From Micromonospora narathiwatensis (lineage in GTDB: Bacteria > Actinomycetota > Actinomycetes > Mycobacteriales > Micromonosporaceae): a DNA stretch of 64,000 bases. The position numbers and the translations under genes were made by a program. The notes below the pieces were generated by a model. It was not told where the DNA came from. It did no database searches and saw only the letters and a list, made by a program, of their open reading frames with translations. Location: assembly GCF_900089605.1 (NCBI RefSeq), contig NZ_LT594324.1:124001-188000 (forward strand). The letters are read 5' to 3'. Below, piece after piece: positions 1 through 64,000 of this stretch (positions within the stretch are counted from its first letter, which is position 1; each line of letters opens with the position of its first letter).

Positions 1-1334
1 CGCAGGTGCTGGCCGAGGCGTTCCATCTCGCCTCGACCGGCCGGCCCGGCCCGGTCCTGGTGGACATCCCCAAGGACGTCCTGCAGACGCAGACCACCTT
101 CTCCTGGCCGCCCACCCTCGACCTGCCCGGCTACCGGCCGACCCTGCACCCGCACGGCAAGCAGATCCGCGAGGCGGCCCGGCTGATGACCAGCGCCCGC
201 CGTCCGGTGCTCTACGTCGGCGGCGGCGTGCTCAAGGCCGGCGCCACCGAGGGGCTGCGCCGGCTGGCCGAGCTGACCGGCATCCCGGTGGTCACCACGC
301 TGATGGCGCTCGGCGCGTTCCCCGACTCGCACCGGCAGCACCTGGGCATGCCCGGCATGCACGGCACCGTCGCCGCGGTCTACGGCCTGCAGAAGGCCGA
401 CCTGATCGTGGCCCTGGGCGCCCGCTTCGACGACCGGGTCACCGGCAAGCTGGACTCGTTCGCGCCGGACGCCACCGTCGTGCACGCGGACATCGACCCC
501 GCCGAGATCGGGAAGAACCGGCACGCGGACGTGCCGATCGTCGGCGACGCCCGGCACGTGATCGACGAGCTGATCGCCGCGGTCGGCACCGAGCGGTCCG
601 CCCGGCCGGCCGCCGACCTCGGCGACTGGTGGGCCCAGCTCGACGACCTGCGCCGGCGCTACCCGCTCGGTTACGAGGAGCCGGCCGACGGCACCCTCTC
701 CCCGCAGTACGTGATCAAGCGGCTGGGCGAGATCGCCGGCCCCGACTCGGTCTACGTGGCCGGTGTCGGCCAGCACCAGATGTGGGCCAGCCAGTTCATC
801 TCGTACGAGAAGCCGTACACCTGGCTCAACTCCGGCGGCCTCGGCACCATGGGGTACGCCGTTCCGGCGGCGATGGGCGCCAAGGTCGGCAAGCCGGACA
901 CCACGGTCTGGGCGGTGGACGGCGACGGCTGCTTCCAGATGACCAACCAGGAGCTGGCCACCTGCGCGCTGGAGGGCATCCCGATCAAGGTCGCCGTGAT
1001 CAACAACGGCAACCTGGGCATGGTCCGGCAATGGCAGACCCTGTTCTACGGGGAGCGTTACTCCAACACCGAGCTGGGCACCCACAAGCACCGCATCCCG
1101 GACTTCGTCAAGCTCGCCGAGGCGCTCGGCTGCGTCGGCCTGCGCTGCGAGACCGCCGCCGACGTGGACAAGACAATCGCGGCGGCCATGGCGATCAACG
1201 ACGCCCCGGTGGTCATCGACTTCGTGGTCGGCAAGGACGCCATGGTCTGGCCGATGGTCGCCGCCGGCACCAGCAACGACGAGATCATGTTCGCCCGGGG
1301 CGTCCGCCCCGCCTTCGACGAGGACGAACTGTAG
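1..1334 (+). CDS. ilvB: Acetolactate synthase large subunit, 5'-truncated by the window edge
   Basis: This is the C-terminal 443 or so residues of the thiamine-diphosphate enzyme that condenses two pyruvates to acetolactate, or pyruvate with 2-oxobutyrate, the first common step of valine, leucine and isoleucine synthesis. The visible part holds the central FAD-associated domain (for example the [12 protein letters not shown] stretch) and the C-terminal ThDP domain with a [12 protein letters not shown] metal-binding stretch followed by [12 protein letters not shown]. Full-length family members have about 600-640 residues, so roughly 180 residues and the start lie upstream of base 1, as would any leader attenuator. 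The reading frame is open from base 3. The regulatory subunit gene ilvN follows after 61 bp and ilvC after that, the usual ilvBNC order. Confidence 0.97.
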
Positions 1335-1395
1335 TCATGACCGAATGCACCGAGCGCAGCGAGGGCCGTGAGGGCATGACGAGGAGGGCACCGAA

Positions 1396-3010
<1,615 letters not shown>

Positions 3011-3032
3011 CCTCGGGTCAGGTCGCTGAGGA

Positions 3033-3080
3033 CGCGGCCCGCGGCCCGACGCTCTCCCCGGCGTCGGGTCACGGGCCGCG
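3033..3080 (+). terminator. Two-tier hairpin after ilvC
   Basis: CGCGGCCCG at 3033-3041 pairs with CGGGCCGCG at 3072-3080, and inside it CCCGACGC (3045-3052) pairs with GCGTCGGG (3061-3068). No T-run follows, so this is a GC-rich actinobacterial-type terminator or 3' stabiliser of the ilvBNC transcript rather than a textbook intrinsic terminator. Confidence 0.6.
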
Positions 3081-3192
3081 CCGGCCCCATGCCGCGAACT
3101 CTCGGGCCGCAGGTCGTTCACCTGCCAAGACGGGACGGCCGATGTGAGGGCCCTCACCCCGCACTCCGGGGTACGCCACCGGAACCGCCCCC

Positions 3193-3198
3193 TACGAT
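3193..3198 (+). promoter_or_regulatory. Candidate -10 box for serA
   Basis: TACGAT matches the actinobacterial TANNNT -10 pattern and lies in the 299-bp gap between ilvC and serA, about 110 bp before the serA ATG. No convincing -35 hexamer is visible. An in-frame GTG at 3208 directly follows at leaderless spacing, so a 34-residue N-terminal extension of SerA cannot be excluded. The family alignment favours the ATG at 3310. Confidence 0.4.
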
Positions 3199-3309
3199 CC
3201 TTCATAGGTGTGCAGCCCGCACCTGACGGCCACGGCACGGATCAGCGCAGGGCGCAGCGCGGCGTCCCGGCGTGCCAGGCTGACCGCATACGAGCGTCTA
3301 CGAGGACCG

Positions 3310-4908
3310 ATGAATCCTGTCGTACTGATCGCCGAAGAACTCGCCCCCGCCGCCATCGAGGTGCTCGCGCACGACTTCGACGTGCGCCACGTCGACGGCA
3401 CCGACCGTCCGGCCCTGCTCTCCGCGCTCTCCGAGGCCGACGCGGTGATCGTACGCAGCGCCACCCAGATCGACGCCGAGGCGGTCGCCGCCGCGCCGCG
3501 GCTGAAGGTGGTCGCCCGGGCCGGCGTCGGTCTGGACAACGTCGAGGTGCCGGCCGCCACCGCGCGGGGCGTCATGGTGGTCAACGCGCCCACCTCCAAC
3601 ATCGTCTCCGCCGCGGAGCAGGCCGTCGCGCTGCTGCTCGCCGTGGCCCGCAACACCGCCAGCGCCAGCGCCGCGCTCAAGGCGGGGGAGTGGAAGCGGT
3701 CCAAGTACACCGGTGTGGAGATCCAGGGCAAGACCGTCGGCGTGGTCGGCCTCGGCCGCATCGGCGTGCTGTTCGCGCAGCGCATCGCCGCCTTCGGCAC
3801 CCGGCTGATCGCGTACGACCCGTACATCCAGCCGGCCCGCGCCGCGCAGCTCGGCGTCCGCCTGGTCGGGCTGGAGGAGCTGCTGCGGGAGAGCGACTTC
3901 ATCTCGATCCACCTGCCCAAGACGCCGGAGACGGTCGGCCTGATCGGCGAGAAGGAGCTGGCGATCGTCAAGCCGGGCGTCCGGATCGTCAACGCCGCCC
4001 GCGGTGGCCTGGTCGACGAGCAGGCCCTGGCCGACGCGATCGCCGAGGGCCGGGTCGCCGGCGCCGGCGTCGACGTGTACGCGAAGGAGCCCTGCACCTC
4101 CTCGCCGCTGTTCGCCTTCGACAACGTGGTGGCCACCCCGCACCTGGGCGCGTCCACCCACGAGGCACAGGACAAGGCCGGCCTGGCCGTGGCCAGGAGC
4201 GTCAAGCTGGCGCTACAGGGCGAGTTCGTGCCGGACGCGGTGAACGTGCAGGCCGGCGGCGTGGTCGCCGAGGACGTCCGGCCGCTGCTGCCGCTGGCCG
4301 AGAAGCTCGGTCGGGCCTTCACCGCGGTGGCCGGCGGGGTGGCCGCCAGCGTCACCGTCGAGGTGCGCGGCGAGGTCGTCACGCACGACGTGTCGGTGCT
4401 CAAGCTCGCCGCCACCAAGGGGCTGTTCAGCTCGGTGGTGGAGGAGCAGGTCACCTACGTCAACGCGCCGCACCTGGCCGCCGAGCGCGGGGTCGAGGTG
4501 ACGCTGACCACGCACGCCGAGACGACCGACCACTCCAACCTGGTGACCGTACGCGGCGCGCTGCCGGACGGCCGGACGGTCAGCGTCTCCGGCACGGTGA
4601 CCCACAGCGGCACCCGCGACGTCCTCAAGCTGACCGAAGTGGACGGTTTCGACGTCGAGATCGGCGCGGAGGGCATCCTGGTCTTCCTGCGCTACGCCGA
4701 CCGGCCGGGCGTGGTCGGCACCGTCGGCACCCTGCTCGGTGCGGCCGGGGTGAACATCGCCGCCATGCAGGTCGCCCGTCGGGAGGCCGGTGGCGAGACG
4801 CTGATGACGCTCACCGTCGACCAGGCGCTCGGCGCCGACCTGCTCAGCTCGGCCGCCGACTCGATCGGCGCGGTCGCGGCCAGCGCGGCCGACCTGCGCG
4901 ACGAGTAG
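3310..4908 (+). CDS. serA: D-3-phosphoglycerate dehydrogenase, long form with ASB and ACT domains
   Basis: A 532-residue enzyme that oxidises 3-phosphoglycerate with NAD+ in the first step of serine synthesis. The Rossmann motif VGVVGLGRIGVLFAQRIAAF starts near residue 142. The catalytic region includes NAARGGLVDE and the PHLGAST histidine motif at about residues 277-283. The C-terminus carries the allosteric substrate-binding domain (about 320-450) and an ACT domain (about 455-530, with RYADRPGVVGTVGTLLGAAG) that binds serine. This is the actinobacterial type 1 layout known from Mycobacterium SerA1. ACGAGGA precedes the ATG. It follows ilvC, as in mycobacteria, and ends in a strong hairpin. 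Confidence 0.96.
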   Translation: MNPVVLIAEELAPAAIEVLAHDFDVRHVDGTDRPALLSALSEADAVIVRSATQIDAEAVAAAPRLKVVARAGVGLDNVEVPAATARGVMVVNAPTSNIVSAAEQAVALLLAVARNTASASAALKAGEWKRSKYTGVEIQGKTVGVVGLGRIGVLFAQRIAAFGTRLIAYDPYIQPARAAQLGVRLVGLEELLRESDFISIHLPKTPETVGLIGEKELAIVKPGVRIVNAARGGLVDEQALADAIAEGRVAGAGVDVYAKEPCTSSPLFAFDNVVATPHLGASTHEAQDKAGLAVARSVKLALQGEFVPDAVNVQAGGVVAEDVRPLLPLAEKLGRAFTAVAGGVAASVTVEVRGEVVTHDVSVLKLAATKGLFSSVVEEQVTYVNAPHLAAERGVEVTLTTHAETTDHSNLVTVRGALPDGRTVSVSGTVTHSGTRDVLKLTEVDGFDVEIGAEGILVFLRYADRPGVVGTVGTLLGAAGVNIAAMQVARREAGGETLMTLTVDQALGADLLSSAADSIGAVAASAADLRDE

Positions 4909-4926
4909 TCCAGACACGACGGATCG

Positions 4927-4952
4927 GGGGCCCGGCCGGCAGGCCGGGCCCC
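4927..4952 (+). terminator. Terminator after serA
   Basis: A perfect 11-bp stem GGGGCCCGGCC / GGCCGGGCCCC with a GGCA loop, followed by TTGT. It lies between the converging serA (+) and the minus-strand gene at 4971 and can serve both. Confidence 0.75.
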
Positions 4953-4970
4953 TTGTCGTACCGGCCCGGG

Positions 4971-5336
4971 TCAGGGGGTGACGCGGGCCGGCGGTGGGTA
5001 GACCGTGCCGTCCTGTGCGTCGAAGAGCATCAGGTCGTGCTCGGCGGCCAACCGCTCGATGTCGAGCAGCACCCGGTCCTCGCAGGTCGGGACGAGGTTC
5101 ATCTCGACGTGGTCGCAGGCCGCGTGCAGCGGGGCGACCTCCCACGGGGTGCCCGGACCGGCCGGGCGATCCGGATACGAGGCGGTGATCGCCCGGTAGA
5201 AGCCGACCACCCTCGGATCGGGTTGCTGCTCGCCGTGCCACCCCTCGCGGCACCGCTGCACCGCCGCCCGTACCTGGTCGGGTGTGGCCCCGGCGGGCAG
5301 GGCCCACACGCTCAGATCAAAACTCACGGCGGACAC
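4971..5336 (-). CDS. Conserved hypothetical protein
   Basis: A 121-residue soluble protein of unknown function. It begins with a beta-rich stretch (SAVSFDLSVWALPAGATPDQ) and ends at VYPPP. It has no signal peptide, membrane segment or recognised catalytic motif. The pattern 'voiced as FDLSVWA ... ADHDLMLFDAQDG' resembles small cytosolic actinobacterial proteins that describe themselves only as conserved hypothetical; no firm family is assigned. Codon use is strongly GC-biased at third positions, which supports it as a real gene. It is convergent with serA and separated from apbE by 335 bp, so it is probably transcribed alone. Confidence 0.72.
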   Translation of the reverse strand: MSAVSFDLSVWALPAGATPDQVRAAVQRCREGWHGEQQPDPRVVGFYRAITASYPDRPAGPGTPWEVAPLHAACDHVEMNLVPTCEDRVLLDIERLAAEHDLMLFDAQDGTVYPPPARVTP

Positions 5337-5433
5337 TGTGCCATTTGCGGCGGCGGTCCGTCATCCCTGCCCCGCCGCCGGTCAGTGCCCGGCCGTCAGA
5401 TTCGGACGCGGGTACGGTCCGCTGTGGAGACTC

Positions 5434-5463
5434 TTGCGTAGAGTTGCGGCGATTCGCTAGCGT
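5434..5463 (+). promoter_or_regulatory. Candidate promoter without an obvious gene
   Basis: TTGCGT (5434-5439), an 18-bp spacer and TAGCGT (5458-5463) look like a housekeeping promoter on the plus strand. No coding region on that strand follows before the apbE 3' end. It may serve a small RNA, or be chance. Confidence 0.3.
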
Positions 5464-5581
5464 ACCCGTGCGGTCACTGGCTGAGTTGAGACTCCGGCCC
5501 GTCTTCGGGTGGCGCGGTCGAACGTCCGGCCCGCCGGCCCGCACCCCTCGATTGCGCGAGCCACGCGCACTCGTCGCTGAC

Positions 5582-5617
5582 CGGCCCTCACGGTCGTTGC
5601 CGAGACCGTGGGGGCCG
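5582..5617 (-). terminator. Long hairpin downstream of the ApbE-like gene
   Basis: A 14-bp stem (5582-5595 with 5604-5617, one G-T wobble) and an 8-nt loop lie just past the stop of the minus-strand apbE-like gene at 5672. The remainder of the 335-bp gap 5337-5671 shows only the promoter-like pair noted above and no supported gene. Confidence 0.55.
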
Positions 5618-5671
5618 ATCGCGGACGACGCCCCGGATGCGAAGGCGGGGCGACGCGGGCCGGGCCTCGCT

Positions 5672-6544
5672 CTACCGTCGACGGTGGGCGAAGAGCACCC
5701 GATAATCCGAGCCGTTGCGGAACCAGGCCAGCCCGGCGGGCCCGGCGGCGTAGAGGGCGGTGGCGTAGGCGTCGGCGATCGCGAGGTCCGGTCCCACCAC
5801 GGTGGCGGCGAGGAGTTGGTCGGCCGGCTCGGCGGTGTGCGGGTCCACCACGTGCCCCCGGCGCCCGGTCACCCCGGAGGTGCCCACCGCGCCGGCCGTC
5901 ATCTCCAGCATCAGCGGGGCCCGGCGCGATTCCGTCGGATGGTGCACGGCGACCCGCCACGGGCCGCCGTGCGGCGCGTGGCCGCGTACGGTCAGATCGG
6001 CGCCGCTGAGCACGGCGTAGTCGTGGACGCCGGCCGCGCGCAGCCGGGCCGCCGCCCGTTCCACGGCCCAGCCGCCGAGCAGTCCGCCCGGGTCGAAGCC
6101 GCCCGGCACCGCCCAGGCGTCGAACCATCCGTCGGTCGCCGCCCGCATCGCGGCGCAGCGGTCCACCAGGTCGGCCAGCGGAGGGTACGACTCGGGGCTG
6201 ATCTCGCCCCGGCGCAACTTCGACACGAGGCTGTCCGGCTGGTTCGGCCCGTACGTGAGGTCGATGGCGCGCAGTTCGGCGACGGCGTCCCGCAGCGCCT
6301 CCCCGACGCCCCGCCGGCCCAGCCAGTCGGGCGCGTTGAGCAGAAGGGTGTACTCGGCGGTCGAGGTGCGGACGGTGTGCCGGACGCTGATCCGGTCGAC
6401 GGCGCTGCCGCCGGCCCGGTCCAGCCGGTGGCAGCGGGCGCCGAGGCGCAGGTCGGGCCGGGTGAGGAAGGAGGACTGGTCGATCCACCGGGTGCGGGGC
6501 TGCTCGTCAGCCCAGTGGGTCCGTCGCTGCGTGTCGATCCGCAT
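5672..6544 (-). CDS. ApbE-like FAD:protein FMN transferase
   Basis: A 290-residue member of the ApbE family, which moves FMN from FAD onto a Thr of a target flavoprotein using Mg2+. Family signatures are GGFDPGGLLGGWAVERAA in the middle (normally a DLGGxxKGYAVD-type stretch) and GTSGVTGRRGHVVDPHTAEP near the C-terminus, the metal and FAD-binding HHIIDPxTG equivalent. There is no lipobox or signal peptide, so this copy is predicted cytosolic, as is common in actinobacteria. The ATG at 6544 is preceded by GAGGGAGCAGG. No obvious target flavoprotein gene is nearby. The gene is divergent from leuB. Confidence 0.85.
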   Translation of the reverse strand: MRIDTQRRTHWADEQPRTRWIDQSSFLTRPDLRLGARCHRLDRAGGSAVDRISVRHTVRTSTAEYTLLLNAPDWLGRRGVGEALRDAVAELRAIDLTYGPNQPDSLVSKLRRGEISPESYPPLADLVDRCAAMRAATDGWFDAWAVPGGFDPGGLLGGWAVERAAARLRAAGVHDYAVLSGADLTVRGHAPHGGPWRVAVHHPTESRRAPLMLEMTAGAVGTSGVTGRRGHVVDPHTAEPADQLLAATVVGPDLAIADAYATALYAAGPAGLAWFRNGSDYRVLFAHRRR

Positions 6545-6730
6545 CGCACCTGCTCCCTCGCTGACGACGCCGCAGCGCCGCGGCGAAGCCGGTCCCGGGC
6601 CCCGTCGGCCCCGGTCACCATCGACCCTAGGCAGTGGAGATGACCGCACCATGAATGCCACCTGGGAGCCTCCTGAGCATCTGCTATCCCGAATACTGGA
6701 AGGCGCGTACCGGGGGGCGGGACGGCGGCG

Positions 6731-6736
6731 TACCGT
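6731..6736 (+). promoter_or_regulatory. Candidate -10 box for leuB
   Basis: TACCGT lies 36 bp before the leuB GTG and would leave a short untranslated leader containing the GAGGTGAGGAG ribosome site. No -35 element is apparent. Confidence 0.35.
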
Positions 6737-6766
6737 TGCGCTGAACGACGAGGTGAGGAGCGCCAG

Positions 6767-7798
6767 GTGGCACGGATCGCGGTGGTGGCCGGGGACGGGA
6801 TCGGACCCGAGGTGGTCGGGCAGGCCCGCAAGGTCATCGACTCGGTGCTGCCCGGCGTGACGGCCACCGAGTACGACCTCGGCGCGGCCCGCTATCACCG
6901 TACCGGTGAGGTGCTGCCCGACTCGGTCCTGGACGAGCTGGCCGGCCACGACGCCATCCTGCTCGGCGCGGTCGGCGACCCGACGGTGCCGCCGGGGGTG
7001 TTGGAGCGCGGCCTGCTGCTGAAGCTCCGCTTCGCGTTCGACCAGTACGTCAACCTGCGCCCGTCGCGGCTCTGGCCGGGCGTGCCCGGGCCGCTGGCCG
7101 CCGTCAAGCCGGGCGAGGTCGATCTGGTCGTGGTCCGCGAGGGGACCGAGGGCCTGTACGCCGGCGCCGGTGGTTCGCTGCACCGGGGCACCCCGGCCGA
7201 GGTGGCCACCGAGGAGAGCCTGAACACCCGGCACGGGGTGGAGCGGGTGATCCGGGACGCCTTCGCCCGTGCCCGCCGCCGCGAGCGGCGCAAGGTCACC
7301 CTGGTGCACAAGACCAACGTGCTGACCCACGCCGGCTCGCTGTGGGCCCGCGCCTTCGAGGCCGTCGCCGCCGAGCACCCCGACGTGGCCACCGAGTACC
7401 AGCACGTCGACGCGGCGGCGATGTTCCTGGTCACCCAGCCCCAGCGGTACGACGTGGTGGTCACCGACAACCTCTTCGGCGACATCCTCACCGACATCGC
7501 CGCCGCGGTGACCGGCGGCATCGGGCTGGCGGCCAGCGGCTGCATCAACCCGGAGGGGCGCTACCCGTCGATGTTCGAGCCGGTGCACGGCTCCGCGCCG
7601 GACATCGCCGGCCGGGGCGTCGCCGACCCGGTGGCCGCGGTGCTCTCCGCCGCGCTCCTGCTCGACCAGCTCGGCCACGCCGATGCCGCCGCCCGGGTCA
7701 CCGCCGCCGTCGCCACCGAGCTGGCCGGCCGTACGCCGGGGGCGCCGCTGCGCACCGAGGAGGTCGGCGACCGGCTCGCCGGTTACGCCGTAGCCTGA
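6767..7798 (+). CDS. leuB: 3-isopropylmalate dehydrogenase
   Basis: A 343-residue beta-decarboxylating dehydrogenase that converts 3-isopropylmalate to 2-ketoisocaproate with NAD+. With the citramalate route (cimA, this window) it can also act on 3-methylmalate to give 2-oxobutyrate. Typical motifs are [12 protein letters not shown] at the N-terminus, [11 protein letters not shown] for substrate, [13 protein letters not shown] with the catalytic Lys, and [15 protein letters not shown] near the C-terminus. The start is GTG with GAGGTGAGGAG at good spacing. It stands apart from leuCD (27-29 kb) but close to ilvE, as in other actinobacteria. Confidence 0.96.
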
Positions 7799-8005
7799 CC
7801 GGGCCGCCTCGCGTCGGCCCGGGATCCGGGCCGCCAGACCCGTACCCGGGCCGCCGCCTGCGTCGATGACCGCACCGCCATCCGGTGTGTTCGATGTGCC
7901 GGGGCGGAGCTATCCGCTGAACGACCGTTCGGGGTAAGTTTCTGGCACCAATGACGTCGGCGTGCGATGTCGCATGCCGTAAGGACCCGCAGGGAGGTCA
8001 GCGCG

Positions 8006-9103
8006 ATGAGCGGTGGTGACAAGCTCGATTTCGAGATCCGTCCGAATCCCGCGCCGGTATCCGCCGCCGACCGGGCCGCCCTGCTGGCGAACCCCGGTTT
8101 TGGTCGCGTGTTCACCGACCACATGGTGACGATCCGCTACGCCGACGGCAAGGGCTGGTACGACGCCCGGGTGGAGGCGCGCGCGCCGATCCCGATGGAC
8201 CCGGCCGCCGCCGTCCTGCACTACGCACAGGAGATCTTCGAAGGGCTGAAGGCGTACCGGACCGGGGACGGGGGCGTGACCCTGTTCCGTCCGGAGGCGA
8301 ACGCGGCCCGCTTCGTCGCGTCCGCCCGGCGGCTGGCCATGCCCGAGCTGCCGCCGGCGACGTTCGTCGAGTCGCTGCGCCAGCTTGTCGAGATCGACCG
8401 GGACTGGGTCCCGGAGGACGACGACGGCAGCCTCTACCTGCGGCCGTTCATGTTCGCCAGCGAGGTCTTCCTCGGCGTCCGGCCGGCCAACGAGTACCTC
8501 TACGCGGTCATCGCCTCCCCGGCCGGCGCCTACTTCACCGGCGGGGTCAAGCCGATCACGGTCTGGGTCTCCCCGGACTACACCCGCGCGGCGCCGGGTG
8601 GCACCGGTGCGGCCAAGTGCGGCGGCAACTACGCCGCCTCGCTGGTCGCCCAGGCCGAGGCGATCGAGGCGGGCTGCGACCAGGTGGTCTTCCTGGACGC
8701 GGTGGAGCGGCGCTTCGTCGACGAGCTGGGCGGCATGAACGTCTTCTTCGTCTACGACGACAACACCCTGGTCACCCCGCCGCTGACCGGCACCATCCTG
8801 CCGGGCATCACCCGGGACGCGGTCCTCACCCTGGCCGCCGAGTCCGGGCACCGGGTGGCGGAGCGGCCGGTCAGCTTCGCCGACTGGCAGGCGGACGCGG
8901 CCAGCGGACGGCTGCGCGAGGTGTTCGCCTGCGGCACCGCCGCCGTGATCACCCCGATCGGTGGGGTGCGTTTCCCCGACGGAGAGTTCCTCGTCGGCGG
9001 CGGCGAGCCGGGACGCTTCACGATGGCCCTGCGGCAGCAGTTGGTCGACATCCAGCGCGGCCGGGCCGAGGACCGGCACGGCTGGGTGCAGCGGGTGCTC
9101 TGA
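8006..9103 (+). CDS. ilvE: Branched-chain amino acid aminotransferase
   Basis: A 365-residue class IV PLP transaminase that performs the last step for leucine, isoleucine and valine with glutamate as donor. The catalytic Lys is residue 204 in GAAKCGGNYAAS. Other landmarks are HYAQEIFEGLKAYR near residue 75 and ACGTAAVITPIG near the C-terminus. Length fits the long actinobacterial IlvE form. The ATG at 8006 has AGGGAGGTC in front of it; the frame is open 13 codons further upstream but without a ribosome site. It ends at a perfect hairpin shared with the convergent phosphatase gene. Confidence 0.95.
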   Translation: MSGGDKLDFEIRPNPAPVSAADRAALLANPGFGRVFTDHMVTIRYADGKGWYDARVEARAPIPMDPAAAVLHYAQEIFEGLKAYRTGDGGVTLFRPEANAARFVASARRLAMPELPPATFVESLRQLVEIDRDWVPEDDDGSLYLRPFMFASEVFLGVRPANEYLYAVIASPAGAYFTGGVKPITVWVSPDYTRAAPGGTGAAKCGGNYAASLVAQAEAIEAGCDQVVFLDAVERRFVDELGGMNVFFVYDDNTLVTPPLTGTILPGITRDAVLTLAAESGHRVAERPVSFADWQADAASGRLREVFACGTAAVITPIGGVRFPDGEFLVGGGEPGRFTMALRQQLVDIQRGRAEDRHGWVQRVL

Positions 9104-9123
9104 CCCGCCCTGACACACCGGTT

Positions 9124-9156
9124 ACGGCCGGCACCGTCGGAGACGGTGCCGGCCGT
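9124..9156 (+). terminator. Bidirectional terminator between ilvE and the phosphatase gene
   Basis: A perfect 15-bp inverted repeat (9124-9138 and 9142-9156) with a 3-base centre separates two convergent genes and can end both transcripts. Confidence 0.75.
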
Positions 9157-9202
9157 GCGTCGTCGTGCCGCCGCGCCGATCGACTCGCGCGGGGCGGGCG
9201 GG

Positions 9203-9943
9203 TCAGGCCAGGAGGTGGGTGGGGAGGGCGGCCAGTTGGCTGTCGGTCACGCCGGCGTGGTGCAGGTAGCCCTCCACGGTGCCGTACCCGGCGCGCAACT
9301 CGGTGAGGAAGAGCGTCATCGCCTCGGCGGGGGAGGCGAGGAAGGGCGGCGGCAGCTCCGCCTCCGCCGGACTGGTGGCCGCGACCCAGGCGCTGAACCG
9401 CGCGGACGCCTCGGTGCTCAGCGCGTAGTCGGCGGCGATGTCCTCGTCGGCCACGCCGAGCACCGCGAGGGTGAGCGCGCAGACGACCCCGGTCCGGTCC
9501 TTGCCGGCGACGCAGTGCACCACCACCGGCGCGTTGGCGCTGTCCGCGATCAGCCCGATCGCCTCGGCCAGGCCGGCGGTGCCCGTCTCGGCCAGGGCCG
9601 CGTACCGGTCGGCGAGCCAGCGCGACAGGCTCTCCCGCGGGTCGTACGGGATGCCGGCCCAGTCCGGGTGCTCGGGATGGATGTGCCGGTAGGCGAGCCC
9701 GTCGTACGCGGGCACCCGGCCGTCGCGGGTCACCTCGGTGGGGCGGCGCAGATCGATCACGGTGCGGATGCCGAGCGCGGTGAACGCCGCCCGGTCGGTC
9801 TCGTCGATCCGGTGCAACGAGTCGGAGCGGTAGAGCCGGCGGCGGCGGACGGTCCGTCCGTCATGGCCGGTCAGGCCGCCGACGTCGCGGAAGTTGAAGA
9901 GGGCGGGAAAGGGGGTCCGGTGAGGAGTGTCCGTGCCATCCAC
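9203..9943 (-). CDS. Tyrosine-protein phosphatase (PtpB/SigA-like family)
   Basis: A 246-residue protein phosphatase of the family of mycobacterial PtpB, acting on phosphotyrosine and perhaps phosphoserine or phosphoinositides. The P-loop is HCVAGKDRTG, with the nucleophilic Cys and the Asp in the position that marks this family; an upstream FNFRDVGGL motif is also typical. There is no signal peptide. A GTG at 9952 is possible, but a TACCGT box at 9951-9956 overlaps that start and lies 7 nt before the GTG at 9943, so a leaderless start at 9943 is preferred. It is convergent with ilvE. Confidence 0.87.
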   Translation of the reverse strand: MDGTDTPHRTPFPALFNFRDVGGLTGHDGRTVRRRRLYRSDSLHRIDETDRAAFTALGIRTVIDLRRPTEVTRDGRVPAYDGLAYRHIHPEHPDWAGIPYDPRESLSRWLADRYAALAETGTAGLAEAIGLIADSANAPVVVHCVAGKDRTGVVCALTLAVLGVADEDIAADYALSTEASARFSAWVAATSPAEAELPPPFLASPAEAMTLFLTELRAGYGTVEGYLHHAGVTDSQLAALPTHLLA

Positions 9944-9956
9944 CCCTGACACGGTA

Positions 9957-9992
9957 ACGGCCGGCGAGGCATCGATGTGCCCCGCCGGCCGT
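9957..9992 (-). terminator. Hairpin between the PRC-barrel and phosphatase genes
   Basis: ACGGCCGGCG (9957-9966) pairs with CGCCGGCCGT (9983-9992). It follows the stop of the minus-strand PRC-barrel gene and probably ends that transcript before the phosphatase promoter. Confidence 0.55.
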
Positions 9993-10011
9993 CAGCTGCA
10001 GGTGCCCTCCG

Positions 10012-10470
10012 TCACCGGGCGGTGCCCGGCGGGATCGACGAGTACGTGTCGTCGTAGTACCCGCCGAGCTTCTCCCGGTATGCCGGATCCGTGTCGGTGG
10101 ACACGTCGTACTCGGGCGCGGCCTTGATCTGGTCCTTGCTCCGGTCGACGTAGACCTTCCGCTCGTCGTGGTCGACGTGGTTGACGGTGCCGGCCGGCAT
10201 CAGGACCTTCTTGCCGAAGATCCACGGCCCGGTGTCGACCACGAGGTAACTGGAGTTCACCTCGTGGCTGGCCCGGTCCACCTTGCCGATACCGCCGTCG
10301 CTCGCCTCCACCTTGTAGCCGACCAGATCGACGCCGGACACCCCGGCGTCGTCCCGGTAGCTCCACGGATCGAAGCGTCCCGCGGACGTGCCGCCCGCGG
10401 AGGCGCCCTGACCGCCCTGGTTCAGCGGGTCCGGCGTCCCGTGGGTCGTTCGAGGGTCGAGCCGCTCCAT
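10012..10470 (-). CDS. PRC-barrel domain protein
   Basis: A 152-residue cytosolic protein. The core (about residues 45-125) matches the PRC-barrel fold: LVGYKVEASDGGIGKVD, a hydrophobic strand SSYLVVDTGPW, and KKVLMPAGTVNHVDHDERKV. PRC-barrel proteins bind other proteins or RNA and are often stress-induced in actinobacteria. The N-terminal 40 residues are low-complexity Gly/Ser/Thr. A GGGAGTGG ribosome site precedes the ATG. Its neighbours are a phosphatase and the ahp peroxidase pair, which is consistent with a stress role, but the sequence does not prove that. Confidence 0.8.
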   Translation of the reverse strand: MERLDPRTTHGTPDPLNQGGQGASAGGTSAGRFDPWSYRDDAGVSGVDLVGYKVEASDGGIGKVDRASHEVNSSYLVVDTGPWIFGKKVLMPAGTVNHVDHDERKVYVDRSKDQIKAAPEYDVSTDTDPAYREKLGGYYDDTYSSIPPGTAR

Positions 10471-10559
10471 TGGCGTCCACTCCCTTTCTCGACTTTCTCG
10501 GGGGATGTGCCCTGTCGGACCCTTCGTACCCGGCTGTGGAGATCTCTACACCGGCGGGC

Positions 10560-11090
10560 TCAGGCCAGCGCGGCCTCCGCGTCGAGGGCCACCGCGGCGG
10601 CGTGCACGACGGACGCGATCCGCAGCCCCTCGTGCACCTGCTCACGGGTGAACCCGGCGGAGCGCAGGGTCTTCTCGTGCGACTCCAGGCAGACGCCGCA
10701 GCCGGTGATCGCCGAGACGGCGAGGCACCACAGCTCGAAGTCGCCCTTCTCCACGCCCGGCCGGGCGATGATCTGCATCCGCAGCCGGGCCGGCAGCGAG
10801 GTGTACTGCTCGTCGCCGATCAGGTGCTTGGCCCGGTAGTAGATGTTGTTCATCGCCATGATCGTGGCGGCGCCCTTGGCCGCCTCGACCGCCTCCGGCG
10901 TGAGGTGGTCGGACGCCTCGGCGGCGATCTCCCTCAGCACCACCGGGTTGCGGGCCGCCACCGCGCAGGCCAGGGCGGTGCCCCAGGCCAGCTCCGGCTT
11001 GAGCGTGGAGGTGGCGACGGTGGAGCCGAGGTTGAGCCTGATGTCCCTGGCGTACTCGGGCAGCGCCGCCTTGACCGCGTCCAGGCCCAT
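10560..11090 (-). CDS. ahpD: Alkyl hydroperoxide reductase AhpD
   Basis: A 176-residue carboxymuconolactone-decarboxylase-fold protein that reduces AhpC, linking it to lipoamide-dependent electron donors. The catalytic set known from Mycobacterium tuberculosis AhpD (Glu118, Cys130, Cys133, His137) appears one position later here: Glu119, Cys131, Cys134 and His138 in the stretch ITGCGVCLESHEK. The ATG lies 2 bp after the ahpC stop, so the two genes are translated from one mRNA. Length equals the family norm. Confidence 0.95.
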   Translation of the reverse strand: MGLDAVKAALPEYARDIRLNLGSTVATSTLKPELAWGTALACAVAARNPVVLREIAAEASDHLTPEAVEAAKGAATIMAMNNIYYRAKHLIGDEQYTSLPARLRMQIIARPGVEKGDFELWCLAVSAITGCGVCLESHEKTLRSAGFTREQVHEGLRIASVVHAAAVALDAEAALA

Positions 11091-11092
11091 CG

Positions 11093-11653
11093 TCAGGCCC
11101 CGGCGCCGGCGAGCAGCGCGTTGGCGTCCAGGGTCGCGCCGCCCTTGTTCCAGTTGCACGGGCAGAGCTCGTCGGTCTGCAGCGCGTCCAGCACCCGCAG
11201 CACCTCGGAGACGTTCCGGCCGACCGAGCCGGCGGTCACCATGACGAACTGGATCTCGTTGTTCGGGTCGACGATGAAGGTGGCCCGCTGGGCGACGCCG
11301 TCCGCGCCGAGCACGCCGCACGCGGCGGTCAGCTCGCGCTTGATGTCGCTGACCATCGGGAAGGGCAGCTCGCGCAGGTCGGGGTGGTCCTTGCGCCACG
11401 CGTAGTGGACGAACTCGTTGTCGACGGAGACGCCGAGGACCTGGGCGTCCCGGTCGGCGAACTCGCCGTTGAGGCGGCCGAACTCGGCGATCTCCGTCGG
11501 GCAGATGAAGGTGAAGTCCTTCGGCCAGAAGAACACCACCCGCCACTTGCCCTCGTGGGACTTGTGGTTGATCGTCTCGAACGCCTTGTCGGCGTCCAGC
11601 GACACGCAGGCGGTGAGTTCGTACTCGGGGAAGTGGTCACCGACAGTGAGCAC
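11093..11653 (-). CDS. ahpC: Alkyl hydroperoxide reductase AhpC (2-Cys peroxiredoxin)
   Basis: A 186-residue peroxiredoxin of the AhpE/AhpC actinobacterial type that reduces H2O2, organic peroxides and peroxynitrite. The peroxidatic Cys51 sits in FWPKDFTFICPTE and the resolving Cys pair is in LCPCNWNKGG near the C-terminus. The start is a GTG with a strong AAGGAGG. It is the first gene of ahpC-ahpD. No oxyR or furA gene is adjacent, unlike mycobacteria and streptomycetes where oxyR is divergent; two dyads lie in the upstream region instead. Confidence 0.95.
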   Translation of the reverse strand: MLTVGDHFPEYELTACVSLDADKAFETINHKSHEGKWRVVFFWPKDFTFICPTEIAEFGRLNGEFADRDAQVLGVSVDNEFVHYAWRKDHPDLRELPFPMVSDIKRELTAACGVLGADGVAQRATFIVDPNNEIQFVMVTAGSVGRNVSEVLRVLDALQTDELCPCNWNKGGATLDANALLAGAGA

Positions 11654-11693
11654 AGGTCCTCCTTGACAGCGGCTTGCCAGTGGCGCGAAGCCG

Positions 11694-11716
11694 GTAACTG
11701 GATCGGTTCCAGATAC
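11694..11716. promoter_or_regulatory. Imperfect dyad upstream of ahpC
   Basis: GTAACTGGA, a TCGGT centre and TCCAGATAC form a 9-bp-arm inverted repeat with one mismatch, 41-63 bp upstream of the ahpC start. On the minus strand it overlaps a possible TATCTG -10 element. It may be an operator for the peroxide response. Confidence 0.4.
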
Positions 11717-11750
11717 TTCCCCAGCGTTGTTTTCGCCTGGTGGCGGCCGG

Positions 11751-11767
11751 TCGACTTGTGAAGTCGA
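11751..11767. promoter_or_regulatory. Perfect dyad upstream of ahpC
   Basis: TCGACTT-GTG-AAGTCGA is a perfect palindrome with 7-bp arms about 100 bp before ahpC. Its place suits a transcription factor site. The regulator is unknown. Confidence 0.45.
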
Positions 11768-11888
11768 TCACCGGCGGCGCGTTCCGCCCCGAGGTCGTCC
11801 CTCGATCGGGTATGAGCACCCTGCGTCACCGTCCCGACATGTGGATTCTTCCTCCCAGAACCAGGGCCGGAGTGGCAGAGTACGGATC

Positions 11889-11921
11889 GTGACCAGCCAC
11901 GTCCTGATTATTGGCACCTAG
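11889..11921 (+). CDS. Leader peptide of cimA (MTSHVLIIGT)
   Basis: A 10-codon open frame, GTG to TAG, with Val-Leu-Ile-Ile in a row; the two Ile codons are ATT-ATT, uncommon in this GC-rich genome where ATC is preferred. It ends 31 bp before an intrinsic terminator and 95 bp before cimA, whose product starts an isoleucine route. This is the layout of a ribosome-mediated transcription attenuator. The ribosome site is weak (AGAG 8 nt upstream), so a leaderless or poorly initiated reading frame is possible. No protein function other than regulation is expected. Confidence 0.72.
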   Translation: MTSHVLIIGT

Positions 11922-11951
11922 CGCGCCGGCCTTCCCTCTCGCCGAGCGCGC

Positions 11952-11981
11952 AGACCTCCCGCATCCGCGGGGGGTCTTTTT
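11952..11981 (+). terminator. Attenuator terminator in the cimA leader
   Basis: AGACCTCCCGC (11952-11962) pairs over 11 bp, with one wobble, with GCGGGGGGTCT (11967-11977), loop ATCC, followed by TTTT. It is one of the few T-run terminators in the window and lies between a branched-chain leader peptide and cimA. A second hairpin just upstream pairs GCGCGC at 11921-11926 with GCGCGC at 11946-11951. Confidence 0.8.
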
Positions 11982-12016
11982 GTTGCTCCCCCAGGGTTCG
12001 AGAAGAGGACACTCCC

Positions 12017-13597
12017 ATGACCTTCCAGGTGTACGACACGACGCTGCGCGACGGTGCCCAGCGCGAGGGGCTCAGCTACTCGGTGGTCGACAAGCTGGCG
12101 GTGGCCCGCCTGCTCGACGACCTCGGGGTCGGCTTCATCGAGGGCGGCTGGCCGGGCGCCGTCCCCAAGGACACCGAGTTCTTCCGGCGGGCCCGTACCG
12201 AGCTGGGGCTCAGGCACGCGACCCTGGTCGCCTTCGGGGCCACCCGCAAGGCCGGGGTGGCGGTCGAGACCGACCCGCAGGTGCGGGGGCTCCTCGACGC
12301 CCAGACCCCGGCGGTGGCGCTGGTCGCCAAGGCCGACCTCCGGCACGTCGTACGGGCGCTGCGCACCACCGCCGGCGAGAACCTGGCCATGGTCCACGAC
12401 ACGGTGCGGTTCCTGGTGGAGCAGGGGCGGCGGGTCTTCGTCGACGGGGAGCACTTCTTCGACGGCTACCGGCACGACCCGGCGTACACGGCGGCGGTGC
12501 TGGAGACGGCGCTGGCCGCCGGGGCCGAGCGGTTCGTGCTCTGCGACACCAACGGCGGCATGCTGCCGTCCCAGGTCACCGCCGCCATCGCGGACGTCAC
12601 CGCACGTACCGGGGTGGCGCCGGAGCTGCTCGGCATCCACTGCCAGAACGACACCGCCTGCGCGGTGGCCAACACCATCGCCGCCGTCGAGGCCGGCGTC
12701 CGGCATTTCCAGGGCACCGCCAACGGGTACGGCGAGCGCCCCGGAAACGCCGACATCTTCGCGGTCGTCGCCAACCTCCAGCTCAAGCTCGGGCTGCCCG
12801 TCCTACCGGAGGGCTGCCTGGAACAGATGGTGCGGGTCTCGCACGCCATCGCCGAGATCGCCAACATCGCCCCCGACACCCACCAGGCGTACGTCGGGGC
12901 CGCCGCCTTCGCCCACAAGGCGGGGCTGCACGCGAGCGCGATCAAGGTCGACCCGTTGCTCTACAACCACGTGGACCCGTCGGTGGTGGGCAACGACATG
13001 CGGATCCTGGTGACCGAGATGGCCGGACGGGCCAGCGTCGAGCTCAAGAGCCGCGAGCTGGGCCTGGACCTGTCCGGCCATCCGGCCGCCCTGACCACGG
13101 TCACCAACCGGGTCAAGGAGCTGGAGGCCGACGGCTGGTCGTTCGAGGCCGCCGACGCCTCGTTCGAGCTGCTGGTCCGCTCCGAGCTGCCGGACCGGGC
13201 CGCGCCCCGGCCGTTCGCCCTGGAGTCGTACCGGGTGCTGGTCGAGCACCGCGAGGACGGCGCGGTGGTCTCCGAGGCCACCGTCAAGATCCGGGTACGC
13301 GGTGAACGGGTGATCGCCACCGCCGAGGGGAACGGCCCGGTCAACGCCCTGGACGAGGCGCTGCGGGTGGCGCTCGTGCGGCACTACCCCGAGCTGCGCG
13401 ACTTCGAACTGGCCGACTACAAGGTCCGCATCCTGGAGGGCAGCCACGGCACCGGCGCGGTGACCCGGGTGCTGGTGGAGACCGCCGGCGCGGGCCGGGA
13501 CTGGACCACCGTCGGCGTGCACCCGAACGTGGTCGAGGCGAGCTGGCACGCCCTGGTCGACGCTCTCACCTACGGCCTCGACCGGGCCCGCGTGTAA
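12017..13597 (+). CDS. cimA: (R)-citramalate synthase
   Basis: A 526-residue member of the isopropylmalate synthase superfamily that joins acetyl-CoA and pyruvate to citramalate, opening a threonine-independent route to 2-oxobutyrate and isoleucine. The TIM-barrel has VYDTTLRDGAQREG (metal and catalytic Arg/Asp), the HCQNDTACAVAN metal histidine motif and HKAGLHASAI. The C-terminal LeuA-type regulatory domain (about residues 385-520) probably senses isoleucine. Length and the N-terminal YDTTLRDG signature match CimA rather than LeuA (which is longer at the N-terminus in actinobacteria). It is preceded by a leader peptide and terminator, and is monocistronic: the next gene converges on it. Confidence 0.93.
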   Translation: MTFQVYDTTLRDGAQREGLSYSVVDKLAVARLLDDLGVGFIEGGWPGAVPKDTEFFRRARTELGLRHATLVAFGATRKAGVAVETDPQVRGLLDAQTPAVALVAKADLRHVVRALRTTAGENLAMVHDTVRFLVEQGRRVFVDGEHFFDGYRHDPAYTAAVLETALAAGAERFVLCDTNGGMLPSQVTAAIADVTARTGVAPELLGIHCQNDTACAVANTIAAVEAGVRHFQGTANGYGERPGNADIFAVVANLQLKLGLPVLPEGCLEQMVRVSHAIAEIANIAPDTHQAYVGAAAFAHKAGLHASAIKVDPLLYNHVDPSVVGNDMRILVTEMAGRASVELKSRELGLDLSGHPAALTTVTNRVKELEADGWSFEAADASFELLVRSELPDRAAPRPFALESYRVLVEHREDGAVVSEATVKIRVRGERVIATAEGNGPVNALDEALRVALVRHYPELRDFELADYKVRILEGSHGTGAVTRVLVETAGAGRDWTTVGVHPNVVEASWHALVDALTYGLDRARV

Positions 13598-13612
13598 GGA
13601 GGGATCTCCTCC

Positions 13613-14617
13613 TCACGTCGAGGCGGGCAGGCGTAGTTCGGCGAGGACGGCTCGGTGGTCGCTGCCGGGCACCGCGTACACGGCCACCGAGCGCACCGCG
13701 ACGCGTCGGTCGACCAGCACGTGGTCGATGGTGACCGGCGGGATCTTGTCGCCGTCGTACGGGCCCCAGGTGCCGGCGAGCCCGGCGCCGGCCGCGTCGG
13801 CGGCGTCGGCGTACCCGGTGGCGATCAGGGCCCGCAGCGGGGCGTGGTCGAGGGTGGCGTTGAAGTCCCCGGCCAGGATGCTCAGCCGCCCCCGTGGCGT
13901 GGCCGGCGGCTGCCCGCGCAGGTCGGTCCGCCAGTCCGGCACCACGGCGACGGCGTACGGGGCGGCCGGGTGCGCCGACTCCACCCGTACCGGGGGCGCG
14001 CCCGGCACGGCCAGCGTCCCGTACGCCTGGGTGAAGAGGAAGCCCTGGTTGCGCCGGAACCCGCCCTCGCCGAGCGGGAAACGCGCGTAGAGCCCGGAGC
14101 CGGTGGTGCCGACCTCCGGGTTCAGCACCCGGTAGGGCAGCAGGGCGTCCAGCCCGAGGCGGTCCAGCTCGGCCGCGATCCCCGGGGTGAACTCCTGCAC
14201 GGCCAGCACGTCCACCCGGTGCCGACGGACCAGGTCGACCAGCCGGGTCGGGTCGGCCCGGCCCTTGAGCAGGTTGGCGGTGAGCAGCCGCAGCGTCGGA
14301 CCGTCGGCGACCGGCTGCGGGGCGGCGACCGCGCGCGGGGCGACCGCACCGATCAGCGCCAGCGTCGTGGCCGCCGCGACCACCGCCGCCGCTCGCCGCC
14401 GCAGGGCGAGTGCCAGCACCAGCGGCACCAGGGAACCGACGGCGGCGTACGGCGTGAAGGCGACCGCCTGCACCAGCGGCCCCCGGTCCGATCCGGCCAG
14501 CCGGAACAGCACCCAGGCGGCGGCGGGCGCGACGGCGAGCCAACACGCCGTCGTCGCGATCCGGCGGTTCCGGGCTGTGCTCCGTCCCTCGTCCGTCGTC
14601 GTGGTCACGGTCGTCAC
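13613..14617 (-). CDS. Membrane-anchored endonuclease/exonuclease/phosphatase (EEP) family protein
   Basis: A 334-residue protein with two to three N-terminal membrane segments (about residues 20-100, for example TTACWLAVAPAAAWVLFRLA) and a C-terminal EEP-fold domain facing the outside by prediction. EEP motifs are LRLLTANLLKG, VLAVQEFTP (metal Glu), LAGDFNATLDHAPL and the terminal GSDHRAVLAEL (catalytic Asp-His). The substrate is unknown; relatives are nucleases, sphingomyelinases and phosphatases. The GTG at 14617 was chosen because the open frame upstream runs into the AT-richer promoter region. It is convergent with cimA, 15 bp away. Confidence 0.83.
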   Translation of the reverse strand: MTTVTTTTDEGRSTARNRRIATTACWLAVAPAAAWVLFRLAGSDRGPLVQAVAFTPYAAVGSLVPLVLALALRRRAAAVVAAATTLALIGAVAPRAVAAPQPVADGPTLRLLTANLLKGRADPTRLVDLVRRHRVDVLAVQEFTPGIAAELDRLGLDALLPYRVLNPEVGTTGSGLYARFPLGEGGFRRNQGFLFTQAYGTLAVPGAPPVRVESAHPAAPYAVAVVPDWRTDLRGQPPATPRGRLSILAGDFNATLDHAPLRALIATGYADAADAAGAGLAGTWGPYDGDKIPPVTIDHVLVDRRVAVRSVAVYAVPGSDHRAVLAELRLPAST

Positions 14618-14945
14618 CGTACCGTCCGACGTCCCGCGGCGACGTCCTGCGGCGCCATTTCGTGAATGGATCCCGATTCGCCTTTCGCAATTTTCAACCA
14701 CGCCTCGGACAGGCGGAACGCAAATCAGCGCTATTGACCAGCGGCTTTTTGTGGTGCTAACTTCCACTCTGGTTGCGACGTCCGAACTCTCCGTAGTAAC
14801 CCCAGCTCAAGCCGGGTGCATCTGGTGCGCGAGAGAGGCGGCCCCCGGTGGTCCGCCGTCTTTGCGCCCGGCTCTCCTGCGGTAACGAACCGACCCGCGA
14901 ATCGCGGGCCGGCCGTATCAGCACGGTCGAAAAGGGAGACCTGTC
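14618..14945. other. Intergenic divergent promoter region, low GC
   Basis: This 328-bp gap between divergent genes is clearly less GC-rich than its surroundings, especially 14660-14780. It contains the plus-strand promoter listed next, a small stem CGCCT/AGGCG near 14701-14715, and CCCGCG/CGCGGG near 14896. No gene is supported within it. Confidence 0.5.
14734..14763 (+). promoter_or_regulatory. Promoter for the secreted protein gene
   Basis: TTGACC (14734-14739), an 18-bp spacer and TAACTT (14758-14763) make one of the clearest sigma-70-type promoters in the window. It would give a leader of about 175 nt before the ATG at 14946. Confidence 0.5.
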
Positions 14946-15485
14946 ATGGCCACATTCTTCAGACGCAAGGCGGCGGTGGTGGCACTCGGCGTCCTGGCCC
15001 TCACCCTGGCCGGTGGGGGCATCGCGGCCGCCGCCAAGCCGACGGCGAAGGCTCCGGTCGAGGCCGCCCAGCCCGGCGCCCGGCAGCCCGGTCACCAGCC
15101 TCCGGTGACCGCCGCCGAGTCCCGGGCGGCGAAGACCGCGCTGCGCGCGACCCTCGCCCCGCCCGCCGGTGGCACGGTCGCCTGGGCCGTCGTCAGCAGC
15201 AACGGCACCCTGCTCCAGCACTCGGCCAACGTCACCGGCGCCTCGAGGTTCGCCAGCAACCTGCCGGGCCAGAACGCGGGGCAGTACCAGGTGACGCTCG
15301 ACTACGACGTGCACCTCAAGGCGTTCAACGCGGCCGTCGGCACCAACGACCCGAACAACGTCCCGCCGGGCGGCGAGGTCTCGGTCGCACCCCGGTACCT
15401 GATCCCCAACGCCGTCTTCGTCCAGACCCGCAACTCCACCGGCGGGTTCGCGGACAAGCCGTTCCACATCGTCATCGCCAACTGA
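14946..15485 (+). CDS. Secreted protein of unknown function
   Basis: A 179-residue exported protein. A Sec signal peptide (Lys/Arg at residues 7-8, hydrophobic AAVVALGVLALTLAGG, cleavage near AAAA-K) is followed by an Ala/Pro-rich linker to about residue 70 and a compact beta-rich domain (GTVAWAVVSSNGTLLQHSAN ... QYQVTLDYDVHLKAF ... FVQTRNSTGGFADKPFHIVI). No catalytic motif is recognised. The domain has no cysteine. AAAAGGGAGACC precedes the ATG. It is probably monocistronic, with its own promoter and long leader. Confidence 0.8.
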   Translation: MATFFRRKAAVVALGVLALTLAGGGIAAAAKPTAKAPVEAAQPGARQPGHQPPVTAAESRAAKTALRATLAPPAGGTVAWAVVSSNGTLLQHSANVTGASRFASNLPGQNAGQYQVTLDYDVHLKAFNAAVGTNDPNNVPPGGEVSVAPRYLIPNAVFVQTRNSTGGFADKPFHIVIAN

Positions 15486-15701
15486 CCCGTCCCGCCGTGC
15501 TGGCCCCCGCCCCGGCGGGGGCCGGTGCCGGGCCCTGGCCCCCGCCGACCGGCGGTCCGGTCTGCGCCGGTCTGCGTCGCCAGACCTCGGTCGTGCGGTT
15601 GCCGCCCGGCCGAGGGAGTCGTCCCCGTCCGACCCTGGAACGACCCGACACGGACCGATAATCCGACGTTTGTCCGAGCGCCCGTACGGGAAGCAAGCAC
15701 C

Positions 15702-16751
15702 GTGACGGACATCTCGGACACCCTGGCCAGTGCGCCCAGCCCGGTCGACGCCGACGCCGGCGGCGTCGAGCTGGAACAGACCCTATTCGAGGTCAAGCGC
15801 GTGATCGTGGGGCAGGACCGCCTCGTCGAGCGCCTGCTCACCGCCCTGGTCGCCGACGGACACTGCCTGCTGGAGGGCGTGCCCGGGGTGGCCAAGACCC
15901 TCGCCGCGCAGACCCTCGCAACCGTCGTCGGCGGCACCTTCACCCGCATCCAGTTCACCCCCGACCTGGTCCCCTCGGACATCGTCGGTACCCGCATCTA
16001 CCGCGCCTCAACCGAGGCCTTCGACGTCGAGCTGGGCCCGATCATGGCGAACATGGTCCTCGCCGACGAGATCAACCGAGCCCCGGCCAAGGTGCAGTCG
16101 GCGCTGCTGGAGGCGATGGCCGAACGGCAGGTCTCCATCGGCGGCCGGACCTGGCCGGTACCCGACCCGTTCCTGGTGCTCGCCACCCAGAACCCGATCG
16201 AGTCGGAGGGCGTCTACCAGCTCCCCGAGGCGCAGCGCGACCGGTTCCTCATGAAGATCGTGGTCGACTATCCGAGCGACGCCGACGAGCTGGCCATCCT
16301 CTACCGCATGAGCAGCGACCGGCCGACGCCCCGGCCGGTGCTCGACCCGGCCCGGCTGCGCGAACTCCAGCATCGGGCCAGTCAGGTCTTCGTCCACCAC
16401 GCGCTCGCCGAGTACGTCGTCCGGCTGATCCTCGCCACCCGGGACCCGGGCCGGTTCGGGCTGAACGACATGGCGCCGCTGCTGGCGTACGGGGCGAGTC
16501 CCCGGGCCACCCTCGGCCTGGTCGCCGCCGCCCGCGCCCAGGCGCTGATCCGGGGCCGGGAGTACGTGCTCCCGGAGGACGTCCGGGACCTGGCGGTGGA
16601 CGTGCTGTCGCACCGGCTGGTGCTCTCCTTCGACGCGGTGGCCGACGGGGTCTCCGCCGAGGCGGTCGTCCGCCGGCTGATCGAGGCGGTGCCGCCGCCC
16701 CGGGTCGTCGCCGGCCGTCCCGAGGCGGCGTCCGACCTGGCGGCGGCATGA
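15702..16751 (+). CDS. MoxR-family AAA+ ATPase
   Basis: A 349-residue chaperone-type ATPase. The Walker A motif is GVPGVAKT, Walker B is LADEINR, and sensor and Arg motifs LATQNPIESEGVYQLPEAQ and DRF follow; the C-terminal lid extends to the end. MoxR proteins work with DUF58 and VWA partners to mature or activate other complexes at the membrane. The GTG at 15702 gives the family N-terminus; the frame upstream crosses GC-rich non-coding DNA. It overlaps the DUF58 gene by 4 bp (ATGA), so the three genes form a translationally coupled operon. Confidence 0.93.
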   Translation: MTDISDTLASAPSPVDADAGGVELEQTLFEVKRVIVGQDRLVERLLTALVADGHCLLEGVPGVAKTLAAQTLATVVGGTFTRIQFTPDLVPSDIVGTRIYRASTEAFDVELGPIMANMVLADEINRAPAKVQSALLEAMAERQVSIGGRTWPVPDPFLVLATQNPIESEGVYQLPEAQRDRFLMKIVVDYPSDADELAILYRMSSDRPTPRPVLDPARLRELQHRASQVFVHHALAEYVVRLILATRDPGRFGLNDMAPLLAYGASPRATLGLVAAARAQALIRGREYVLPEDVRDLAVDVLSHRLVLSFDAVADGVSAEAVVRRLIEAVPPPRVVAGRPEAASDLAAA

Positions 16752-17749
16752 GGCGCCGGGCCGCCCCGACCCTGCCCGAGCCCGGCCTGGCGGATCTCGC
16801 CCCCGACCAGCGGCTGCGCCGGCTCGAACTGACCGTCACCCGCCGCCTCGACGGGCTGCTGCACGGCCAGTACCGCGGCCTGCTGCCCGGCCCGGGCAGC
16901 GAGGTGGCCGGCAGCCGGGAGTACCGCCCCGGCGAGGACGAGGTACGCCGGATGGACTGGGCCGTAACCGCGCGCACCACCGTCCCGCACGTCCGCGAGG
17001 TCGACGCCGACCGCGAGCTGACCACCTGGCTGCTGGTCGATGCCAGCCCCAGCATGGAGTACGGCACCGCCACGCTGGACAAACGCGAACTCGCGGTGGC
17101 CGCCGTGGCGGCGGTCGGATTTCTCACCGCGGGCGCCGGCAACCGCCTCGGCGCTCAGGTGCTCACCCCCGACGGGCTGCGCCGGTTCCCGGCCCGCAGC
17201 GGCCGGACCCACCTGCTCGGGCTGCTGCGCACCCTGCTCGGCGCGCCCCGCACCGGCGGGTACGAGGAGACCGCGGCACCCGCCCCGCCGAACCTCGTGG
17301 ACGGGCTGGCCGGCGTCCAGCGGGTGGCCACCCGGCGCGGTCTGGTGGTGGTCGTCTCCGACTTCCTCGACGGGCTGCCCGACGACCCGGACGCCGCCCC
17401 GCCCTGGGAGGCGGCGCTGCGGCGGCTCGCCGTCCGGCACCAGGTGCTCGCGGTGGAGGTGACCGACCCGCGCGAGCTGGAACTGCCGGACGTCGGCCTG
17501 ATCACCCTGATCGACCCGGAGACCGGCCGGCGGCGCGAGGTGTGGACCGGCGACCGGGCCCTGCGGGAGCGGTACGCCCAGGCCGCCGCCGCCCAGCGCG
17601 ACCAGGTACGCCAGGTGCTGCGCCGGGCCGGGGCGACCCACCTGGCGCTGCGTACCGACCGGGACTGGGCCGCCGACATCGTGCGGCACGTGCACCACCA
17701 GCGCCGGCTGGCCGCCGCGCCCGCCGCGGCCCGGGGAGGTGGCGCGTGA
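16748..17749 (+). CDS. DUF58 domain protein
   Basis: A 333-residue partner of MoxR. The DUF58 core contains GSEVAGSREYRPGEDEVRRMDW and then TTWLLVDASPSMEYG, a VWA-like metal site (DxSxS). VVVVSDFLDGLPDD sits further down. There is no clear transmembrane segment in this copy, unlike many longer DUF58 proteins, so it is probably peripheral. It starts in the ATGA overlap with moxR and ends in the GTGA overlap with the VWA gene. The fixed order MoxR-DUF58-VWA is a strong context for joint action. Confidence 0.92.
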   Translation: MRRRAAPTLPEPGLADLAPDQRLRRLELTVTRRLDGLLHGQYRGLLPGPGSEVAGSREYRPGEDEVRRMDWAVTARTTVPHVREVDADRELTTWLLVDASPSMEYGTATLDKRELAVAAVAAVGFLTAGAGNRLGAQVLTPDGLRRFPARSGRTHLLGLLRTLLGAPRTGGYEETAAPAPPNLVDGLAGVQRVATRRGLVVVVSDFLDGLPDDPDAAPPWEAALRRLAVRHQVLAVEVTDPRELELPDVGLITLIDPETGRRREVWTGDRALRERYAQAAAAQRDQVRQVLRRAGATHLALRTDRDWAADIVRHVHHQRRLAAAPAAARGGGA

Positions 17750-18705
17750 CCTGGCAGTCGCCCGCCCGCCTCTGGCTCCTGCTCGGCGTCGCCGCGCTCG
17801 TCGTCGGCTACCTGGCGATGCAGCGCCGGCAGAGCCGGTACGCGGTCCGCTTCACCAACCTGCGCCTGCTGGACCGGGTCGCGCCACGCCGGCCGGTCTG
17901 GCGCCGGCACGTGCCGGCGGGCCTCTTCCTCGCCATGCTCGCGCTGCTGGTGGTCGGCTTCGCCCGGCCCAACGCTGAGGTGCGGGTGCCCCGGGAACGG
18001 GCCACCGTGATGGTGGCGGTGGACGTCTCCACCTCGATGCTCGCCACCGACGTCGACCCGGACCGGCTGACCGCCGCCAAACAGGCCGCCCGCCGGTTCG
18101 CCGACGGCCTGCCGAAGGAGTTCAACGTCGGGCTGGTCGCCTTCGCCGGCAGCGCGGCGGTGCTGGTCCCGCCGGGCACCGACCGGGACGCCCTGCACGA
18201 GGGGATCGGGCGGCTCGCCGAGGGGGTCACCGGCGTGCAGGGCACCGCCATCGGGGAGGCGATCAGCACCTCGCTGGGCGCGGTGAAGAGCCTGGACGCC
18301 AAGGCCGCCAAGGACCCGCCGCCGGCCCGGATCATCATCCTCTCCGACGGGGCCAACACCTCCGGGATGGACCCGATGGAGGCCGCCGGCCAGGCCGTGG
18401 CGGCCAAGGTTCCGGTGCACGCCATCTCGTTCGGCACCCCGTCCGGCTTCGTCGACCGGGGCGGGCGGGCCATCCAGGTGCCGGTCGACGGACAGACCCT
18501 CAAGGCGGTCGCGGAGGAGACCGGGGGCGGCTTCCACGAGGCGTCCACCAGCGCCGAGCTGCGCGCCGTGTACGAGGACATCGGCACGTCGGTCGGCTAC
18601 CGCAAGGAACGGCAGGACATCTCCGCCCGCTTCATCGGCCTCGGACTGGTCTTCGCCATGGGCGCGGCGGCCGGATCCCTGCGGTGGTTCTCCCGGTTGC
18701 CCTGA
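17746..18705 (+). CDS. VWA-domain membrane protein (BatA-like)
   Basis: A 319-residue membrane protein. Two N-terminal membrane helices (about residues 6-22 and 52-70) resemble the BatA topology, followed by a von Willebrand A domain with an intact MIDAS motif (VAVDVSTSMLATD; also IILSDGANTSG), and a last helix near residues 295-312 (FIGLGLVFAMGAAAGSL). It most likely presents the VWA domain to the outside or to the MoxR ATPase. The GTG start overlaps the DUF58 stop. Confidence 0.92.
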   Translation: MTWQSPARLWLLLGVAALVVGYLAMQRRQSRYAVRFTNLRLLDRVAPRRPVWRRHVPAGLFLAMLALLVVGFARPNAEVRVPRERATVMVAVDVSTSMLATDVDPDRLTAAKQAARRFADGLPKEFNVGLVAFAGSAAVLVPPGTDRDALHEGIGRLAEGVTGVQGTAIGEAISTSLGAVKSLDAKAAKDPPPARIIILSDGANTSGMDPMEAAGQAVAAKVPVHAISFGTPSGFVDRGGRAIQVPVDGQTLKAVAEETGGGFHEASTSAELRAVYEDIGTSVGYRKERQDISARFIGLGLVFAMGAAAGSLRWFSRLP

Positions 18706-18753
18706 TCGGCACCACCCATCCGGCATGTCGGCACGACACGTGAGGAGCCAGGT

Positions 18754-19614
18754 ATGGCAGTGCAGACCGGACTCGGCGAGCCACGCGGCCCGTGGTTCGT
18801 CTCGCCCGAGCTGGATCCGGACGGGCGCGGGCGCTGGGACGTACCCGGATCGGAGCGGGGCGGGGGGCCACGGGGCTGGCGCGGCCGGCTGCTCAGCGCG
18901 GTGGCGGTGCTGGCCATCTCCACGCTCTCCGGGGCGGCGGCCGGTAGCTGGGTGGCCGGCCGCGACGCGCCCGGGCAGGCGGCGGCCTCCGCCGCGCCGG
19001 TGCCGGCGGAGCTGGTCACCGCCGCCGAGAAGACCGTGCCGGGGGTGGTCTCGGTGATGGTCGGCGGCTCGTCCGGGTCGTCGGCGAGCGGCTCCGGCTT
19101 CGCCATCGACCACGAGCAGCACATCGTGACCAACGACCACATCCTGGCCAAGGGCGGCTCCGGACCGGTGACCGTGGAGACCTCCGACGGCCGCCGCTTC
19201 ACGGCCGAGGTGGTGGGGCGGGAGCCGAACAGCGACCTGGCGGTGCTCAAGGTGCCCACGTCGGCCGGGCTGTCACCGTTGCCGCTGGCCAAGCCCAACT
19301 CCACCCGGGTCGGCGAGCCGGTCCTGGCGGTCGGTTCCCCGCTCGGGCTGGCCGGCACGGTGACCGCCGGTATCGTCAGCGCGCTCAACCGGCAGGTACG
19401 CATCGGCAACGGCCGGCACACCGCGGTGCAGACCGACGCCTCGATCAATCCGGGCAACTCGGGTGGCCCGCTGGTCAACGCGCGGGGCGAGGTGGTCGGG
19501 GTGAACACGGCCATCGCCACGATCGACGGCAACGGCTCGATCGGCATCGGGTTCGCGATCCCGATCGACCAGGTGCAGCAGACCGCCGACACGATCATCG
19601 GCCGGGGTGGCTGA
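18754..19614 (+). CDS. HtrA/DegP-like S1C serine protease without a PDZ domain
   Basis: A 286-residue membrane-anchored trypsin-fold protease. One helix (about residues 46-66, LLSAVAVLAISTLSGAAAGSW) anchors it with the protease outside. The catalytic triad is visible as His in HIVTNDHIL, Asp in PNSDLAVLKV and Ser in NPGNSGGPLVN. The chain ends soon after GIGFAIPIDQVQQTADTII, so the C-terminal PDZ domain usual for HtrA is missing. The gene lies 48 bp after the VWA gene and may belong to the same operon, suggesting a link between the MoxR system and envelope proteolysis. Confidence 0.9.
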   Translation: MAVQTGLGEPRGPWFVSPELDPDGRGRWDVPGSERGGGPRGWRGRLLSAVAVLAISTLSGAAAGSWVAGRDAPGQAAASAAPVPAELVTAAEKTVPGVVSVMVGGSSGSSASGSGFAIDHEQHIVTNDHILAKGGSGPVTVETSDGRRFTAEVVGREPNSDLAVLKVPTSAGLSPLPLAKPNSTRVGEPVLAVGSPLGLAGTVTAGIVSALNRQVRIGNGRHTAVQTDASINPGNSGGPLVNARGEVVGVNTAIATIDGNGSIGIGFAIPIDQVQQTADTIIGRGG

Positions 19615-19742
19615 CCGCGCGCCACGGCCGTGACGTGCGGAGGCGTCCCGGACCATCCGGCCGGATCGGGTGAACTGTCGGATATCCGGCGTGGGACCAT
19701 CGTGCCATGGAAATATTACGCTGAGTATGGATACTGGCGTGG

Positions 19743-20048
19743 GTGGAGCAAGCTGTCATCGCGGCCCTCCTCCTGGTGGGCCTGGTCATCGGCACCGGCG
19801 TCGGTGCGGCGTACGCCCGTGCGAAGCGTGGTTGGAAGGACTACCGGACCGCGCGGAACACCGTTCCCACCGCCCGGCGGACCGCCTGGCTGGCGATCCG
19901 GGCGGTCCTCACCAAGGTGGGCGTGATCGCCCTGCTGCTCGGCGGCGCGGCCGCGTACGCGGCGGTCGGGTCGGACCACGAACGGGCGGGTCCCGGGCCC
20001 ACCCCGACCGTGACAACTCCATCGCCGAGTCACCCGGTCGGGCGATAG
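19743..20048 (+). CDS. Small membrane protein of unknown function
   Basis: A 101-residue protein with two predicted membrane helices: residues 4-22 (AVIAALLLVGLVIGTGVGAA) and about 59-75 (VGVIALLLGGAAAYAAVG), joined by a basic loop, and a Pro/Thr/Ser tail. No family is recognised. The GTG start has GATACT 7 nt before it, and the 60 bp upstream are AT-richer than the surroundings, which suggests its own promoter and possibly a leaderless transcript. arfB follows after 9 bp. Confidence 0.65.
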   Translation: MEQAVIAALLLVGLVIGTGVGAAYARAKRGWKDYRTARNTVPTARRTAWLAIRAVLTKVGVIALLLGGAAAYAAVGSDHERAGPGPTPTVTTPSPSHPVGR

Positions 20049-20057
20049 CCTCAGGGC

Positions 20058-20483
20058 GTGGATGACGGACTGCGGGTGACCGAGCGGCTCGTGGTCCCCG
20101 CCGCCGAGCTGCGGGAACGCTTCTCCCGTTCGTCGGGGCCGGGCGGGCAGGGGGTCAACACCGCCGACTCCCGGGTGGAACTCAGCTTCGACCTGGCCGG
20201 CTCGCCGAGCGTGCCCGAGCCGCTGCGCGCCCGCGCGCTGGACCGGCTCGCCGGCCGGCTGGTCGACGGCGTGCTGACCGTGGCCGCCAGCGAGCACCGG
20301 GCGCAACTGGCCAACCGGGAGGCGGCCCGCGATCGGATGACCGCCCTGCTGCGCGAGGCGGTCGCCCCGCCGCCGAAACCCCGCCGCCCGACCCGCCCGT
20401 CCCGAGGGGCGAAGGAGCGCCGCCTGGCCGAGAAGAAGCGCCAGTCCCAGCGCAAGCGAGACCGGCGGGTGGATGGCGACTGA
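20058..20483 (+). CDS. arfB: ArfB-type peptidyl-tRNA hydrolase (ribosome rescue)
   Basis: A 141-residue release-factor-like hydrolase that rescues stalled ribosomes lacking a stop codon. It has the GGQ motif at residues 29-31 (SGPGGQGVN) and a C-terminal basic tail rich in Lys/Arg (AKERRLAEKKRQSQRKRDRR) that should thread into the mRNA channel, the feature that separates ArfB from ordinary release factors. The GTG start lies 6 nt after TAGCCT (20046-20051) and has no Shine-Dalgarno, so a leaderless mRNA is likely. Confidence 0.9.
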   Translation: MDDGLRVTERLVVPAAELRERFSRSSGPGGQGVNTADSRVELSFDLAGSPSVPEPLRARALDRLAGRLVDGVLTVAASEHRAQLANREAARDRMTALLREAVAPPPKPRRPTRPSRGAKERRLAEKKRQSQRKRDRRVDGD

Positions 20484-20498
20484 CCGCCGCAAAACGGC

Positions 20499-20527
20499 TT
20501 GTCGCCGGCCGGCGGGCCGCCCACAAT
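20499..20527 (+). promoter_or_regulatory. Promoter for the GNAT gene, leaderless spacing
   Basis: TTGTCG (20499-20504), a 17-bp spacer and CACAAT (20522-20527), then 7 nt to the GTG at 20535. The spacing of both elements is canonical. Confidence 0.5.
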
Positions 20528-20534
20528 TCGCCGC

Positions 20535-21107
20535 GTGCCCGTCGACTTCTCCGTCAAGCCCACCCTCACCGGCGACCGGGTCGTACTGCGCCCGTTCGTC
20601 GACGCCGACATCGCCGTCTTCGAGGTCGTCCTGGCCGATCCGGAGGTGGCCCGGCTCACCGGCAGCCCGCCGGAGCCGCCCGACCCGGGTCGGCTCCGGG
20701 CCTGGTACGGCACCCGCAACAGCCAGACCGACCGGTTGGACCTGGCCGTGGTGGACAAGGCGACCGGGAGCTGCGTCGGCGAGGTGGTCCTCAACGAGTG
20801 GGATGGCCACAACGGCAACTGCAACTTCCGTACGTTGATCGGTCCGGGCGGCCGTGACCGGGGGCTCGGCACCGAGGCGGTGCGACTGATCGTCGGGTAC
20901 GGCTTCGAGCGACTCGGCCTGCACCGGATCTCGCTGGAGGTGTTCGCGTTCAACCCGCGCGCCCGGCGGGTCTACGAGAAGTGCGGCTTCGTCGCCGAGG
21001 GCACGCTGCGCCAGGTGCTGCGCGACGGCGAGGACTGGGTCGACGCCACCGTCATGTCGATCCTCGCACCGGAGTGGACGGTCCACCGGGGCCACCCGGC
21101 GGGCTGA
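20535..21107 (+). CDS. GNAT acetyltransferase (RimJ/RimL type)
   Basis: A 190-residue acetyl-CoA-dependent N-acetyltransferase. It opens with TLTGDRVVLRPFVDADIAVF, typical of the RimJ/RimL branch, has the acetyl-CoA loop as IGPGGRDRGLGTEAVRLI and the late motif HRISLEVFAFNPRARRVYEKCGF. The substrate (protein N-terminus, aminoglycoside or other amine) cannot be told from sequence. The GTG start lies 7 nt after a CACAAT -10 box, so translation is probably leaderless; an alternative ATG 36 bp upstream lacks any ribosome site. Confidence 0.9.
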   Translation: MPVDFSVKPTLTGDRVVLRPFVDADIAVFEVVLADPEVARLTGSPPEPPDPGRLRAWYGTRNSQTDRLDLAVVDKATGSCVGEVVLNEWDGHNGNCNFRTLIGPGGRDRGLGTEAVRLIVGYGFERLGLHRISLEVFAFNPRARRVYEKCGFVAEGTLRQVLRDGEDWVDATVMSILAPEWTVHRGHPAG

Positions 21108-21219
21108 GCCACCCACGGCGCGGGACCGGGTTGAGCCGGATCCATCAACCTGATTGAATCCTTGCCGGGAGCAGGGGCCGTCACCGACCACCACGTCACG
21201 TGACAGGAGTCCCGTCATC

Positions 21220-22368
21220 ATGCTCCGTGCACCACTGCGCGCCGCGCTGACCGCGGTCGCCGCCCTCCTGCCCGCCCTCGCCCTGGGGCTGGCCCTCGTC
21301 TCGACGGCGCCCCCGGCCGCCGCCGCTGCCGCCCCGCTACGCGTCATGCCGCTCGGCGACTCGATCACCGGCTCGCCCGGCTGCTGGCGGGCGCTGCTCT
21401 GGAACCGCCTCCAGTCCACCGGCTACACCGACGTCGACTTCGTCGGCACCCTCGGCCCGCAGGGCTGCGGTGTGCCGTACGACGGGGACAACGAGGGCCA
21501 CGGCGGCTACCTGGTGACCAACGTTGCCAACCAGAACCAGTTGCCCGGCTGGCTCGCCGCCACGCACCCGGACATCGTGCTCATGCACTTCGGCACCAAC
21601 GACGTGTGGAGCAACATCGCGCCGGCGACGATCCTGGCCGCGTACTCGAAGCTGGTGGACCAGATGCGGGCCAGCAACCCGGCGACGACGGTGATCGTCG
21701 CGAAGATCATCCCGATGGCCCCGAGCACCTGCACCGAGTGCGGCCAGCGGGTCGTGGCGCTCAATTCCGCGATCGACGGCTGGGCGGCGGGCAAGACCAC
21801 GACCGCCTCCCCGATCGTGGTGGTCGACCAGTGGACCGGCTTCAACACCGCCACCGACACGTACGACGGGGTGCACCCCAACGCGTCCGGCGACCAGAAG
21901 ATGTCCGACCGCTGGTACCCGGCGCTCGCCGCGGCCCTGCGCCGGACCACCCCGACGCCCACGGCGTCGCCGACCGCCAGCCCCACGCCCACCAGCAGCC
22001 CCAAGCCCACCAGCAGCCCCACGCCGACGCCGACCCCGACGTCGACCCCGACCGGGGCACCGGGCACGGGCTGCGCCGCCGAATACCGGATCGTGGGCCA
22101 GTGGCCCGGCGGCTTCCAGGGTGAGGTGACCGTCCGCAACAGCGGCACCGCGCCGATCGCCGGCTGGACCGTCCGCTTCAGCTACGCCGACGGCCAGCGG
22201 ATCACCCAGTCCTGGAACGCCGAACTGACCCAGAGCGGCACCCAGGTCACCGCGCGGAACGTGAGCTGGAACGGGGCCCTCGCCCCGGCCGCCCAGGCCA
22301 CCTTCGGCTTCCTGGCCGACGCACCCGGCGGGAACCGCGTACCGACGGTGAGCTGCACCGCGAGCTGA
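21220..22368 (+). CDS. Secreted SGNH hydrolase with C-terminal cellulose-binding domain (CBM2)
   Basis: A 382-residue exported esterase. A signal peptide (residues 1-36) is followed by an SGNH fold with MPLGDSITG (nucleophile Ser48), a block near GGYLVTN, HFGTNDVW and DGVHPNASGD (Asp-His). A Pro/Thr/Ser linker (about 245-285) leads to a CBM2 module (CAAEYRIVGQWPGGFQGEVTVRNSG ... GFLADAPGGN). Such proteins remove acetyl groups from plant polysaccharides, so a plant-biomass role is inferred. TGACAGGAG precedes the ATG. It is monocistronic with a strong terminator. Confidence 0.92.
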   Translation: MLRAPLRAALTAVAALLPALALGLALVSTAPPAAAAAAPLRVMPLGDSITGSPGCWRALLWNRLQSTGYTDVDFVGTLGPQGCGVPYDGDNEGHGGYLVTNVANQNQLPGWLAATHPDIVLMHFGTNDVWSNIAPATILAAYSKLVDQMRASNPATTVIVAKIIPMAPSTCTECGQRVVALNSAIDGWAAGKTTTASPIVVVDQWTGFNTATDTYDGVHPNASGDQKMSDRWYPALAAALRRTTPTPTASPTASPTPTSSPKPTSSPTPTPTPTSTPTGAPGTGCAAEYRIVGQWPGGFQGEVTVRNSGTAPIAGWTVRFSYADGQRITQSWNAELTQSGTQVTARNVSWNGALAPAAQATFGFLADAPGGNRVPTVSCTAS

Positions 22369-22374
22369 GCCATC

Positions 22375-22409
22375 CTCGGCCCGGCGGCGAACCGCGCCGC
22401 CGGGCCGAG
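22375..22409 (+). terminator. Terminator after the SGNH hydrolase gene
   Basis: A perfect 15-bp stem (22375-22389 with 22395-22409) and an AACCG loop lie between converging genes. There is no T-run. Confidence 0.75.
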
Positions 22410-22442
22410 CCCGACTCCGAGGCCCGGCGGTCGGCTCGGCGG

Positions 22443-23309
22443 TCAGTCGAGCGCGGCGAGCAGCCGGGCGCGCAGCCCGGCGGCCCGCTCGGCGAAGCCG
22501 CGCTGGGCGGCGGCGTATTCGGCGCGGCCCTCGGGGGTCTCCACCCGCACCGGCGGGTAGCCCAGGTCGGCCAGGTCGTACGGGCTGGCCCGCATGTCCA
22601 GCGCGCGGATCTCCCGGGCCAGCGCGAAGCACTCCGCGACCAGCTCCGACGGCACCAGCGGGGAGAGCTTGTACGCCCACTTGTAGAGATCCATGTTGGC
22701 GTGCAGGCAGCCCGGCTGCTCCAGCGCGTGCTGCGTCTCCCGGCTCGGGGTGAGCACGTTCAGCGGCCGGGCCGGCGCGGTGAAGAACCGGTACGCGTCG
22801 AAGTGGCTGCACCGGACGCCGCGTTCCTCGACGACCGCGGCGGTGGCCTCCGGGCCGAGCCGCAGCGGCCAGGAGTTGTGGCGTATCTCGTCCTGGGTCT
22901 GCCGGTAGACCATCGCCCACTCGTGCATCCCGAAGCAGCCGAGGTGGGCGGGGCGGCCGGCGGTCGCCGCGAGCAGCGTACGGATCCAGGCGAGCGACTC
23001 GGCACGTCGGGCGCGTACCCCATCGGTGTCGAGGGTGAGCCCGGCGGCGGTGGCGCGGTAGTCCCGGCCGAACTCGGCCGGGTCCGCGTCGCGCAGCGCC
23101 ACGCCCGCGCCCGGGTGCCAGCGGCGTAGCTGGGCGGGCCGGTGCGAGTAGTAGGTGAAGAGGAAGTCCTCCACCGGATGCTTCACGCCGCCGCGCCGGC
23201 GGGTCAGGTGCGGCGTCAGCCAGGCGTCCACCCGCTCCTCGTGGGCGCGCCGCCGGGCCTGCCAGTCGGCCGCGTCGAGCGCGGTGGCGGGGGCGAGGGC
23301 GGCGGTCAC
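22443..23309 (-). CDS. Conserved actinobacterial protein of unknown function
   Basis: A 288-residue soluble protein. Recognisable blocks are HPVEDFLFTYYSHRPAQLRRWHPG near residue 45 and CFGMHEWAMVYRQ, RHNSWPLRL and CLHANMDLYKWAYKLSPL further on, with several conserved His residues. Homologues in actinobacteria often carry the label '3-methyladenine DNA glycosylase', but I see no helix-hairpin-helix or known AlkA/Tag signature, so that function is not accepted here. Conserved His and Cys residues hint at metal binding. It lies 34 bp before the next minus-strand gene's stop and could be co-transcribed with it. Confidence 0.82.
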   Translation of the reverse strand: MTAALAPATALDAADWQARRRAHEERVDAWLTPHLTRRRGGVKHPVEDFLFTYYSHRPAQLRRWHPGAGVALRDADPAEFGRDYRATAAGLTLDTDGVRARRAESLAWIRTLLAATAGRPAHLGCFGMHEWAMVYRQTQDEIRHNSWPLRLGPEATAAVVEERGVRCSHFDAYRFFTAPARPLNVLTPSRETQHALEQPGCLHANMDLYKWAYKLSPLVPSELVAECFALAREIRALDMRASPYDLADLGYPPVRVETPEGRAEYAAAQRGFAERAAGLRARLLAALD

Positions 23310-23343
23310 GGACCCCAGGGTACGACCGCCGCCCGCCCTCCGG

Positions 23344-24732
23344 TCAGGGCACGTCCACCCGCACTCCGGCGGAGAAGACGCCGCTGCGCAGCTCCAACTG
23401 TTTGGGCTGGTCGCTGCCGTGCACGCTGAAGACCAGCGGAAGGAGCACCCGGCTGCCCGCGGCGACCGGCTGGGCGAAGACGTCCCGCCCGAGGTTGGCC
23501 ACCCGGGTGGCGTCCTCGTCGGTGGCGACCCAGTTGCCGCCCGGCAGGTACGCCCGTTGCAACTGCCCGTGCCAGGTCTGCTCGTCCGATGTGAGGTTGC
23601 GCACCCCGACCGTGGCCAGACACTGCCGGCCGCCCGCGGTGGTCGAGGGAAGCGACCCGGCGCCGCAGGCCACCCGGTAGACGGTGAACTCGAAGGCGGA
23701 CTCGCGCAGCGGCACGCCGACCGCCCCGGTCACGCTCTTGCCCATCCACGCGCCGCTGGTCGGCTGCTTGCTGGTGTCGATCGCGGCGACCCGCTGGCTG
23801 GCCGTCCACGCCCCCACCCCGACCAGGCCGGCCAGCACCGCCGCGGCGACCGGGAAAATCAGCCACATCGGCAGGCTGCCGCCGCGCCGCCTCGGCGAGG
23901 GCATCGCCGGGCGTGGGTAGACGGTGCCGCGCTCCGCCGGTCCGGCCGTCGCGCCGGCGAGCGCCGGGGCGCCGACGCCCGTGGCCGCCGGGCCGGTCGG
24001 TGTCACGCCGGTGCGCCGCCTGCGCCGCCACCACCAGGTGAGCGCGCCGGCGGCGAGGACCAGGAGCGCGGCCAGCGCGGCCAGCAGCACCGGCGGTCGC
24101 TGCCACACCGGCGGCGCGGCCGTCACCTGCGCCGTCGGTGCCGCCGGGGCCGCCCAGGTCGCCGTGGCGCAGTCGTACGGCCGGGTGCCGTCGGTGCCGT
24201 ACGCGCAGGTGGGCGCGGTCACCGGCCGGCCGGGCGCGGCCGTGCTGAGGGCGGTGTTCAGGGTGGTGGTGCTGTGCGCCGGCAGCTTCAGCCGCCAGGT
24301 CACCTCGTTGGCCGTTGACGACCCGGCCGGGGCGGTGGCCCGACCGCCGGCGGTCACCGTGGTGGCCTTCGAGCCCGCCGGCAGTTCCTGCCGTACGGTC
24401 GTCTCGACCGCCTTGTCGCCGCCGTTGCGGACCAGGATCTGGTAACCGGGCGCCGGGGTGTTCGCCGCGGTCATCGCCACGGTGATCGGCGGGGCCGACA
24501 TCTGGACCGGCGGCGGCTTCCCGGTCGGCATCGCCGGTGGGGACGCCGGCGCGCCGGTCGGGATGGGTGTGGCGCGTTCCGCCGGGGCGGCCTGCGCCGC
24601 CGCCGGGACCGGGTTCGCGGGTGCCGCCGCCGCCCGGGGTGCCGCGGCGGGCAGGGCCGGTACGGCGGCGATGACCCCGAGGCAGTTCACGATCAGGGCC
24701 AGGGACCCGTGGTGTCGTCTCGTTGCAGGCAT
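23344..24732 (-). CDS. Secreted/membrane protein with a DUF11-like and a DUF4352-like domain
   Basis: A 462-residue envelope protein. A signal peptide (to about residue 38) and an Ala/Pro-rich stretch lead to a beta-sandwich of the kind found in surface proteins (about 85-190, with GYQILVRNGGDKAVETTVRQ), then a helix at about 230-250 (VLLAALAALLVLAAGALTWWW), a cytoplasm-like basic loop, and a second helix near 305-322. The C-terminal domain (about 335-462) resembles DUF4352: FTVYRVACGAG, VGVRNLTSDEQTWHG. The function is unknown. Confidence 0.78.
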   Translation of the reverse strand: MPATRRHHGSLALIVNCLGVIAAVPALPAAAPRAAAAPANPVPAAAQAAPAERATPIPTGAPASPPAMPTGKPPPVQMSAPPITVAMTAANTPAPGYQILVRNGGDKAVETTVRQELPAGSKATTVTAGGRATAPAGSSTANEVTWRLKLPAHSTTTLNTALSTAAPGRPVTAPTCAYGTDGTRPYDCATATWAAPAAPTAQVTAAPPVWQRPPVLLAALAALLVLAAGALTWWWRRRRRTGVTPTGPAATGVGAPALAGATAGPAERGTVYPRPAMPSPRRRGGSLPMWLIFPVAAAVLAGLVGVGAWTASQRVAAIDTSKQPTSGAWMGKSVTGAVGVPLRESAFEFTVYRVACGAGSLPSTTAGGRQCLATVGVRNLTSDEQTWHGQLQRAYLPGGNWVATDEDATRVANLGRDVFAQPVAAGSRVLLPLVFSVHGSDQPKQLELRSGVFSAGVRVDVP

Positions 24733-24910
24733 GGACCGAACCTCCCGGACCCGAAGCTATGGTCCCCGGCCCGCCGTGCGGGTACGAAGTGGGCATTCCC
24801 GCCCCGGTCGGCGCGTGGCGGCGTAACCTGGCGCGTCCCGCGCACCGTGCCGACGTGGTGTGCCTCGCGTCCGGCGTGGTCCGGGGCGGTGGCGGCGATA
24901 GATTGGCCGG

Positions 24911-25714
24911 GTGCGTATCGCTCGTTTCGCTCATGCCAAGGGAATGTCGTTCGGGGTCGTCGAGGGCGAGCCGGAGGCCGGGCCGCAGGGCCTGACCATC
25001 GCCGAGATCGAGGGTCACCCGTTCGGGCAGATCTCGTTCTCCGGCGCCCGCTGGGCGCTCTCCGACGTCCGGCTGCTCTCGCCGATCCTGCCGAGCAAGG
25101 TGGTCTGTGTCGGCCGCAACTACGCCGAGCACGCCGCCGAGCACGGCAGCGAGGTGCCCAAGGAGCCATTGCTCTTCCTCAAACCGTCCACCTCGGTGAT
25201 CGGGCCGCGGGACGCGATCCGCCTGCCGATCTTCTCCAAGCAGGTCGAGCACGAGGCGGAGCTGGCCGTGGTGATCGGCGCTCCGGGCGCGCGGCGCGCC
25301 GACCGGGCCGCCGCCGAGCGCGCCATCTTCGGCTACACCTGCGCCAACGACATCACCGCGCGGGACCTGCAACGCTCCGACGGGCAGTGGACCCGGGCCA
25401 AGGGCTTCGACTCCTTCTGCCCGCTTGGCCCGTGGATCAGCACCGGGTTGGACGTGGCCGACCTGGAGATCCGGTGTGAGGTGGGTCGCAACCCGGAGGA
25501 GATGGAGGTGCGCCAGCTCGGCCGGACCAAGGACATGGTCTTCGACGTGCCGGCCCTGGTGTCGTACATCTCCCACGTGATGACGCTGCTTCCCGGCGAC
25601 GTGGTGCTCACCGGCACGCCGGCGGGGGTTAGCCCGCTCGCCGACGGGGATACGGTCACCGTGCGGATCGAGGGGATCGGCGAGCTCACCAACCCGGTGG
25701 TGCCGGTCGCCTGA
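24911..25714 (+). CDS. Fumarylacetoacetate hydrolase family protein
   Basis: A 267-residue member of the FAH family (hydrolases, isomerases and decarboxylases of 2-oxo-3-ene or acylpyruvate substrates). Landmarks are VCVGRNYAEHAAEHG, LFLKPSTSVIGP, the metal triad in VEHEAELAVVIG plus YTCANDITARDLQ, and TGTPAGVSPLADGD. The physiological substrate cannot be told; the mycobacterial neighbour in the same place (Rv2993c) is also only known as a hydrolase/isomerase. The GTG start lies 6 nt after TAGATT (24899-24904), again a leaderless arrangement. In other actinobacteria gltX follows; here the next features are tRNA genes. Confidence 0.9.
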   Translation: MRIARFAHAKGMSFGVVEGEPEAGPQGLTIAEIEGHPFGQISFSGARWALSDVRLLSPILPSKVVCVGRNYAEHAAEHGSEVPKEPLLFLKPSTSVIGPRDAIRLPIFSKQVEHEAELAVVIGAPGARRADRAAAERAIFGYTCANDITARDLQRSDGQWTRAKGFDSFCPLGPWISTGLDVADLEIRCEVGRNPEEMEVRQLGRTKDMVFDVPALVSYISHVMTLLPGDVVLTGTPAGVSPLADGDTVTVRIEGIGELTNPVVPVA

Positions 25715-25820
25715 TGCGTCCGACGTCTCGTTTCCGCTGGTCAGGGGCGGTTCGAGGGGTTGGATTTGGCCTGCCGGCGCGGGGAGGGTAAAGTTCATTC
25801 CCGGCGCCGCAAGGGGCCAA

Positions 25821-25892
25821 TGGGGTATGGGGTAATTGGCAGCCCGACTGATTCTGGTTCAGTTAGTCTAGGTTCGAGTCCTGGTACCCCAG
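25821..25892 (+). tRNA. tRNA-Gln (anticodon CUG)
   Basis: The cloverleaf is complete: acceptor TGGGGTA pairs with TACCCCA, the D-arm contains GGTAATTGGCAGCC, the anticodon stem ACTGA/TCAGT encloses TTCTGGT with anticodon CTG, and the T-stem CTAGG/CCTGG encloses TTCGAGT. The discriminator is G and CCA is not encoded. In actinobacteria this tRNA is usually charged with Glu by GltX and then amidated by GatCAB. Confidence 0.95.
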
Positions 25893-25982
25893 CGCAGCCG
25901 CGGATCCGCGAGGATCCCGGACGCTGGATTCTGGCGGAGTTCCGCTCCGTCCCTCATGCGGGGGACGGCAGATGAACTCTGA

Positions 25983-25988
25983 TAGAGT
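25983..25988 (+). promoter_or_regulatory. -10 box before the first tRNA-Glu, followed by a hairpin
   Basis: TAGAGT lies about 40 bp before the tRNA. Between them CTTCCTC...GAGGAAG forms a 7-bp hairpin in the predicted 5' precursor. The second tRNA-Glu copy has TAGACT and a hairpin in the same places although the sequences differ. Confidence 0.5.
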
Positions 25989-26027
25989 GCAGCTTCCTCG
26001 CCCACGGGTGAGGAAGCAAATAGTTCT

Positions 26028-26103
26028 GGCCCCGTCGTCTAGCGGCCCAGGACGCCGCCCTCTCAAGGCGGTAGCGCCGGTTCGAATCCGGTCGGGGCTA
26101 CCA
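26028..26103 (+). tRNA. tRNA-Glu (anticodon CUC), copy 1
   Basis: Acceptor GGCCCCG pairs with CGGGGCT (one wobble), discriminator A, with CCA encoded at 26101-26103. The anticodon stem-loop CCGCC-CTCTCAA-GGCGG has anticodon CTC and the T-loop is TTCGAAT. The mature part is 73 nt and ends at 26100. The form is standard for bacterial tRNA-Glu. Confidence 0.97.
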
Positions 26104-26109
26104 CGCGCA

Positions 26110-26137
26110 CAGCCCGTCCCACCTGTGGGGCGGGCTG
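26110..26137 (+). terminator. Terminator after tRNA-Glu copy 1
   Basis: CAGCCCGTCCCA / TGGGGCGGGCTG (12 bp, one wobble) with a CCTG loop, followed by TTTCG. Confidence 0.85.
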
Positions 26138-26213
26138 TTTCGTGTCCCGGCTGCTCGTGACCGAGGTGTTGCGTCTTCCGACCCCCGTCGTCGGGTGCTC
26201 CGGGCGGTGCCGC

Positions 26214-26219
26214 TAGACT
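26214..26219 (+). promoter_or_regulatory. -10 box before the second tRNA-Glu
   Basis: TAGACT lies 45 bp before the tRNA. CACCGC/GCGGTG forms a 6-bp hairpin between box and tRNA, in the same position as the unrelated hairpin of copy 1. Confidence 0.5.
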
Positions 26220-26263
26220 ATCGCCGCACCGCTCGTCACGGGCGGTGAAGCAGGAAAGTGCCT

Positions 26264-26339
26264 GGCCCCGTCGTCTAGCGGCCCAGGACGCCGCCCTCTC
26301 AAGGCGGTAGCGCCGGTTCGAATCCGGTCGGGGCTACCA
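26264..26339 (+). tRNA. tRNA-Glu (anticodon CUC), copy 2
   Basis: Identical to copy 1, mature part 26264-26336 plus encoded CCA. It has its own -10 box, 5' hairpin and terminator, so it is a separately expressed duplicate. Confidence 0.97.
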
Positions 26340-26345
26340 CGCGCA

Positions 26346-26373
26346 CAGCCCGTCCCACCTGTGGGGCGGGCTG
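26346..26373 (+). terminator. Terminator after tRNA-Glu copy 2
   Basis: Same 12-bp stem and T-run as copy 1. The rest of the gap up to 26507 contains a short dyad CGGTTACGGG / CGGTAACCGG near 26395-26423 and no gene. Confidence 0.85.
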
Positions 26374-26507
26374 TTTCGTGTCTTCTCGGCCACCCGGTTA
26401 CGGGATGTTGCGGTAACCGGGTGGCGGCGGACACCGCCAGATACGCGAGCCGGAGTGGATCAGCCCGCCCCACCGCCCCGGAGGGCGAGGGGCGGGCAGG
26501 CCGGGGG

Positions 26508-27194
26508 TCAGAGGCCGGAGAGGCGTTGGCCGGCACGGACGACGGCCATGGCGTGGCGTTCGCCGGGGCGCCGGCCGAGACGCTCGATCGGGCCGGAGAT
26601 GCTGATCGCCGCGATCACCCGACCGGTGCGGTCCCGAATCGGGGCCGAGACGCTCGCCACGCCGGCCTCCCGCTCGGCGACGCTCTGCGCCCAGCCGCGA
26701 CGGCGTACCTCGGCCAGGGTGCGGCCGGTGAACTTCGACCGGGGCAGCAACGGCATGACCGCCTCGGGCGGCTCCCAGGCGAGCAGGATCTGCGCCGCCG
26801 ACCCGGCCGTCATGGGCAGCACCGAGCCGATCGGTACGGTGTCCCGCAGGCCGCTGGCCCGCTCGGCCGCGGCCACGCAGACCCGCTCGTCGGCGCGGCG
26901 CAGGTAGAGCTGAGCGCTCTCCCCGGTGGCGTCGCGCAGCGCGGCGAGCAGCGGCTCGGCCGCGGTCAGCAGCACGTCCGGCGCGGCGTTCGCCAGTTCG
27001 CCGAGCCGGGGACCCGGGCGCCAGCGCCCCTGGGTGTCCCGGACCAGCATCCGGTGGATCTCCAGCGCCTGTGCCAGCCGGTGCGCGGTGGCCCGGGGCA
27101 GCTTGGTGCGTTCAACGAGCTCGGCCAGGCTGGCGCCGTCGACACAGGCGGCCAGGATGACCACCGCCTTGTCGAGAACGCCGACACCGCTCAT
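26508..27194 (-). CDS. ndgR: IclR-family regulator of leuCD (NdgR-like)
   Basis: A 228-residue transcription factor. The N-terminal winged helix (SGVGVLDKAVVILAA ... ELVERTKLPRATAHRLAQAL) is followed by the IclR ligand-binding domain (about 75-228; GSVLPMTAGSAAQILLAW, GWAQSVAEREAGVASVSAPI). Start, length and the divergent place next to leuC match NdgR of Streptomyces and its mycobacterial counterpart (Rv2989), which control leucine and other amino acid genes. The ATG at 27194 gives the family N-terminus; one at 27206 is also in frame. The 49-bp gap to leuC holds inverted repeats suited to operators. Confidence 0.92.
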   Translation of the reverse strand: MSGVGVLDKAVVILAACVDGASLAELVERTKLPRATAHRLAQALEIHRMLVRDTQGRWRPGPRLGELANAAPDVLLTAAEPLLAALRDATGESAQLYLRRADERVCVAAAERASGLRDTVPIGSVLPMTAGSAAQILLAWEPPEAVMPLLPRSKFTGRTLAEVRRRGWAQSVAEREAGVASVSAPIRDRTGRVIAAISISGPIERLGRRPGERHAMAVVRAGQRLSGL

Positions 27195-27243
27195 ACTGTG
27201 TCCCACAAGCCGAAATTTACCTCCCAGAATTTAGGATGTCCAG
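27195..27243. promoter_or_regulatory. Divergent ndgR-leuC promoter/operator
   Basis: Two dyads are visible: TGTG-TCC-CACA, and AAATT-N10-AATTT at about 27212-27231. TAGGAT (27232-27237) is 6 nt before the leuC ATG, so leuC mRNA should be leaderless. On the minus strand TAAATT inside the second dyad can serve ndgR. A regulator bound here would cover both promoters. Confidence 0.6.
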
Positions 27244-28686
27244 ATGGTGGGAGTCACTCAACCGAGGACCCTGGCCGAGAAGGTCTGGGACGCGCACGTC
27301 GTCCGCTCCGCCGCCGGCGAGCCGGATCTGCTCTTCATCGACCTGCACCTGCTCCACGAGGTCACCAGCCCGCAGGCGTTCGACGGGCTGCGGCTGACCG
27401 GCCGCCGGGTGCGGCGCACCGACCTGACGATCGCGACCGAGGATCACAACACCCCGACCGGGTACGACGACCCGTCGTTCCGGTCCCGGCGTGGCGACCT
27501 GCTGACCATCGCGGATCCCACCTCCCGCACCCAGATCGAGACGTTGCGCCGCAACTGCGCCGAGTTCGGCGTACGGCTGCACCCGCTGGGCGACGAGAAC
27601 CAGGGCATCGTGCACGTCATCGGCCCGCAGCTCGGCCTCACCCAGCCCGGCCTGACGATCGTCTGCGGCGACTCGCACACCGCCACCCACGGCGCGTTCG
27701 GCGCGCTCGCCTTCGGCATCGGCACCAGCGAGGTGGAGCACGTGCTGGCCACCCAGACGCTGCCGCAGGCCCGGCCGAAGACCATGGCGGTGAACGTCAC
27801 CGGCCGGCTCGCCCCGGGCGTCACCGCCAAGGACCTGGTGCTGGCGCTGATCGCGCAGGTGGGCACCGGCGGCGGGCGCGGCCACGTGGTGGAGTACCGG
27901 GGCGAGGCGATCCGCGACCTCTCCATGGAGGGCCGGATGACCATCGCCAACATGTCCATCGAGTGGGGCGCCAAGGCCGGCATGATCGCGCCGGACGAGA
28001 CCACCTTCGCGTACCTGAAGGGACGGCCGAACGCGCCGCAGGGCGCGGATTGGGACGCGGCGGTGGCGTACTGGCGGACGCTGCCCACCGACGAGGGGGC
28101 GACCTTCGACGCGGAGGTGACCCTGGACGCCAGCCGGATCACCCCGTTCGTCACCTGGGGCACCAACCCCGGGCAGGGCGCCCCGCTGGGCTCCGCCGTG
28201 CCCGCCCCGGAGGAGTTCGGCACCGAGCCCGAACGGGCCGCCGCCCGCCGCGCTCTGGAATACATGGACCTCGCCCCCGGCACCCCGCTGCGCGACCTCG
28301 CCGTCGACGTGGTCTTCGTCGGCTCCTGCACCAACGGTCGGCTGGAGGACCTCCGCGCCGCCGCCGACGTGCTGCGCGGCCACCAGGTCGCCGACGGCGT
28401 ACGCATGCTCGTGGTTCCCGGGTCCGCCGCGGTCCGCGAGGCGGCCGAGGCGGAGGGGCTGGACAAGGTCTTCACCGACGCCGGCGCCGAGTGGCGCTTC
28501 GCCGGCTGCTCCATGTGCCTGGGAATGAACCCGGACACCCTCTCGCCGGGCCAGCGCTCGGCCTCGACCTCCAACCGCAACTTCGAGGGCCGCCAGGGCC
28601 GGGGCGGGCGTACCCACCTGGTGTCCCCGCCGGTCGCCGCCGCCACCGCCGTGGTCGGCCGGCTGGCCGCCCCCGCCGACCTGTAG
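27244..28686 (+). CDS. leuC: 3-isopropylmalate dehydratase large subunit
   Basis: A 480-residue 4Fe-4S aconitase-family subunit that, with LeuD, isomerises 2- to 3-isopropylmalate; with CimA in the same genome it can also convert citramalate to methylmalate. Cluster ligands are in VGSCTNGR and in [10 protein letters not shown]. Other motifs are [24 protein letters not shown] and the C-terminal [14 protein letters not shown] at 27244 or GTG at 27247 are both possible; the first fits the predicted leaderless transcript. leuD follows after 13 bp. Confidence 0.97.
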
Positions 28687-28699
28687 AAGGGCAGCCGAG

Positions 28700-29287
28700 A
28701 TGGACAAGTTCACCACCCACACCGGCACCGCCGTGCCGCTGCGTCGATCCAACGTGGACACCGATCAGATCATCCCCGCCGTGTACCTCAAGCGGGTGAC
28801 CCGTACCGGTTTCGCCGACGGGCTCTTCAGCGCGTGGCGGGAAGATCCGGAATTCATTCTCAACGATCACGCCCATTCGGGTGCGTCGATTCTCGTCGCC
28901 GGTCCCGAGTTCGGTACGGGTTCCTCGCGCGAGCACGCCGTCTGGGCGTTGCGGGACTGGGGCTTCCGGGCCGTGATCGCGCCCCGCTTCGGTGACATCT
29001 TCCGTGGCAACGCGCTGAAGGAAGGGCTCCTTCCGGTGGAGCTGGAATTGCCCGCCGTGGAGGCGCTCTGGGATCTGGTGGACGCGGATCCGACCACCCC
29101 GATCACCGTCGACCTCACCGCCCGCCAGGTCCGTGCCGGGGATGCCACCTGGTCTTTCCCGCTCGACGACCACAGCCGTTGGCGGCTGATGGAGGGCTTG
29201 GATGACATTGGACTCACCCTCCGGCACGAGGCCGAGATCGGCGCGTACGAAGCGTCCCGACCGTCGTTCCTGCCCTCGGTCGCCTGA
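28700..29287 (+). CDS. leuD: 3-isopropylmalate dehydratase small subunit
   Basis: A 195-residue swivel-domain partner of LeuC. It has [20 protein letters not shown] at the N-terminus and [21 protein letters not shown] in the middle, which holds the substrate-specificity loop. Length is normal. AGAAGGGCAG precedes the ATG. The pair ends in a strong hairpin. Confidence 0.97.
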
Positions 29288-29300
29288 CCGCAGATAGCTA

Positions 29301-29333
29301 TTCGCCCCCGTCGGCCCGGCCGGCGGGGGCGAA
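29301..29333 (+). terminator. Terminator after leuCD
   Basis: TTCGCCCCCG (29301-29310) pairs with CGGGGGCGAA (29324-29333), with further GGCC pairing inside. It separates leuCD from the hup promoter. Confidence 0.75.
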
Positions 29334-29369
29334 TCCGTTACGACACAAGGCCTTTTTTCCACCGAATGT

Positions 29370-29398
29370 TTGTGTCCCGGCAGCACAGGGCATACCGT
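29370..29398 (+). promoter_or_regulatory. Promoter of the HU gene
   Basis: TTGTGT (29370-29375), a 17-bp spacer and TACCGT (29393-29398), about 50 bp before the GTG start. Confidence 0.5.
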
Positions 29399-29447
29399 GC
29401 GCGCAGAATGGCTCGCGTCGAGTCAGTTGCACAATCGGGAGGAAGTC

Positions 29448-30119
29448 GTGAACAAGGCCGAGCTCATCGAGGCGCTCGCCGTTCGCCTGGGGGACCGGAA
29501 GACGGCGACGGCCGCGCTCGACGCGGTCCTCGCTGAGGTCCAGGCGTCGGTCACCAAGGGCGAGAAGGTGGCGATCACCGGATTCGGAGCGTTCGAAAAG
29601 CGCATCCGGGGGGCGCGAACAGCGCGCAACCCGCGGACAGGCGAGGCGGTGAAGGTCAAGAAGACCTCCGTCCCGACCTTCCGTCCGGGCGCTGGTTTCA
29701 AGGAGATGGTGGCCAACGGCAAGGTGCCGAAGGCCACGGCCGCCGCCAAGAAGATCGCCGCGGCCGCCGCCAAGACCACCGGTGCGAAGGCGGCCGGAGC
29801 CAAGGCGACCGCGGCGAAGAAGACCACCGCGGCCGGCGCCGCCAAGAAGACCACGGCGGCGAAGGCCACCAAGGCCACCGCCGCGACGAAGAAGGCCGCG
29901 CCGGCGAAGAAGGCCGCGCCGGCCAAGGCCGCCGCGGCCAAGAAGACCACCGCCGCCAAGAAGGCGCCGGCGGCCAAGAAGACCACGGCGGCGAAGAAGG
30001 CGCCGGCGGCCAAGAAGACCACGGCCGTCAAGAAGACCGCCGCGGTGAAGAAGAGCACCGCCGCCAAGAAGGCACCGGCGAAGAAGGCGCCGGCCAGGAA
30101 GACCGCCGCCCGGCGTTGA
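29448..30119 (+). CDS. hup: HU nucleoid protein with long Lys/Ala-rich tail
   Basis: A 223-residue DNA-bending protein. Residues 1-90 are a typical HU domain ([20 protein letters not shown] ... [26 protein letters not shown]). From about residue 98 on, the chain is a histone H1-like tail built of short AAKKTT, AKKAPA and APAKKA repeats that should neutralise and compact DNA. This two-domain form is the HupB/HupS/Hlp type of actinobacteria. The GTG start has CGGGAGGAAG before it. The neighbourhood leuCD-hup-mutT1-ppk is conserved in mycobacteria. The repetitive tail is coding, not a separate DNA repeat. Confidence 0.96.
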
Positions 30120-30133
30120 CCGTCGCGGCCGGA

Positions 30134-30165
30134 GGGCGCCCACCGTTCGCGGTGGGCGCCCTTTT
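30134..30165 (+). terminator. Terminator after the HU gene
   Basis: A perfect 12-bp stem GGGCGCCCACCG / CGGTGGGCGCCC with a stable TTCG tetraloop, followed by TTTT. Confidence 0.88.
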
Positions 30166-30248
30166 CGTGGGTACGCGTTGACCCGCCGTGGAGCGGGCCC
30201 GCAGAATCCTCGTGCCGAACACCCCCGTCGGTCACGAGAAGAGGCGCC

Positions 30249-32339
30249 GTGCGCCACCGCCATCTCCCCACCGCCGCGCTGGCCCTGGGCATCGTGGTCC
30301 TGCTCGACCTGCTGCGGGTGTGGCTGCCCGCAATCATCACCATCTTCGGCCGGGCGGCCGAGACCCCGGCCGAACTCCTCGGCGGCTTCGCGCTCGCCTG
30401 GTTCCTCGTCGCGCTCGCCGCTCCGCCGCTCGTACGCCGGCTCGGTCCCCGTCCGGTCGGTCTGGTCGCGGCCGGGGCGCTGGCCGCGGCCCGGCTCGCC
30501 CTGACCGCCGCGCCCGGCGGTCAGCCGCAGCTCTGGTTGGCCTGCTCCGGGCTGCTTGCCGGACTGGTCTGGCTCGCCGCCACCGCGGCCCGCACCGAAC
30601 GGCCGGTGCCCGGCCTGGCCCTCGGCCTGGCGATCGCCGCCGTCGGCCACGCGCTGCTCGGCACCGAAGACCTCGTCTGGCGCGGCGGCCCGCTCGGCTG
30701 GAGCCTGAGTGTCCTGCTGGTGCTGGCCTTTCTCGCCGCCGCCGCAGCGCCCGACGGCTGGTTTCCCGGCTCGCGGCGCGGCCCGGCGGCCCCGCACGCC
30801 CCCGCCGCGTCGATCGGGTCCACACCAACCAGGTCCGCGTCGACCAGGGCAGCGTCGACCGGGCCGGCCACCGGCTCGGCCGGGCGCCGGGCCTGGCTGG
30901 TCGTCGGACCGGCGCTGCTGGTGGCCGGCCAACTGGCGCTGGCCCCGGGGCTGTGGAGCGCCTCGTCCTCCTACGGGTACGCCTCGTCCGACTTCCCCGG
31001 CCTGGGCCGCCCGCCGGAGGGCATCGCCTCGGCGTTCCCGGCGTACGCGGTCGGGCTCTTCCTCGCGGCCGCGCTCACCCGGCCTCCGGCCTGGCTCGGG
31101 CGGGTGGTGTGGCCGGTCGCCCTGCTCGCGGGTGCGGCGCTCTTCGCCGCCGACCGGCCGGCCTGGCTGGGACCGGCGTGCCTGCTCGCCGCCGTCGGCC
31201 TCGGCGGCTGCCTGGCCCGCACCGACAGCGCCGCGCCGTCCGCTGTGGTGTCGGCGTCCGGCGCGGGCGCGACCGGGCATCGCGGGGCCGCCGACCCCGG
31301 GGACCCGTCCGGCGCGGCATCCGGGCCGGACACCGCGGCGGCTCGTACGGCGCACGCCGGTGACGCGCGGCGCGGCTACCCGGCCGTCGGCGGAATGCTG
31401 CTCTTCGCCGTCGCGTCCGTCGCCTACTACGCCGCCTACGACCTGGGCTATCCCAACGGTTGGGTGCCGGTGGCCACGGCCGGGCTGATCGCCGTGCTCG
31501 CCGCCACCGGGCCGGCGCAGGCCGCCCCCCTCCTGACCGGGTATCCCCGGCGCCTCACGGCCCTGCTGCTGGCGCTGCTGGCCGTGCTGGCGGGCGGGTT
31601 GTACCGGCCGCCGGGTACGGCCACCCGGCCCGCCACGCCACCGGCGGCGGTACGGGTGCTGGCGTACAACGTCCGGATGGGCTTCGGGCTGGACGGGCGG
31701 TTCGACCTCGACGCCCTGGCCCGGGCGGTCGGCGGGGCCCGACCCGACGTGGTGCTGCTCAGCGAGGTGGACCGGGGCTGGCTGCTCAACGGCGGCCACG
31801 ACCTGCTCGCCCTGCTGGCCCGGCGGCTGCGGATGCCGTACGTCTTCGCGCCCGCAGCCGATCCGCTGTGGGGGGACGCGGTGCTGAGCCGCTTCCCGGT
31901 GCGGTCCGGCCGGACCCGGCCGCTCGCGGCGTACGGCGCGCCGACCGGGGCGCAAGCCCTCGGCGTCACGCTCGACCTCGGCGGGCGGGAACTCGCCGTG
32001 GTCGCCACCCACCTGCAACCGCCACCCGGGCGGGGGCCGGTGGCCCAGGCCCGCGACGTCGCCGCCTTCGCCACCCGGTACGCGGCCGGCCGTCCGCTGG
32101 TGCTGGCCGGCGACCTGAACACCGAGCCCGGCGACGCCGCGTTCGGCGAGTTCGTCCGGGCCGGTCTGGTCGACGCCCTGGCGGCGGCCCGCCCGCTGGC
32201 GACCAGCCCGGCCGACGATCCGCGGGAGCAGATCGACCACGTACTCGTCTCGCCCGGCCTCGCCGCCGGCGCGGTGGCGGCACCGCGTACCACGGCCAGC
32301 GACCACCTGCCGGTCGCGGTGACCCTGACCCTGCCGTGA
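30249..32339 (+). CDS. Polytopic membrane protein with C-terminal EEP-family domain
   Basis: A 696-residue fusion. The N-terminal 430 or so residues contain about ten to twelve hydrophobic helices (from LPTAALALGIVVLLDLLRVW onward), interrupted by a Ala/Pro/Ser-rich loop at about 175-215. The C-terminal 240 residues are an endonuclease/exonuclease/phosphatase domain: VRVLAYNVRMGFG, VVLLSEVDRGWLL (metal Glu), VLAGDLNTEPGDAAF and SDHLPVAVTL. The layout recalls enzymes that act on membrane lipids or glycolipids, but the substrate is unknown. A shorter EEP relative is present at 13.6 kb. The ATG lies just past a GAAGAGGCG stretch. Confidence 0.87.
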   Translation: MRHRHLPTAALALGIVVLLDLLRVWLPAIITIFGRAAETPAELLGGFALAWFLVALAAPPLVRRLGPRPVGLVAAGALAAARLALTAAPGGQPQLWLACSGLLAGLVWLAATAARTERPVPGLALGLAIAAVGHALLGTEDLVWRGGPLGWSLSVLLVLAFLAAAAAPDGWFPGSRRGPAAPHAPAASIGSTPTRSASTRAASTGPATGSAGRRAWLVVGPALLVAGQLALAPGLWSASSSYGYASSDFPGLGRPPEGIASAFPAYAVGLFLAAALTRPPAWLGRVVWPVALLAGAALFAADRPAWLGPACLLAAVGLGGCLARTDSAAPSAVVSASGAGATGHRGAADPGDPSGAASGPDTAAARTAHAGDARRGYPAVGGMLLFAVASVAYYAAYDLGYPNGWVPVATAGLIAVLAATGPAQAAPLLTGYPRRLTALLLALLAVLAGGLYRPPGTATRPATPPAAVRVLAYNVRMGFGLDGRFDLDALARAVGGARPDVVLLSEVDRGWLLNGGHDLLALLARRLRMPYVFAPAADPLWGDAVLSRFPVRSGRTRPLAAYGAPTGAQALGVTLDLGGRELAVVATHLQPPPGRGPVAQARDVAAFATRYAAGRPLVLAGDLNTEPGDAAFGEFVRAGLVDALAAARPLATSPADDPREQIDHVLVSPGLAAGAVAAPRTTASDHLPVAVTLTLP

Positions 32340-32387
32340 GCCCCGCCCGTCGACCGAGGTCGGGCAGCGGGACAACCGACCGGGCGC

Positions 32388-33269
32388 CTACAGGCGGTCG
32401 GCGGCGAGGAGGCGGTCGCCGGTGAAGGCGAGCAGCCAGCCGCCGCCCTTGGGCGTGGTGAAGTCGTCCGCCCGGCCGGTCAACCGCTCCAGCATGCCCG
32501 GGATCACCTTGCCCTGGCCGCACACGGCGACCGGTTCGCCGGCGGCGGCCAGCGCGGTGACGCACGCCGCGGCGGCGAGGGCGCACTCGTCCGGCTGCTG
32601 GCCGGGCTTCGGCTCGTCCAGGTCGCCGATCACCTCGATCGGCAGGTCCAGCCGGGCGGCCGCCGGGTCGAGGGTCTGCACGCAGCGCCGGGCCGAGGCG
32701 GCCAGCAGGCGTACCGGGCGGATCAGGGCCACCAGGTCGGCCAACGCCCGCGCCTGCGCCCAGCCCTGCTCGTCCAGCGGCCGGCCGTTGTCCGGGCCGG
32801 TCCAGGTGCCCCGCCTGCCGGCGTGCGCGTGCCGGACCAGCAGCACGGTGCCGGTGACCGGCGGCAGCGCCGCGAACGCGGCGATCACCTCGGCGTCGTG
32901 CGGGTAGCTGACCCGGCGTACCGCCTCGTCGACGTCGAGCCAGCGCACCTCGTCGACCTCGGTGTCCGGCTGGAAGCCGCCGGTCGCGGCGGCCCGCATC
33001 GACCAGTAGTCGACCGCCTTCGGTCGCCCCTCGCTGTGGTAGCGGACCGTGGGCAGGCGTACCTGTGGCACGGCCCGGGCGTCGGTCTCCTCGGCGACCT
33101 CGCGGACGGCGGCCCGCAGCGGGTGCTCCCCGGCGTCCAGCTTGCCCTTGGGCAACGACCAGTCGTCGTACCTGGGGCGGTGCACCAGGCAGACCTCGAC
33201 GCCGGTCGGCCCCGGGCGCCAGGCCACCCCGCCCGCCGCCCGGATCCGTACCGGCTCGTCGTCCGTCAC
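32388..33269 (-). CDS. mutT1: Nudix hydrolase fused to a histidine phosphatase (MutT1-like)
   Basis: A 293-residue two-domain enzyme. The N-terminal Nudix box is complete (G42-x5-E48-x7-REVAEE), so it should cleave nucleoside diphosphate-X compounds; mycobacterial MutT1 removes 8-oxo-dGTP and diadenosine polyphosphates. The C-terminal phosphoglycerate-mutase-like domain starts near residue 138 with VLLVRHAHAGRR, where RHA replaces the usual RHG. It is the last gene of cofC-ppk-mutT1 on the minus strand, as in mycobacteria. The gene name is by homology and place. Confidence 0.9.
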   Translation of the reverse strand: MTDDEPVRIRAAGGVAWRPGPTGVEVCLVHRPRYDDWSLPKGKLDAGEHPLRAAVREVAEETDARAVPQVRLPTVRYHSEGRPKAVDYWSMRAAATGGFQPDTEVDEVRWLDVDEAVRRVSYPHDAEVIAAFAALPPVTGTVLLVRHAHAGRRGTWTGPDNGRPLDEQGWAQARALADLVALIRPVRLLAASARRCVQTLDPAAARLDLPIEVIGDLDEPKPGQQPDECALAAAACVTALAAAGEPVAVCGQGKVIPGMLERLTGRADDFTTPKGGGWLLAFTGDRLLAADRL

Positions 33270-33342
33270 CCGCTCACCGTAAGCCCGGTCCGAGCCGGCC
33301 GCGCGGTCGAACCGGCGGCCGGGACCGTCTTCGTCGGCCCGT

Positions 33343-35646
33343 TCACCCCGCCGTACCGCCGACCCGGCGCAGCAACAGGTCCTGCAGGTGCGTCAGCGGC
33401 TCCTCCGCGGTGCCGGTACGCCGGCTCCAGCTGCCGTCCGCGGCCAGCTCGAACGCGTCCACCTCCGGGCTGAACGCGGCGGTCAGCACGAAGTCGAGTT
33501 CGGCCCGGGCCACCGGGTCGCTCACCTGCGCCAGCGCCTCCACCCGGCGGTCCAGGTTGCGGTGCATCAGGTCGGACGAGCCCATCCAGAACTCGGCGTC
33601 GCCGTTGTTGCCGAACCGGAAGATGCGCGAGTGCTCCAGGAACCGGCCGAGGATCGAGCGGACCCGGATGTTCTCCGACAGCCCCGGCACCCCCGGACGC
33701 AGCGTGCACATGCCCCGGATCAACAGGTCGACGTGCACGCCGGCCTGGGAGGCCCGGTAGAGCGCGTCGGTGATCTCCTCGTCCACCAGGGCGTTCACCT
33801 TGAACTGCACCAGGCCCGGCATGCCGAGCCGGACGTGCGTGATCTCCCGCTCGATCCGCTCGATCAGGCCACTGCGGATGCCCTGCGGGGCCACCAGCAG
33901 CCGCCGGTACGCGGTCTGCCGGCTGTAGCCGGTGAGCACGTTGAACAGGTCGGTCAGGTCGGCGCCGATCTCCGGGTCGGCGGTGAGCATGCCGAAGTCC
34001 TCGTAGGTCCGGGCGGTCTTCGGGTGGTAGTTGCCGGTGCCGATGTGGCAGTAGCGGCGGATCTGGTTGCCCTCCTGGCGTACCACCAGGGCGGTCTTGC
34101 AGTGCGTCTTCAGGCCGACCAGGCCGTAGACGACGTGGCAGCCGGCACGTTCCAGGGTGCGGGCCCAGCCGATGTTCGCCACCTCGTCGAAGCGCGCCTT
34201 CAACTCGACCAGCACCACCACCTGCTTGCCGGCGGCGGCCGCGTCGACCAGCGCGTCCACGATCGGGGAGTCGCCGCTGGTGCGGTAGAGGGTCTGCTTG
34301 ATGGCCAGCACGCCCGGGTCGGCCGCGGCCTGCTCGATGAAGCGCTGCACGCTGGTCGCGAAGGAGTGGTACGGGTGGTGCACCAGCACGTCGCCGTCGC
34401 GCAGGGTGGCGAAGACGCTGCGCGGCACCTCGCCCTCGGTGAGCCGGGGGTGGGTGGCCGGCACGAACGGCGGGTCCTTGAGCTCGGGGCGGTCGGACTC
34501 GCCGTACACCTGCCAGAGCGCGGAGAGGTCCAGCAGGCCGGGCACCCGCAGCACCTCCTGGTCGTGCATGTCCAGCTCGCGGACGAGCAGCTCCAGCACC
34601 CGGTCGGAGATGGAGGCGGCCACCTCCAGCCGGACGGGCGGGCCGAAGCGCCGCCGGGCCAGCTCCCGTTCGAGGGCCTGGAGCAGATCCTCGTCGCGGT
34701 CCTCGTCGACCTCCACCTCGGCGTTGCGGGTGACCCGGAACAGGTGGCACTCCACCACCTGCATCCCGGAGAAGAGCTGCCCGAGGTGCACCGAGATGAG
34801 GTCTTCCACCGGGATGAACCGGACGCCGGGAGCGTCCCGGGCCACCCGGACGAAGCGGGGCACGTTGTTGGGCACCTTCACCCGGGCGAACAGCTCCGAA
34901 CCGCCGTCCGGGTCGCGCACCGACACGGCGAGGTTCAACGACCGCCCGGAGATGTACGGGAACGGGTGCGCCGGATCCACCGCGAGCGGGGTGAGCACCG
35001 GGAAGATGTGCTCCCGGAACCAGGTGCGCAGCCGTTCCCGTTCCGGGTCGTCCAGCTCGCTCCAGCGCAGGATCCGGATGTCCTCGTCGGCCAGCCTCGG
35101 CAGCACGTCGTCGACGAAGCAGTTGGCCTGCCGGGCGACCAGGTCGGCGGCCTTCGACGCGATCAGCTCCAACTGGGTACGCAGCGGCAGCCGGTCGCCG
35201 CCGCGTACCGGCAGGCCGGCGGAGAGCCGGCGCTTCAGCCCGGCCACCCGCACCATGTAGAACTCGTCCAGGTTGCTGGCGAAGATGGCCAGGAACTTCA
35301 CCCGCTCCAGCAGCGGGGTACGCGGGTCCTCGGCCAGCGCCAGCACCCGGGCGTTGAAGTCGAGCCAGGAGAGTTCCCGGTTGAGGAACCGGTCCTCGGG
35401 CAGTGGCTGGGCCGCCGCCCGTTCGGCGTACGGGCCCGGGCCCTCGACCGGGTCGAGCGGCTCCTCCAGGCCGGCGGAGGCGGCTGCGGCGTCCAGGTCG
35501 GCCGGGTCGACGGCGAGGTCCTCCTCGGGCGCGCGGACCCGGCGGAACCGGCCGTCGACGCCCCGGGCCGGGGTGCCGTTGCGAGGCGACTCCGGGTCGA
35601 GGATGTGCTGCGTGCTCTCGGGGTGCTCGCGAGGGGTGCTCACCAT
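33343..35646 (-). CDS. ppk: Polyphosphate kinase 1
   Basis: A 767-residue enzyme that reversibly polymerises ATP gamma-phosphate into polyphosphate at the membrane. After a 75-residue variable N-terminus come the N-terminal PPK1 domain ([20 protein letters not shown]), the head domain, and two phospholipase-D-like C-terminal domains with [20 protein letters not shown] containing the autophosphorylated His. GTG or later starts are possible in the acidic N-terminal extension; the ATG at 35646 gives the expected actinobacterial length. It sits 51 bp after cofC and 73 bp before mutT1. Confidence 0.96.
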
Positions 35647-35697
35647 CTCATGATTCCCCGATTCCGGTGAACGGAAAATGAACTCGGGGCAGGTTGC

Positions 35698-35895
35698 TCA
35701 GGCCATCGTCGGCAACGTCACGCGGACGATCTCGCCCGCGGCGTCCCGTTCGACCCGGACCCGCTGGCCGAGCCGGAGCAGCCGCAGCCCGGAGGCGTCG
35801 AACGCGCGGGCCGGGAAGGGCAGCTCGGTGCCGTCGTCCAGGAGCAGCACGCCGCTGCGGGTCGACGCGTCGTAGGTGGCCACCGTGCCCTGCAT
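35698..35895 (-). CDS. Possible independent start for the 65-residue cold-shock-like protein within cofC
   Basis: The in-frame ATG at 35895 has TACGGT 6 nt upstream (35902-35907, minus strand) and no Shine-Dalgarno, the same arrangement as the leaderless starts elsewhere in this window. The product MQGTVATYDASTRSGVLLLD... would be a complete small CSD-like protein. It may be made both as the tail of CofC and as a separate protein. This is an inference from spacing and domain boundary. Confidence 0.45.
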   Translation of the reverse strand: MQGTVATYDASTRSGVLLLDDGTELPFPARAFDASGLRLLRLGQRVRVERDAAGEIVRVTLPTMA

Positions 35896-36537
35896 GCCAG
35901 CACCGTACCCGACCGGTCCGCCGAGCAGCCCCGCCGTGCGCGGACCGGCGCCCAGCCGCGCGGCGGTGGCCAGGTCGGCGGCGGTGTCCACGTCCCGACG
36001 CAGGGTCGGCCAGTCGCCGCGCAGCGGCAGCGCCCCGCTCGCCGCGTGCGCCGCCGCCGAGCCCACCCCGAACCGGGGGTCCAGCGGGACCCCGGCCGGC
36101 GCGGCGAGCAGCACGGTGCCGCTGCCCGGGGCGTCGGCCACGAACCCGCGTACCCCGGACGGGCCGGCCGGGACGGCCCGCAGCGCCGCGGCCAGCTCGG
36201 CCGGACGCAGCGCGGGCAGGTCGGCGGTGAGGCCGGCCACCGCGACGCGCGGGCCGGCGACCGCCGCCCCGCGCCGGAAGGCGGCGTTCAGCCCGGCGCC
36301 CGGGTCGGGCACCGGCCGCGCGCCGGCCGCCGACGCCTCCGCCACCACCCGCGCGTCGTCGCTGACCACCAGGACCTCGCCCACCGCCGGGCAGGCGCGC
36401 ACCGCGCGGACCGTGTCGGCCGCCAGCGCCAGCGCCAGCTCCTCGTGGGGTACGGCGGGCAGCGCGCCCCGCAGGCGGCTCTTCGCCGCCCGGAGGCGCT
36501 TCACCGGCACCACCACGGTCCAGGTCGGGTCGGGCAC
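35698..36537 (-). CDS. cofC: CofC/FbiD guanylyltransferase with a C-terminal cold-shock-like module
   Basis: A 279-residue protein. Residues 1-210 are a CofC/FbiD nucleotidyltransferase that activates 2-phospholactate or phosphoenolpyruvate with GTP for coenzyme F420 synthesis: VVVPVKRLRAAKSRLRG, VLVVSDDARVVAEA, VAGLTADLPALRP, DPRFGVGSAAAH and DVDTAADL. The last 65 residues (from MQGTVATYD) form a small beta-barrel of the cold-shock type not found in ordinary CofC of about 205-215 residues. The GTG at 36537 was chosen because it yields the family start VPDPTWTVVVPVK. See the internal start entry for the alternative view. Confidence 0.88.
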   Translation of the reverse strand: MPDPTWTVVVPVKRLRAAKSRLRGALPAVPHEELALALAADTVRAVRACPAVGEVLVVSDDARVVAEASAAGARPVPDPGAGLNAAFRRGAAVAGPRVAVAGLTADLPALRPAELAAALRAVPAGPSGVRGFVADAPGSGTVLLAAPAGVPLDPRFGVGSAAAHAASGALPLRGDWPTLRRDVDTAADLATAARLGAGPRTAGLLGGPVGYGAGMQGTVATYDASTRSGVLLLDDGTELPFPARAFDASGLRLLRLGQRVRVERDAAGEIVRVTLPTMA

Positions 36538-36649
36538 GTGACCATCCTGCCAGCCGGACGGCGGTACCCTCACTGGCCGGACCCAGGGCGAGCAGGCATG
36601 ATTTCGTCGCGGGCGTGGCGCGTGGGTCGGGGCACTACGAGGAGGCAGG

Positions 36650-37375
36650 GTGGCACCGCGGAGGCTGGGGTTCTGGCAGTGGCTGGCCGTGGTGCTGGTC
36701 AAGCCGGTGTTGACCGTCTGGACGCGGCGCACCTGGCGGGGCATGGAGCACCTGCGCCACCCCGGCGGCGTCATCATCGTGCCGAACCACGTCTCGCACG
36801 CGGACCCGCTGGTCTCCGCGCACTTCATCCACGACGCCGGGCGCTGGCCGCAGTATCTGGGCAAGGCCAGCCTGTTCCGGGTGCCGGTGATCGGCTGGAT
36901 CCTGTACCGGTGCAAGCAGATCCCGGTGGAACGGGGCACCGTCGAGGCGGCCAAGTCGCTGGACAAGCTGGTCGCCGCGGTGCGGGCCGGTGGCGCGGTG
37001 GTGATCTACCCGGAGGGGACCATCACCCGTGAACCGGACCTTTGGCCGATGAAGGGCAAGACCGGGGCGGCCCGGCTGGCGCTGGCCACCGGCGCGCCGG
37101 TGATCCCGGTCGCCATGTGGGGGCCGGAGAAGATGTTCGAACCGCGTACCGCCCGGCTCCGGCTGCGCCCGCGGACCCCGGTGACCGTGGTGGCCGGGCC
37201 GCCGATCGACCTGAGCCGCTGGGCGGGCGCGACGCCGTCCCGGGTCGTGCTGGAGGAGATGACCGACACGATCATGCTCCGGCTCCGCGACATGGTCGCC
37301 GAGATCCGCGGCGGCACGCCGCCACCGCTGTGGGAGCGTCCCGCCCGGACCCGCACCCGTGAGGCCGGAGAATGA
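36650..37375 (+). CDS. plsC: 1-acyl-sn-glycerol-3-phosphate acyltransferase
   Basis: A 241-residue acyltransferase that makes phosphatidic acid from lysophosphatidic acid. The catalytic HX4D is in NHVSHADP (His47-Asp52), followed by a [13 protein letters not shown] block, the YPEGTI motif and [10 protein letters not shown]. One hydrophobic N-terminal segment anchors it to the membrane. The start is GTG with AGGAGG. It overlaps gpsA by 4 bp (ATGA), so both are made from one mRNA, and it is divergent from cofC across 112 bp. Confidence 0.94.
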
Positions 37376-38379
37376 CCGGGCATGTCGCGGTGCTGGGGGC
37401 GGGGTCGTGGGGTACGACGTTCGCCAAGATCCTCGCGGACGCCGGCCGGGACGTGACGATCCTGGCCCGGCGACGGTCGGTGGCCGAGGCGATCCGCACC
37501 GAGCGCCGCAATTCGGACTACCTGCCGGGCGTACGGCTGCCCGACCGGGTCACCGCCACCGGCGACGCCGAGGAGGCGATCGTCGGCGCGGAGGTGGTGG
37601 TGCTCTCCGTGCCGTCGCAGACGCTGCGCGGCAACCTCGCCGGGTGGACCCCGTACCTGGACCCCGACGCCACGCTGGTCTCCCTGATGAAGGGCATCGA
37701 GCTGGGCACCACCAAGCGGATGAGCCAGGTGATCATGGAGACCGCCGGGGTGCCGGCCGACCGGGTGGTGGTCGTCTCCGGGCCCAACCTGGCCCCGGAG
37801 ATCGCCGCCGAGCAGCCCGCCGCGACCGTGATCGCCGGCACCGACAGCCGGCGGGCCGCCCTGGTCCAGTCGTCGATCCGGACGCCGTACTTCCGCCCGT
37901 ACACCAACGACGACGTGATCGGCTGCGAGCTGGGCGGGGCGGTGAAGAACGTGATCGCCCTGGCGTACGGGATCGCCACCGCGATGGGCTTCGGCGACAA
38001 CACCCGGGCCATGCTGATGACCCGGGGCCTGGCCGAGACCGCCCGGCTGGGCGTGGCGCTCGGCGCCGACCCGATCACCTTCGCCGGGCTGGCCGGCATG
38101 GGTGACCTGGTCGCCTCGTGCTCCTCCCCGCTGGCCCGCAACCGGACCTTCGGCGAGCACCTGGGCCGGGGGGAGACCCTGGAACAGGCGCAGGCGGCCA
38201 CCCGGCAGACCGCCGAGGGGGTGAAGAGCTGCCTGGCCATCCGGGACCTGGCCCGGGCGCACGGGGTGGAGATGCCGATCACCGAGCAGATCGAGCGGAT
38301 CTGCCACGAGGGGATGGACCCGCGGCTCGCCGTGGACGCCCTGATGAGCCGGACCGCGAAGCCCGAGTCGTACGAGTGA
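37372..38379 (+). CDS. gpsA: NAD(P)H-dependent glycerol-3-phosphate dehydrogenase
   Basis: A 335-residue enzyme that makes sn-glycerol 3-phosphate from dihydroxyacetone phosphate, supplying the PlsC pathway. The Rossmann motif is [13 protein letters not shown] at the N-terminus; SLMKGIE and the catalytic-Lys stretch [17 protein letters not shown] are intact, as is [13 protein letters not shown]. Length is standard. ATGA overlap with plsC. Confidence 0.96.
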
Positions 38380-38386
38380 GGCCGCG

Positions 38387-39502
38387 ATGACCGAGTGGGG
38401 GGACGGCACCCGCAGCGTGCACGCCGGGCTGCCCGCGCCGACGCCGGGCGAGCCGTTCCTGCCCGGGCCGGTCTTCGCCGCGCCGTACCACCTGGACCCG
38501 TGGCAGGGGCCGACGGCGACGCCCAACGGGTACGGCCGGCCGGACAACCCGACCCGGCGGCTGCTGGAGGCGGCCATCGGCGAGTTGGAGGGCGGGGACT
38601 GCCGGGTCTTCGCCAGCGGCCAGGCGGCCATCACCGGGCTGCTGCTGGCGCTGCTGCGCCCCGGCGACACGGTGCTGCTCCCCGCCGACGGCTACTTCCC
38701 GGTGCGCGCCTTCGCCACCGACACCCTCGCCGGCATCGGGGTGCGGGTCGGCTTCGTGCCGACCGCCGGGCCGTACCCGTCGTTCTCCGGCGTCCGGCTG
38801 GTGCTGCTGGAGACCCCGGCGAACCCCGGCCTGGACGTGGCCGACGTGCCCGCGCTGGCCGCCGCGGCGCACGCCGCCGGGGCCCTTCTGGCGGTCGACA
38901 ACACCACCGCCACGCCGCTCGGGCAGCGCCCGTTGGACCTCGGCGCCGACGTGGTGGTGGCCTCCGGCACCAAGGCGCTCACCGGCCACTCCGACCTGTT
39001 GCTCGGGTACGTGGCGACCCGCTCCGCCGAGCTGCTCGACCCGGTGACCGCCTGGCGGACCACCACCGGCGCGGTGCCCGGACCGTTCGACTGCTGGCTG
39101 GCCCACCGCTCGTTGGCGACCATGGACCTGCGGCTGGCCCGGCAGGCCGCCAACGCGGAGGCGCTCGCCCGGCTGCTCGCCGGCCGCGCCGACGTGACCG
39201 GGCTGCGCTGGCCCGGGCTGCCGGGGGACCCGGCGTACCCGGTCGCCTCGGTCCAGATGCGACGGATGCCCGGGGTGCTCTCGTTCGACCTGGGCGACGC
39301 CGACCGGGTGGCCCGGTTCCTCGACGCGTCGCGCCTGGTCGCCGCCGCCACGTCGTTCGGCGGGGTGCACACCACCGCCGACCGGCGGGCCCAGTGGGGC
39401 GACGACACCGCCCCCGGCTTCGTCCGGCTCTCCTGCGGCATCGAGGACCCCGCCGACCTGGTGGCCGACGTGGCCGCCGCGCTGGACGCCAGCGCGACCT
39501 GA
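38387..39502 (+). CDS. Cys/Met-metabolism PLP enzyme (cystathionine gamma-synthase/lyase family)
   Basis: A 371-residue fold-type I PLP enzyme of transsulfuration. The PLP Lys is in ASGTKALTGHSDLLLGYV; other landmarks are YGRPDNPTRRLLEAAIGELE, CRVFASGQAAITG and FGGVHTTADRRAQWG near the C-terminus. It is shorter than classic MetB (about 385-400) and the residues that separate synthase from gamma- or beta-lyase are not clear, so no gene symbol is given. It starts 7 bp after gpsA, so it is probably in the plsC operon. Confidence 0.9.
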   Translation: MTEWGDGTRSVHAGLPAPTPGEPFLPGPVFAAPYHLDPWQGPTATPNGYGRPDNPTRRLLEAAIGELEGGDCRVFASGQAAITGLLLALLRPGDTVLLPADGYFPVRAFATDTLAGIGVRVGFVPTAGPYPSFSGVRLVLLETPANPGLDVADVPALAAAAHAAGALLAVDNTTATPLGQRPLDLGADVVVASGTKALTGHSDLLLGYVATRSAELLDPVTAWRTTTGAVPGPFDCWLAHRSLATMDLRLARQAANAEALARLLAGRADVTGLRWPGLPGDPAYPVASVQMRRMPGVLSFDLGDADRVARFLDASRLVAAATSFGGVHTTADRRAQWGDDTAPGFVRLSCGIEDPADLVADVAAALDASAT

Positions 39503-39517
39503 CGCCGCCGGCTCCGC

Positions 39518-39669
39518 TATCGTGTCGGGCAGCCACGGCCCTCACGGGCCCCGACCGGAGGAGGTGAGACCGATCCACCAGACGAGGACCGGCGCTCCCT
39601 CCGAGTCCACGTCGCCCCGGGACTAGGGCGACGCCGGGAGCGTCGACGAGCGCTCCCGAAAGGCATCAC
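39518..39669 (+). promoter_or_regulatory. Structured leader with short reading frame: putative translational attenuator
   Basis: TATCGT (39518-39523) is a likely -10 box. After it come a hairpin GGCCC-TCAC-GGGCC (39537-39550), a purine-rich GGAGGAGGTGAG, a short reading frame to 39626, hairpin A (39611-39617 with 39626-39632) that encloses the stop codon, and hairpin B (39635-39642 with 39651-39658) abutting the AAAGG ribosome site of the methyltransferase. A third hairpin C (39629-39634 with 39640-39645) excludes both A and B. This resembles the switch of drug-induced erm leaders. Confidence 0.6.
39564..39626 (+). CDS. Leader peptide reading frame (20 codons) of the methyltransferase
   Basis: GTG to TAG, product MRPIHQTRTGAPSESTSPRD. 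The GTG overlaps a GGAGGTGA sequence that is itself a perfect anti-SD match, with only 2 nt between GGAGG and GTG; so either this GTG is used or the ribosome starts at the in-frame ATC at 39573 (a rare start, as in infC). The stop codon is inside hairpin A. The peptide resembles no protein family. Confidence 0.4.
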   Translation: MRPIHQTRTGAPSESTSPRD

Positions 39670-40455
39670 ATGGCACCGATCCATCCCGACCGTCCCGCCC
39701 TCGTCGCCCGGCTGCGCGCCGCCGGTTGCGTCTACGCCGAGGACGAGGCGGAACTGCTGATCGCCGCCGCCGACACGGCCGAGGCACTGACCGACCTCGT
39801 CGACCGCCGGGTCGCCGGCCTGCCGCTGGAACACCTGCTCGGCTGGGCCGAGTTCTGCGGCCTGCGGGTCGCCGTCGAACCCGGGGTGTTCGTGCCCCGG
39901 GGCCGTACCGCGCTGCTGGTCGCCGCCGCCGCGTCGGTGGCCGGGCCGGCCCCCGCCGTGCTCGACCTCTGCTGCGGGTCGGGCGCCGCCGCACTGGTGC
40001 TGCACGGCCGGCTCGCCCCGCGCTGGCTGGCCGCCGCCGACATCGACCCGGTCGCGGTGGCCTGCGCCCGACGCAACCTCGCCCCGTTCGGCGTACCCGT
40101 CTACCAGGGCGACCTGTTCGCGCCGGTCCCGCCGGAGTGGCGGGGCCGGCTCGACCTGGTGGTGGCGAACGCCCCGTACGTGCCGAGCGGCGCGGTGGCG
40201 CTGATGCCGGCGGAGGCGCGGCTGCACGAGTCGTCGGTGGCCCTGGACGGCGGCGCGGACGGGCTGGCCGTGCTGCGCCGGGTGGCGGCCGGCGCGGCCG
40301 AGTGGCTCGCCCCGGGCGGGCACCTGGCGGTCGAGGTGAGCGTCACGCAGTCCGGGGCGCTCTGCGCGGTGCTGGCCGGGGCGGGCCTGGTGCCGACGGT
40401 CGTGCACGACGACGACCTGGATGCCACGGCGATCACTGCCCGCCGGCCCGCCTGA
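39670..40455 (+). CDS. HemK/PrmC-related class I methyltransferase of unknown target
   Basis: A 261-residue SAM-dependent methyltransferase close to PrmC, which methylates the Gln of the GGQ motif in release factors. The SAM site is VLDLCCGSGAAALVL and the catalytic NPPY appears as NAPY in VVANAPYVPSG. The actinobacterial 'PrmC-related' group has just this NAPY-type motif and an undefined substrate. The ATG has AAAGG upstream at 6 nt, next to the hairpin B of its leader. ArfB, another GGQ protein, is encoded in the same window but not next to it. Confidence 0.88.
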   Translation: MAPIHPDRPALVARLRAAGCVYAEDEAELLIAAADTAEALTDLVDRRVAGLPLEHLLGWAEFCGLRVAVEPGVFVPRGRTALLVAAAASVAGPAPAVLDLCCGSGAAALVLHGRLAPRWLAAADIDPVAVACARRNLAPFGVPVYQGDLFAPVPPEWRGRLDLVVANAPYVPSGAVALMPAEARLHESSVALDGGADGLAVLRRVAAGAAEWLAPGGHLAVEVSVTQSGALCAVLAGAGLVPTVVHDDDLDATAITARRPA

Positions 40456-40580
40456 GGCCCCACGGCCGACACCGCCCGACGGTCGGCGGGGCCAGGTCGT
40501 GGGTGGTGGCCGTCCGGCGCATGGCGGGCCGGTCAACGCCGAACTAGCCTCGGGTCAGGCTCAGGTGGGAGGCGGTGGCC

Positions 40581-41633
40581 GTGGGCAGCGCGGGTGTGCC
40601 GGTGGTGGTGGGTCTGGACAACGGCGGCAACAGCGACAACGCCACCGTGCTGACCGTGGACGGCCGGTTCCTGGTGGACGGGCTGGTCGAGATCCCCAGC
40701 GAGGTCCAGGCCGGCCCGGAGGCGGCGATCGAGGCCCTCGCGCGGGCGTTCGACGGCATCCTGGCCCGCACCGGCGTGCCCCGCGAGCTGGTGCGCGCGG
40801 TCGGCCTGGACACGCCCGGCCCGGCCAGCGCCACCGGGGTGATCTCCTCGCGCGGCTCGACCAACTTCTCCCAGCCGGCCTGGCGGGGGTACGACGTGCG
40901 CGGCGCGTTGGAGCGCCGGCTGGGGCTGCCCGTGGTCTACGCCAACGACGGCAACGCGGCGGCCCTCTACGCCCACCACGTCCACTTCGGAGCGGACGCG
41001 ATGCGTCGCTCGTCCGTAGCCGCCATCGTCGGCACCGGTCTCGGCGGCGGGGTGGTGGAGGCCGGTCGGGTGGTCGGCGGCGGGGCCGGCATGGCGGGTG
41101 AGTTCGGGCACGTGCACATCCCGCTCGACGGGCTGCTGGCCCCGGGCCAGCCCGTGCCCACCTGTGCCTGTGGCTTCGCCGGGGACGCGGAGAGCATCGC
41201 CTCGCTCACCGCCATCGAGCGCAGCCTGCTGCCGTACTGGCTGGGGCGGTTTCCGGGGCATCCGCTGGCGGCGGAGGAGCCAGGCCGGGCGGCGAAGCTG
41301 GTCCGGGGCTACGGCGAGCGGGGCGACGAACTGGCCCGGCAGCTCTTCGCCCAGCAGGCGACGGCGCTGGGCCGGCTCTTCACCATCGCGGCGAACTTCA
41401 CCGACCCGCACGCGTACTTCGTCGGTGGCGGGGTGGTGGAGGCGGCGCCGGAGTTCCGCGACTGGTTCCTCGACGTCGTACGCGAGCACACGGTGCTCCG
41501 CGCCGAGCAGCGTGCGGTGGCCACCTTCGCCCTGGTGCCCGACCGGGACATGGCCGGGGCGCGTGGGGTGGCCATCGCCGCTCTGGAGGCGCTCCGGGCC
41601 GACGCCGTCGCCGGCCCGCTGGTCGCCGGCTGA
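40581..41633 (+). CDS. ROK-family sugar kinase/regulator with incomplete zinc motif
   Basis: A 350-residue ROK protein (glucokinase, fructokinase and repressor superfamily). The phosphate loop is VVVGLDNGGNSDN, the second phosphate motif VGTGLGGGVVEAG and the catalytic Asp is in YANDGNAAA. The zinc-binding region GEFGHVHIP ... CACGFAGDAE lacks the second pair's Cys (ROK consensus CxCGxxGCxE), so metal binding may be lost. There is no N-terminal helix-turn-helix, so it is kinase-like. GGGAGG lies 8 nt before the GTG at 40581 but only 2 nt before the in-frame GTG at 40575; the first is preferred. Confidence 0.85.
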   Translation: MGSAGVPVVVGLDNGGNSDNATVLTVDGRFLVDGLVEIPSEVQAGPEAAIEALARAFDGILARTGVPRELVRAVGLDTPGPASATGVISSRGSTNFSQPAWRGYDVRGALERRLGLPVVYANDGNAAALYAHHVHFGADAMRRSSVAAIVGTGLGGGVVEAGRVVGGGAGMAGEFGHVHIPLDGLLAPGQPVPTCACGFAGDAESIASLTAIERSLLPYWLGRFPGHPLAAEEPGRAAKLVRGYGERGDELARQLFAQQATALGRLFTIAANFTDPHAYFVGGGVVEAAPEFRDWFLDVVREHTVLRAEQRAVATFALVPDRDMAGARGVAIAALEALRADAVAGPLVAG

Positions 41634-41678
41634 TCCGCGGCCCGTCCGCGCCGGAGTCCGGCCGGCGCCGGTGGCGGG

Positions 41679-41879
41679 TCAGCCGCGCGGTGGCGCGCCG
41701 GTGAAGGCCGCCCAGGCGGCCGGGGGGAAGACCAGCACCGGACCGCTCGGATCCTTGGAGTCGCGGACCGCGACCGCCTCCGGCAACAGCGCCATCTCGA
41801 CGCACGCGCCCTCGTCCCCGCTGTGGCTGCTCTTGCGCCAGCCGGTGGCCGGCGGGCGGGGGCTGTTCGTGCCGTTCAT
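41679..41879 (-). CDS. DUF397 protein
   Basis: A 66-residue protein that is typical of the large actinobacterial DUF397 family: TGWRKSSHSGDEGACVEMA, a VAVRDSKDP block and a FPPAAWAAF C-terminus. Such genes nearly always sit next to an XRE regulator of the DUF5753 (Scr1) type; streptomycete pairs of this kind control development and antibiotic production, where the small protein counteracts the regulator. Here it begins 4 bp after the XRE gene's stop. Confidence 0.93.
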   Translation of the reverse strand: MNGTNSPRPPATGWRKSSHSGDEGACVEMALLPEAVAVRDSKDPSGPVLVFPPAAWAAFTGAPPRG

Positions 41880-41883
41880 GGGT

Positions 41884-42729
41884 CTACCTCTCGTTCAGCA
41901 GGCGGAGGAGCTGTTCCCGGGTGGCCGCCGGGCTCAGCGCCACGGTCCGCAGGTGCTCCATGATCTTGGTGCAGGTACGCAGGTCACCCGGCCGGTCCAG
42001 GACCATCTGCCCGGCGACCGTCTCCACGGAGGCGATGATCGGATCCTCCGGGTCGGCGAATTCCAGGATGTGCAGCGAGCCCCGGGTGCCCCGGTGGTAG
42101 CCGGCGGCGAGGGGGATCACCTGCACGGTGATGTTGGGTAGCTCGCCCATCTTCAGCAGGTGCCGCAACTGACCCTCCATCACGGACCGGTCGCCGACCG
42201 GTCGCAGCAACGCGCCCTCGTCGATGATGGCGTCGAGGATCGGCGGATCGTCACCCGTGAGCCGCTGCTGCCGGTCGAGTCGCAGGTGGACCCGCTGCTC
42301 CACCTGCTCGTCGCTGAGCGTGTGCGGGCCGCCGCGCATCACGCCCCGGATGTAGTCGGCGGTCTGGAGCAGGCCGGGCACCACCGAGGGCTCGAAGTTG
42401 GCGATCCCGGTCGCCTCCGCCTCCAGCGCGATGAAGTCGATGGTCCGCCGGTCCAGCAGGTACGAGTAGGAGACCCACCAGCCGGGCTTGCGGGCGTCCT
42501 TGGCCAGTTGCACCGCCGCGGCGATCTCGTCCGGGCTCACCCCGTAGAGGGTCAGCAGGGCGCGTACGGTGGCCGGACTGACCAGCGTCTGGGCGTTCTC
42601 GTAGCGGGACAGGGTGCTCCGAGTGCTGTTGATCTCGTCGGCCGCCACCTCCAGGGTCAGGCCGGCGGCCTCCCGGTGGGTACGCAGGGCGATGCCGAGC
42701 CGTCGGGCCCGGGCGGTCTTCGGCGCCAT
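41884..42729 (-). CDS. XRE-family regulator with DUF5753 (Scr1-like)
   Basis: A 281-residue transcription factor with an N-terminal helix-turn-helix (about residues 10-65: LGIALRTHREAAGLTLEVAADEINSTRSTLSRYE) and a DUF5753 domain over the remainder (WWVSYSYLLDRRTIDFIALE, VPGLLQTADYIRGVM, LEFADPEDPIIASVE). The ATG at 42729 gives the family start MAPKTARARR; one at 42747 is also in frame. It forms an operon with the DUF397 gene. Confidence 0.92.
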   Translation of the reverse strand: MAPKTARARRLGIALRTHREAAGLTLEVAADEINSTRSTLSRYENAQTLVSPATVRALLTLYGVSPDEIAAAVQLAKDARKPGWWVSYSYLLDRRTIDFIALEAEATGIANFEPSVVPGLLQTADYIRGVMRGGPHTLSDEQVEQRVHLRLDRQQRLTGDDPPILDAIIDEGALLRPVGDRSVMEGQLRHLLKMGELPNITVQVIPLAAGYHRGTRGSLHILEFADPEDPIIASVETVAGQMVLDRPGDLRTCTKIMEHLRTVALSPAATREQLLRLLNER

Positions 42730-42882
42730 GGATCGATGGTCGCACATTCAACGGGAAAGTGGGCATGAGAGAAAGTCGATGAGAGTTGCATTCACGCGTG
42801 TCCACCTGTCAATCTGTGACCACGTCCTCACCACCGGTTGTCGTGGCGACGGTGGTGGTGAGCGACCGGAGGGGATGGGGCG

Positions 42883-42926
42883 CGCGGCGATCGGGTTATT
42901 TCTCCCCCCACGACCCGATCGTCGCG
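42883..42926 (+). promoter_or_regulatory. Long hairpin in the leader of the small gene at 43008
   Basis: A 14-bp stem (42883-42896 with 42913-42926, one wobble) with a 16-nt loop containing TATTTCTCCCCCC. It lies 37 bp before the leader peptide start and 82 bp before the small gene. Confidence 0.5.
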
Positions 42927-42963
42927 TGCCCCTTGCCGGCTGAGCAGACGGGGAGGGAATCAC

Positions 42964-43011
42964 ATGACGGCGATGGGCTGCCGCCCTCCGGACGGCGGTG
43001 CACAGCCATGA
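42964..43011 (+). CDS. 15-residue leader peptide coupled to the next gene
   Basis: ATG to TGA, product MTAMGCRPPDGGAQP, with a strong GGGAGGG site 7 nt upstream. Its stop overlaps the next start (ATGA), while the next gene has no ribosome site of its own. A small stem CCGCC/GGCGG lies within it. It is very probably translated and delivers ribosomes to the following gene. Confidence 0.6.
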   Translation: MTAMGCRPPDGGAQP

Positions 43012-43235
43012 CCCGCTTCCTGGTGGTCCTCACCGACGTCCGGCCGCTCGACGGCGTGGCGCGCAACGAGCGGACGAGCCCGGAGCGCCGCCGGCAGGTG
43101 GTCGGGGCGAGCAGCCGGGAGGCGGCGGACCGGATCGCCGGCGCCTTCATGGCGCTGGGCATGGTCCGCGCGGGACGGCAGCGGGTCAAGGTCATCGCCG
43201 TCGGACGTCGCGTCGCCGCGCTCCGGAGCGCCTGA
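43008..43235 (+). CDS. Small conserved hypothetical protein
   Basis: A 75-residue basic protein (MTRFLVVLTDVRPLDGVARN ... VKVIAVGRRVAALRSA). It starts like an alpha/beta ferredoxin-like fold (a hydrophobic strand, then a helix with AADRIAGAFMALGMV), with no known motif, Cys or signal peptide. Its ATG overlaps the stop of the 15-residue peptide, which implies translational coupling. It is divergent from the XRE/DUF397 operon and ends at a very long perfect hairpin. The function is unknown; a partner or target of the XRE regulator is one possibility. Confidence 0.62.
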   Translation: MTRFLVVLTDVRPLDGVARNERTSPERRRQVVGASSREAADRIAGAFMALGMVRAGRQRVKVIAVGRRVAALRSA

Positions 43236-43279
43236 ACTGAATCCCGCCCGCCCTGCGGACCCGGAACCCGGGGCGGCGC

Positions 43280-43318
43280 CCGGACGGCCGGTGGCAGGTC
43301 CCGCCACCGGCCGTCCGG
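43280..43318 (+). terminator. 16-bp hairpin terminator before ddl
   Basis: A perfect 16-bp stem (43280-43295 with 43303-43318) and a 7-nt loop. A possible TATACGAT-like ddl -10 region follows at about 43343. Confidence 0.75.
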
Positions 43319-43488
43319 CCTGTCGCCGTACGGTTACTCACCGTATACGATTCGTTGCCCGGATCGGTTCGGCCGTCGTTCTCCCCGGGTATCGACCACC
43401 CGTGCTCGCCACGCACAGTAAGGTCAACCGGGTGAGCGCCAACGGCGAGCACGGCCAGCCGCAGTCGCGACCGAAGAGGTGACCACCA

Positions 43489-44589
43489 GTGACCACCCCA
43501 GGCAAAACCCGTGTGGCGATCGTCTTCGGCGGCCGTAGCCCCGAGCACGGCATCTCCTGCGTCAGCGCGGGCAGCGTGCTGGACGCGCTGGACCCGGACG
43601 AGTTCGAGGTGGTGCCGGTGGGCATCACCCGGCAGGGCCAGTGGGTGCTGGCCAGCGGCGACCCGAGTCAGCTCGCGATCCAGGACCGCAAGCTGCCGGA
43701 GATCACCTCCAGTTCCGGGGCGGAGCTGGTGCTGCGCGCGGACCCGGCGGCGGGTGGCCTGATGGTGCTCGACCCGACGCAGGGTCCCCGGGCACTGGCC
43801 GACGTGGACGTGGTCTTCCCGGTGCTGCACGGCGCGTACGGCGAGGACGGCACCATCCAGGGCATGCTGGAGATGGCCGACATCCCGTACGTCGGGGCGA
43901 ACGTCTTCGCCTCCGCGGCCGCCATGGACAAGGAGTTCACCAAGAAGCTCTGCGTCGCCGAGGGCATCCCGGTCGGCCCGTACGTGGTGCTGCGCAGCGG
44001 GATGACCATGACCGGGGAGGACAAGGAGCGGCTGGGCCTGCCGGTGTTCGTCAAGCCGTCCCGGGCCGGCTCCTCCTTCGGCATCACCAAGGTCGACGAC
44101 TGGTCCCAGCTCGACGCGGCGGTCGCGACGGCCCGGGAGATCGACACAAAGGTGCTGGTCGAGGGCGCCGTCGTCGGTCGCGAGATCGAGTGCGGCGTGC
44201 TGGAGGGGGAGGCCGGCGGCGCCCCGGAGGCGTCGGTGCTGGCCGAGGTACGGATGATCGGCGGCCACGACTGGTACGACTTCGAGGCCAAGTACATCTA
44301 CGCCGACGAGGTCTGCGAGTACGACGTCCCGGCCAACCTGCCCGAGCGGGTCACCCGCCAGGTGCAGGAGTACGCCGCCCGCGCGTTCACCGCCCTGGAC
44401 TGCTCCGGCCTGGCCCGGGTCGACTTCTTCGTCACCCCCGAACTGGACGTCTACCTCAACGAGATCAACACCATGCCCGGGTTCACCCCGACCTCGATGT
44501 TCCCCCGGATGTGGGCGGCCAGCGGCCTGGAGTATCCCAAGCTCGTCAACCGCCTCATCCGTACCGCCCTGCGCCGCGCGGGCCGCTGA
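43489..44589 (+). CDS. ddl: D-alanine--D-alanine ligase
   Basis: A 366-residue ATP-grasp enzyme that makes the D-Ala-D-Ala dipeptide of peptidoglycan. It begins VAIVFGGRSPEHGISCVSA, has VFPVLHGAYGEDGTIQGMLE, the ATP-binding VKPSRAGSSFGITKV and ends with the metal-binding LNEINTMPGFTPTSMFPRMW. A Tyr/Phe-type omega loop of an ordinary D-Ala ligase cannot be excluded from being D-Lac; the place next to gpsA and thiL is that of the housekeeping ddl. GTG start with AGAGGTGACC. Confidence 0.96.
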   Translation: MTTPGKTRVAIVFGGRSPEHGISCVSAGSVLDALDPDEFEVVPVGITRQGQWVLASGDPSQLAIQDRKLPEITSSSGAELVLRADPAAGGLMVLDPTQGPRALADVDVVFPVLHGAYGEDGTIQGMLEMADIPYVGANVFASAAAMDKEFTKKLCVAEGIPVGPYVVLRSGMTMTGEDKERLGLPVFVKPSRAGSSFGITKVDDWSQLDAAVATAREIDTKVLVEGAVVGREIECGVLEGEAGGAPEASVLAEVRMIGGHDWYDFEAKYIYADEVCEYDVPANLPERVTRQVQEYAARAFTALDCSGLARVDFFVTPELDVYLNEINTMPGFTPTSMFPRMWAASGLEYPKLVNRLIRTALRRAGR

Positions 44590-44610
44590 CCCGACCCGCG
44601 CGGGAAGCGG

Positions 44611-45291
44611 TCAGGAGGAGCAGCCGGAGGGGGCGGACTTGGCCGACGGGACCGTGGCGACGATCGCGTCGGAGATCTGCGCGATCCACTGGAGCGGCTG
44701 CTCGTACGCCTTCGGCAGCCCGACCCGGACGGGGACCTCCCGGTCGACGGCGGTCAGCACCGCGCCGTCGGACTCCTGCGCCGTGTACCAGCAGACCCCG
44801 TTGACCCGCCACACGTCGCCGGTCGCCGGGATGCAGCCGTCGGCCGGCTGCTCGGTCGACGCGCCCGGGGCCGGCGAGGGGCACACCGTGAGCGGCGGGA
44901 CCCCGCAGGCGACCGTCAGCGCCGGGTCGCCGTACGCGGCGTTCTGCTCGGCGCCGGCGGTGACCGGTCGCTGGTTCAGGTCGCGGACGCTCGGCGGGAG
45001 CTGCGACACCAGGGCGCGGCACACCGTCGCCGGCCGCTCCGCCAGGTGCGGGACCGGCATCTCGACCGGGGCGACGGACTGCGTCCGTCCGGTGCTCGCC
45101 GACGGGCTCGGTGTGGCGACCGGCTCCGTCGGGGCGAGGCTCGCGAAGGTGAATCCGGCCACCGCCGCGGTGACCGGCACCGCGACCAGCGTCGCCCAGA
45201 GCGCCGCCCGGCGGGAGGAGCGGTCGCGGGTCGGGGCCGGCCCAGCCGGGCGGGACCCGTCGGGAGCGGGGGAGGAAGTGATCTCGTCCAC
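44611..45291 (-). CDS. DUF3515 membrane-anchored protein
   Basis: A 226-residue protein with a cytosolic Pro/Ser-rich N-terminus, one helix at about residues 28-50 (RAALWATLVAVPVTAAVAGF) and an extracytoplasmic DUF3515 domain with Cys pairs (TVCRALVSQLPPSVRDLNQR, VACGVPPL, VNGVCWYTAQESDG) ending in a Ser/Cys tail. Streptomyces and mycobacteria have the same gene beside ddl and thiL. The function is unknown. It directly abuts the Lrp/RAM gene upstream. Confidence 0.88.
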   Translation of the reverse strand: MDEITSSPAPDGSRPAGPAPTRDRSSRRAALWATLVAVPVTAAVAGFTFASLAPTEPVATPSPSASTGRTQSVAPVEMPVPHLAERPATVCRALVSQLPPSVRDLNQRPVTAGAEQNAAYGDPALTVACGVPPLTVCPSPAPGASTEQPADGCIPATGDVWRVNGVCWYTAQESDGAVLTAVDREVPVRVGLPKAYEQPLQWIAQISDAIVATVPSAKSAPSGCSS

Positions 45292-45525
45292 TTACAGGCG
45301 CACCACCGAACACGTGAGGGTGCGGGTGATGCCGGGCACCATCTGCACCTTGCTGACGATGAGTTTGCCAAGCTCGTCGACGGTGTTCGCCTCGGTGAGC
45401 ACGACCACGTCGTACGGCCCGGTGACGGCGTCGACCCGTACCACGCCGGCAAGGTCCGCGATCTGACCGGCCACGTCACGCGCCCGACCGACCTCGGTCT
45501 GGATGAGGATGTACGCCTGTACCAC
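45292..45525 (-). CDS. Stand-alone Lrp/AsnC ligand-binding (RAM) domain protein
   Basis: A 77-residue protein containing only the effector domain of Lrp/AsnC regulators (VQAYILIQTEVGRARDVAGQ ... VTGPYDVVVLTEANTVDELG ... VQMVPGITRTLTCSV). It has no DNA-binding domain. Such proteins form oligomers and bind amino acids; those next to thiL are conserved in actinobacteria. The stop abuts the DUF3515 start region, so both are one operon, divergent from thiL. Confidence 0.9.
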   Translation of the reverse strand: MVQAYILIQTEVGRARDVAGQIADLAGVVRVDAVTGPYDVVVLTEANTVDELGKLIVSKVQMVPGITRTLTCSVVRL

Positions 45526-45686
45526 GACTCGACCTCCGTCCGTCGCCGCCTGGGGCGGCCCGAAGGGTGAAACTACCTTACGGAGCAGGCCCGATCCCTA
45601 TCGGTGGTCGGCTGGACGCGGTGAGCGAGGACACGCCGGGTGTGGTGCGGCAATGTGAAAACGGAAGAGCGCGACGAGAGGACGGC

Positions 45687-46634
45687 ATGACAGTCGCGGG
45701 TGTCGGGGAGTTCGGGCTGATCGACCGGGTTACGGCCCGGCTGGCGTACGGGGAGAGCTGCCTGCTCGGCCCGGGGGACGACGCGGCGGTGGTCGCGGCC
45801 CCGGACGGGCGGGTGGTGGCCTCCACCGACGTGCTGGTCGAGGGGCGGCACTTCCGCCGGGACTGGTCCGGGGCGCGGGACATCGGACACCGGGCGGCGG
45901 CGGCCAACCTGGCCGACATCGCGGCCATGGGCGCCACCCCGACCGCGCTGCTGGTCGCCCTCTGCATCCCCGCCGAGCTGGACCCGACCTGGGCGGAGGA
46001 ACTGGCCGACGGGCTGGGCGCCGAGGCGGCCCTGGTCGGGGCGGGCGTGGTCGGCGGCGACATGTCGGCCAGCTCCGTCATCACGATCGCGGTGACCGCC
46101 CTGGGTGACCTGGCCGGCCGGCCGCCGGTGGTCCGCTCCGGGGCCCGCCCGGGCGACGTGCTGGCGCTCGCCGGGCGGACCGGCTGGGCGGGAGCCGGCT
46201 ACACCGTGCTCTCCCGGGGCTTCCGGACGCCCCGGCTGCTGGTCGAGGCGTACCGCCGTCCCGAGGTGCCGTACTCGGCCGGCCCGGAGGCGGCCCGGCA
46301 CGGCGCCACCGCCATGATCGACGTCTCGGACGGGCTGCTGGCCGACCTGGGGCACGTGGCGAAGGCCAGTGGGGTGGCGATCGACGTGACCCGGGACGCG
46401 TTCGAGGTGCCCCGACAGATGCGCGACGCGGCCCAGGCGTTGGGCGTCGACCCGTACTCCTGGATCCTGGCCGGAGGCGAGGACCACGCCCTGGCGGCGA
46501 CCTTCCCGGCGGCGGCCACCCTGCCGCCGGGCTGGCGGCCGATCGGCCGGGTGGCCGAGGGCGCCGGGGTCACCGTGGACGGCGCGGCGTACGACGGCCC
46601 CACCGGGTGGGACCACTTCCGCCGGGCGGAGTGA
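45687..46634 (+). CDS. thiL: Thiamine-monophosphate kinase
   Basis: A 315-residue kinase that makes thiamine diphosphate. Typical motifs are LGPGDDAAVVAAPDGRVVAS (Mg-ATP), HRAAAANLADIAAMGA, VGGDMSASSVITIAV and MIDVSDGLLADLGH. Thiamine diphosphate is the cofactor of IlvB at the other end of the window. The ATG at 45687 has GAGAGGAC before it; a GTG at 45621 is in frame but would add a non-homologous 22 residues. Confidence 0.95.
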   Translation: MTVAGVGEFGLIDRVTARLAYGESCLLGPGDDAAVVAAPDGRVVASTDVLVEGRHFRRDWSGARDIGHRAAAANLADIAAMGATPTALLVALCIPAELDPTWAEELADGLGAEAALVGAGVVGGDMSASSVITIAVTALGDLAGRPPVVRSGARPGDVLALAGRTGWAGAGYTVLSRGFRTPRLLVEAYRRPEVPYSAGPEAARHGATAMIDVSDGLLADLGHVAKASGVAIDVTRDAFEVPRQMRDAAQALGVDPYSWILAGGEDHALAATFPAAATLPPGWRPIGRVAEGAGVTVDGAAYDGPTGWDHFRRAE

Positions 46635-46698
46635 TCTGCGACCGACCTGTGCCGGGGTGGACCGGGGTGGCCCGGACTCCGGTCGTAGCCTTCTTGGC

Positions 46699-47166
46699 GT
46701 GAGCGAGATCGAGATCCGGGCCCGGCGCTTCGACGCGCCCGAGTCGCAGGCGTTGATCCGGGCGGCCCTGGCCGACCTCGGCGAGCGGTACGGCGGCAGC
46801 GGCGACGACACCCCGGTCGACGCGGCGGAGTTCGCGCTTCCGGCCGGCGCCTTCCTGGTCGCCTACCTCGACGGGCAGCCGGTGGGTTGCGGCGGCTGGC
46901 GCAGCCACGGCGACGACGGCGCGACGGCCGAACTGAAGCGGATGTACACCGCGCCGGCGGCCCGGGGCCGGGGCGTCGCCCGGTCGGTGCTCACGGCCGT
47001 CGAACGGTCGGCCCGGGAGCAGGGCCGCGAGCGGATCATCCTGGAGTGCGGCGACCGGCAGCCCGAGGCGATCGCGATGTACACCTCGGCCGGCTACGAG
47101 CGGATCCCGAACTTCGGCTTCTACAAGGACGCGCCGGGCTGCCTCTCCTTCGGCCGTACCCTCTGA
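46699..47166 (+). CDS. GNAT acetyltransferase
   Basis: A 155-residue GNAT protein. Motif A is LKRMYTAPAARGRGVARSVL and the later motif is IAMYTSAGYERIPNFG, the arrangement of small cytosolic N-acetyltransferases. The substrate is unknown. The GTG start is 7 nt after TAGCCT (46686-46691) without a Shine-Dalgarno, so the mRNA is probably leaderless. The stop codon lies inside a 24-bp tandem duplication. Confidence 0.88.
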   Translation: MSEIEIRARRFDAPESQALIRAALADLGERYGGSGDDTPVDAAEFALPAGAFLVAYLDGQPVGCGGWRSHGDDGATAELKRMYTAPAARGRGVARSVLTAVERSAREQGRERIILECGDRQPEAIAMYTSAGYERIPNFGFYKDAPGCLSFGRTL

Positions 47167-47198
47167 CCGCCGCCCGGCCGTACCCTCTGACCGCCGTC
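47151..47198 (+). repeat. 24-bp tandem duplication at the GNAT stop codon
   Basis: Units 47151-47174 and 47175-47198 differ at one base (C or T near the end); each contains the codons ...TACCCTCTGACC with the stop. The first copy ends the gene; the second is non-coding. A third partial unit (CGGCCGG) follows. Confidence 0.85.
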
Positions 47199-47267
47199 CG
47201 GCCGGGCCCGCCGGCCCCGCCCGGGTGGCGCGATCGCCCACCGGCTCCGTTTTTCGGACACGACAGA

Positions 47268-47297
47268 AGCCGGCGGATCCCAACGGATCCGCCGGCT
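47268..47297 (-). terminator. Hairpin between GNAT and rpmB
   Basis: A perfect 13-bp stem (47268-47280 with 47285-47297) and a CAAC loop lie downstream of the minus-strand rpmB. It likely ends the rpmB transcript and perhaps the GNAT one. Confidence 0.7.
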
Positions 47298-47326
47298 ACC
47301 GACGAGTGCTGCGGTGGTGCCGCGCG

Positions 47327-47518
47327 TCAGGCGCGGGTGACCTTGCCGGCCTTGATGCACGAGGTGCAGACCTGCAGCTTCTTGGTGGTGCCGCCACCGG
47401 CCGGGGTACGCACCGACTGGATGTTCGGGTTCCAGCGGCGGTTGGTCCGCCGGTGCGAGTGGGACACGTTGTGGCCGAAGCCCGGCCCCTTGCCACAGAC
47501 GTCGCACACGCTAGCCAC
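47327..47518 (-). CDS. rpmB: 50S ribosomal protein L28
   Basis: A 63-residue L28. The start [20 protein letters not shown] has a CxxC pair and [11 protein letters not shown] a second one, so it is the zinc-binding (C+) form. The basic NRRWNPNIQ core is typical. It is divergent from the DAK2 gene, as in many actinobacteria where recG-rsmD-coaD follow. A ACCCAGGAGTATC ribosome region precedes the ATG. Confidence 0.97.
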
Positions 47519-47860
47519 GGGATACTCCTGGGTTTGAAACGTTCATGAGGTCGCCGCCAGGCGCTGCCCGGGCAACCTGGCCAGGTTACCCGATGACCAC
47601 CCGGTACGCCCAACCGGCCCTGGTCGGCGGCCGACGGCTCCGGGTCGCGGCGCGGTCTCACCCGCTGAGCCGGAGTTGTCGGACGGAAACCCGCCCAGCC
47701 TACCGGCCGCTCCGGTGGCCACGGCGCGCGGCCCCACACCGAGCGGGTGGGCTCGCGGCCGCGGCGAGACCGTGGGTGCCCGCCGGGCGGCCCGCCGGAC
47801 ACGCCGACGTGGACCAGGCGACCTCGGCGCGTGTCGGTACACGCCAGTAGGCTTCCGGTC

Positions 47861-49477
47861 GTGCTGGACACCCTCGACGCCGCCGCGGTACGCCGCTGGT
47901 GCGCGAGCGGGCTGGCCGCCCTCCAACGGCACCAGGGCGAGATCGACGACCTCAACGTCTACCCGGTCCCGGACGGCGACACCGGCACCAACCTGGTGCT
48001 CACCCTCACCTCCGCGCAGCAGGCCCTCGCCATGGACCTGGACACCCTCCCCGACGACGGGCACACGCCGCACGGGCACGCGCTGCGGCTGATGGCCCAG
48101 GGCGCGCTGCTGGGCGCGCGGGGCAACTCCGGGGTGATCCTGTCGCAGATCCTGCGCGGCCTCGCCGACGCGCTGGCCGCCGCCCCGGCGGTCCGCGGCC
48201 GGCAGCTCGCCGCCGGGCTCACCGCCGCCACCACCGCCGCCTACGCCGCGGTCGCCCACCCGGTCGAGGGCACCCTGCTCACCGTGGTCGCCGCCGCGGC
48301 GCGCGCCGCCGAGCAGACGGAGAGCGACGACCTGCCCGCCGTGGTCCGGGCCGCCGCGGCCGGCGCGGCCCGCGCGCTCGCGCGTACCCCGGAGCAGTTG
48401 CCCGCGCTGGCCCGTGCCGGCGTGGTGGACGCCGGCGGGCGCGGCCTCTGCCTGCTGCTGGACGCGCTGGTCGAGGTGGTCACCGGGGAGAGCCCCCGGC
48501 AGCCGGCGCCCGCGACGCCCGCGGTCCGCCCGCCCGCCACCGCCGTCCGGGAGACCGGCTCCCCGGCGTACGGCTACGAGGTGCAGTATCTGCTCGACGC
48601 CACCGACGAGGCGGTGGCCCGGCTGCGCGCCGAGCTGGAACCGCTCGGCGACTCGCTCGTCATCGTCGGGGACGGCAGCCCGGGCGTCGGCACCTGGAAC
48701 GTGCACGTGCACGTCAACGACGTCGGCGCGGCGATCGAGGCGGGGATCGTCGCCGGCCGGCCGCACCGGATCACGGTGACCAGGTTCGCCGACCAGGCCG
48801 CGCTGCCCGCGCCGGTCCCGCTGCCCGACGGCCGGGCGGCCGTGGTGGTGGCCACCGGCGCCGGCATCGCCGAGCTGTTCGCCGCCGAGGGGGCCACCGT
48901 GGTGCCGGCCAACCCGTCCACCGGCGAGCTGCTCGACGCGATCCGGGCCACCGGGGCGGCCCGGGTGGTGGTGCTGCCCAACGACCCCAACACGCAGTCG
49001 GTGGCGAGCGCCGCCGCCCGCGAGGCGCACGGGCTCGGGGTGAAGGTCAGCGTGGTGCCCACCCGCTCCCCGGTGCAGGCCCTCGCCGCCCTCGCCGTGC
49101 GCGACCCGTCCCGGCGCTTCGAGGACGACGTCATCGCGATGGCCGAGGCCGCCGGCGCCTGCCGCTACGCCGAGGTCTGCCACGCCGGCAAGGAGGCGCT
49201 CACCGTGGCCGGCCCGTGCCGGCCGGGCGATGTGCTGGCGCTGGTCGAGGGGGAGGTGCACCTCATCGGCGCCGACCTGCTCGACACCTGCACCGCCGTG
49301 GTCGACCGGATGCTCGGCGGCGGCGGGGAGCTGGTCACCCTGCTGCGCGGGGCGGGCGCCCCGGCCGGGCTGACCGAGCGGGTACGCGAGCACGTCGAGC
49401 GTTCCTGGCCGTTCGTGGAGATCCAGGCGTACGAGGGCGGGCAGCCGCACTATCCGCTTCTGGTGGGGGTCGAATGA
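47861..49477 (+). CDS. DAK2-domain protein (fatty-acid kinase FakA-like)
   Basis: A 538-residue protein. The N-terminal DhaL/DAK2 ATP-binding domain has the metal motif NVYPVPDGDTGTNLVLTL and GARGNSGVILSQILRG. The middle and C-terminal parts (about 215-538) match FakA, which phosphorylates fatty acids bound by FakB (DegV) proteins. No DegV gene is nearby. The GTG is 7 nt after TAGGCT (47848-47853) without a Shine-Dalgarno. The stop overlaps recG (ATGA), and this pairing is common in Gram-positive bacteria. Confidence 0.9.
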   Translation: MLDTLDAAAVRRWCASGLAALQRHQGEIDDLNVYPVPDGDTGTNLVLTLTSAQQALAMDLDTLPDDGHTPHGHALRLMAQGALLGARGNSGVILSQILRGLADALAAAPAVRGRQLAAGLTAATTAAYAAVAHPVEGTLLTVVAAAARAAEQTESDDLPAVVRAAAAGAARALARTPEQLPALARAGVVDAGGRGLCLLLDALVEVVTGESPRQPAPATPAVRPPATAVRETGSPAYGYEVQYLLDATDEAVARLRAELEPLGDSLVIVGDGSPGVGTWNVHVHVNDVGAAIEAGIVAGRPHRITVTRFADQAALPAPVPLPDGRAAVVVATGAGIAELFAAEGATVVPANPSTGELLDAIRATGAARVVVLPNDPNTQSVASAAAREAHGLGVKVSVVPTRSPVQALAALAVRDPSRRFEDDVIAMAEAAGACRYAEVCHAGKEALTVAGPCRPGDVLALVEGEVHLIGADLLDTCTAVVDRMLGGGGELVTLLRGAGAPAGLTERVREHVERSWPFVEIQAYEGGQPHYPLLVGVE

Positions 49478-51675
49478 CGAGCGAACCGGCCACGGTGGAC
49501 ACGCCGCTGAAGAAGCTGGTCGGGGAGAAGACCGCGAAGGCCCTGGCCGGCCACCTCGACCTGCACACCGCCGGCGACCTGATCTACCACTTCCCCCGTC
49601 GCTACGACGAGCGCGGCGAGCACACCGACATCCGCTCGCTGGACGTGGGGGAGCAGGTCACCGTGCTGGCCCAGGTGCAGCGCACCGCCGTACGGCCGAT
49701 GCGCCAGCGCCGGGGCAACCTGCTGGAGGTGACCGTCGGGGACGGCTCGGGCGGCGTGCTCACCCTCACCTTCTTCGGCAACCAGGCATGGCGCGAGCGG
49801 GAGCTGCGGCCCGGCCGGTGGGGGCTGTTCGCCGGCAAGGTCACCGAGTTCCGGGGCAAGCGGCAGCTCAACGGCCCGGAGTACGTCCTGCTCGGCGAGG
49901 GCGGCGACGGCGAGGCGGCGGCCAACGAGGAGGTCGAGGAGTTCGCCGGGGCGCTGATTCCGGTCTACCCGGCCGCCGCGGCGGTGCCGACCTGGGTGAT
50001 CGCCCGCTGCGTCCGGGTGGTGCTGGACACCTTCACCCCGCCGGAGGACCCGCTGCCGGCCGCCCTCCGGGCCAGCCGGAACCTGGTCGGCATCGGGGCG
50101 GCGCTGCGCGAGATCCACCGACCGTCCAGCAAGGAGGAGCTGTACCGGGCCCGTCGCCGGCTCAAGTGGGACGAGGCGTTCGCCGTGCAGCTCACCCTGG
50201 TGCAGCGCAAGCACCGCGCGGCGGCCTGGCCGGCGCAGGCCCGGCCAGCGCGCGCCGGCGGCCTGCTGGACGCGTTCGACGCCCGGCTGCCGTACGAGCT
50301 GACCCCCGGCCAGCAGGTCGTCGGCCGGGAGATCGCCGCCGACCTGGCCACCGCGCATCCGATGCACCGGCTGCTCCAGGGCGAGGTCGGCTCCGGCAAG
50401 ACGGTGGTCGCGCTGCGGGCAATGCTTCAGGTGGTCGACGCCGGTGGGCAGGCGGCGTTGCTCGCCCCGACCGAGGTGCTCGCGGCCCAGCACCACCGGG
50501 GCATGCTCGACCTGCTCGGCCCGCTCGCCCAGGCCGGCGAGCTGGGCGCGGCCGACGACGCGACCCGGGTGGAGCTGGTCACCGGTTCGCTCGGCGCGGC
50601 GGCCCGGCGGCGGGCGCTCGCCGAGGTGGCCGAGGGGCGGGCCGGCATCGTGCTGGGCACCCACGCCCTGCTCTACGAGGGGGTCGACTTCCACGACCTG
50701 GGTCTGGTGGTCGTCGACGAGCAGCACCGGTTCGGCGTGGAGCAGCGGGACGCGCTGCGGGCCAAGGCCGACCAGCCGCCGCACGTGCTGGTCATGACCG
50801 CCACCCCGATTCCGCGTACGGTGGCCATGACGGTCTACGGCGACCTGGAGGTGTCCACTCTCTCCGAGCTGCCGCAGGGGCGCTCGCCGATCGCCTCGCA
50901 CGTGGTGCCGGCCGCCGAGAAGCCGGCCTTCCTCGACCGGGCCTGGCGTCGGCTGCGCGAGGAGGTGGCCGCCGGCCACCAGGCGTACGTGGTCTGCCCG
51001 CGGATCGGCGAGGGGCCGCAGAGCGACGAGGAGGCCCCACGCGAGGACGACAGCGGGCGGCGCCCGCCCCTGGCGGTGACCGAGGTGGCGCCGCTGCTGG
51101 CGGAGGGCCCGCTGCACGGGCTGCGGATCGGCGTGCTGCACGGGCGGCTGCCGGCCGACGAGAAGGACGCGGTGATGCGCTCCTTCGCCGCCGGTGAACT
51201 GGACGTGCTGGTGGCGACCACGGTGGTCGAGGTGGGCGTGAACGTGCCCAACGCCACCGTGATGATCGTGCTGGACGCCGATCGGTTCGGCGTCTCCCAA
51301 CTGCACCAGTTGCGCGGCCGGGTGGGGCGCGGCTCGGCCGCCGGCCTCTGCCTGCTGGTGACCGAGGCGGCGGAGGGTTCGTCGGCCCGGGAGCGGCTCG
51401 ACGCGGTCGCCTCCACCACCGACGGGTTCAAGCTCGCCGAGCTGGATCTGGAACAGCGCCGTGAGGGCGACGTGCTGGGCGCCACCCAGTCCGGCCGCCG
51501 GTCCCACCTGCGGCTGTTGTCGTTGCTGCGGGACACCGACCTGATCCGGGACGCCCGGGCCGAGGCGATCGCCCTGGTCGAGGAGGATCCGGAGCTGGCC
51601 CGGCACCCGGCCCTGGCCGCCTCGGTCGCCGCCCTGGTCGACGAGGAACGCGCGGAGTACCTGGAGAAGGGCTGA
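49474..51675 (+). CDS. recG: ATP-dependent DNA helicase RecG
   Basis: A 733-residue branch-migrating helicase that rescues stalled forks. It has an N-terminal wedge/OB domain (about 60-190, YHFPRRYDERGEHTDIRSLD), Walker A QGEVGSGKTVVALRAML, the DEQH box VVDEQHRFGVEQR, the TATPIPRT motif and a C-terminal helicase part ending with [13 protein letters not shown] and the TRG motif region. It starts at an ATGA overlap with the FakA-like gene. Confidence 0.96.
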   Translation: MTSEPATVDTPLKKLVGEKTAKALAGHLDLHTAGDLIYHFPRRYDERGEHTDIRSLDVGEQVTVLAQVQRTAVRPMRQRRGNLLEVTVGDGSGGVLTLTFFGNQAWRERELRPGRWGLFAGKVTEFRGKRQLNGPEYVLLGEGGDGEAAANEEVEEFAGALIPVYPAAAAVPTWVIARCVRVVLDTFTPPEDPLPAALRASRNLVGIGAALREIHRPSSKEELYRARRRLKWDEAFAVQLTLVQRKHRAAAWPAQARPARAGGLLDAFDARLPYELTPGQQVVGREIAADLATAHPMHRLLQGEVGSGKTVVALRAMLQVVDAGGQAALLAPTEVLAAQHHRGMLDLLGPLAQAGELGAADDATRVELVTGSLGAAARRRALAEVAEGRAGIVLGTHALLYEGVDFHDLGLVVVDEQHRFGVEQRDALRAKADQPPHVLVMTATPIPRTVAMTVYGDLEVSTLSELPQGRSPIASHVVPAAEKPAFLDRAWRRLREEVAAGHQAYVVCPRIGEGPQSDEEAPREDDSGRRPPLAVTEVAPLLAEGPLHGLRIGVLHGRLPADEKDAVMRSFAAGELDVLVATTVVEVGVNVPNATVMIVLDADRFGVSQLHQLRGRVGRGSAAGLCLLVTEAAEGSSARERLDAVASTTDGFKLAELDLEQRREGDVLGATQSGRRSHLRLLSLLRDTDLIRDARAEAIALVEEDPELARHPALAASVAALVDEERAEYLEKG

Positions 51676-51793
51676 CGGCCCGGCTCGGTCCGTCTTGTCG
51701 GCTCGGGTGCAGCGTGCCGTGGCTCTGCGCCGGCGTCGTCGCGCCGATCTGCCGCCTGCGGAGTCGCTCGTCCCGTCGTTCGGGGCGGACACG

Positions 51794-51831
51794 CCGAGGG
51801 CGCGCCGACCGGATGGTCGACGCGCCCTCGG
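51794..51831. terminator. Terminator between recG and the LPXTG gene
   Basis: CCGAGGGCGCG (51794-51804) pairs perfectly with CGCGCCCTCGG (51821-51831), and CGACC/GGTCG pairs inside. TT follows. The two genes converge here. Confidence 0.75.
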
Positions 51832-51861
51832 TTCAGTTCAGCGCGGATGGTTCAGCGCGGG

Positions 51862-52821
51862 TCAGACGGTGAAGCGGATCCGACGACGGCGAGCCATCAC
51901 GAAGAGCACCGCGCCGGCGGCGAGCAGCACGGCGGCCCCACCGGCGATCGCGCCGGCGGCCGGGCCGGTGACCGGCAGACCGCCGCCCTGGCCGCACTCC
52001 TCCGGCTGGGTGTACTCGATGGTCTCGGTCTCGTCGACCACGTCGTACTTGACGGTGACCTTGAGGCCCTTGTAGGCGTCGAAGCTGACCGAGGTGGTCT
52101 TGCCCGGCACCGACTCGAGCTTCTTGGTGACACCCTTCTCACTGGTCAGGGTGGCGGTGAACGGGATGCCCTTGGCCGGGTTCTCCACGATGAAGGTCAT
52201 CGTGTCGCAGGTCTCCTCCAGCTGGAAGACCGGCTCCTCCGGCTCCTCCGCCGGGGTGGAGGGGGTGGCCGTCGGGCTGGCCGACGGGGTCGGCTCCGGC
52301 GAGTCCGTGGGCGCCGGGGTCTCGCTCGGCGCCGGGGTCTCGGTCGGCTCCGGCGAGGCCGGCGGGGTCGGCTCCGGCGACTCGGTCGGGCCGCAGTCCT
52401 GGCTGGGCTGCGCGACGACGGTGCGCTCCCCGGTGAGGACCTTCTTGTCGCGCTTCTTGCCGCGCTCCCACCGCGCCGCGACGGTGAGCTTCAGCTCGGG
52501 GATGTCGCCCTCGAAGGTGTAGGTCTGGGTGCCGGTCAGCGGACCGTCGCCCTGCTTCTTCAGGGTCGCCCCGACGGCCAGCTCGCCGGTGATGTCACCC
52601 GGCACGGTGGACTCGAGCTTGGTGATGGTGCCGTCGATGTCGGTTTCACTGCTGATCACCGACCAGTTGACGGTGACCTTGCCGTCCGGGGTCGCGCAGT
52701 AGCTGCCGGAGGGCTCGGGGTGGTGGGCCATGGCCGGGCTGGCGACGATGGCGACGCTGGCGAGGCCGATCAGTGCACCGGCGGTGAGGGCCGTGGCACG
52801 CCGGAGGTTGAGACGGTTCAC
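51862..52821 (-). CDS. LPXTG-type cell-wall-anchored surface protein
   Basis: A 319-residue exported protein. A signal peptide (residues 1-33, LTAGALIGLASVAIVASPAMA) is followed by an unrecognised beta-rich domain, a Pro/Glu/Ser/Thr linker (about 150-200), a second beta domain with EETCDTMTFIVENPAKGIPF, and a sorting signal: LPVTG, a hydrophobic helix and the tail MARRRRIRFTV. Sortase should fix it to peptidoglycan. The function is unknown; streptomycete proteins of this kind occur in aerial structures. It may be regulated on its own, from a region at 52822-53050. Confidence 0.9.
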   Translation of the reverse strand: MNRLNLRRATALTAGALIGLASVAIVASPAMAHHPEPSGSYCATPDGKVTVNWSVISSETDIDGTITKLESTVPGDITGELAVGATLKKQGDGPLTGTQTYTFEGDIPELKLTVAARWERGKKRDKKVLTGERTVVAQPSQDCGPTESPEPTPPASPEPTETPAPSETPAPTDSPEPTPSASPTATPSTPAEEPEEPVFQLEETCDTMTFIVENPAKGIPFTATLTSEKGVTKKLESVPGKTTSVSFDAYKGLKVTVKYDVVDETETIEYTQPEECGQGGGLPVTGPAAGAIAGGAAVLLAAGAVLFVMARRRRIRFTV

Positions 52822-53073
52822 GTCTACTCCTGGTGAGGGGAAATCGGAGGGTGCGACGGGCGGACCGAAGCCGCGCGCCCGACGACCGGGCAGACCCTAG
52901 CGAGATCGACAGCTCGGGCGTTACCGGGATCGACGGCATGTAAAGGGTCTGTTATGAACTTGAGATCATTGATGTACCGCGGGTGATCGTCCGGTACGTG
53001 CCTGCGTACCGGCCGGGTGTGCCGGGTGGGCCGGCGCGTCGCGTAGCGTCATGGGCATGTGCGGGAGCAGACG

Positions 53074-53634
53074 GTGACCCGGATCGTGGCCGGGACGCTC
53101 GGCGGGCGGCGGATCGCCGCGCCGCCCGGCGCCGGCACCCGGCCGACCTCCGACCGGGTCCGGGAGGCGTTGTTCAGCGCGGTGCAGGCCGAACTCGACC
53201 TCGACGGGGCGCGCTTCGCCGACCTGTACGCCGGCTCCGGCGCGGTCGGGCTGGAGGCGCTGTCCCGCGGTGCGGAGCACGTGCTGCTGGTCGAGTCCGA
53301 CGCCCGGGCGGCCCGGGTGATCCGGGAGAACATCGCCGCGCTGCGGGCCGCCCCGGCCGCCCGCCTGGTCACCGGCAAGGTGGCCACCGTGCTCGCGGCC
53401 GGCGCGGACGGGCCGTACGACGTGGTCTTCGCCGACCCGCCGTACGCCGTACCCGACGAGGAGATCACCGCGTTGTCGGCCGCGCTGGTCGACGGCGGCT
53501 GGCTGGCCCCGGACGCCCTGGTGATCGTCGAGCGGTCCAGCCGTACCGGGCCGGTCACCTGGGTGGACGGCATCACGCCCGGGCGCTCTCGCCGCTACGG
53601 CGAGACCACCCTTTGGTACGGTCGCCGATCATGA
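53074..53634 (+). CDS. rsmD: 16S rRNA (guanine966-N2)-methyltransferase
   Basis: A 186-residue SAM-dependent methyltransferase that modifies G966 of 16S rRNA. It has VAGTLGGRRIAAPPG, RPTSDRVREALFSAV, LYAGSGAVGLEALSRGA and the catalytic DPPY in VFADPPYAVPD. GGGAG lies 7 nt before the GTG at 53074; a GTG at 53059 is also in frame. A mini reading frame ATG TGC GGG AGC AGA CGG TGA (53057-53077) overlaps the rsmD start and could couple to it. The stop overlaps coaD (ATGA). Confidence 0.93.
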   Translation: MTRIVAGTLGGRRIAAPPGAGTRPTSDRVREALFSAVQAELDLDGARFADLYAGSGAVGLEALSRGAEHVLLVESDARAARVIRENIAALRAAPAARLVTGKVATVLAAGADGPYDVVFADPPYAVPDEEITALSAALVDGGWLAPDALVIVERSSRTGPVTWVDGITPGRSRRYGETTLWYGRRS

Positions 53635-54119
53635 GACGCGCGGTCTGCCCGGGCTCCTTCGACCCGGTCACCAACGGACACCTCGACATCATCGGTCGGG
53701 CCAGCCGGCTCTTCGACGAGGTGATTGTCGGCGTGCTGATCAACCAGTCCAAGCAGGGGCTGTTCACCGTCGAGGAGCGCATCGACATGCTCCGCGAGGT
53801 GACCGCGTCGTACGACAACGTGCGGGTCGAGTCGTTCCGTGGGCTGCTGGTGGACTTCTGTCGTGCCCAGCAGGCGAGCGTGCTGATCAAGGGCCTGCGG
53901 GCGGTCAGCGACTTCGACTACGAACTCCAGATGGCCCAGATGAACATCGGCCTGGCCGGCGTGGAGACGCTCTTCATGCCGACCAATCCGCTCTACTCCT
54001 TCCTCTCCTCCAGTCTGGTCAAGGACGTGGCCAAGTGGGGCGGCGACATCTCCGCCCACGTCCCCGACACCGTCCGCCAACAACTCACCACCCGCCTCCA
54101 CCCCACCCCCCGCCCCTAA
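53631..54119 (+). CDS. coaD: Phosphopantetheine adenylyltransferase
   Basis: A 162-residue nucleotidyltransferase that makes dephospho-CoA from 4'-phosphopantetheine and ATP. Motifs: RRAVCPGSFDPVTNGHLDII (HxGH family signature, TNGHLD), IKGLRAVSDFDYELQMAQMN and SSSLVKDVAKWGGDIS. The ATG overlaps the rsmD stop. The last codons run into the C-rich tract that follows, and end with PTPRP, a slightly extended tail. Confidence 0.96.
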   Translation: MRRAVCPGSFDPVTNGHLDIIGRASRLFDEVIVGVLINQSKQGLFTVEERIDMLREVTASYDNVRVESFRGLLVDFCRAQQASVLIKGLRAVSDFDYELQMAQMNIGLAGVETLFMPTNPLYSFLSSSLVKDVAKWGGDISAHVPDTVRQQLTTRLHPTPRP

Positions 54120-54178
54120 CCCCCCCACCCCCACCCCCCACCCCCACCCCCCGTCCCTCCCGCCCCACCCCACCGCGG
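54120..54178. repeat. C-rich low-complexity tract
   Basis: Nearly uninterrupted runs of 5-7 C with single A or T separators, beginning in the last codons of coaD and ending at CCGCGGCG. No gene is supported between coaD and 54401. Such a tract is prone to slippage and to sequencing error. Confidence 0.8.
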
Positions 54179-54248
54179 CGATCTTGCACTTCGGGTCGGG
54201 GATTCGCCCGAACATGGGCGGAATGTCAGGGCCGAAGGTGCAAGATCG
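54179..54248. repeat. 70-bp nested inverted repeat
   Basis: CGATCTTGCACTTCGG (54179-54194) pairs with CCGAAGGTGCAAGATCG (54232-54248, one extra G), and inside it ATTCGCCC pairs with GGGCGGAAT (also one extra G). The core GATCTTGCACTT looks like an element dispersed in Micromonospora-type genomes, which I recall but cannot verify here. It may be a REP-like element or a terminator. Confidence 0.65.
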
Positions 54249-54400
54249 GCGAGTCGGGGCGGGTGACGGGTGGCGGGCGACGCGCCGGGAGGGGTGGATC
54301 GGTCTGGGGTGGAGGGGGCGCGACATGATGTGTGCAGCGCCGAACCCGGGTGCAGGCCGCATCATGGAGGGCGGCCGACGAAGACAGGAGTGAGGTACCG

Positions 54401-54898
54401 GTGGACCCGCTCGATCGCATCGACGAACTGATCGCCATGGTGGAGCAGGCCCGCTCCGTCCCGATGTCGCGCAACAACTGCATGGTCGACCGGGGTGAGA
54501 TGATCGCCGCCCTCGACGAGCTGCGCGCCGAGCTTCCCGCCGACCTGCGCCGGGCCGCCGCGCTGCTGGAGGAGCGGGACAAGATCATGGAGGCCGGCAA
54601 GCGCGAGGCCGACCGGATCATCAGCGAGGGTGAGGCGGAACACGCCCGCCTGGTCTCGGTGAACGAGATCACGGTCTCCGCCGAGCACGAGGGCGCCCGG
54701 ATCATCGCCGAGGCCCGCGCCGAGGCGCAGCGCCTCCGCGACGAGGTGGACGACTACGTCGACACCGCGCTGGCCAACTTCGAACAGTTCCTCACCCGGG
54801 CGCTCGCCTCGATCGAGCGCGGCCGGGACAAGATGCACGCGCTGCGCGAGATCGGCACCTTCGCGGGTGACGAGGCCGATCGGCCGCTACCCTTCTGA
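54401..54898 (+). CDS. SepIVA-like/DivIVA-related coiled-coil protein
   Basis: A 165-residue protein, mostly coiled coil: DPLDRIDELIAMVEQARSVP at the N-terminus, then helices rich in Glu, Ala and Arg (LLEERDKIMEAGKREADRII, EGARIIAEARAEAQRLRDEV, DTALANFEQFLTRALASIERG). The same gene next to DUF177 and rnc in M. tuberculosis (Rv2927c) is SepIVA, a septation and growth factor; this copy is shorter than the mycobacterial one. Some annotate such proteins as ATP synthase b-like. The GTG is preceded by AGGAGTGAGG. A cell-wall or division role is inferred. Confidence 0.85.
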   Translation: MDPLDRIDELIAMVEQARSVPMSRNNCMVDRGEMIAALDELRAELPADLRRAAALLEERDKIMEAGKREADRIISEGEAEHARLVSVNEITVSAEHEGARIIAEARAEAQRLRDEVDDYVDTALANFEQFLTRALASIERGRDKMHALREIGTFAGDEADRPLPF

Positions 54899-54938
54899 GC
54901 GGCCCCTGGCCGGCGGCCGACAGCCGGCACCCGACGGG

Positions 54939-54959
54939 CCGGGGCGAGCGACGCCCCGG
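54939..54959 (+). terminator. Hairpin between the SepIVA-like and DUF177 genes
   Basis: CCGGGGCG (54939-54946) pairs with CGCCCCGG (54952-54959). It may end the upstream transcript; a TAACCT box follows at about 54984 and can start the DUF177 operon. Confidence 0.5.
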
Positions 54960-55024
54960 TTCGACGGTCCGGCCCCCACCCAGGTAACCTTCTTTGTCGG
55001 CCTCTCACCGGCCGGAGTCTGACT

Positions 55025-55588
55025 ATGCCCAAACACTCGTCATCCCCACTCAACCCCAGGTCGCCGCTGGTCCTCGACACGAGGGAACTGCCGCGTCGGC
55101 CTGGCGCGTTGCGTACGGTCAAGCGGGTCGTGCCGGCACCGGAGGACCTCGGCGTGGAGTTGATCGGCGTGCCGGTGGGCGCGGACCTCGACCTCGACCT
55201 GAGGTTGGAGTCGGTGTCCGAGGGCGTGCTCGTCTCCGGGACCGTCTCGGGCCCGGTCAAGGGCGAGTGCGGCCGCTGCCTGCGCGAGATCGACGACTCG
55301 GTGTCGGTGCGGATCCAGGAGCTGTACGCGTACGAGAACAGCACCACGGACGACACGACAGACGAGGACGAGGTAGGCCGGATGCAGGGCGATCTGATCG
55401 ACCTGGAGCCGGCGCTGCGGGACGCGGTGGTGCTCGCGCTGCCGACGAACCCGCTCTGCCGGGAGGACTGCCCAGGCTTGTGCCCCGACTGTGGGGTGCA
55501 CTGGGACGATCTGCCGGCCGACCACAGCCATCAGCAGATCGACCCGCGTTGGGCGGGCCTGTCGCAACTGACCCGTACAGAGGAGTAA
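55025..55588 (+). CDS. DUF177 (YceD-type) protein
   Basis: A 187-residue protein that in most bacteria precedes rpmF and is needed for 23S rRNA or large-subunit biogenesis, as shown for some YceD proteins. It has VVPAPEDLGVELIGVPVGAD, the CGRCLREID pair and NPLCREDCPGLCPDCGVHW near the C-terminus, a likely zinc-binding cluster. It is 5 bp from rpmF. Start ATG, with no strong ribosome site visible. Confidence 0.92.
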   Translation: MPKHSSSPLNPRSPLVLDTRELPRRPGALRTVKRVVPAPEDLGVELIGVPVGADLDLDLRLESVSEGVLVSGTVSGPVKGECGRCLREIDDSVSVRIQELYAYENSTTDDTTDEDEVGRMQGDLIDLEPALRDAVVLALPTNPLCREDCPGLCPDCGVHWDDLPADHSHQQIDPRWAGLSQLTRTEE

Positions 55589-55593
55589 GAACC

Positions 55594-55767
55594 GTGGCCG
55601 TCCCCAAGCGCAAGATGTCGCGCAGCAACACCCGGGCCCGTCGGGCGCAGTGGAAGGCCGCGGCGGTCGCGACCGTGGCCTGCCCGCAGTGCAAGTCGGC
55701 CAAGCTGCCGCACACCGCCTGCTCCGTCTGCGGCACCTACAACGGCCGCCAGGTCCTCGAGGTCTGA
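55594..55767 (+). CDS. rpmF: 50S ribosomal protein L32
   Basis: A 57-residue L32. It starts MAVPKRKMSRSNTRARR and has the CPQCKSAKLPHTACSVCGTY zinc ribbon (C+ form, four Cys). The GTG start has GAGGAG 9 nt upstream. plsX follows after 12 bp. Confidence 0.97.
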   Translation: MAVPKRKMSRSNTRARRAQWKAAAVATVACPQCKSAKLPHTACSVCGTYNGRQVLEV

Positions 55768-55779
55768 CCTGGACGCCGA

Positions 55780-56859
55780 GTGACGTCCCCGACCGCCGGT
55801 CGGGTGGCGCGCACACCCAGGCTCTCGCCCGGTGTCCCGGCTCCCTCCACCGCCGGCCGTTCCCCGGCCGGCACCCCGATGGAGCCGGGCACCGCGCGGA
55901 TCGCCGTCGACCTCCTCGGCGGGGACGATGCTCCCGCCGTCGTGGTTGACGGCGCTCTGCGGGCGGTGCGTACCGACCCAGACCTGCACCTGCTGCTCGT
56001 CGGACCGACCGAGGTCGCCGGCGGGCTGATCGGTGCGCTGAACCCGGAGCAACGCGCCCGGGTCACGGTCCGCCCGGTGCGGACCGCCGTCGGCATGGCC
56101 GACCATCCCACCGCCGCGCGCGCGGAGAGCACCGTCCGCGCGGCGGTCACCGCCGTCCGCGACGGGCTCGCCGACGCGATCGTCTCCGCCGGCTCGACCG
56201 GCGCCACCGTCACCGCCGCCGCGCTCGGCCTCGGCCGGTGGGCCGGCATCCGCCGCCCGGCCCTGGTGGCCACCCTGCCCGCCGTCGCCGGCCCGGTGGT
56301 GCTGCTGGACGTCGGCGGCACGCTGGAGTCCGGCCCCGCCACCCTCACCCGGCACGCCGTGCTCGGCGCCGCGTACGCCGCCGTGGCGCACACCGTCGCC
56401 GCGCCCCGGGTCGGGCTGCTCTCCGTCGGCACCGAGGCCGGCAAGGGTGACCGGCTGCGCCGCCTCGCCGACCCCGCCCTCGCCGCCGTGCCGCTGCCCT
56501 GCGACGGCCGCTACGTGGGCCTCGTCGAGGGGTTCGACATCTCCCTCGGCGCGCGCGCCGACGTCGTGGTCACCGACGGGTTCACCGGTAACGTGCTGCT
56601 CAAGGCCATCGAGGGCGCGTACGCGATGGCCGGCGGGCCGCCGGCCAGTGGCGGTGCCCCGCGTGCCGCGGCCCTGCTCGGCGTGGCCGGCACGGTGGTC
56701 GTCTGTCACGGGGCGGCCCGGCCCGCCGACGTCGCCTCCGGCATCGCCCTCGCCGCCCACCTGTGGCGACGTGGCGCCACCAACACCGTCTCCACTCTGC
56801 TCGACGCTGTCCCGCACGATCCCGCACCTGACCGTAACGACACCGAGGTAGCACCATGA
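55780..56859 (+). CDS. plsX: Phosphate acyltransferase PlsX
   Basis: A 359-residue enzyme that makes acyl-phosphate from acyl-ACP for phospholipid synthesis. After a 40-residue Pro/Ser/Thr-rich N-terminus it has [50 protein letters not shown] and [20 protein letters not shown]. The usual acpP gene between plsX and rnc is absent; the plsX stop overlaps rnc (ATGA). The first 33 residues are atypical and the ATG at 55879 is a second possible start; GTG at 55780 is used because it follows a ribosome-like GACG... stretch only weakly. Confidence 0.93.
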
Positions 56860-57677
56860 CCAACGACAAGCGGCGGCGTGCTCCCGTCGGCCACCTGGAG
56901 GCGGCCTTCGGAGTGTCGCTCGACCCGGAACTGCTGGAGCGCGCGCTGACCCACCGCTCCTACGCGTACGAGAACGGCGGCCTGCCCACCAACGAGCGGC
57001 TGGAGTTCCTGGGCGACTCGGTCCTCGGCGTGGTGATCACCACGGCCCTGTTCCACAACCACCCGGACCTGGCCGAGGGACAGCTCGCCAAGCTGCGCGC
57101 CAGCGTGGTCAACATGCGCGCCCTCGCCGACGTGGCGCGTGGCCTCGGTCCGGGCGGGCTGGGCGCGTACCTGCTGCTGGGCAAGGGGGAGGAGACCACC
57201 GGCGGCCGGGACAAGGCCAGCATCCTGGCCGACACCCTGGAGGCGCTGCTCGGCGCGATCTACCTCCAGTACGGCCTGGACACCGCGGCCGTCGTGATCC
57301 ACCGCCTCTTCGACCCGCTGATGGCCGAGTCGGCCGGCCGGGGCGCCGCGCTGGACTGGAAGACCAGCCTCCAGGAGTTGACCGCCGCGCTGGGGCTGGG
57401 CGTGCCGGAATACCGGATCGAGGGCACCGGGCCGGACCACCTCAAGACGTTCACCGCCTGGGTGGTGGTGGCCGGCAACCGGTACGGCGGCGCGGAGGGG
57501 CGCAGCAAGAAGGAGGCCGAGCAGCGGGCCGCCGAGTCGGCCTGGCGGATGCTGACCGAGCAGGCCGAGCAGGAGCAGGGCGCGCTGACGGCGGGGGACG
57601 CCGACGGGGCGACCGCGGACGGCGCGGGCAGCGGATCCACGGCCGACGCGGCCGGTGCGGGTGCCGGCCGTGCCTGA
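56856..57677 (+). CDS. rnc: Ribonuclease III
   Basis: A 273-residue double-strand RNA endonuclease for rRNA and mRNA processing. The catalytic [12 protein letters not shown] and [13 protein letters not shown] (Glu/Asp metal ligands) are intact, and the dsRBD (about residues 170-238) has a [24 protein letters not shown] stretch split by a short linker. A 30-residue Ala/Gly/Asp tail follows the dsRBD, which explains the extra length over the usual 230-250. It overlaps plsX (4 bp) and mutM (8 bp). Confidence 0.95.
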
Positions 57678-58527
57678 GCTGCCCGAGGTCGAGACGGTCC
57701 GGCAGGGCCTGGCCCAGTGGGTCATCGGCCGGACGATCAGTTCCGTCGAGGTACGTCACCCCCGGGCCGTACGCCGGCACCAGCCGGGCGGGGCGCACTT
57801 CGCCGACGTGCTGGCCGGCCGGACCATCACCGACGTGCGGCGCCGGGGCAAGTACCTGTGGCTGCCGCTGGACACCGGCGACGCCCTCGTCGGTCACCTC
57901 GGCATGTCCGGTCAACTGCTGCTCCAGCCGGTCGGGGCGGCCGACGAGCTGCACCTGCGGGTCCGGTTCCGGTTCGCCGACGACGGCCCGGAGCTGCGCT
58001 TCGTCGACCAGCGTACGTTCGGCGGGCTGGCGGTGTCCGAGGGCGGCGCGGAGCTGCCGTCGGAGATCGCGCACATCGCCCGGGACCCGATGGATCCGGA
58101 GTTCTCCGACGCCGACTTCGTGGCCGCGCTGCGCCGGCGGCGTACCGAGGTCAAGCGGGCGCTGCTGGACCAGACCCTGGTCTCCGGGATCGGCAACATC
58201 TACGCCGACGAGGCGCTGTGGCGGGCGAGGCTGCACGGCGCCCGCCCGACCGACGCGCTCACCGGTCCGGCGGTCGGCCGGCTGCTCGGGCACGTCCGGG
58301 ACGTGCTCGCCGAGGCGATCAAACAGGGCGGCACCAGCTTCGACGAGCTGTACGTCGACGTCAACGGCGAGAGCGGCTACTTCGACCGGTCGCTCAACGC
58401 GTACGGCCGGGAGGGGGAACCCTGCGGGCGGTGCGGTGCGCCGATCCGCCGCGAGGCGTTCATGAACCGTTCGTCGTACAGTTGTCCGCGCTGCCAACCC
58501 CGCCCCCGAGGGGCGCTGCGGGGATGA
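57670..58527 (+). CDS. mutM: Formamidopyrimidine-DNA glycosylase
   Basis: A 285-residue base-excision enzyme for 8-oxoguanine. The catalytic N-terminal proline must be residue 2, so the GTG at 57670 (Met-Pro-Glu-Leu-Pro-Glu) is the only sensible start, although GTG codons at 57655 and 57661 are in frame. Other motifs are the H2TH region ([18 protein letters not shown]) and a C-terminal zinc finger (four Cys in [13 protein letters not shown] ... CPRCQ). It overlaps rnc by 8 bp. Confidence 0.96.
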
Positions 58528-58762
58528 CCCTGAGCCGCCTCGGGGTTGCGCCGGTGTGCCTCCCCGGGCGGCTTGCGGCGCGTCCCCCGGCCGTACCCTG
58601 AAAGTCCCCTTCTGTCCGGTTGGTTGAGCCGATCCGGACCGACCGGCCGGGACCGGACGGATCGGGGACGAGCCGGGGCCGTTCCCCGATGTCCGGGCAT
58701 CGCCCGCTCCCTAGCGTCAGCACCGTCGGCACGGGGCCGACGTGTGGAGGGGGAACCCGGGT

Positions 58763-60982
58763 ATGGGCAGGCGACCGGTGACGGTGCGATTGGCGCGGTG
58801 GAGTGCGGAGCATCCGTGGCGGGCCATCGCGCTGTGGGTGGTGTTCGTTGCGGTGTGCTTCGTCGGCGGCAACGCCGCGGGCCTGAACGAGGCCAGCTCC
58901 GCCGACCAGGCGATCGGCGAGGTGGGACGGGCCGAGCTGATCGTCGACGGCGGCGGCTTCCACGAGCCGGCGACCGAGAACGTGCTGATCACGTCCCGCT
59001 CGGGGACGCTCGACCAGTCCGCCGCGAAGACCGCCGCCGACGACGCGGCGGCCCGGCTGCGGCAGGTCGAGGGGGTGGCCTCGGTGGGTACGCCGCTGCC
59101 GTCCCGGGACGGCAGCGCGCTGCTGCTGCCGGTCACCATGTCCGGCGACCCGGAGACCGCGTCGGACCGGGTGCAGCCGCTGCGGGACGCCACCGCCAAG
59201 GTGCAGGAGGCGCACCCGGCGCTGCGGATCGAGGAGGTCGGGGGACCCTCGATCAACAAGGCGCTCGACGAGACCCTCGGGAAGGACTTCAAGCGGGCGG
59301 AACTGCTCAGCCTGCCGGTCACCCTGGCCATCCTGATCATCGCGTTCGGCGCGCTGATCGCGGCCGGCGTGCCGGTGCTGCTCGCGCTCTCCTCGGTGGC
59401 CGCGGCCATGGGGCTCTCCACCCTGGCCTCGCACCTGGTGCCGGCCAACGACACCACGGCCAGCGTGATCCTGCTGATCGGCATGGCGGTCGGCGTCGAC
59501 TACTCGCTGTTCTACGTCCGCCGGGAACGGGAGGAACGGGCGAAGGGCCGGTCCGGGCTGGACGCGGTGGAAGTCGCGGCGGAGACCTCCGGGCACGCCG
59601 TGGTGGTCTCCGGGGCCGCCGTGATCATCTCGATGGCCGGGCTGCTGCTCGCCCAGGACGCGATCTTCTCCTCGCTGGCCGTGGGCTCGATCCTGGTGGT
59701 CGCGGTCGCGGTGCTCGGCTCGCTGACCGTGCTGCCGGCGCTGCTCGCCAAGCTCGGCCGCTGGGTCGACCGACCCCGGGTGCCGCTGCTGTGGCGGCTC
59801 ACCGCCCCGCGTACCGGCCGGCACGGCCAGCCGGCCCGGCCCCGGTTCTGGCCGGCCGTGCTGAAGCCCGCGCTGCGGGCGCCGCGGACCACCCTGATCG
59901 TCTCGATCGGGCTGCTGCTCACCCTGGCCGCCCCGGCGCTGAGCATGAAGATGAAGTTCCCCGGCATGGAGGACGTACCGCGCACCACGCCGGCCATGCA
60001 GGCGTACGACCGGCTCACCACCGCCTTTCCGAGCAACGGCACCAGCCACACCGTGGCGGTGCGGGCGCCGGCCGAGCAGGCCGACCGGGTGCACGCGGCG
60101 TTGACCGACCTGGCCGGGCGGGCCGCCGCCGACCCGCTCTTCGCGCCGGCCGAGGGGGACGGCGCGAAGATCGAGGTGTCGGCCGACCGCCGGGTGTCCG
60201 TACTGGAGGTCGCCACCCCGTACGGCAGCCGCACCGACGAGGCCACCCGGTCCCTGCACGAGCTGCGCGAGGACCTGGTGCCGGCCGCGCTGCGCGGCAT
60301 CCCCGGGATCGAGTACGCGGTCGGCGGCGCCGTGGCCGCCAACGAGGACTACGCCCAGCACATCAGGGAGAAGCTGCCGATCGTGGTCGCCTTCGTGCTG
60401 GCGCTGACCTTCCTGGTGATGGCCTGGACGTTCCGGTCGGTGGTGGTCGCGCTCACCTCGATCCTGCTGAACCTGCTCTCCGCCGGGGCCGCGTACGGCC
60501 TGCTGGTGCTGGTCTTCCAGGGTGACTGGGCGGCCGGGCCGCTCGGCTTCACCTCGATGGGCGCGATCGTCACCTGGCTGCCGCTGTTCCTGTTCGTGGT
60601 GCTCTTCGGGCTCTCCATGGACTACCACGTCTTCGTGGTCAGCCGGATCCGCGAGGGTGTCCGCGCCGGCCTGCCCAACCGGGACGCGGTGGCGTACGGG
60701 ATCACCTCCTCGGCGGGCGTGGTGACCAGTGCGGCGATCGTCATGGTCGGGGTCTTCTCGATCTTCGCGACGCTGAGCACCATCGACATGAAGCAACTCG
60801 GCATCGGGCTGGCCGCGGCGATCCTGCTGGACGCCACGATCATCCGGGCCGTGGTCCTGCCGTCCCTGATGACCCTGCTGGGCGACGCGAACTGGTGGGC
60901 TCCGCGCTTCCTGCGCCGCCGGGCCGCCACCCCGCCGGCCGAGCCGCCCGCCCCCACCCCGGAGCTGGTCGGCGCCCACTGA
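58763..60982 (+). CDS. MMPL-family RND transporter
   Basis: A 739-residue integral membrane protein with two MMPL domains. Twelve helices are expected: one near residues 18-36, an extracellular loop to about 190, a block of five, a second loop and the last block. Asp-Tyr pairs in the proton relay are in GVDYSLFYV and LSMDYHVFV. Relatives export lipids, pigments or drugs. The ATG at 58763 has TGGAGGGGGAA before it. No regulator or periplasmic partner is adjacent. It ends in a strong hairpin. Confidence 0.92.
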   Translation: MGRRPVTVRLARWSAEHPWRAIALWVVFVAVCFVGGNAAGLNEASSADQAIGEVGRAELIVDGGGFHEPATENVLITSRSGTLDQSAAKTAADDAAARLRQVEGVASVGTPLPSRDGSALLLPVTMSGDPETASDRVQPLRDATAKVQEAHPALRIEEVGGPSINKALDETLGKDFKRAELLSLPVTLAILIIAFGALIAAGVPVLLALSSVAAAMGLSTLASHLVPANDTTASVILLIGMAVGVDYSLFYVRREREERAKGRSGLDAVEVAAETSGHAVVVSGAAVIISMAGLLLAQDAIFSSLAVGSILVVAVAVLGSLTVLPALLAKLGRWVDRPRVPLLWRLTAPRTGRHGQPARPRFWPAVLKPALRAPRTTLIVSIGLLLTLAAPALSMKMKFPGMEDVPRTTPAMQAYDRLTTAFPSNGTSHTVAVRAPAEQADRVHAALTDLAGRAAADPLFAPAEGDGAKIEVSADRRVSVLEVATPYGSRTDEATRSLHELREDLVPAALRGIPGIEYAVGGAVAANEDYAQHIREKLPIVVAFVLALTFLVMAWTFRSVVVALTSILLNLLSAGAAYGLLVLVFQGDWAAGPLGFTSMGAIVTWLPLFLFVVLFGLSMDYHVFVVSRIREGVRAGLPNRDAVAYGITSSAGVVTSAAIVMVGVFSIFATLSTIDMKQLGIGLAAAILLDATIIRAVVLPSLMTLLGDANWWAPRFLRRRAATPPAEPPAPTPELVGAH

Positions 60983-61000
60983 CCTGCCGGCGTCACCCCC

Positions 61001-61032
61001 GAGGGCCGGGCCGCACGAGCGGCCCGGCCCTC
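61001..61032 (+). terminator. Terminator after the MMPL gene
   Basis: A perfect 14-bp stem (61001-61014 with 61019-61032) and an ACGA loop lie between the convergent MMPL and GH114 genes. Confidence 0.8.
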
Positions 61033-61064
61033 CACGGCTTCCCGCCGCGCGGGGCGGCGACGGA

Positions 61065-61961
61065 TCAGAGTTGGGGGCAGGGGTCGCGCCAGGCGTCCAG
61101 CTTCCGGTCCTTGAGCATGGAGGCGAAGCCGTAGCCGACGGTGGTGACGCAGAAGGCGGTCGGGTCGCCGGTGTACTCGACGTGGAAGACCGGCTTGTCG
61201 GCGTCGGCGAAGGGCAGCAGCTTGGCGCACTCCCGCCGGCGTACGCACTCCTGGTTGACGGCGAAGTCGAAGTCGGGCGCGAGCGCGGCCACCTGCGGCA
61301 CGTCGTCGACCAGCCCCGGCGAGAGATCGAGCCGGCGGGCCAGGGCGGCCAGCCGGCGGTTGAACCGCAACTGGTCGTCGAAGTCGAGTGGGAAGCCGGT
61401 GCGGTGCCGGTAACCGTCGGCGTCGTCGACCGCCACCGCGCCGAAGCCCTTGCCCCGGCACAGCCGGAACCGGTCGGCGAGCACCGGCTCCAGCGCGTCC
61501 CACCGGCGTACGTCCAGCCACTGGCTGCCCGGCCGACCCGCCACCGCCGCGCCGAGTGCGTCCGCCGGGAACCGGCTCGCGTCCGGGTCGGTGGACGCGT
61601 ACGTCCCGACGCGTATCTGGCAGACCAGCCGGCGGTCCCGGGCCCGCAACGCGGCGGTCTCGGCGGAGGTGGTGCGGACCGGGTCGAGCAGGTACACGTC
61701 GGCGTCGACCGTGACGTCCACCTGGCCGGTGAGCTGCCACTGCCACTGCCACCGGTGGGCCAGTTCCGCCGGCCACCGGGTGGGCGCGCCGGGTGGGACG
61801 ACCGGGGTGTGGCAGCCGGCCACCGGGGCGAGCACCAGCACCGCCGCCAGTGCCACCGCGCCGCGGCGCGGTCCGCGTGGCAGGACGCGGACCGACCGGC
61901 CGCGCGGCACGGGCCACGCCGGCCGCATCCGCATCGACAGCTCCCGGGTCGCGGGCGGCAC
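61065..61961 (-). CDS. GH114-like secreted lipoprotein (endo-alpha-1,4-polygalactosaminidase family)
   Basis: A 298-residue exported protein. A basic N-terminus (MRMRPAWPVPRGRSVRVL...), a hydrophobic core and the lipobox LAPVAGC mark it as a lipoprotein. The mature part matches glycoside hydrolase family 114: WQWQLTGQVD, VCQIRVGTYAS, WLDVRRWDAL, a VAVDDADGYRH stretch with catalytic Asp and a late VFHVEYTGDPT. Family members cut galactosaminogalactan-like polymers, so a role in biofilm or fungal polysaccharide turnover is possible. The start at 61961 or 61934 cannot be decided. It lies 142 bp after the CAP gene on the same strand. Confidence 0.83.
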   Translation of the reverse strand: MPPATRELSMRMRPAWPVPRGRSVRVLPRGPRRGAVALAAVLVLAPVAGCHTPVVPPGAPTRWPAELAHRWQWQWQLTGQVDVTVDADVYLLDPVRTTSAETAALRARDRRLVCQIRVGTYASTDPDASRFPADALGAAVAGRPGSQWLDVRRWDALEPVLADRFRLCRGKGFGAVAVDDADGYRHRTGFPLDFDDQLRFNRRLAALARRLDLSPGLVDDVPQVAALAPDFDFAVNQECVRRRECAKLLPFADADKPVFHVEYTGDPTAFCVTTVGYGFASMLKDRKLDAWRDPCPQL

Positions 61962-62103
61962 GCCGCCGCCCCTGCCGGTACGTCGAGCCGACCCGGGTCA
62001 CCGGCCGTGCCGGCACCATGGGACGACCCCGGCGCACCTCACCCGGTCAAACGAGCGCGGACCCGGTCACGACACGACGGCGGCGCGACGTCGACCCGTC
62101 CGT

Positions 62104-63297
62104 TCAGCGGGGGGTGCCGAAGTCCTGCGTCCAGTATGGCCCGTTGCTCCGCGCCACACCCACGCCGATCTGGGTGAACGAGCAGTTCAGGATGTTGGCG
62201 CGGTGGCCCGAGCTGTTCATCCAGGCGTCCATGACGGCGGCCGGGCTCTGCTGGTTCCAGGCCACGTTCTCCCCGTACGCCCGCCAGGCGTAGCCGACCC
62301 GGTCGAGCCGCTCGCCGACGTCGCTGCCGTCGCTGCCGTCGTGCGTCATGGTCTTGTGGTCGGCCTGGTCCTGGCTGTGCCGCTGGGCGGCCAGCGTCAG
62401 CTTGTCGTCGACGGTCACCGCCTTGCAGCCGGCCTTGGCCCGTTCCTGGTTGACCAGGTCGACGACCTGCTGGAGTTCGGCGCTCAGCCCGCCGGTCGAG
62501 GCGGTCCGGGTGGCGGTGCTGCTCGGCGCGGCGGTGCGCTGGAGCTGGCGGGAGGGGGCGGTGGTCCGGCTCGGCTTCGGGGTGGCGGTGCGGGTCGGGC
62601 TCGGCCGGGCGCTGGTCGGGGCGGCGCTGGGGGAGCCGGTCGGCGCGCCGGTGGGTGAGGCGGGGGCGAGGGCATCGCCGGGGGCGGCGTCGGTGTTGTC
62701 GGGCGCGACGGGGGCGGCGGCCACCGCGTCGGTCGCGGTCGAGTCGGTGTGCTGGCCGTCGCCGGGCAGCATCAGGGCGGCCACGCCCAGGGTGGCCACC
62801 AGCGTCGCCGCGGCGGCGGCACCGCCGACCAGCAAAGGGCGCGGGAAGCGGCGCGGCTGCCGGTGCCGCCCCGGCTGCTCGAGCGAGGAATCGAAGGCCG
62901 GACGCCAGGTGGTGGTGGACTGCTCCTCGGCCGGCCAGCCGGCGGCCCGCTCGAACTCGGGGACCGGCGTACCCGGGTCGGAGGCCGCCTGCTCGGCGGT
63001 CCAGTCGAGGTGCCCGTGGGGCTGCCACTGGTCGTCGGGGCCGTCGGTCCGCCCGGCGTCGTCCGGGCCGTGGGTCGGCCAGGCGTCGTCCGGGCCGTGA
63101 GTCGGCCAGGCGTCGGTCGGCGTGCCGGTCCGCTTTGCGCCCGAGTCATCCGGTTCGTCCCCGAAGAGGTACGCCGACCGCGGCTCCGGCCGGTCGGTGA
63201 GCCAGGCCGGCCCGTCGGCGGCCGGCGGCTGTGGGTGCCGGGCGGAGCCGTCCGGTTCGATCGGGTCGGTCCAGCGGTACACGCCTGTCCCCTCCAC
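62104..63297 (-). CDS. CAP-domain (SCP/PR1) membrane-anchored protein
   Basis: A 397-residue protein. The cytosolic N-terminus (about 1-150) is Pro/Asp-rich with a short tandem repeat (WPTHGPDD, residues about 65-85), then a helix at about 152-174 (LLVGGAAAAATLVATLGVAA), a Ala/Pro/Thr/Ser linker and a C-terminal CAP domain (about 270-397): VVDLVNQERAKAGCKAVTVD, HKTMTHDGSDGSD, GENVAWNQQSPAAVMDAWMNS and GHRANILNCSFTQIGVGVAR. CAP proteins of this type in actinobacteria have unknown function. It is transcribed away from 63.3 kb, where no clear promoter is seen. Confidence 0.88.
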   Translation of the reverse strand: MEGTGVYRWTDPIEPDGSARHPQPPAADGPAWLTDRPEPRSAYLFGDEPDDSGAKRTGTPTDAWPTHGPDDAWPTHGPDDAGRTDGPDDQWQPHGHLDWTAEQAASDPGTPVPEFERAAGWPAEEQSTTTWRPAFDSSLEQPGRHRQPRRFPRPLLVGGAAAAATLVATLGVAALMLPGDGQHTDSTATDAVAAAPVAPDNTDAAPGDALAPASPTGAPTGSPSAAPTSARPSPTRTATPKPSRTTAPSRQLQRTAAPSSTATRTASTGGLSAELQQVVDLVNQERAKAGCKAVTVDDKLTLAAQRHSQDQADHKTMTHDGSDGSDVGERLDRVGYAWRAYGENVAWNQQSPAAVMDAWMNSSGHRANILNCSFTQIGVGVARSNGPYWTQDFGTPR

Positions 63298-63655
63298 GGG
63301 TCGGTTGTCGGCCCGGCTGACGCTACGGTCGCGCCGCGAGCTGCGGCAACGTGGCTAAGAAAGAGTTAAGGGGAACCTGACGGCGAGGGTGAGACGTTCA
63401 CGCATTCCCGGGCGTACAGTTATGGCGTCCGGACAGAGCGTGTCCGCGCCTCACGGCAGCCCCCCGACAAGTGGACAGGTCGACGTGGAGATGATCTACG
63501 GCCTGCGAGAACTTGACGAAGGAGGGGTTTGCGGCTCAATATATAGGTGTCGCCAGTCGCGCCCAGTCATGCCCGCATTTTGCTGGGATGGCAGCCGCGA
63601 ACATGATGGGCGCGCGTTGGCCGGCCTTTCCGGCAGCGCATATCAAGGAGTCAGC
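63298..63655. other. Intergenic region before the coiled-coil gene
   Basis: This 358-bp gap holds a small low-GC patch (AATATATAGG at 63538-63547) and TTGACG at 63513-63518, which could form a loose promoter for the downstream gene, though the spacing is poor. On the other strand TTAACT near 63362-63370 may serve the CAP gene. The open frame 63389-63655 is in phase with the gene downstream but has no protein-like features. Confidence 0.45.
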
Positions 63656-63850
63656 ATGGCGAAGGCCCTCTACGGCCACGTTGGTGCAGCGCCCGACCGG
63701 CGCCTGCTCGACGAGGTCACCCGACTGCGTGCCAGGGTTCAGGCACTGGAGTTCGAGATCACGCGTCTGCGCGCCGACAATGATCGGCTGGCGGCGGCAG
63801 CGGCGGAGGCTGACGACCTCCTCCGGCTGGCCGAGCCCGCGTTGACCTGA
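63656..63850 (+). CDS. Small conserved coiled-coil protein
   Basis: A 64-residue protein. After AKALYGHVGAAPDRRLLDEV come heptad repeats (TRLRARVQALEFEITRLRAD NDRLAAAAAEADDLL) that predict a dimeric or trimeric coil. Similar small proteins with a AKALxGHVG start occur in Streptomyces and other actinobacteria near mutM and smc. The function is unknown. AAGGAG precedes the ATG at 63656. The frame upstream is open but non-homologous. Confidence 0.85.
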   Translation: MAKALYGHVGAAPDRRLLDEVTRLRARVQALEFEITRLRADNDRLAAAAAEADDLLRLAEPALT

Positions 63851-63890
63851 TCTCCGGTTGTCGGAAAACTGAATCGCACCACACGAAAAC

Positions 63891-63919
63891 GCGCGCCGAC
63901 ACCCCAAGTGCCGGCGCGC
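63891..63919 (+). terminator. Terminator after the coiled-coil gene
   Basis: GCGCGCCGACAC (63891-63902) pairs with GTGCCGGCGCGC (63908-63919) with one wobble, loop CCCAA, and is followed by CGCTTTG. The last 80 bases of the window show no gene. Confidence 0.8.
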
Positions 63920-64000
63920 CGCTTTGTGCGTACGCCTTTTGTTTTCGCGGCGCGTCTTCCGATCGGGTGAGCCCGGAATTGCGCGACGGCAACCGGGGCC

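Follow-up and report, generated by a model that had tools for sequence, protein, structure and literature searches.

Directly 5' of a gene for a PrmC-related methyltransferase of Micromonospora narathiwatensis lies a short leader with a small reading frame of its own, which raises the question of whether, and at which step, translation of the leader decides translation of the gene. The locus belongs to a window of 64,000 nucleotides, by which we mean the whole stretch of DNA that was analysed (contig NZ_LT594324.1, positions 124,001 to 188,000). In the erm and cat translational attenuators, a ribosome stalled on the leader frees the Shine-Dalgarno sequence (SD) of the gene, and a preliminary description of the locus had proposed an erm-like attenuator, built from three perfect stems (A, B and C), of which C would become available once a ribosome stopped on the 5' arm of A. 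All three stems exist, but the switch differs from that first drawn, and our best model is an erm-type attenuator with a different stall point.

Layout and conserved helices of the leader

The features of the locus are listed below in window coordinates, with the evidence for each in brackets.

38387–39502, + strand: cystathionine gamma-lyase gene, the upstream neighbour (NF005758, 573.8 bits)
39518–39523, + strand: probable −10 hexamer TATCGT of a putative leader promoter (read from the sequence)
39530–39669, + strand: leader RNA, directly 5' of the TIGR03704 methyltransferase gene
39553–39576, + strand: arm 1, which spans the leader SD and start codon and pairs with arm 2 at 39586–39607 (minimum-free-energy fold; swap test 0/2000)
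39559–39567, + strand: leader SD, AGGAGGTGA
39573–39626, + strand: leader reading frame, AUC start, 17 codons, TAG stop at 39624–39626, (M)HQTRTGAPSESTSPRD (conservation of frame, stop and start codon)
39591–39599, + strand: arm 2 core GGCGCTCCC, partner of arm 1 or of arm 3 (helix D) (conservation of helix D)
39611–39632, + strand: hairpin A, with the leader stop codon in its loop or 3' edge (94.2% of main-helix cells paired)
39636–39644, + strand: arm 3, GGGAGCGTC, partner of arm 2 (helix D) or of arm 4 (hairpin B) (helix conservation and swap tests)
39651–39658, + strand: arm 4, CGCTCCCG, 3' side of hairpin B, abutting the methyltransferase SD (92.7% of cells paired; swap test 0/2000)
39659–39663, + strand: methyltransferase SD, AAAGG (read from the sequence; ATG at 39670)
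39670–40455, + strand: PrmC-related methyltransferase gene, 261 aa, TIGR03704 (332.6 bits, cut-off 248.8)

The window methyltransferase thus exceeds the curated cut-off of TIGR03704 (PrmC_rel_meth), and a ROK-family protein (PF00480) is encoded downstream of its gene. On the upstream side, the gap between the stop of the cystathionine gamma-lyase gene and the probable −10 hexamer is 15 nt; among 188 related leaders, a TANNNT hexamer has its commonest positions 40–55 nt 5' of the leader start codon. The leader SD is a full match to the 3' end of 16S rRNA. The segment GAGGAGGTGAG is invariant in 58/58 aligned methyltransferase leaders, at loci that had been collected with motifs containing most of this segment, and GGAGGTG is present in 38/38 leaders of alignment A5, while the position of the gene SD is occupied in relatives by AAAGG, GGAGG or a close variant.

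The predicted fold of the leader beats those of its dinucleotide shuffles, both at 39530–39672 (z = −4.40, 0/200 shuffles as good) and over the longer stretch 39518–39690 (z = −2.95, 3/200). The fold contains a 19-bp hairpin, made of arms 1 and 2, that was absent from the preliminary description. In the minimum-free-energy fold the GG of the gene SD (39662–39664) also pairs with GCC (39532–39534) near the transcript start, closing the whole leader, and a small 5' hairpin, GGCCC/GGGCC, stands at 39537–39550, with a similar GGCCC/GGGCC there in many methyltransferase leaders. Scanning six leaders (that of the window and five other loci) with the Rfam 15 covariance models returned no match above threshold, just two miRNA models below threshold at the window and a sub-threshold cspA match outside the leader of L262.

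All three stems first described can be read from the window as perfect: A with 7 bp (39611–39617, GTCGCCC, and 39626–39632, GGGCGAC), B with 8 bp (39635–39642, CGGGAGCG, and 39651–39658, CGCTCCCG) and C with 6 bp (39629–39634, CGACGC, and 39640–39645, GCGTCG). As had been claimed, C shares bases with both A and B, the short frame ends on the edge of A, and the methyltransferase ribosome site follows directly after B. Across 58 related methyltransferase leaders, A (together with helix D) and B co-vary. Helix D (39591–39599 with 39636–39644) is paired in 97.3% of cells, with two pairs changed on both sides, and the main helix of hairpin A in 94.2%, with three such pairs; jointly they are paired in 95.5% of 837 cells, 25 of which are changed on both sides, and 0/500 shuffles reach their covariation score. 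For hairpin B, 92.7% of 464 cells are paired and 10/500 shuffles reach the score. Stem C fares differently, since only 73.5% of its 339 cells are paired, a level equalled by 286/500 shuffles, with 154/500 reaching its covariation score; because it is not conserved, C is not supported as the switching helix. Nor is a stall on the 5' arm of A supported as the trigger. In place of C, the conserved alternative is the pairing of arm 2 with arm 3, opposed by that of arm 1 with arm 2.

The comparison thus points to three conserved helices, namely 1:2, which takes up the leader SD and start, 2:3, which is helix D, and 3:4, which is hairpin B against the gene SD. Seventeen hydrolase leaders from the same genus are without hairpin A, yet they keep 1:2, 2:3 and 3:4, with one inner 2:3 pair broken in six of them.

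Within Micromonospora, the methyltransferase query matched 61/61 relatives searched, some of the matches being PrmC-like paralogues, and the leader motif is present at 19 of the 30 best methyltransferase loci. At the other 11 (L013, L014, L019, L022 and L024–L030) the gene starts a few to ~20 bases past the end of the preceding gene, and L013 retains GCGCTCCCGGAGG, which resembles a remnant of arm 4 and the SD spared by a deletion. The exact motif GAGGAGGTGAGNYCGATC is present in 86/160 genomes of the genus (reversed control, 0). Among 94 distinct sites that were read, 76 lie before a methyltransferase gene, 15 before an unrelated alpha/beta hydrolase, and three were left unassigned by the script; on reading, two of these are hydrolase loci and one is cut by a contig end. 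Genome G172 carries three methyltransferase leaders identical over the compared stretch (C1:174191, C2:2798 and C2:9991, the latter two on a 25-kb contig), as would result from either a plasmid or an assembly duplication. Three leaders (L020, L021 and L124) carry an insert within the region of hairpin A whose sequence is a repeat of bases nearby, and in L021 the leader frame extends far beyond arm 3.

The leader reading frame and its start codon

Frame counts, swap tests and partial-transcript folding made use of a diverse set of 96 leaders, obtained from 98 by dropping L287, which is incomplete at the stretch end, and L288, a methyltransferase leader whose arms 3 and 4 were aligned as 5–6 nt. 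Read from the codon at 39573, the first stop falls within 45 nt before arm 3 in 95/96 of the diverse leaders and in 89/93 Micromonospora leaders, as compared with 17 and 23 of 96, and 15 and 2 of 93, for the other two frames; one of these alternative frames meets an earlier stop in 65/96 leaders. Of 74 Micromonospora methyltransferase leaders, 73 have a stop in the interval from arm 2 to arm 3, despite arm 2 being in two frames (offset modulo 3 of 0 in 48 and of 1 in 26), with more frames found elsewhere. Such constraint indicates that the short leader frame is real and translated.

The preliminary description had left the start open between a GTG and the ATC at 39573. In 62 leaders found with covariance models, the codon at this position is ATC in 23, ATG in 22, ATT in seven, GTG in seven and an ATG shifted by one base in three, counts that are biased in this direction because the models were built from leaders with such codons; the pattern scan of GTDB genomes, for its part, admitted just [AG]T[CG] there. 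The monooxygenase leaders have ATG in 22/22, eight methyltransferase leaders from outside Micromonospora have ATT (four), ATC (two) or GTC (two), and two further methyltransferase leaders from distant families have GTT and GTC. The question is largely settled by the codon counts: since substitutions that resemble start codons fall on 39573, AUC 39573 is more likely to be the start than the GTG inside the SD, at 39564, whose spacing to the SD would also be poor. As both codons belong to one frame, the frame test by itself does not discriminate between them.

The first codons read M-N-A-V-S/T in most classes (Ala in 78/96, Val in 66/96 and Ser/Thr in 74/96 at codons 3–5, all with variable third bases), while those of the Micromonospora methyltransferase leaders differ, being mostly H/R/P/Q and then Q. 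In ermC, arrest is caused late by the nascent peptide. A conserved arrest peptide of this kind was not found among the aligned leaders, in which only the first codons are conserved and arm 2 is read in several frames. The conserved peptide codons for which the preliminary description had suggested looking thus do not extend past about codon 5, and, with the frame beyond that point not conserved as peptide, late nascent-peptide arrest is unlikely. We rejected it in the Micromonospora methyltransferase leaders, where the arm-2 region is read in two frames, as well as elsewhere, where it is read in more.

A leader family across Actinomycetia and the genes behind it

Three covariance models were used to follow the leader outward. 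R1, built from methyltransferase leaders, matches 99/250 genomes of the family at E ≤ 0.01 (18/44 genera); R2, built from hydrolase leaders, matches 67/298 genomes of the order (24/76 genera), and its alignment A4 was left out as too ragged; R3, built from 38 mixed leaders, mostly of monooxygenases, matches 101/345 genomes of the class at E ≤ 0.001 (37/126 genera) and 11/198 genomes in a sample of the phylum, all 11 inside the class. R3 recovers the window leader (E 6.6e-7 in 76.5 kb, 5.7e-5 in its own genome). A GTDB pattern scan gave at least 119 places, of which 80 were listed, and the genera among the matches listed include Streptomyces, Nonomuraea, Amycolatopsis, Rhodococcus, Nocardia, Arthrobacter, Cellulomonas and others. 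Seen from the gene, the leader is upstream in 16 of the top 30 of 76 TIGR03704 loci of the class at E ≤ 2e-5, with a partial match in one more, and in 22 of the first 45. Judged by these searches, the leader is a widespread actinobacterial RNA family without an Rfam match in the six leaders scanned, and our search of open-licence full texts found nothing on it.

Most of 40 weaker R1 matches that were read stand directly 5' of a few gene types, that is, TIGR03704, several alpha/beta hydrolases, a rifampin-monooxygenase-like enzyme and a GNAT enzyme; L184 and L193 have no clear gene after the match. Classed by simple motifs, which leave 14/96 and 12/80 unclassified, among them L333, an ordinary gene start, the 80 pattern loci listed comprise 29 hydrolases, 21 rifampin monooxygenases, nine GNAT enzymes, six patatin-like proteins and three methyltransferases, the remainder being six unclassified and six that end at the edge of the retrieved stretch. 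A full-length monooxygenase scores 846.8 bits against NF033145 (cut-off 800), and one patatin-like and one GNAT representative are above the Pfam cut-offs (PF01734 and PF00583). Of another 20 matches, in distant families, 13 are followed by a readable gene, in every case for a hydrolase, a patatin-like protein or a methyltransferase; of the other seven, three are leaders without a visible gene and four do not match the leader motif. All the genes read encode enzymes, and neither whiB7 nor wblC was found among them.

Among the matches listed, genes of a patatin-like phospholipase family follow the same leader in Arthrobacter, Cellulomonas, Oerskovia and relatives (L303, L313, L334, L342, L344 and L347, with L343 similar), and we know of no link between this family and antibiotics. 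Identity of the hydrolase as a macrolide esterase found no support, its best solved relative being the esterase 4ao6 (1e-34), with no NCBIfam model above its cut-off. In the rifampin-monooxygenase ORFs that were read (L241–L350), 19/37 have an N-terminal extension of more than 30 residues, which in 18 of the 19 matches the hydrolase N-terminus. The leader was thus seemingly captured together with the first codons of a hydrolase gene, and it seems to have reached the monooxygenase by gene fusion with a hydrolase start.

A putative start-codon-gated switch and its alternatives

By overlap, helices 1:2 and 3:4 are mutually exclusive with 2:3. When the duplexes of the 96 diverse leaders were compared with swapped ones, the swaps equalled the leaders' own arms in 0/2000 permutations for 1:2, 0/2000 for 3:4 and 31/2000 for 2:3, with 2000/2000 and 1368/2000 for the control pairs 1:3 and 2:4. 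The 2:3 helix is the weakest, its test being weak within gene classes (107/2000), and the unplanned pair 1:4 also beats its own swaps (12/2000). The start codon and arm 2 are 17–19 nt apart in 94/98 leaders (12, 15, 21 and 39 in the others), the arm 2 core of the window starting 18 nt past the first base of codon 39573, while the spacing from arm 2 to arm 3 varies from 17 to 74 nt. In E. coli, the downstream edge of ribosomes stalled at start codons lies at +16 to +18 by ribosome profiling (PMC12121999). By comparison of the leaders, then, the helices, the frame, the position of the start codon and the spacings are established.

We consider it rather probable that the leader is a ribosome-gated translational attenuator, in which a ribosome held at or near the leader start would let 2:3 form and turn the gene on; the direction of this response, the stall point and the trigger are what we infer. 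At rest, arms 1 and 2 would be paired with each other, taking up the leader SD and start codon, and arms 3 and 4 would form hairpin B next to the methyltransferase SD, leaving the gene poorly translated. A ribosome held at AUC 39573, or one to two codons from it, would cover arm 1, and its front edge would end at about the beginning of arm 2, leaving this arm free. Free arm 2 could then capture arm 3 during transcription, by which arm 4 and the SD would remain single-stranded and the methyltransferase would be made, whereas a ribosome moving on would cover arm 2, 3:4 would form and the gene would be off. The trigger would probably be antibiotics or other conditions that hold ribosomes at start codons. 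According to PMC12121999, tetracycline holds ribosomes at the start codon of E. coli toiL, derepressing topAI, and retapamulin, which also derepresses topAI, is proposed to act on toiL likewise.

Predicted folding is consistent with this order of events. With the RNA extended to arm 3, at least six expected 2:3 pairs form in 157/190 leaders when a ribosome is at the start codon and in 135/190 when it is at codon 2, as compared with 20/190 with no ribosome and 0/190 at codon 8. Once arm 4 is present, at equilibrium, the same level is reached in 63/190 leaders with the ribosome at the start codon, in 11 with none and in 0 at codon 8. Averages of simple SD accessibility did not separate the states, for which reason docking cost was used together with partial-transcript folding: across 170 leaders in all, a start-codon stall lowers the opening cost of the gene site by 0.5 (rifampin monooxygenase) to 3.5 kcal/mol (methyltransferases outside Micromonospora), a range taken over the classes with at least six leaders. 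Hairpin B abuts the gene SD and does not bury it, and the changes in docking cost are small. Given a weak 2:3 at equilibrium and a small drop in opening cost, the start-codon model requires folding in the order of transcription. Against it also stand GTC and GTT, which are not accepted start codons, at the start position of some methyltransferase leaders.

Part of this evidence would also suit a gate at the leader's stop codon, at which slow termination, mostly at UAG, would park a ribosome over arm 3, melt B and let the gene be translated; where the gene is PrmC-like, poorly working release factors would in this way feed back on it. The leader frame ends in TAG in 61/96 and 74/94 leaders, against 9/79 downstream ORFs, an excess that speaks for a termination-based gate. 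Arm 3 follows shortly after the first in-frame stop (95/96 and 89/93), and in the monooxygenase (17.0 to 10.3), GNAT and patatin classes the largest drop in docking cost is that for a ribosome on the last codon. We nevertheless regard such a gate as unlikely, because the stop lies from −17 to +21 nt from arm 3, so that a parked ribosome would not cover arm 3 uniformly, because 32/96 leaders use TGA, because none of the remaining enzyme types behind the leader is known to be connected with release factors, and because, in the methyltransferase classes, it is a ribosome at the start codon, not one at the last codon, that gives the larger drop in docking cost. TAG may also simply belong to the conserved structure.

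The strong conservation at the RNA level, with arm 2 read in different frames among members, could alternatively reflect a switch that binds a ligand or a protein (a riboswitch or protein site) or a DNA operator, the short frame being incidental. With frame, stop and start codon conserved far beyond chance, third bases varying at codons 3–5 while Ala, Val and Ser/Thr dominate there, and no Rfam match for the six leaders scanned, we give this reading little credence. Transcription attenuation, intrinsic or Rho-dependent, in place of translational control would be open to the same helices, which could expose or hide a Rho site, and toiL couples both controls in E. coli (PMC12121999), but the aligned leaders have hairpin B followed by the gene SD with no U run, and it too appears distinctly improbable. 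As for the version in which the ribosome arrests late, as in ermC, on the 5' arm of A, with C as the alternative helix, the perfection of all three stems in the window speaks for it; with C no better than shuffles, the peptide over A not conserved, and the hydrolase class of the genus keeping 1:2, 2:3 and 3:4 without hairpin A, it has become very hard to believe. Of the erm-like attenuator first proposed, the translated frame, the exclusive helices and the site before the methyltransferase SD stand, while stem C and the stall over A do not.

The proposed start-codon-gated attenuator shares with erm-type systems what appears to be a translated short frame, and mutually exclusive helices with covariation. 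Like erm and cat, and like vga and vmlR, whose attenuators are mentioned in PMC12121999, it has a short translated leader in which 2:3 opposes 1:2 and 3:4, and a ribosome stalled in the leader is proposed to free the gene SD. Unlike in those systems, the leader's SD and start codon themselves make up arm 1 here, a hold at the start is suggested by the spacing, the peptide loses its conservation past about codon 5, and at least five unrelated enzyme families share a single leader family. Start-codon stalling that opens a downstream ribosome site, as proposed here, resembles toiL, the uORF of E. coli topAI, for which PMC12121999 describes sensing of several drug classes, as may hold for the actinobacterial leader; the sequence and genes are unrelated, and toiL pairs lengthwise with the topAI site, in contrast to the three-way arm exchange here. 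The whiB7/wblC uORF, as presented in PMC7157823, is likewise actinobacterial, precedes a resistance regulator and is induced by translation inhibitors; the likeness is that of a uORF ahead of a resistance-type gene, and the difference is that it acts by transcription attenuation on a transcription factor, whereas the present leader is directly on enzyme genes. The rifamycin-associated element (RAE) is a 19-bp palindrome also found in the 5' region of rifamycin genes, with rox of S. venezuelae among its sites, and control of helD is described as transcriptional (PMC10719064). An RAE-like palindrome was found at 0/37 monooxygenase leader loci in the 130 nt 5' of arm 1, nor in shuffled sequence (also 0), by a strict test for a 19-mer with at least 8/9 complementary arm positions, which addresses palindrome shape rather than RAE sequence.

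Among the methyltransferase leaders that were read, as well as in one class of hydrolase leaders, the last base of the start codon is a pyrimidine (AUC, AUU, GUC or GUU), so what the switch senses may be 30S subunits that wait at a perfect SD where no good start codon follows. Rifampin targets RNA polymerase, which makes a ribosome-sensing switch an odd fit for this drug and raises the question of why a ribosome sensor would control a rifamycin-inactivating enzyme. To our knowledge, the substrate of the TIGR03704 methyltransferases is listed as unknown, and the leader offers a testable handle on them, by way of its inducer. Tentatively, and short of an even chance in our judgement, we suggest that a portable start-codon-gated ribosome sensor has been captured by unrelated detoxification and modification genes across Actinomycetia, forming a post-transcriptional resistance network that includes rifampin monooxygenase and in which TIGR03704 would be an inducible translation-stress or resistance factor. 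If this is true, a widespread actinobacterial ribosome-sensing RNA would link resistance-type genes that have until now been treated separately, rifampin monooxygenase included.
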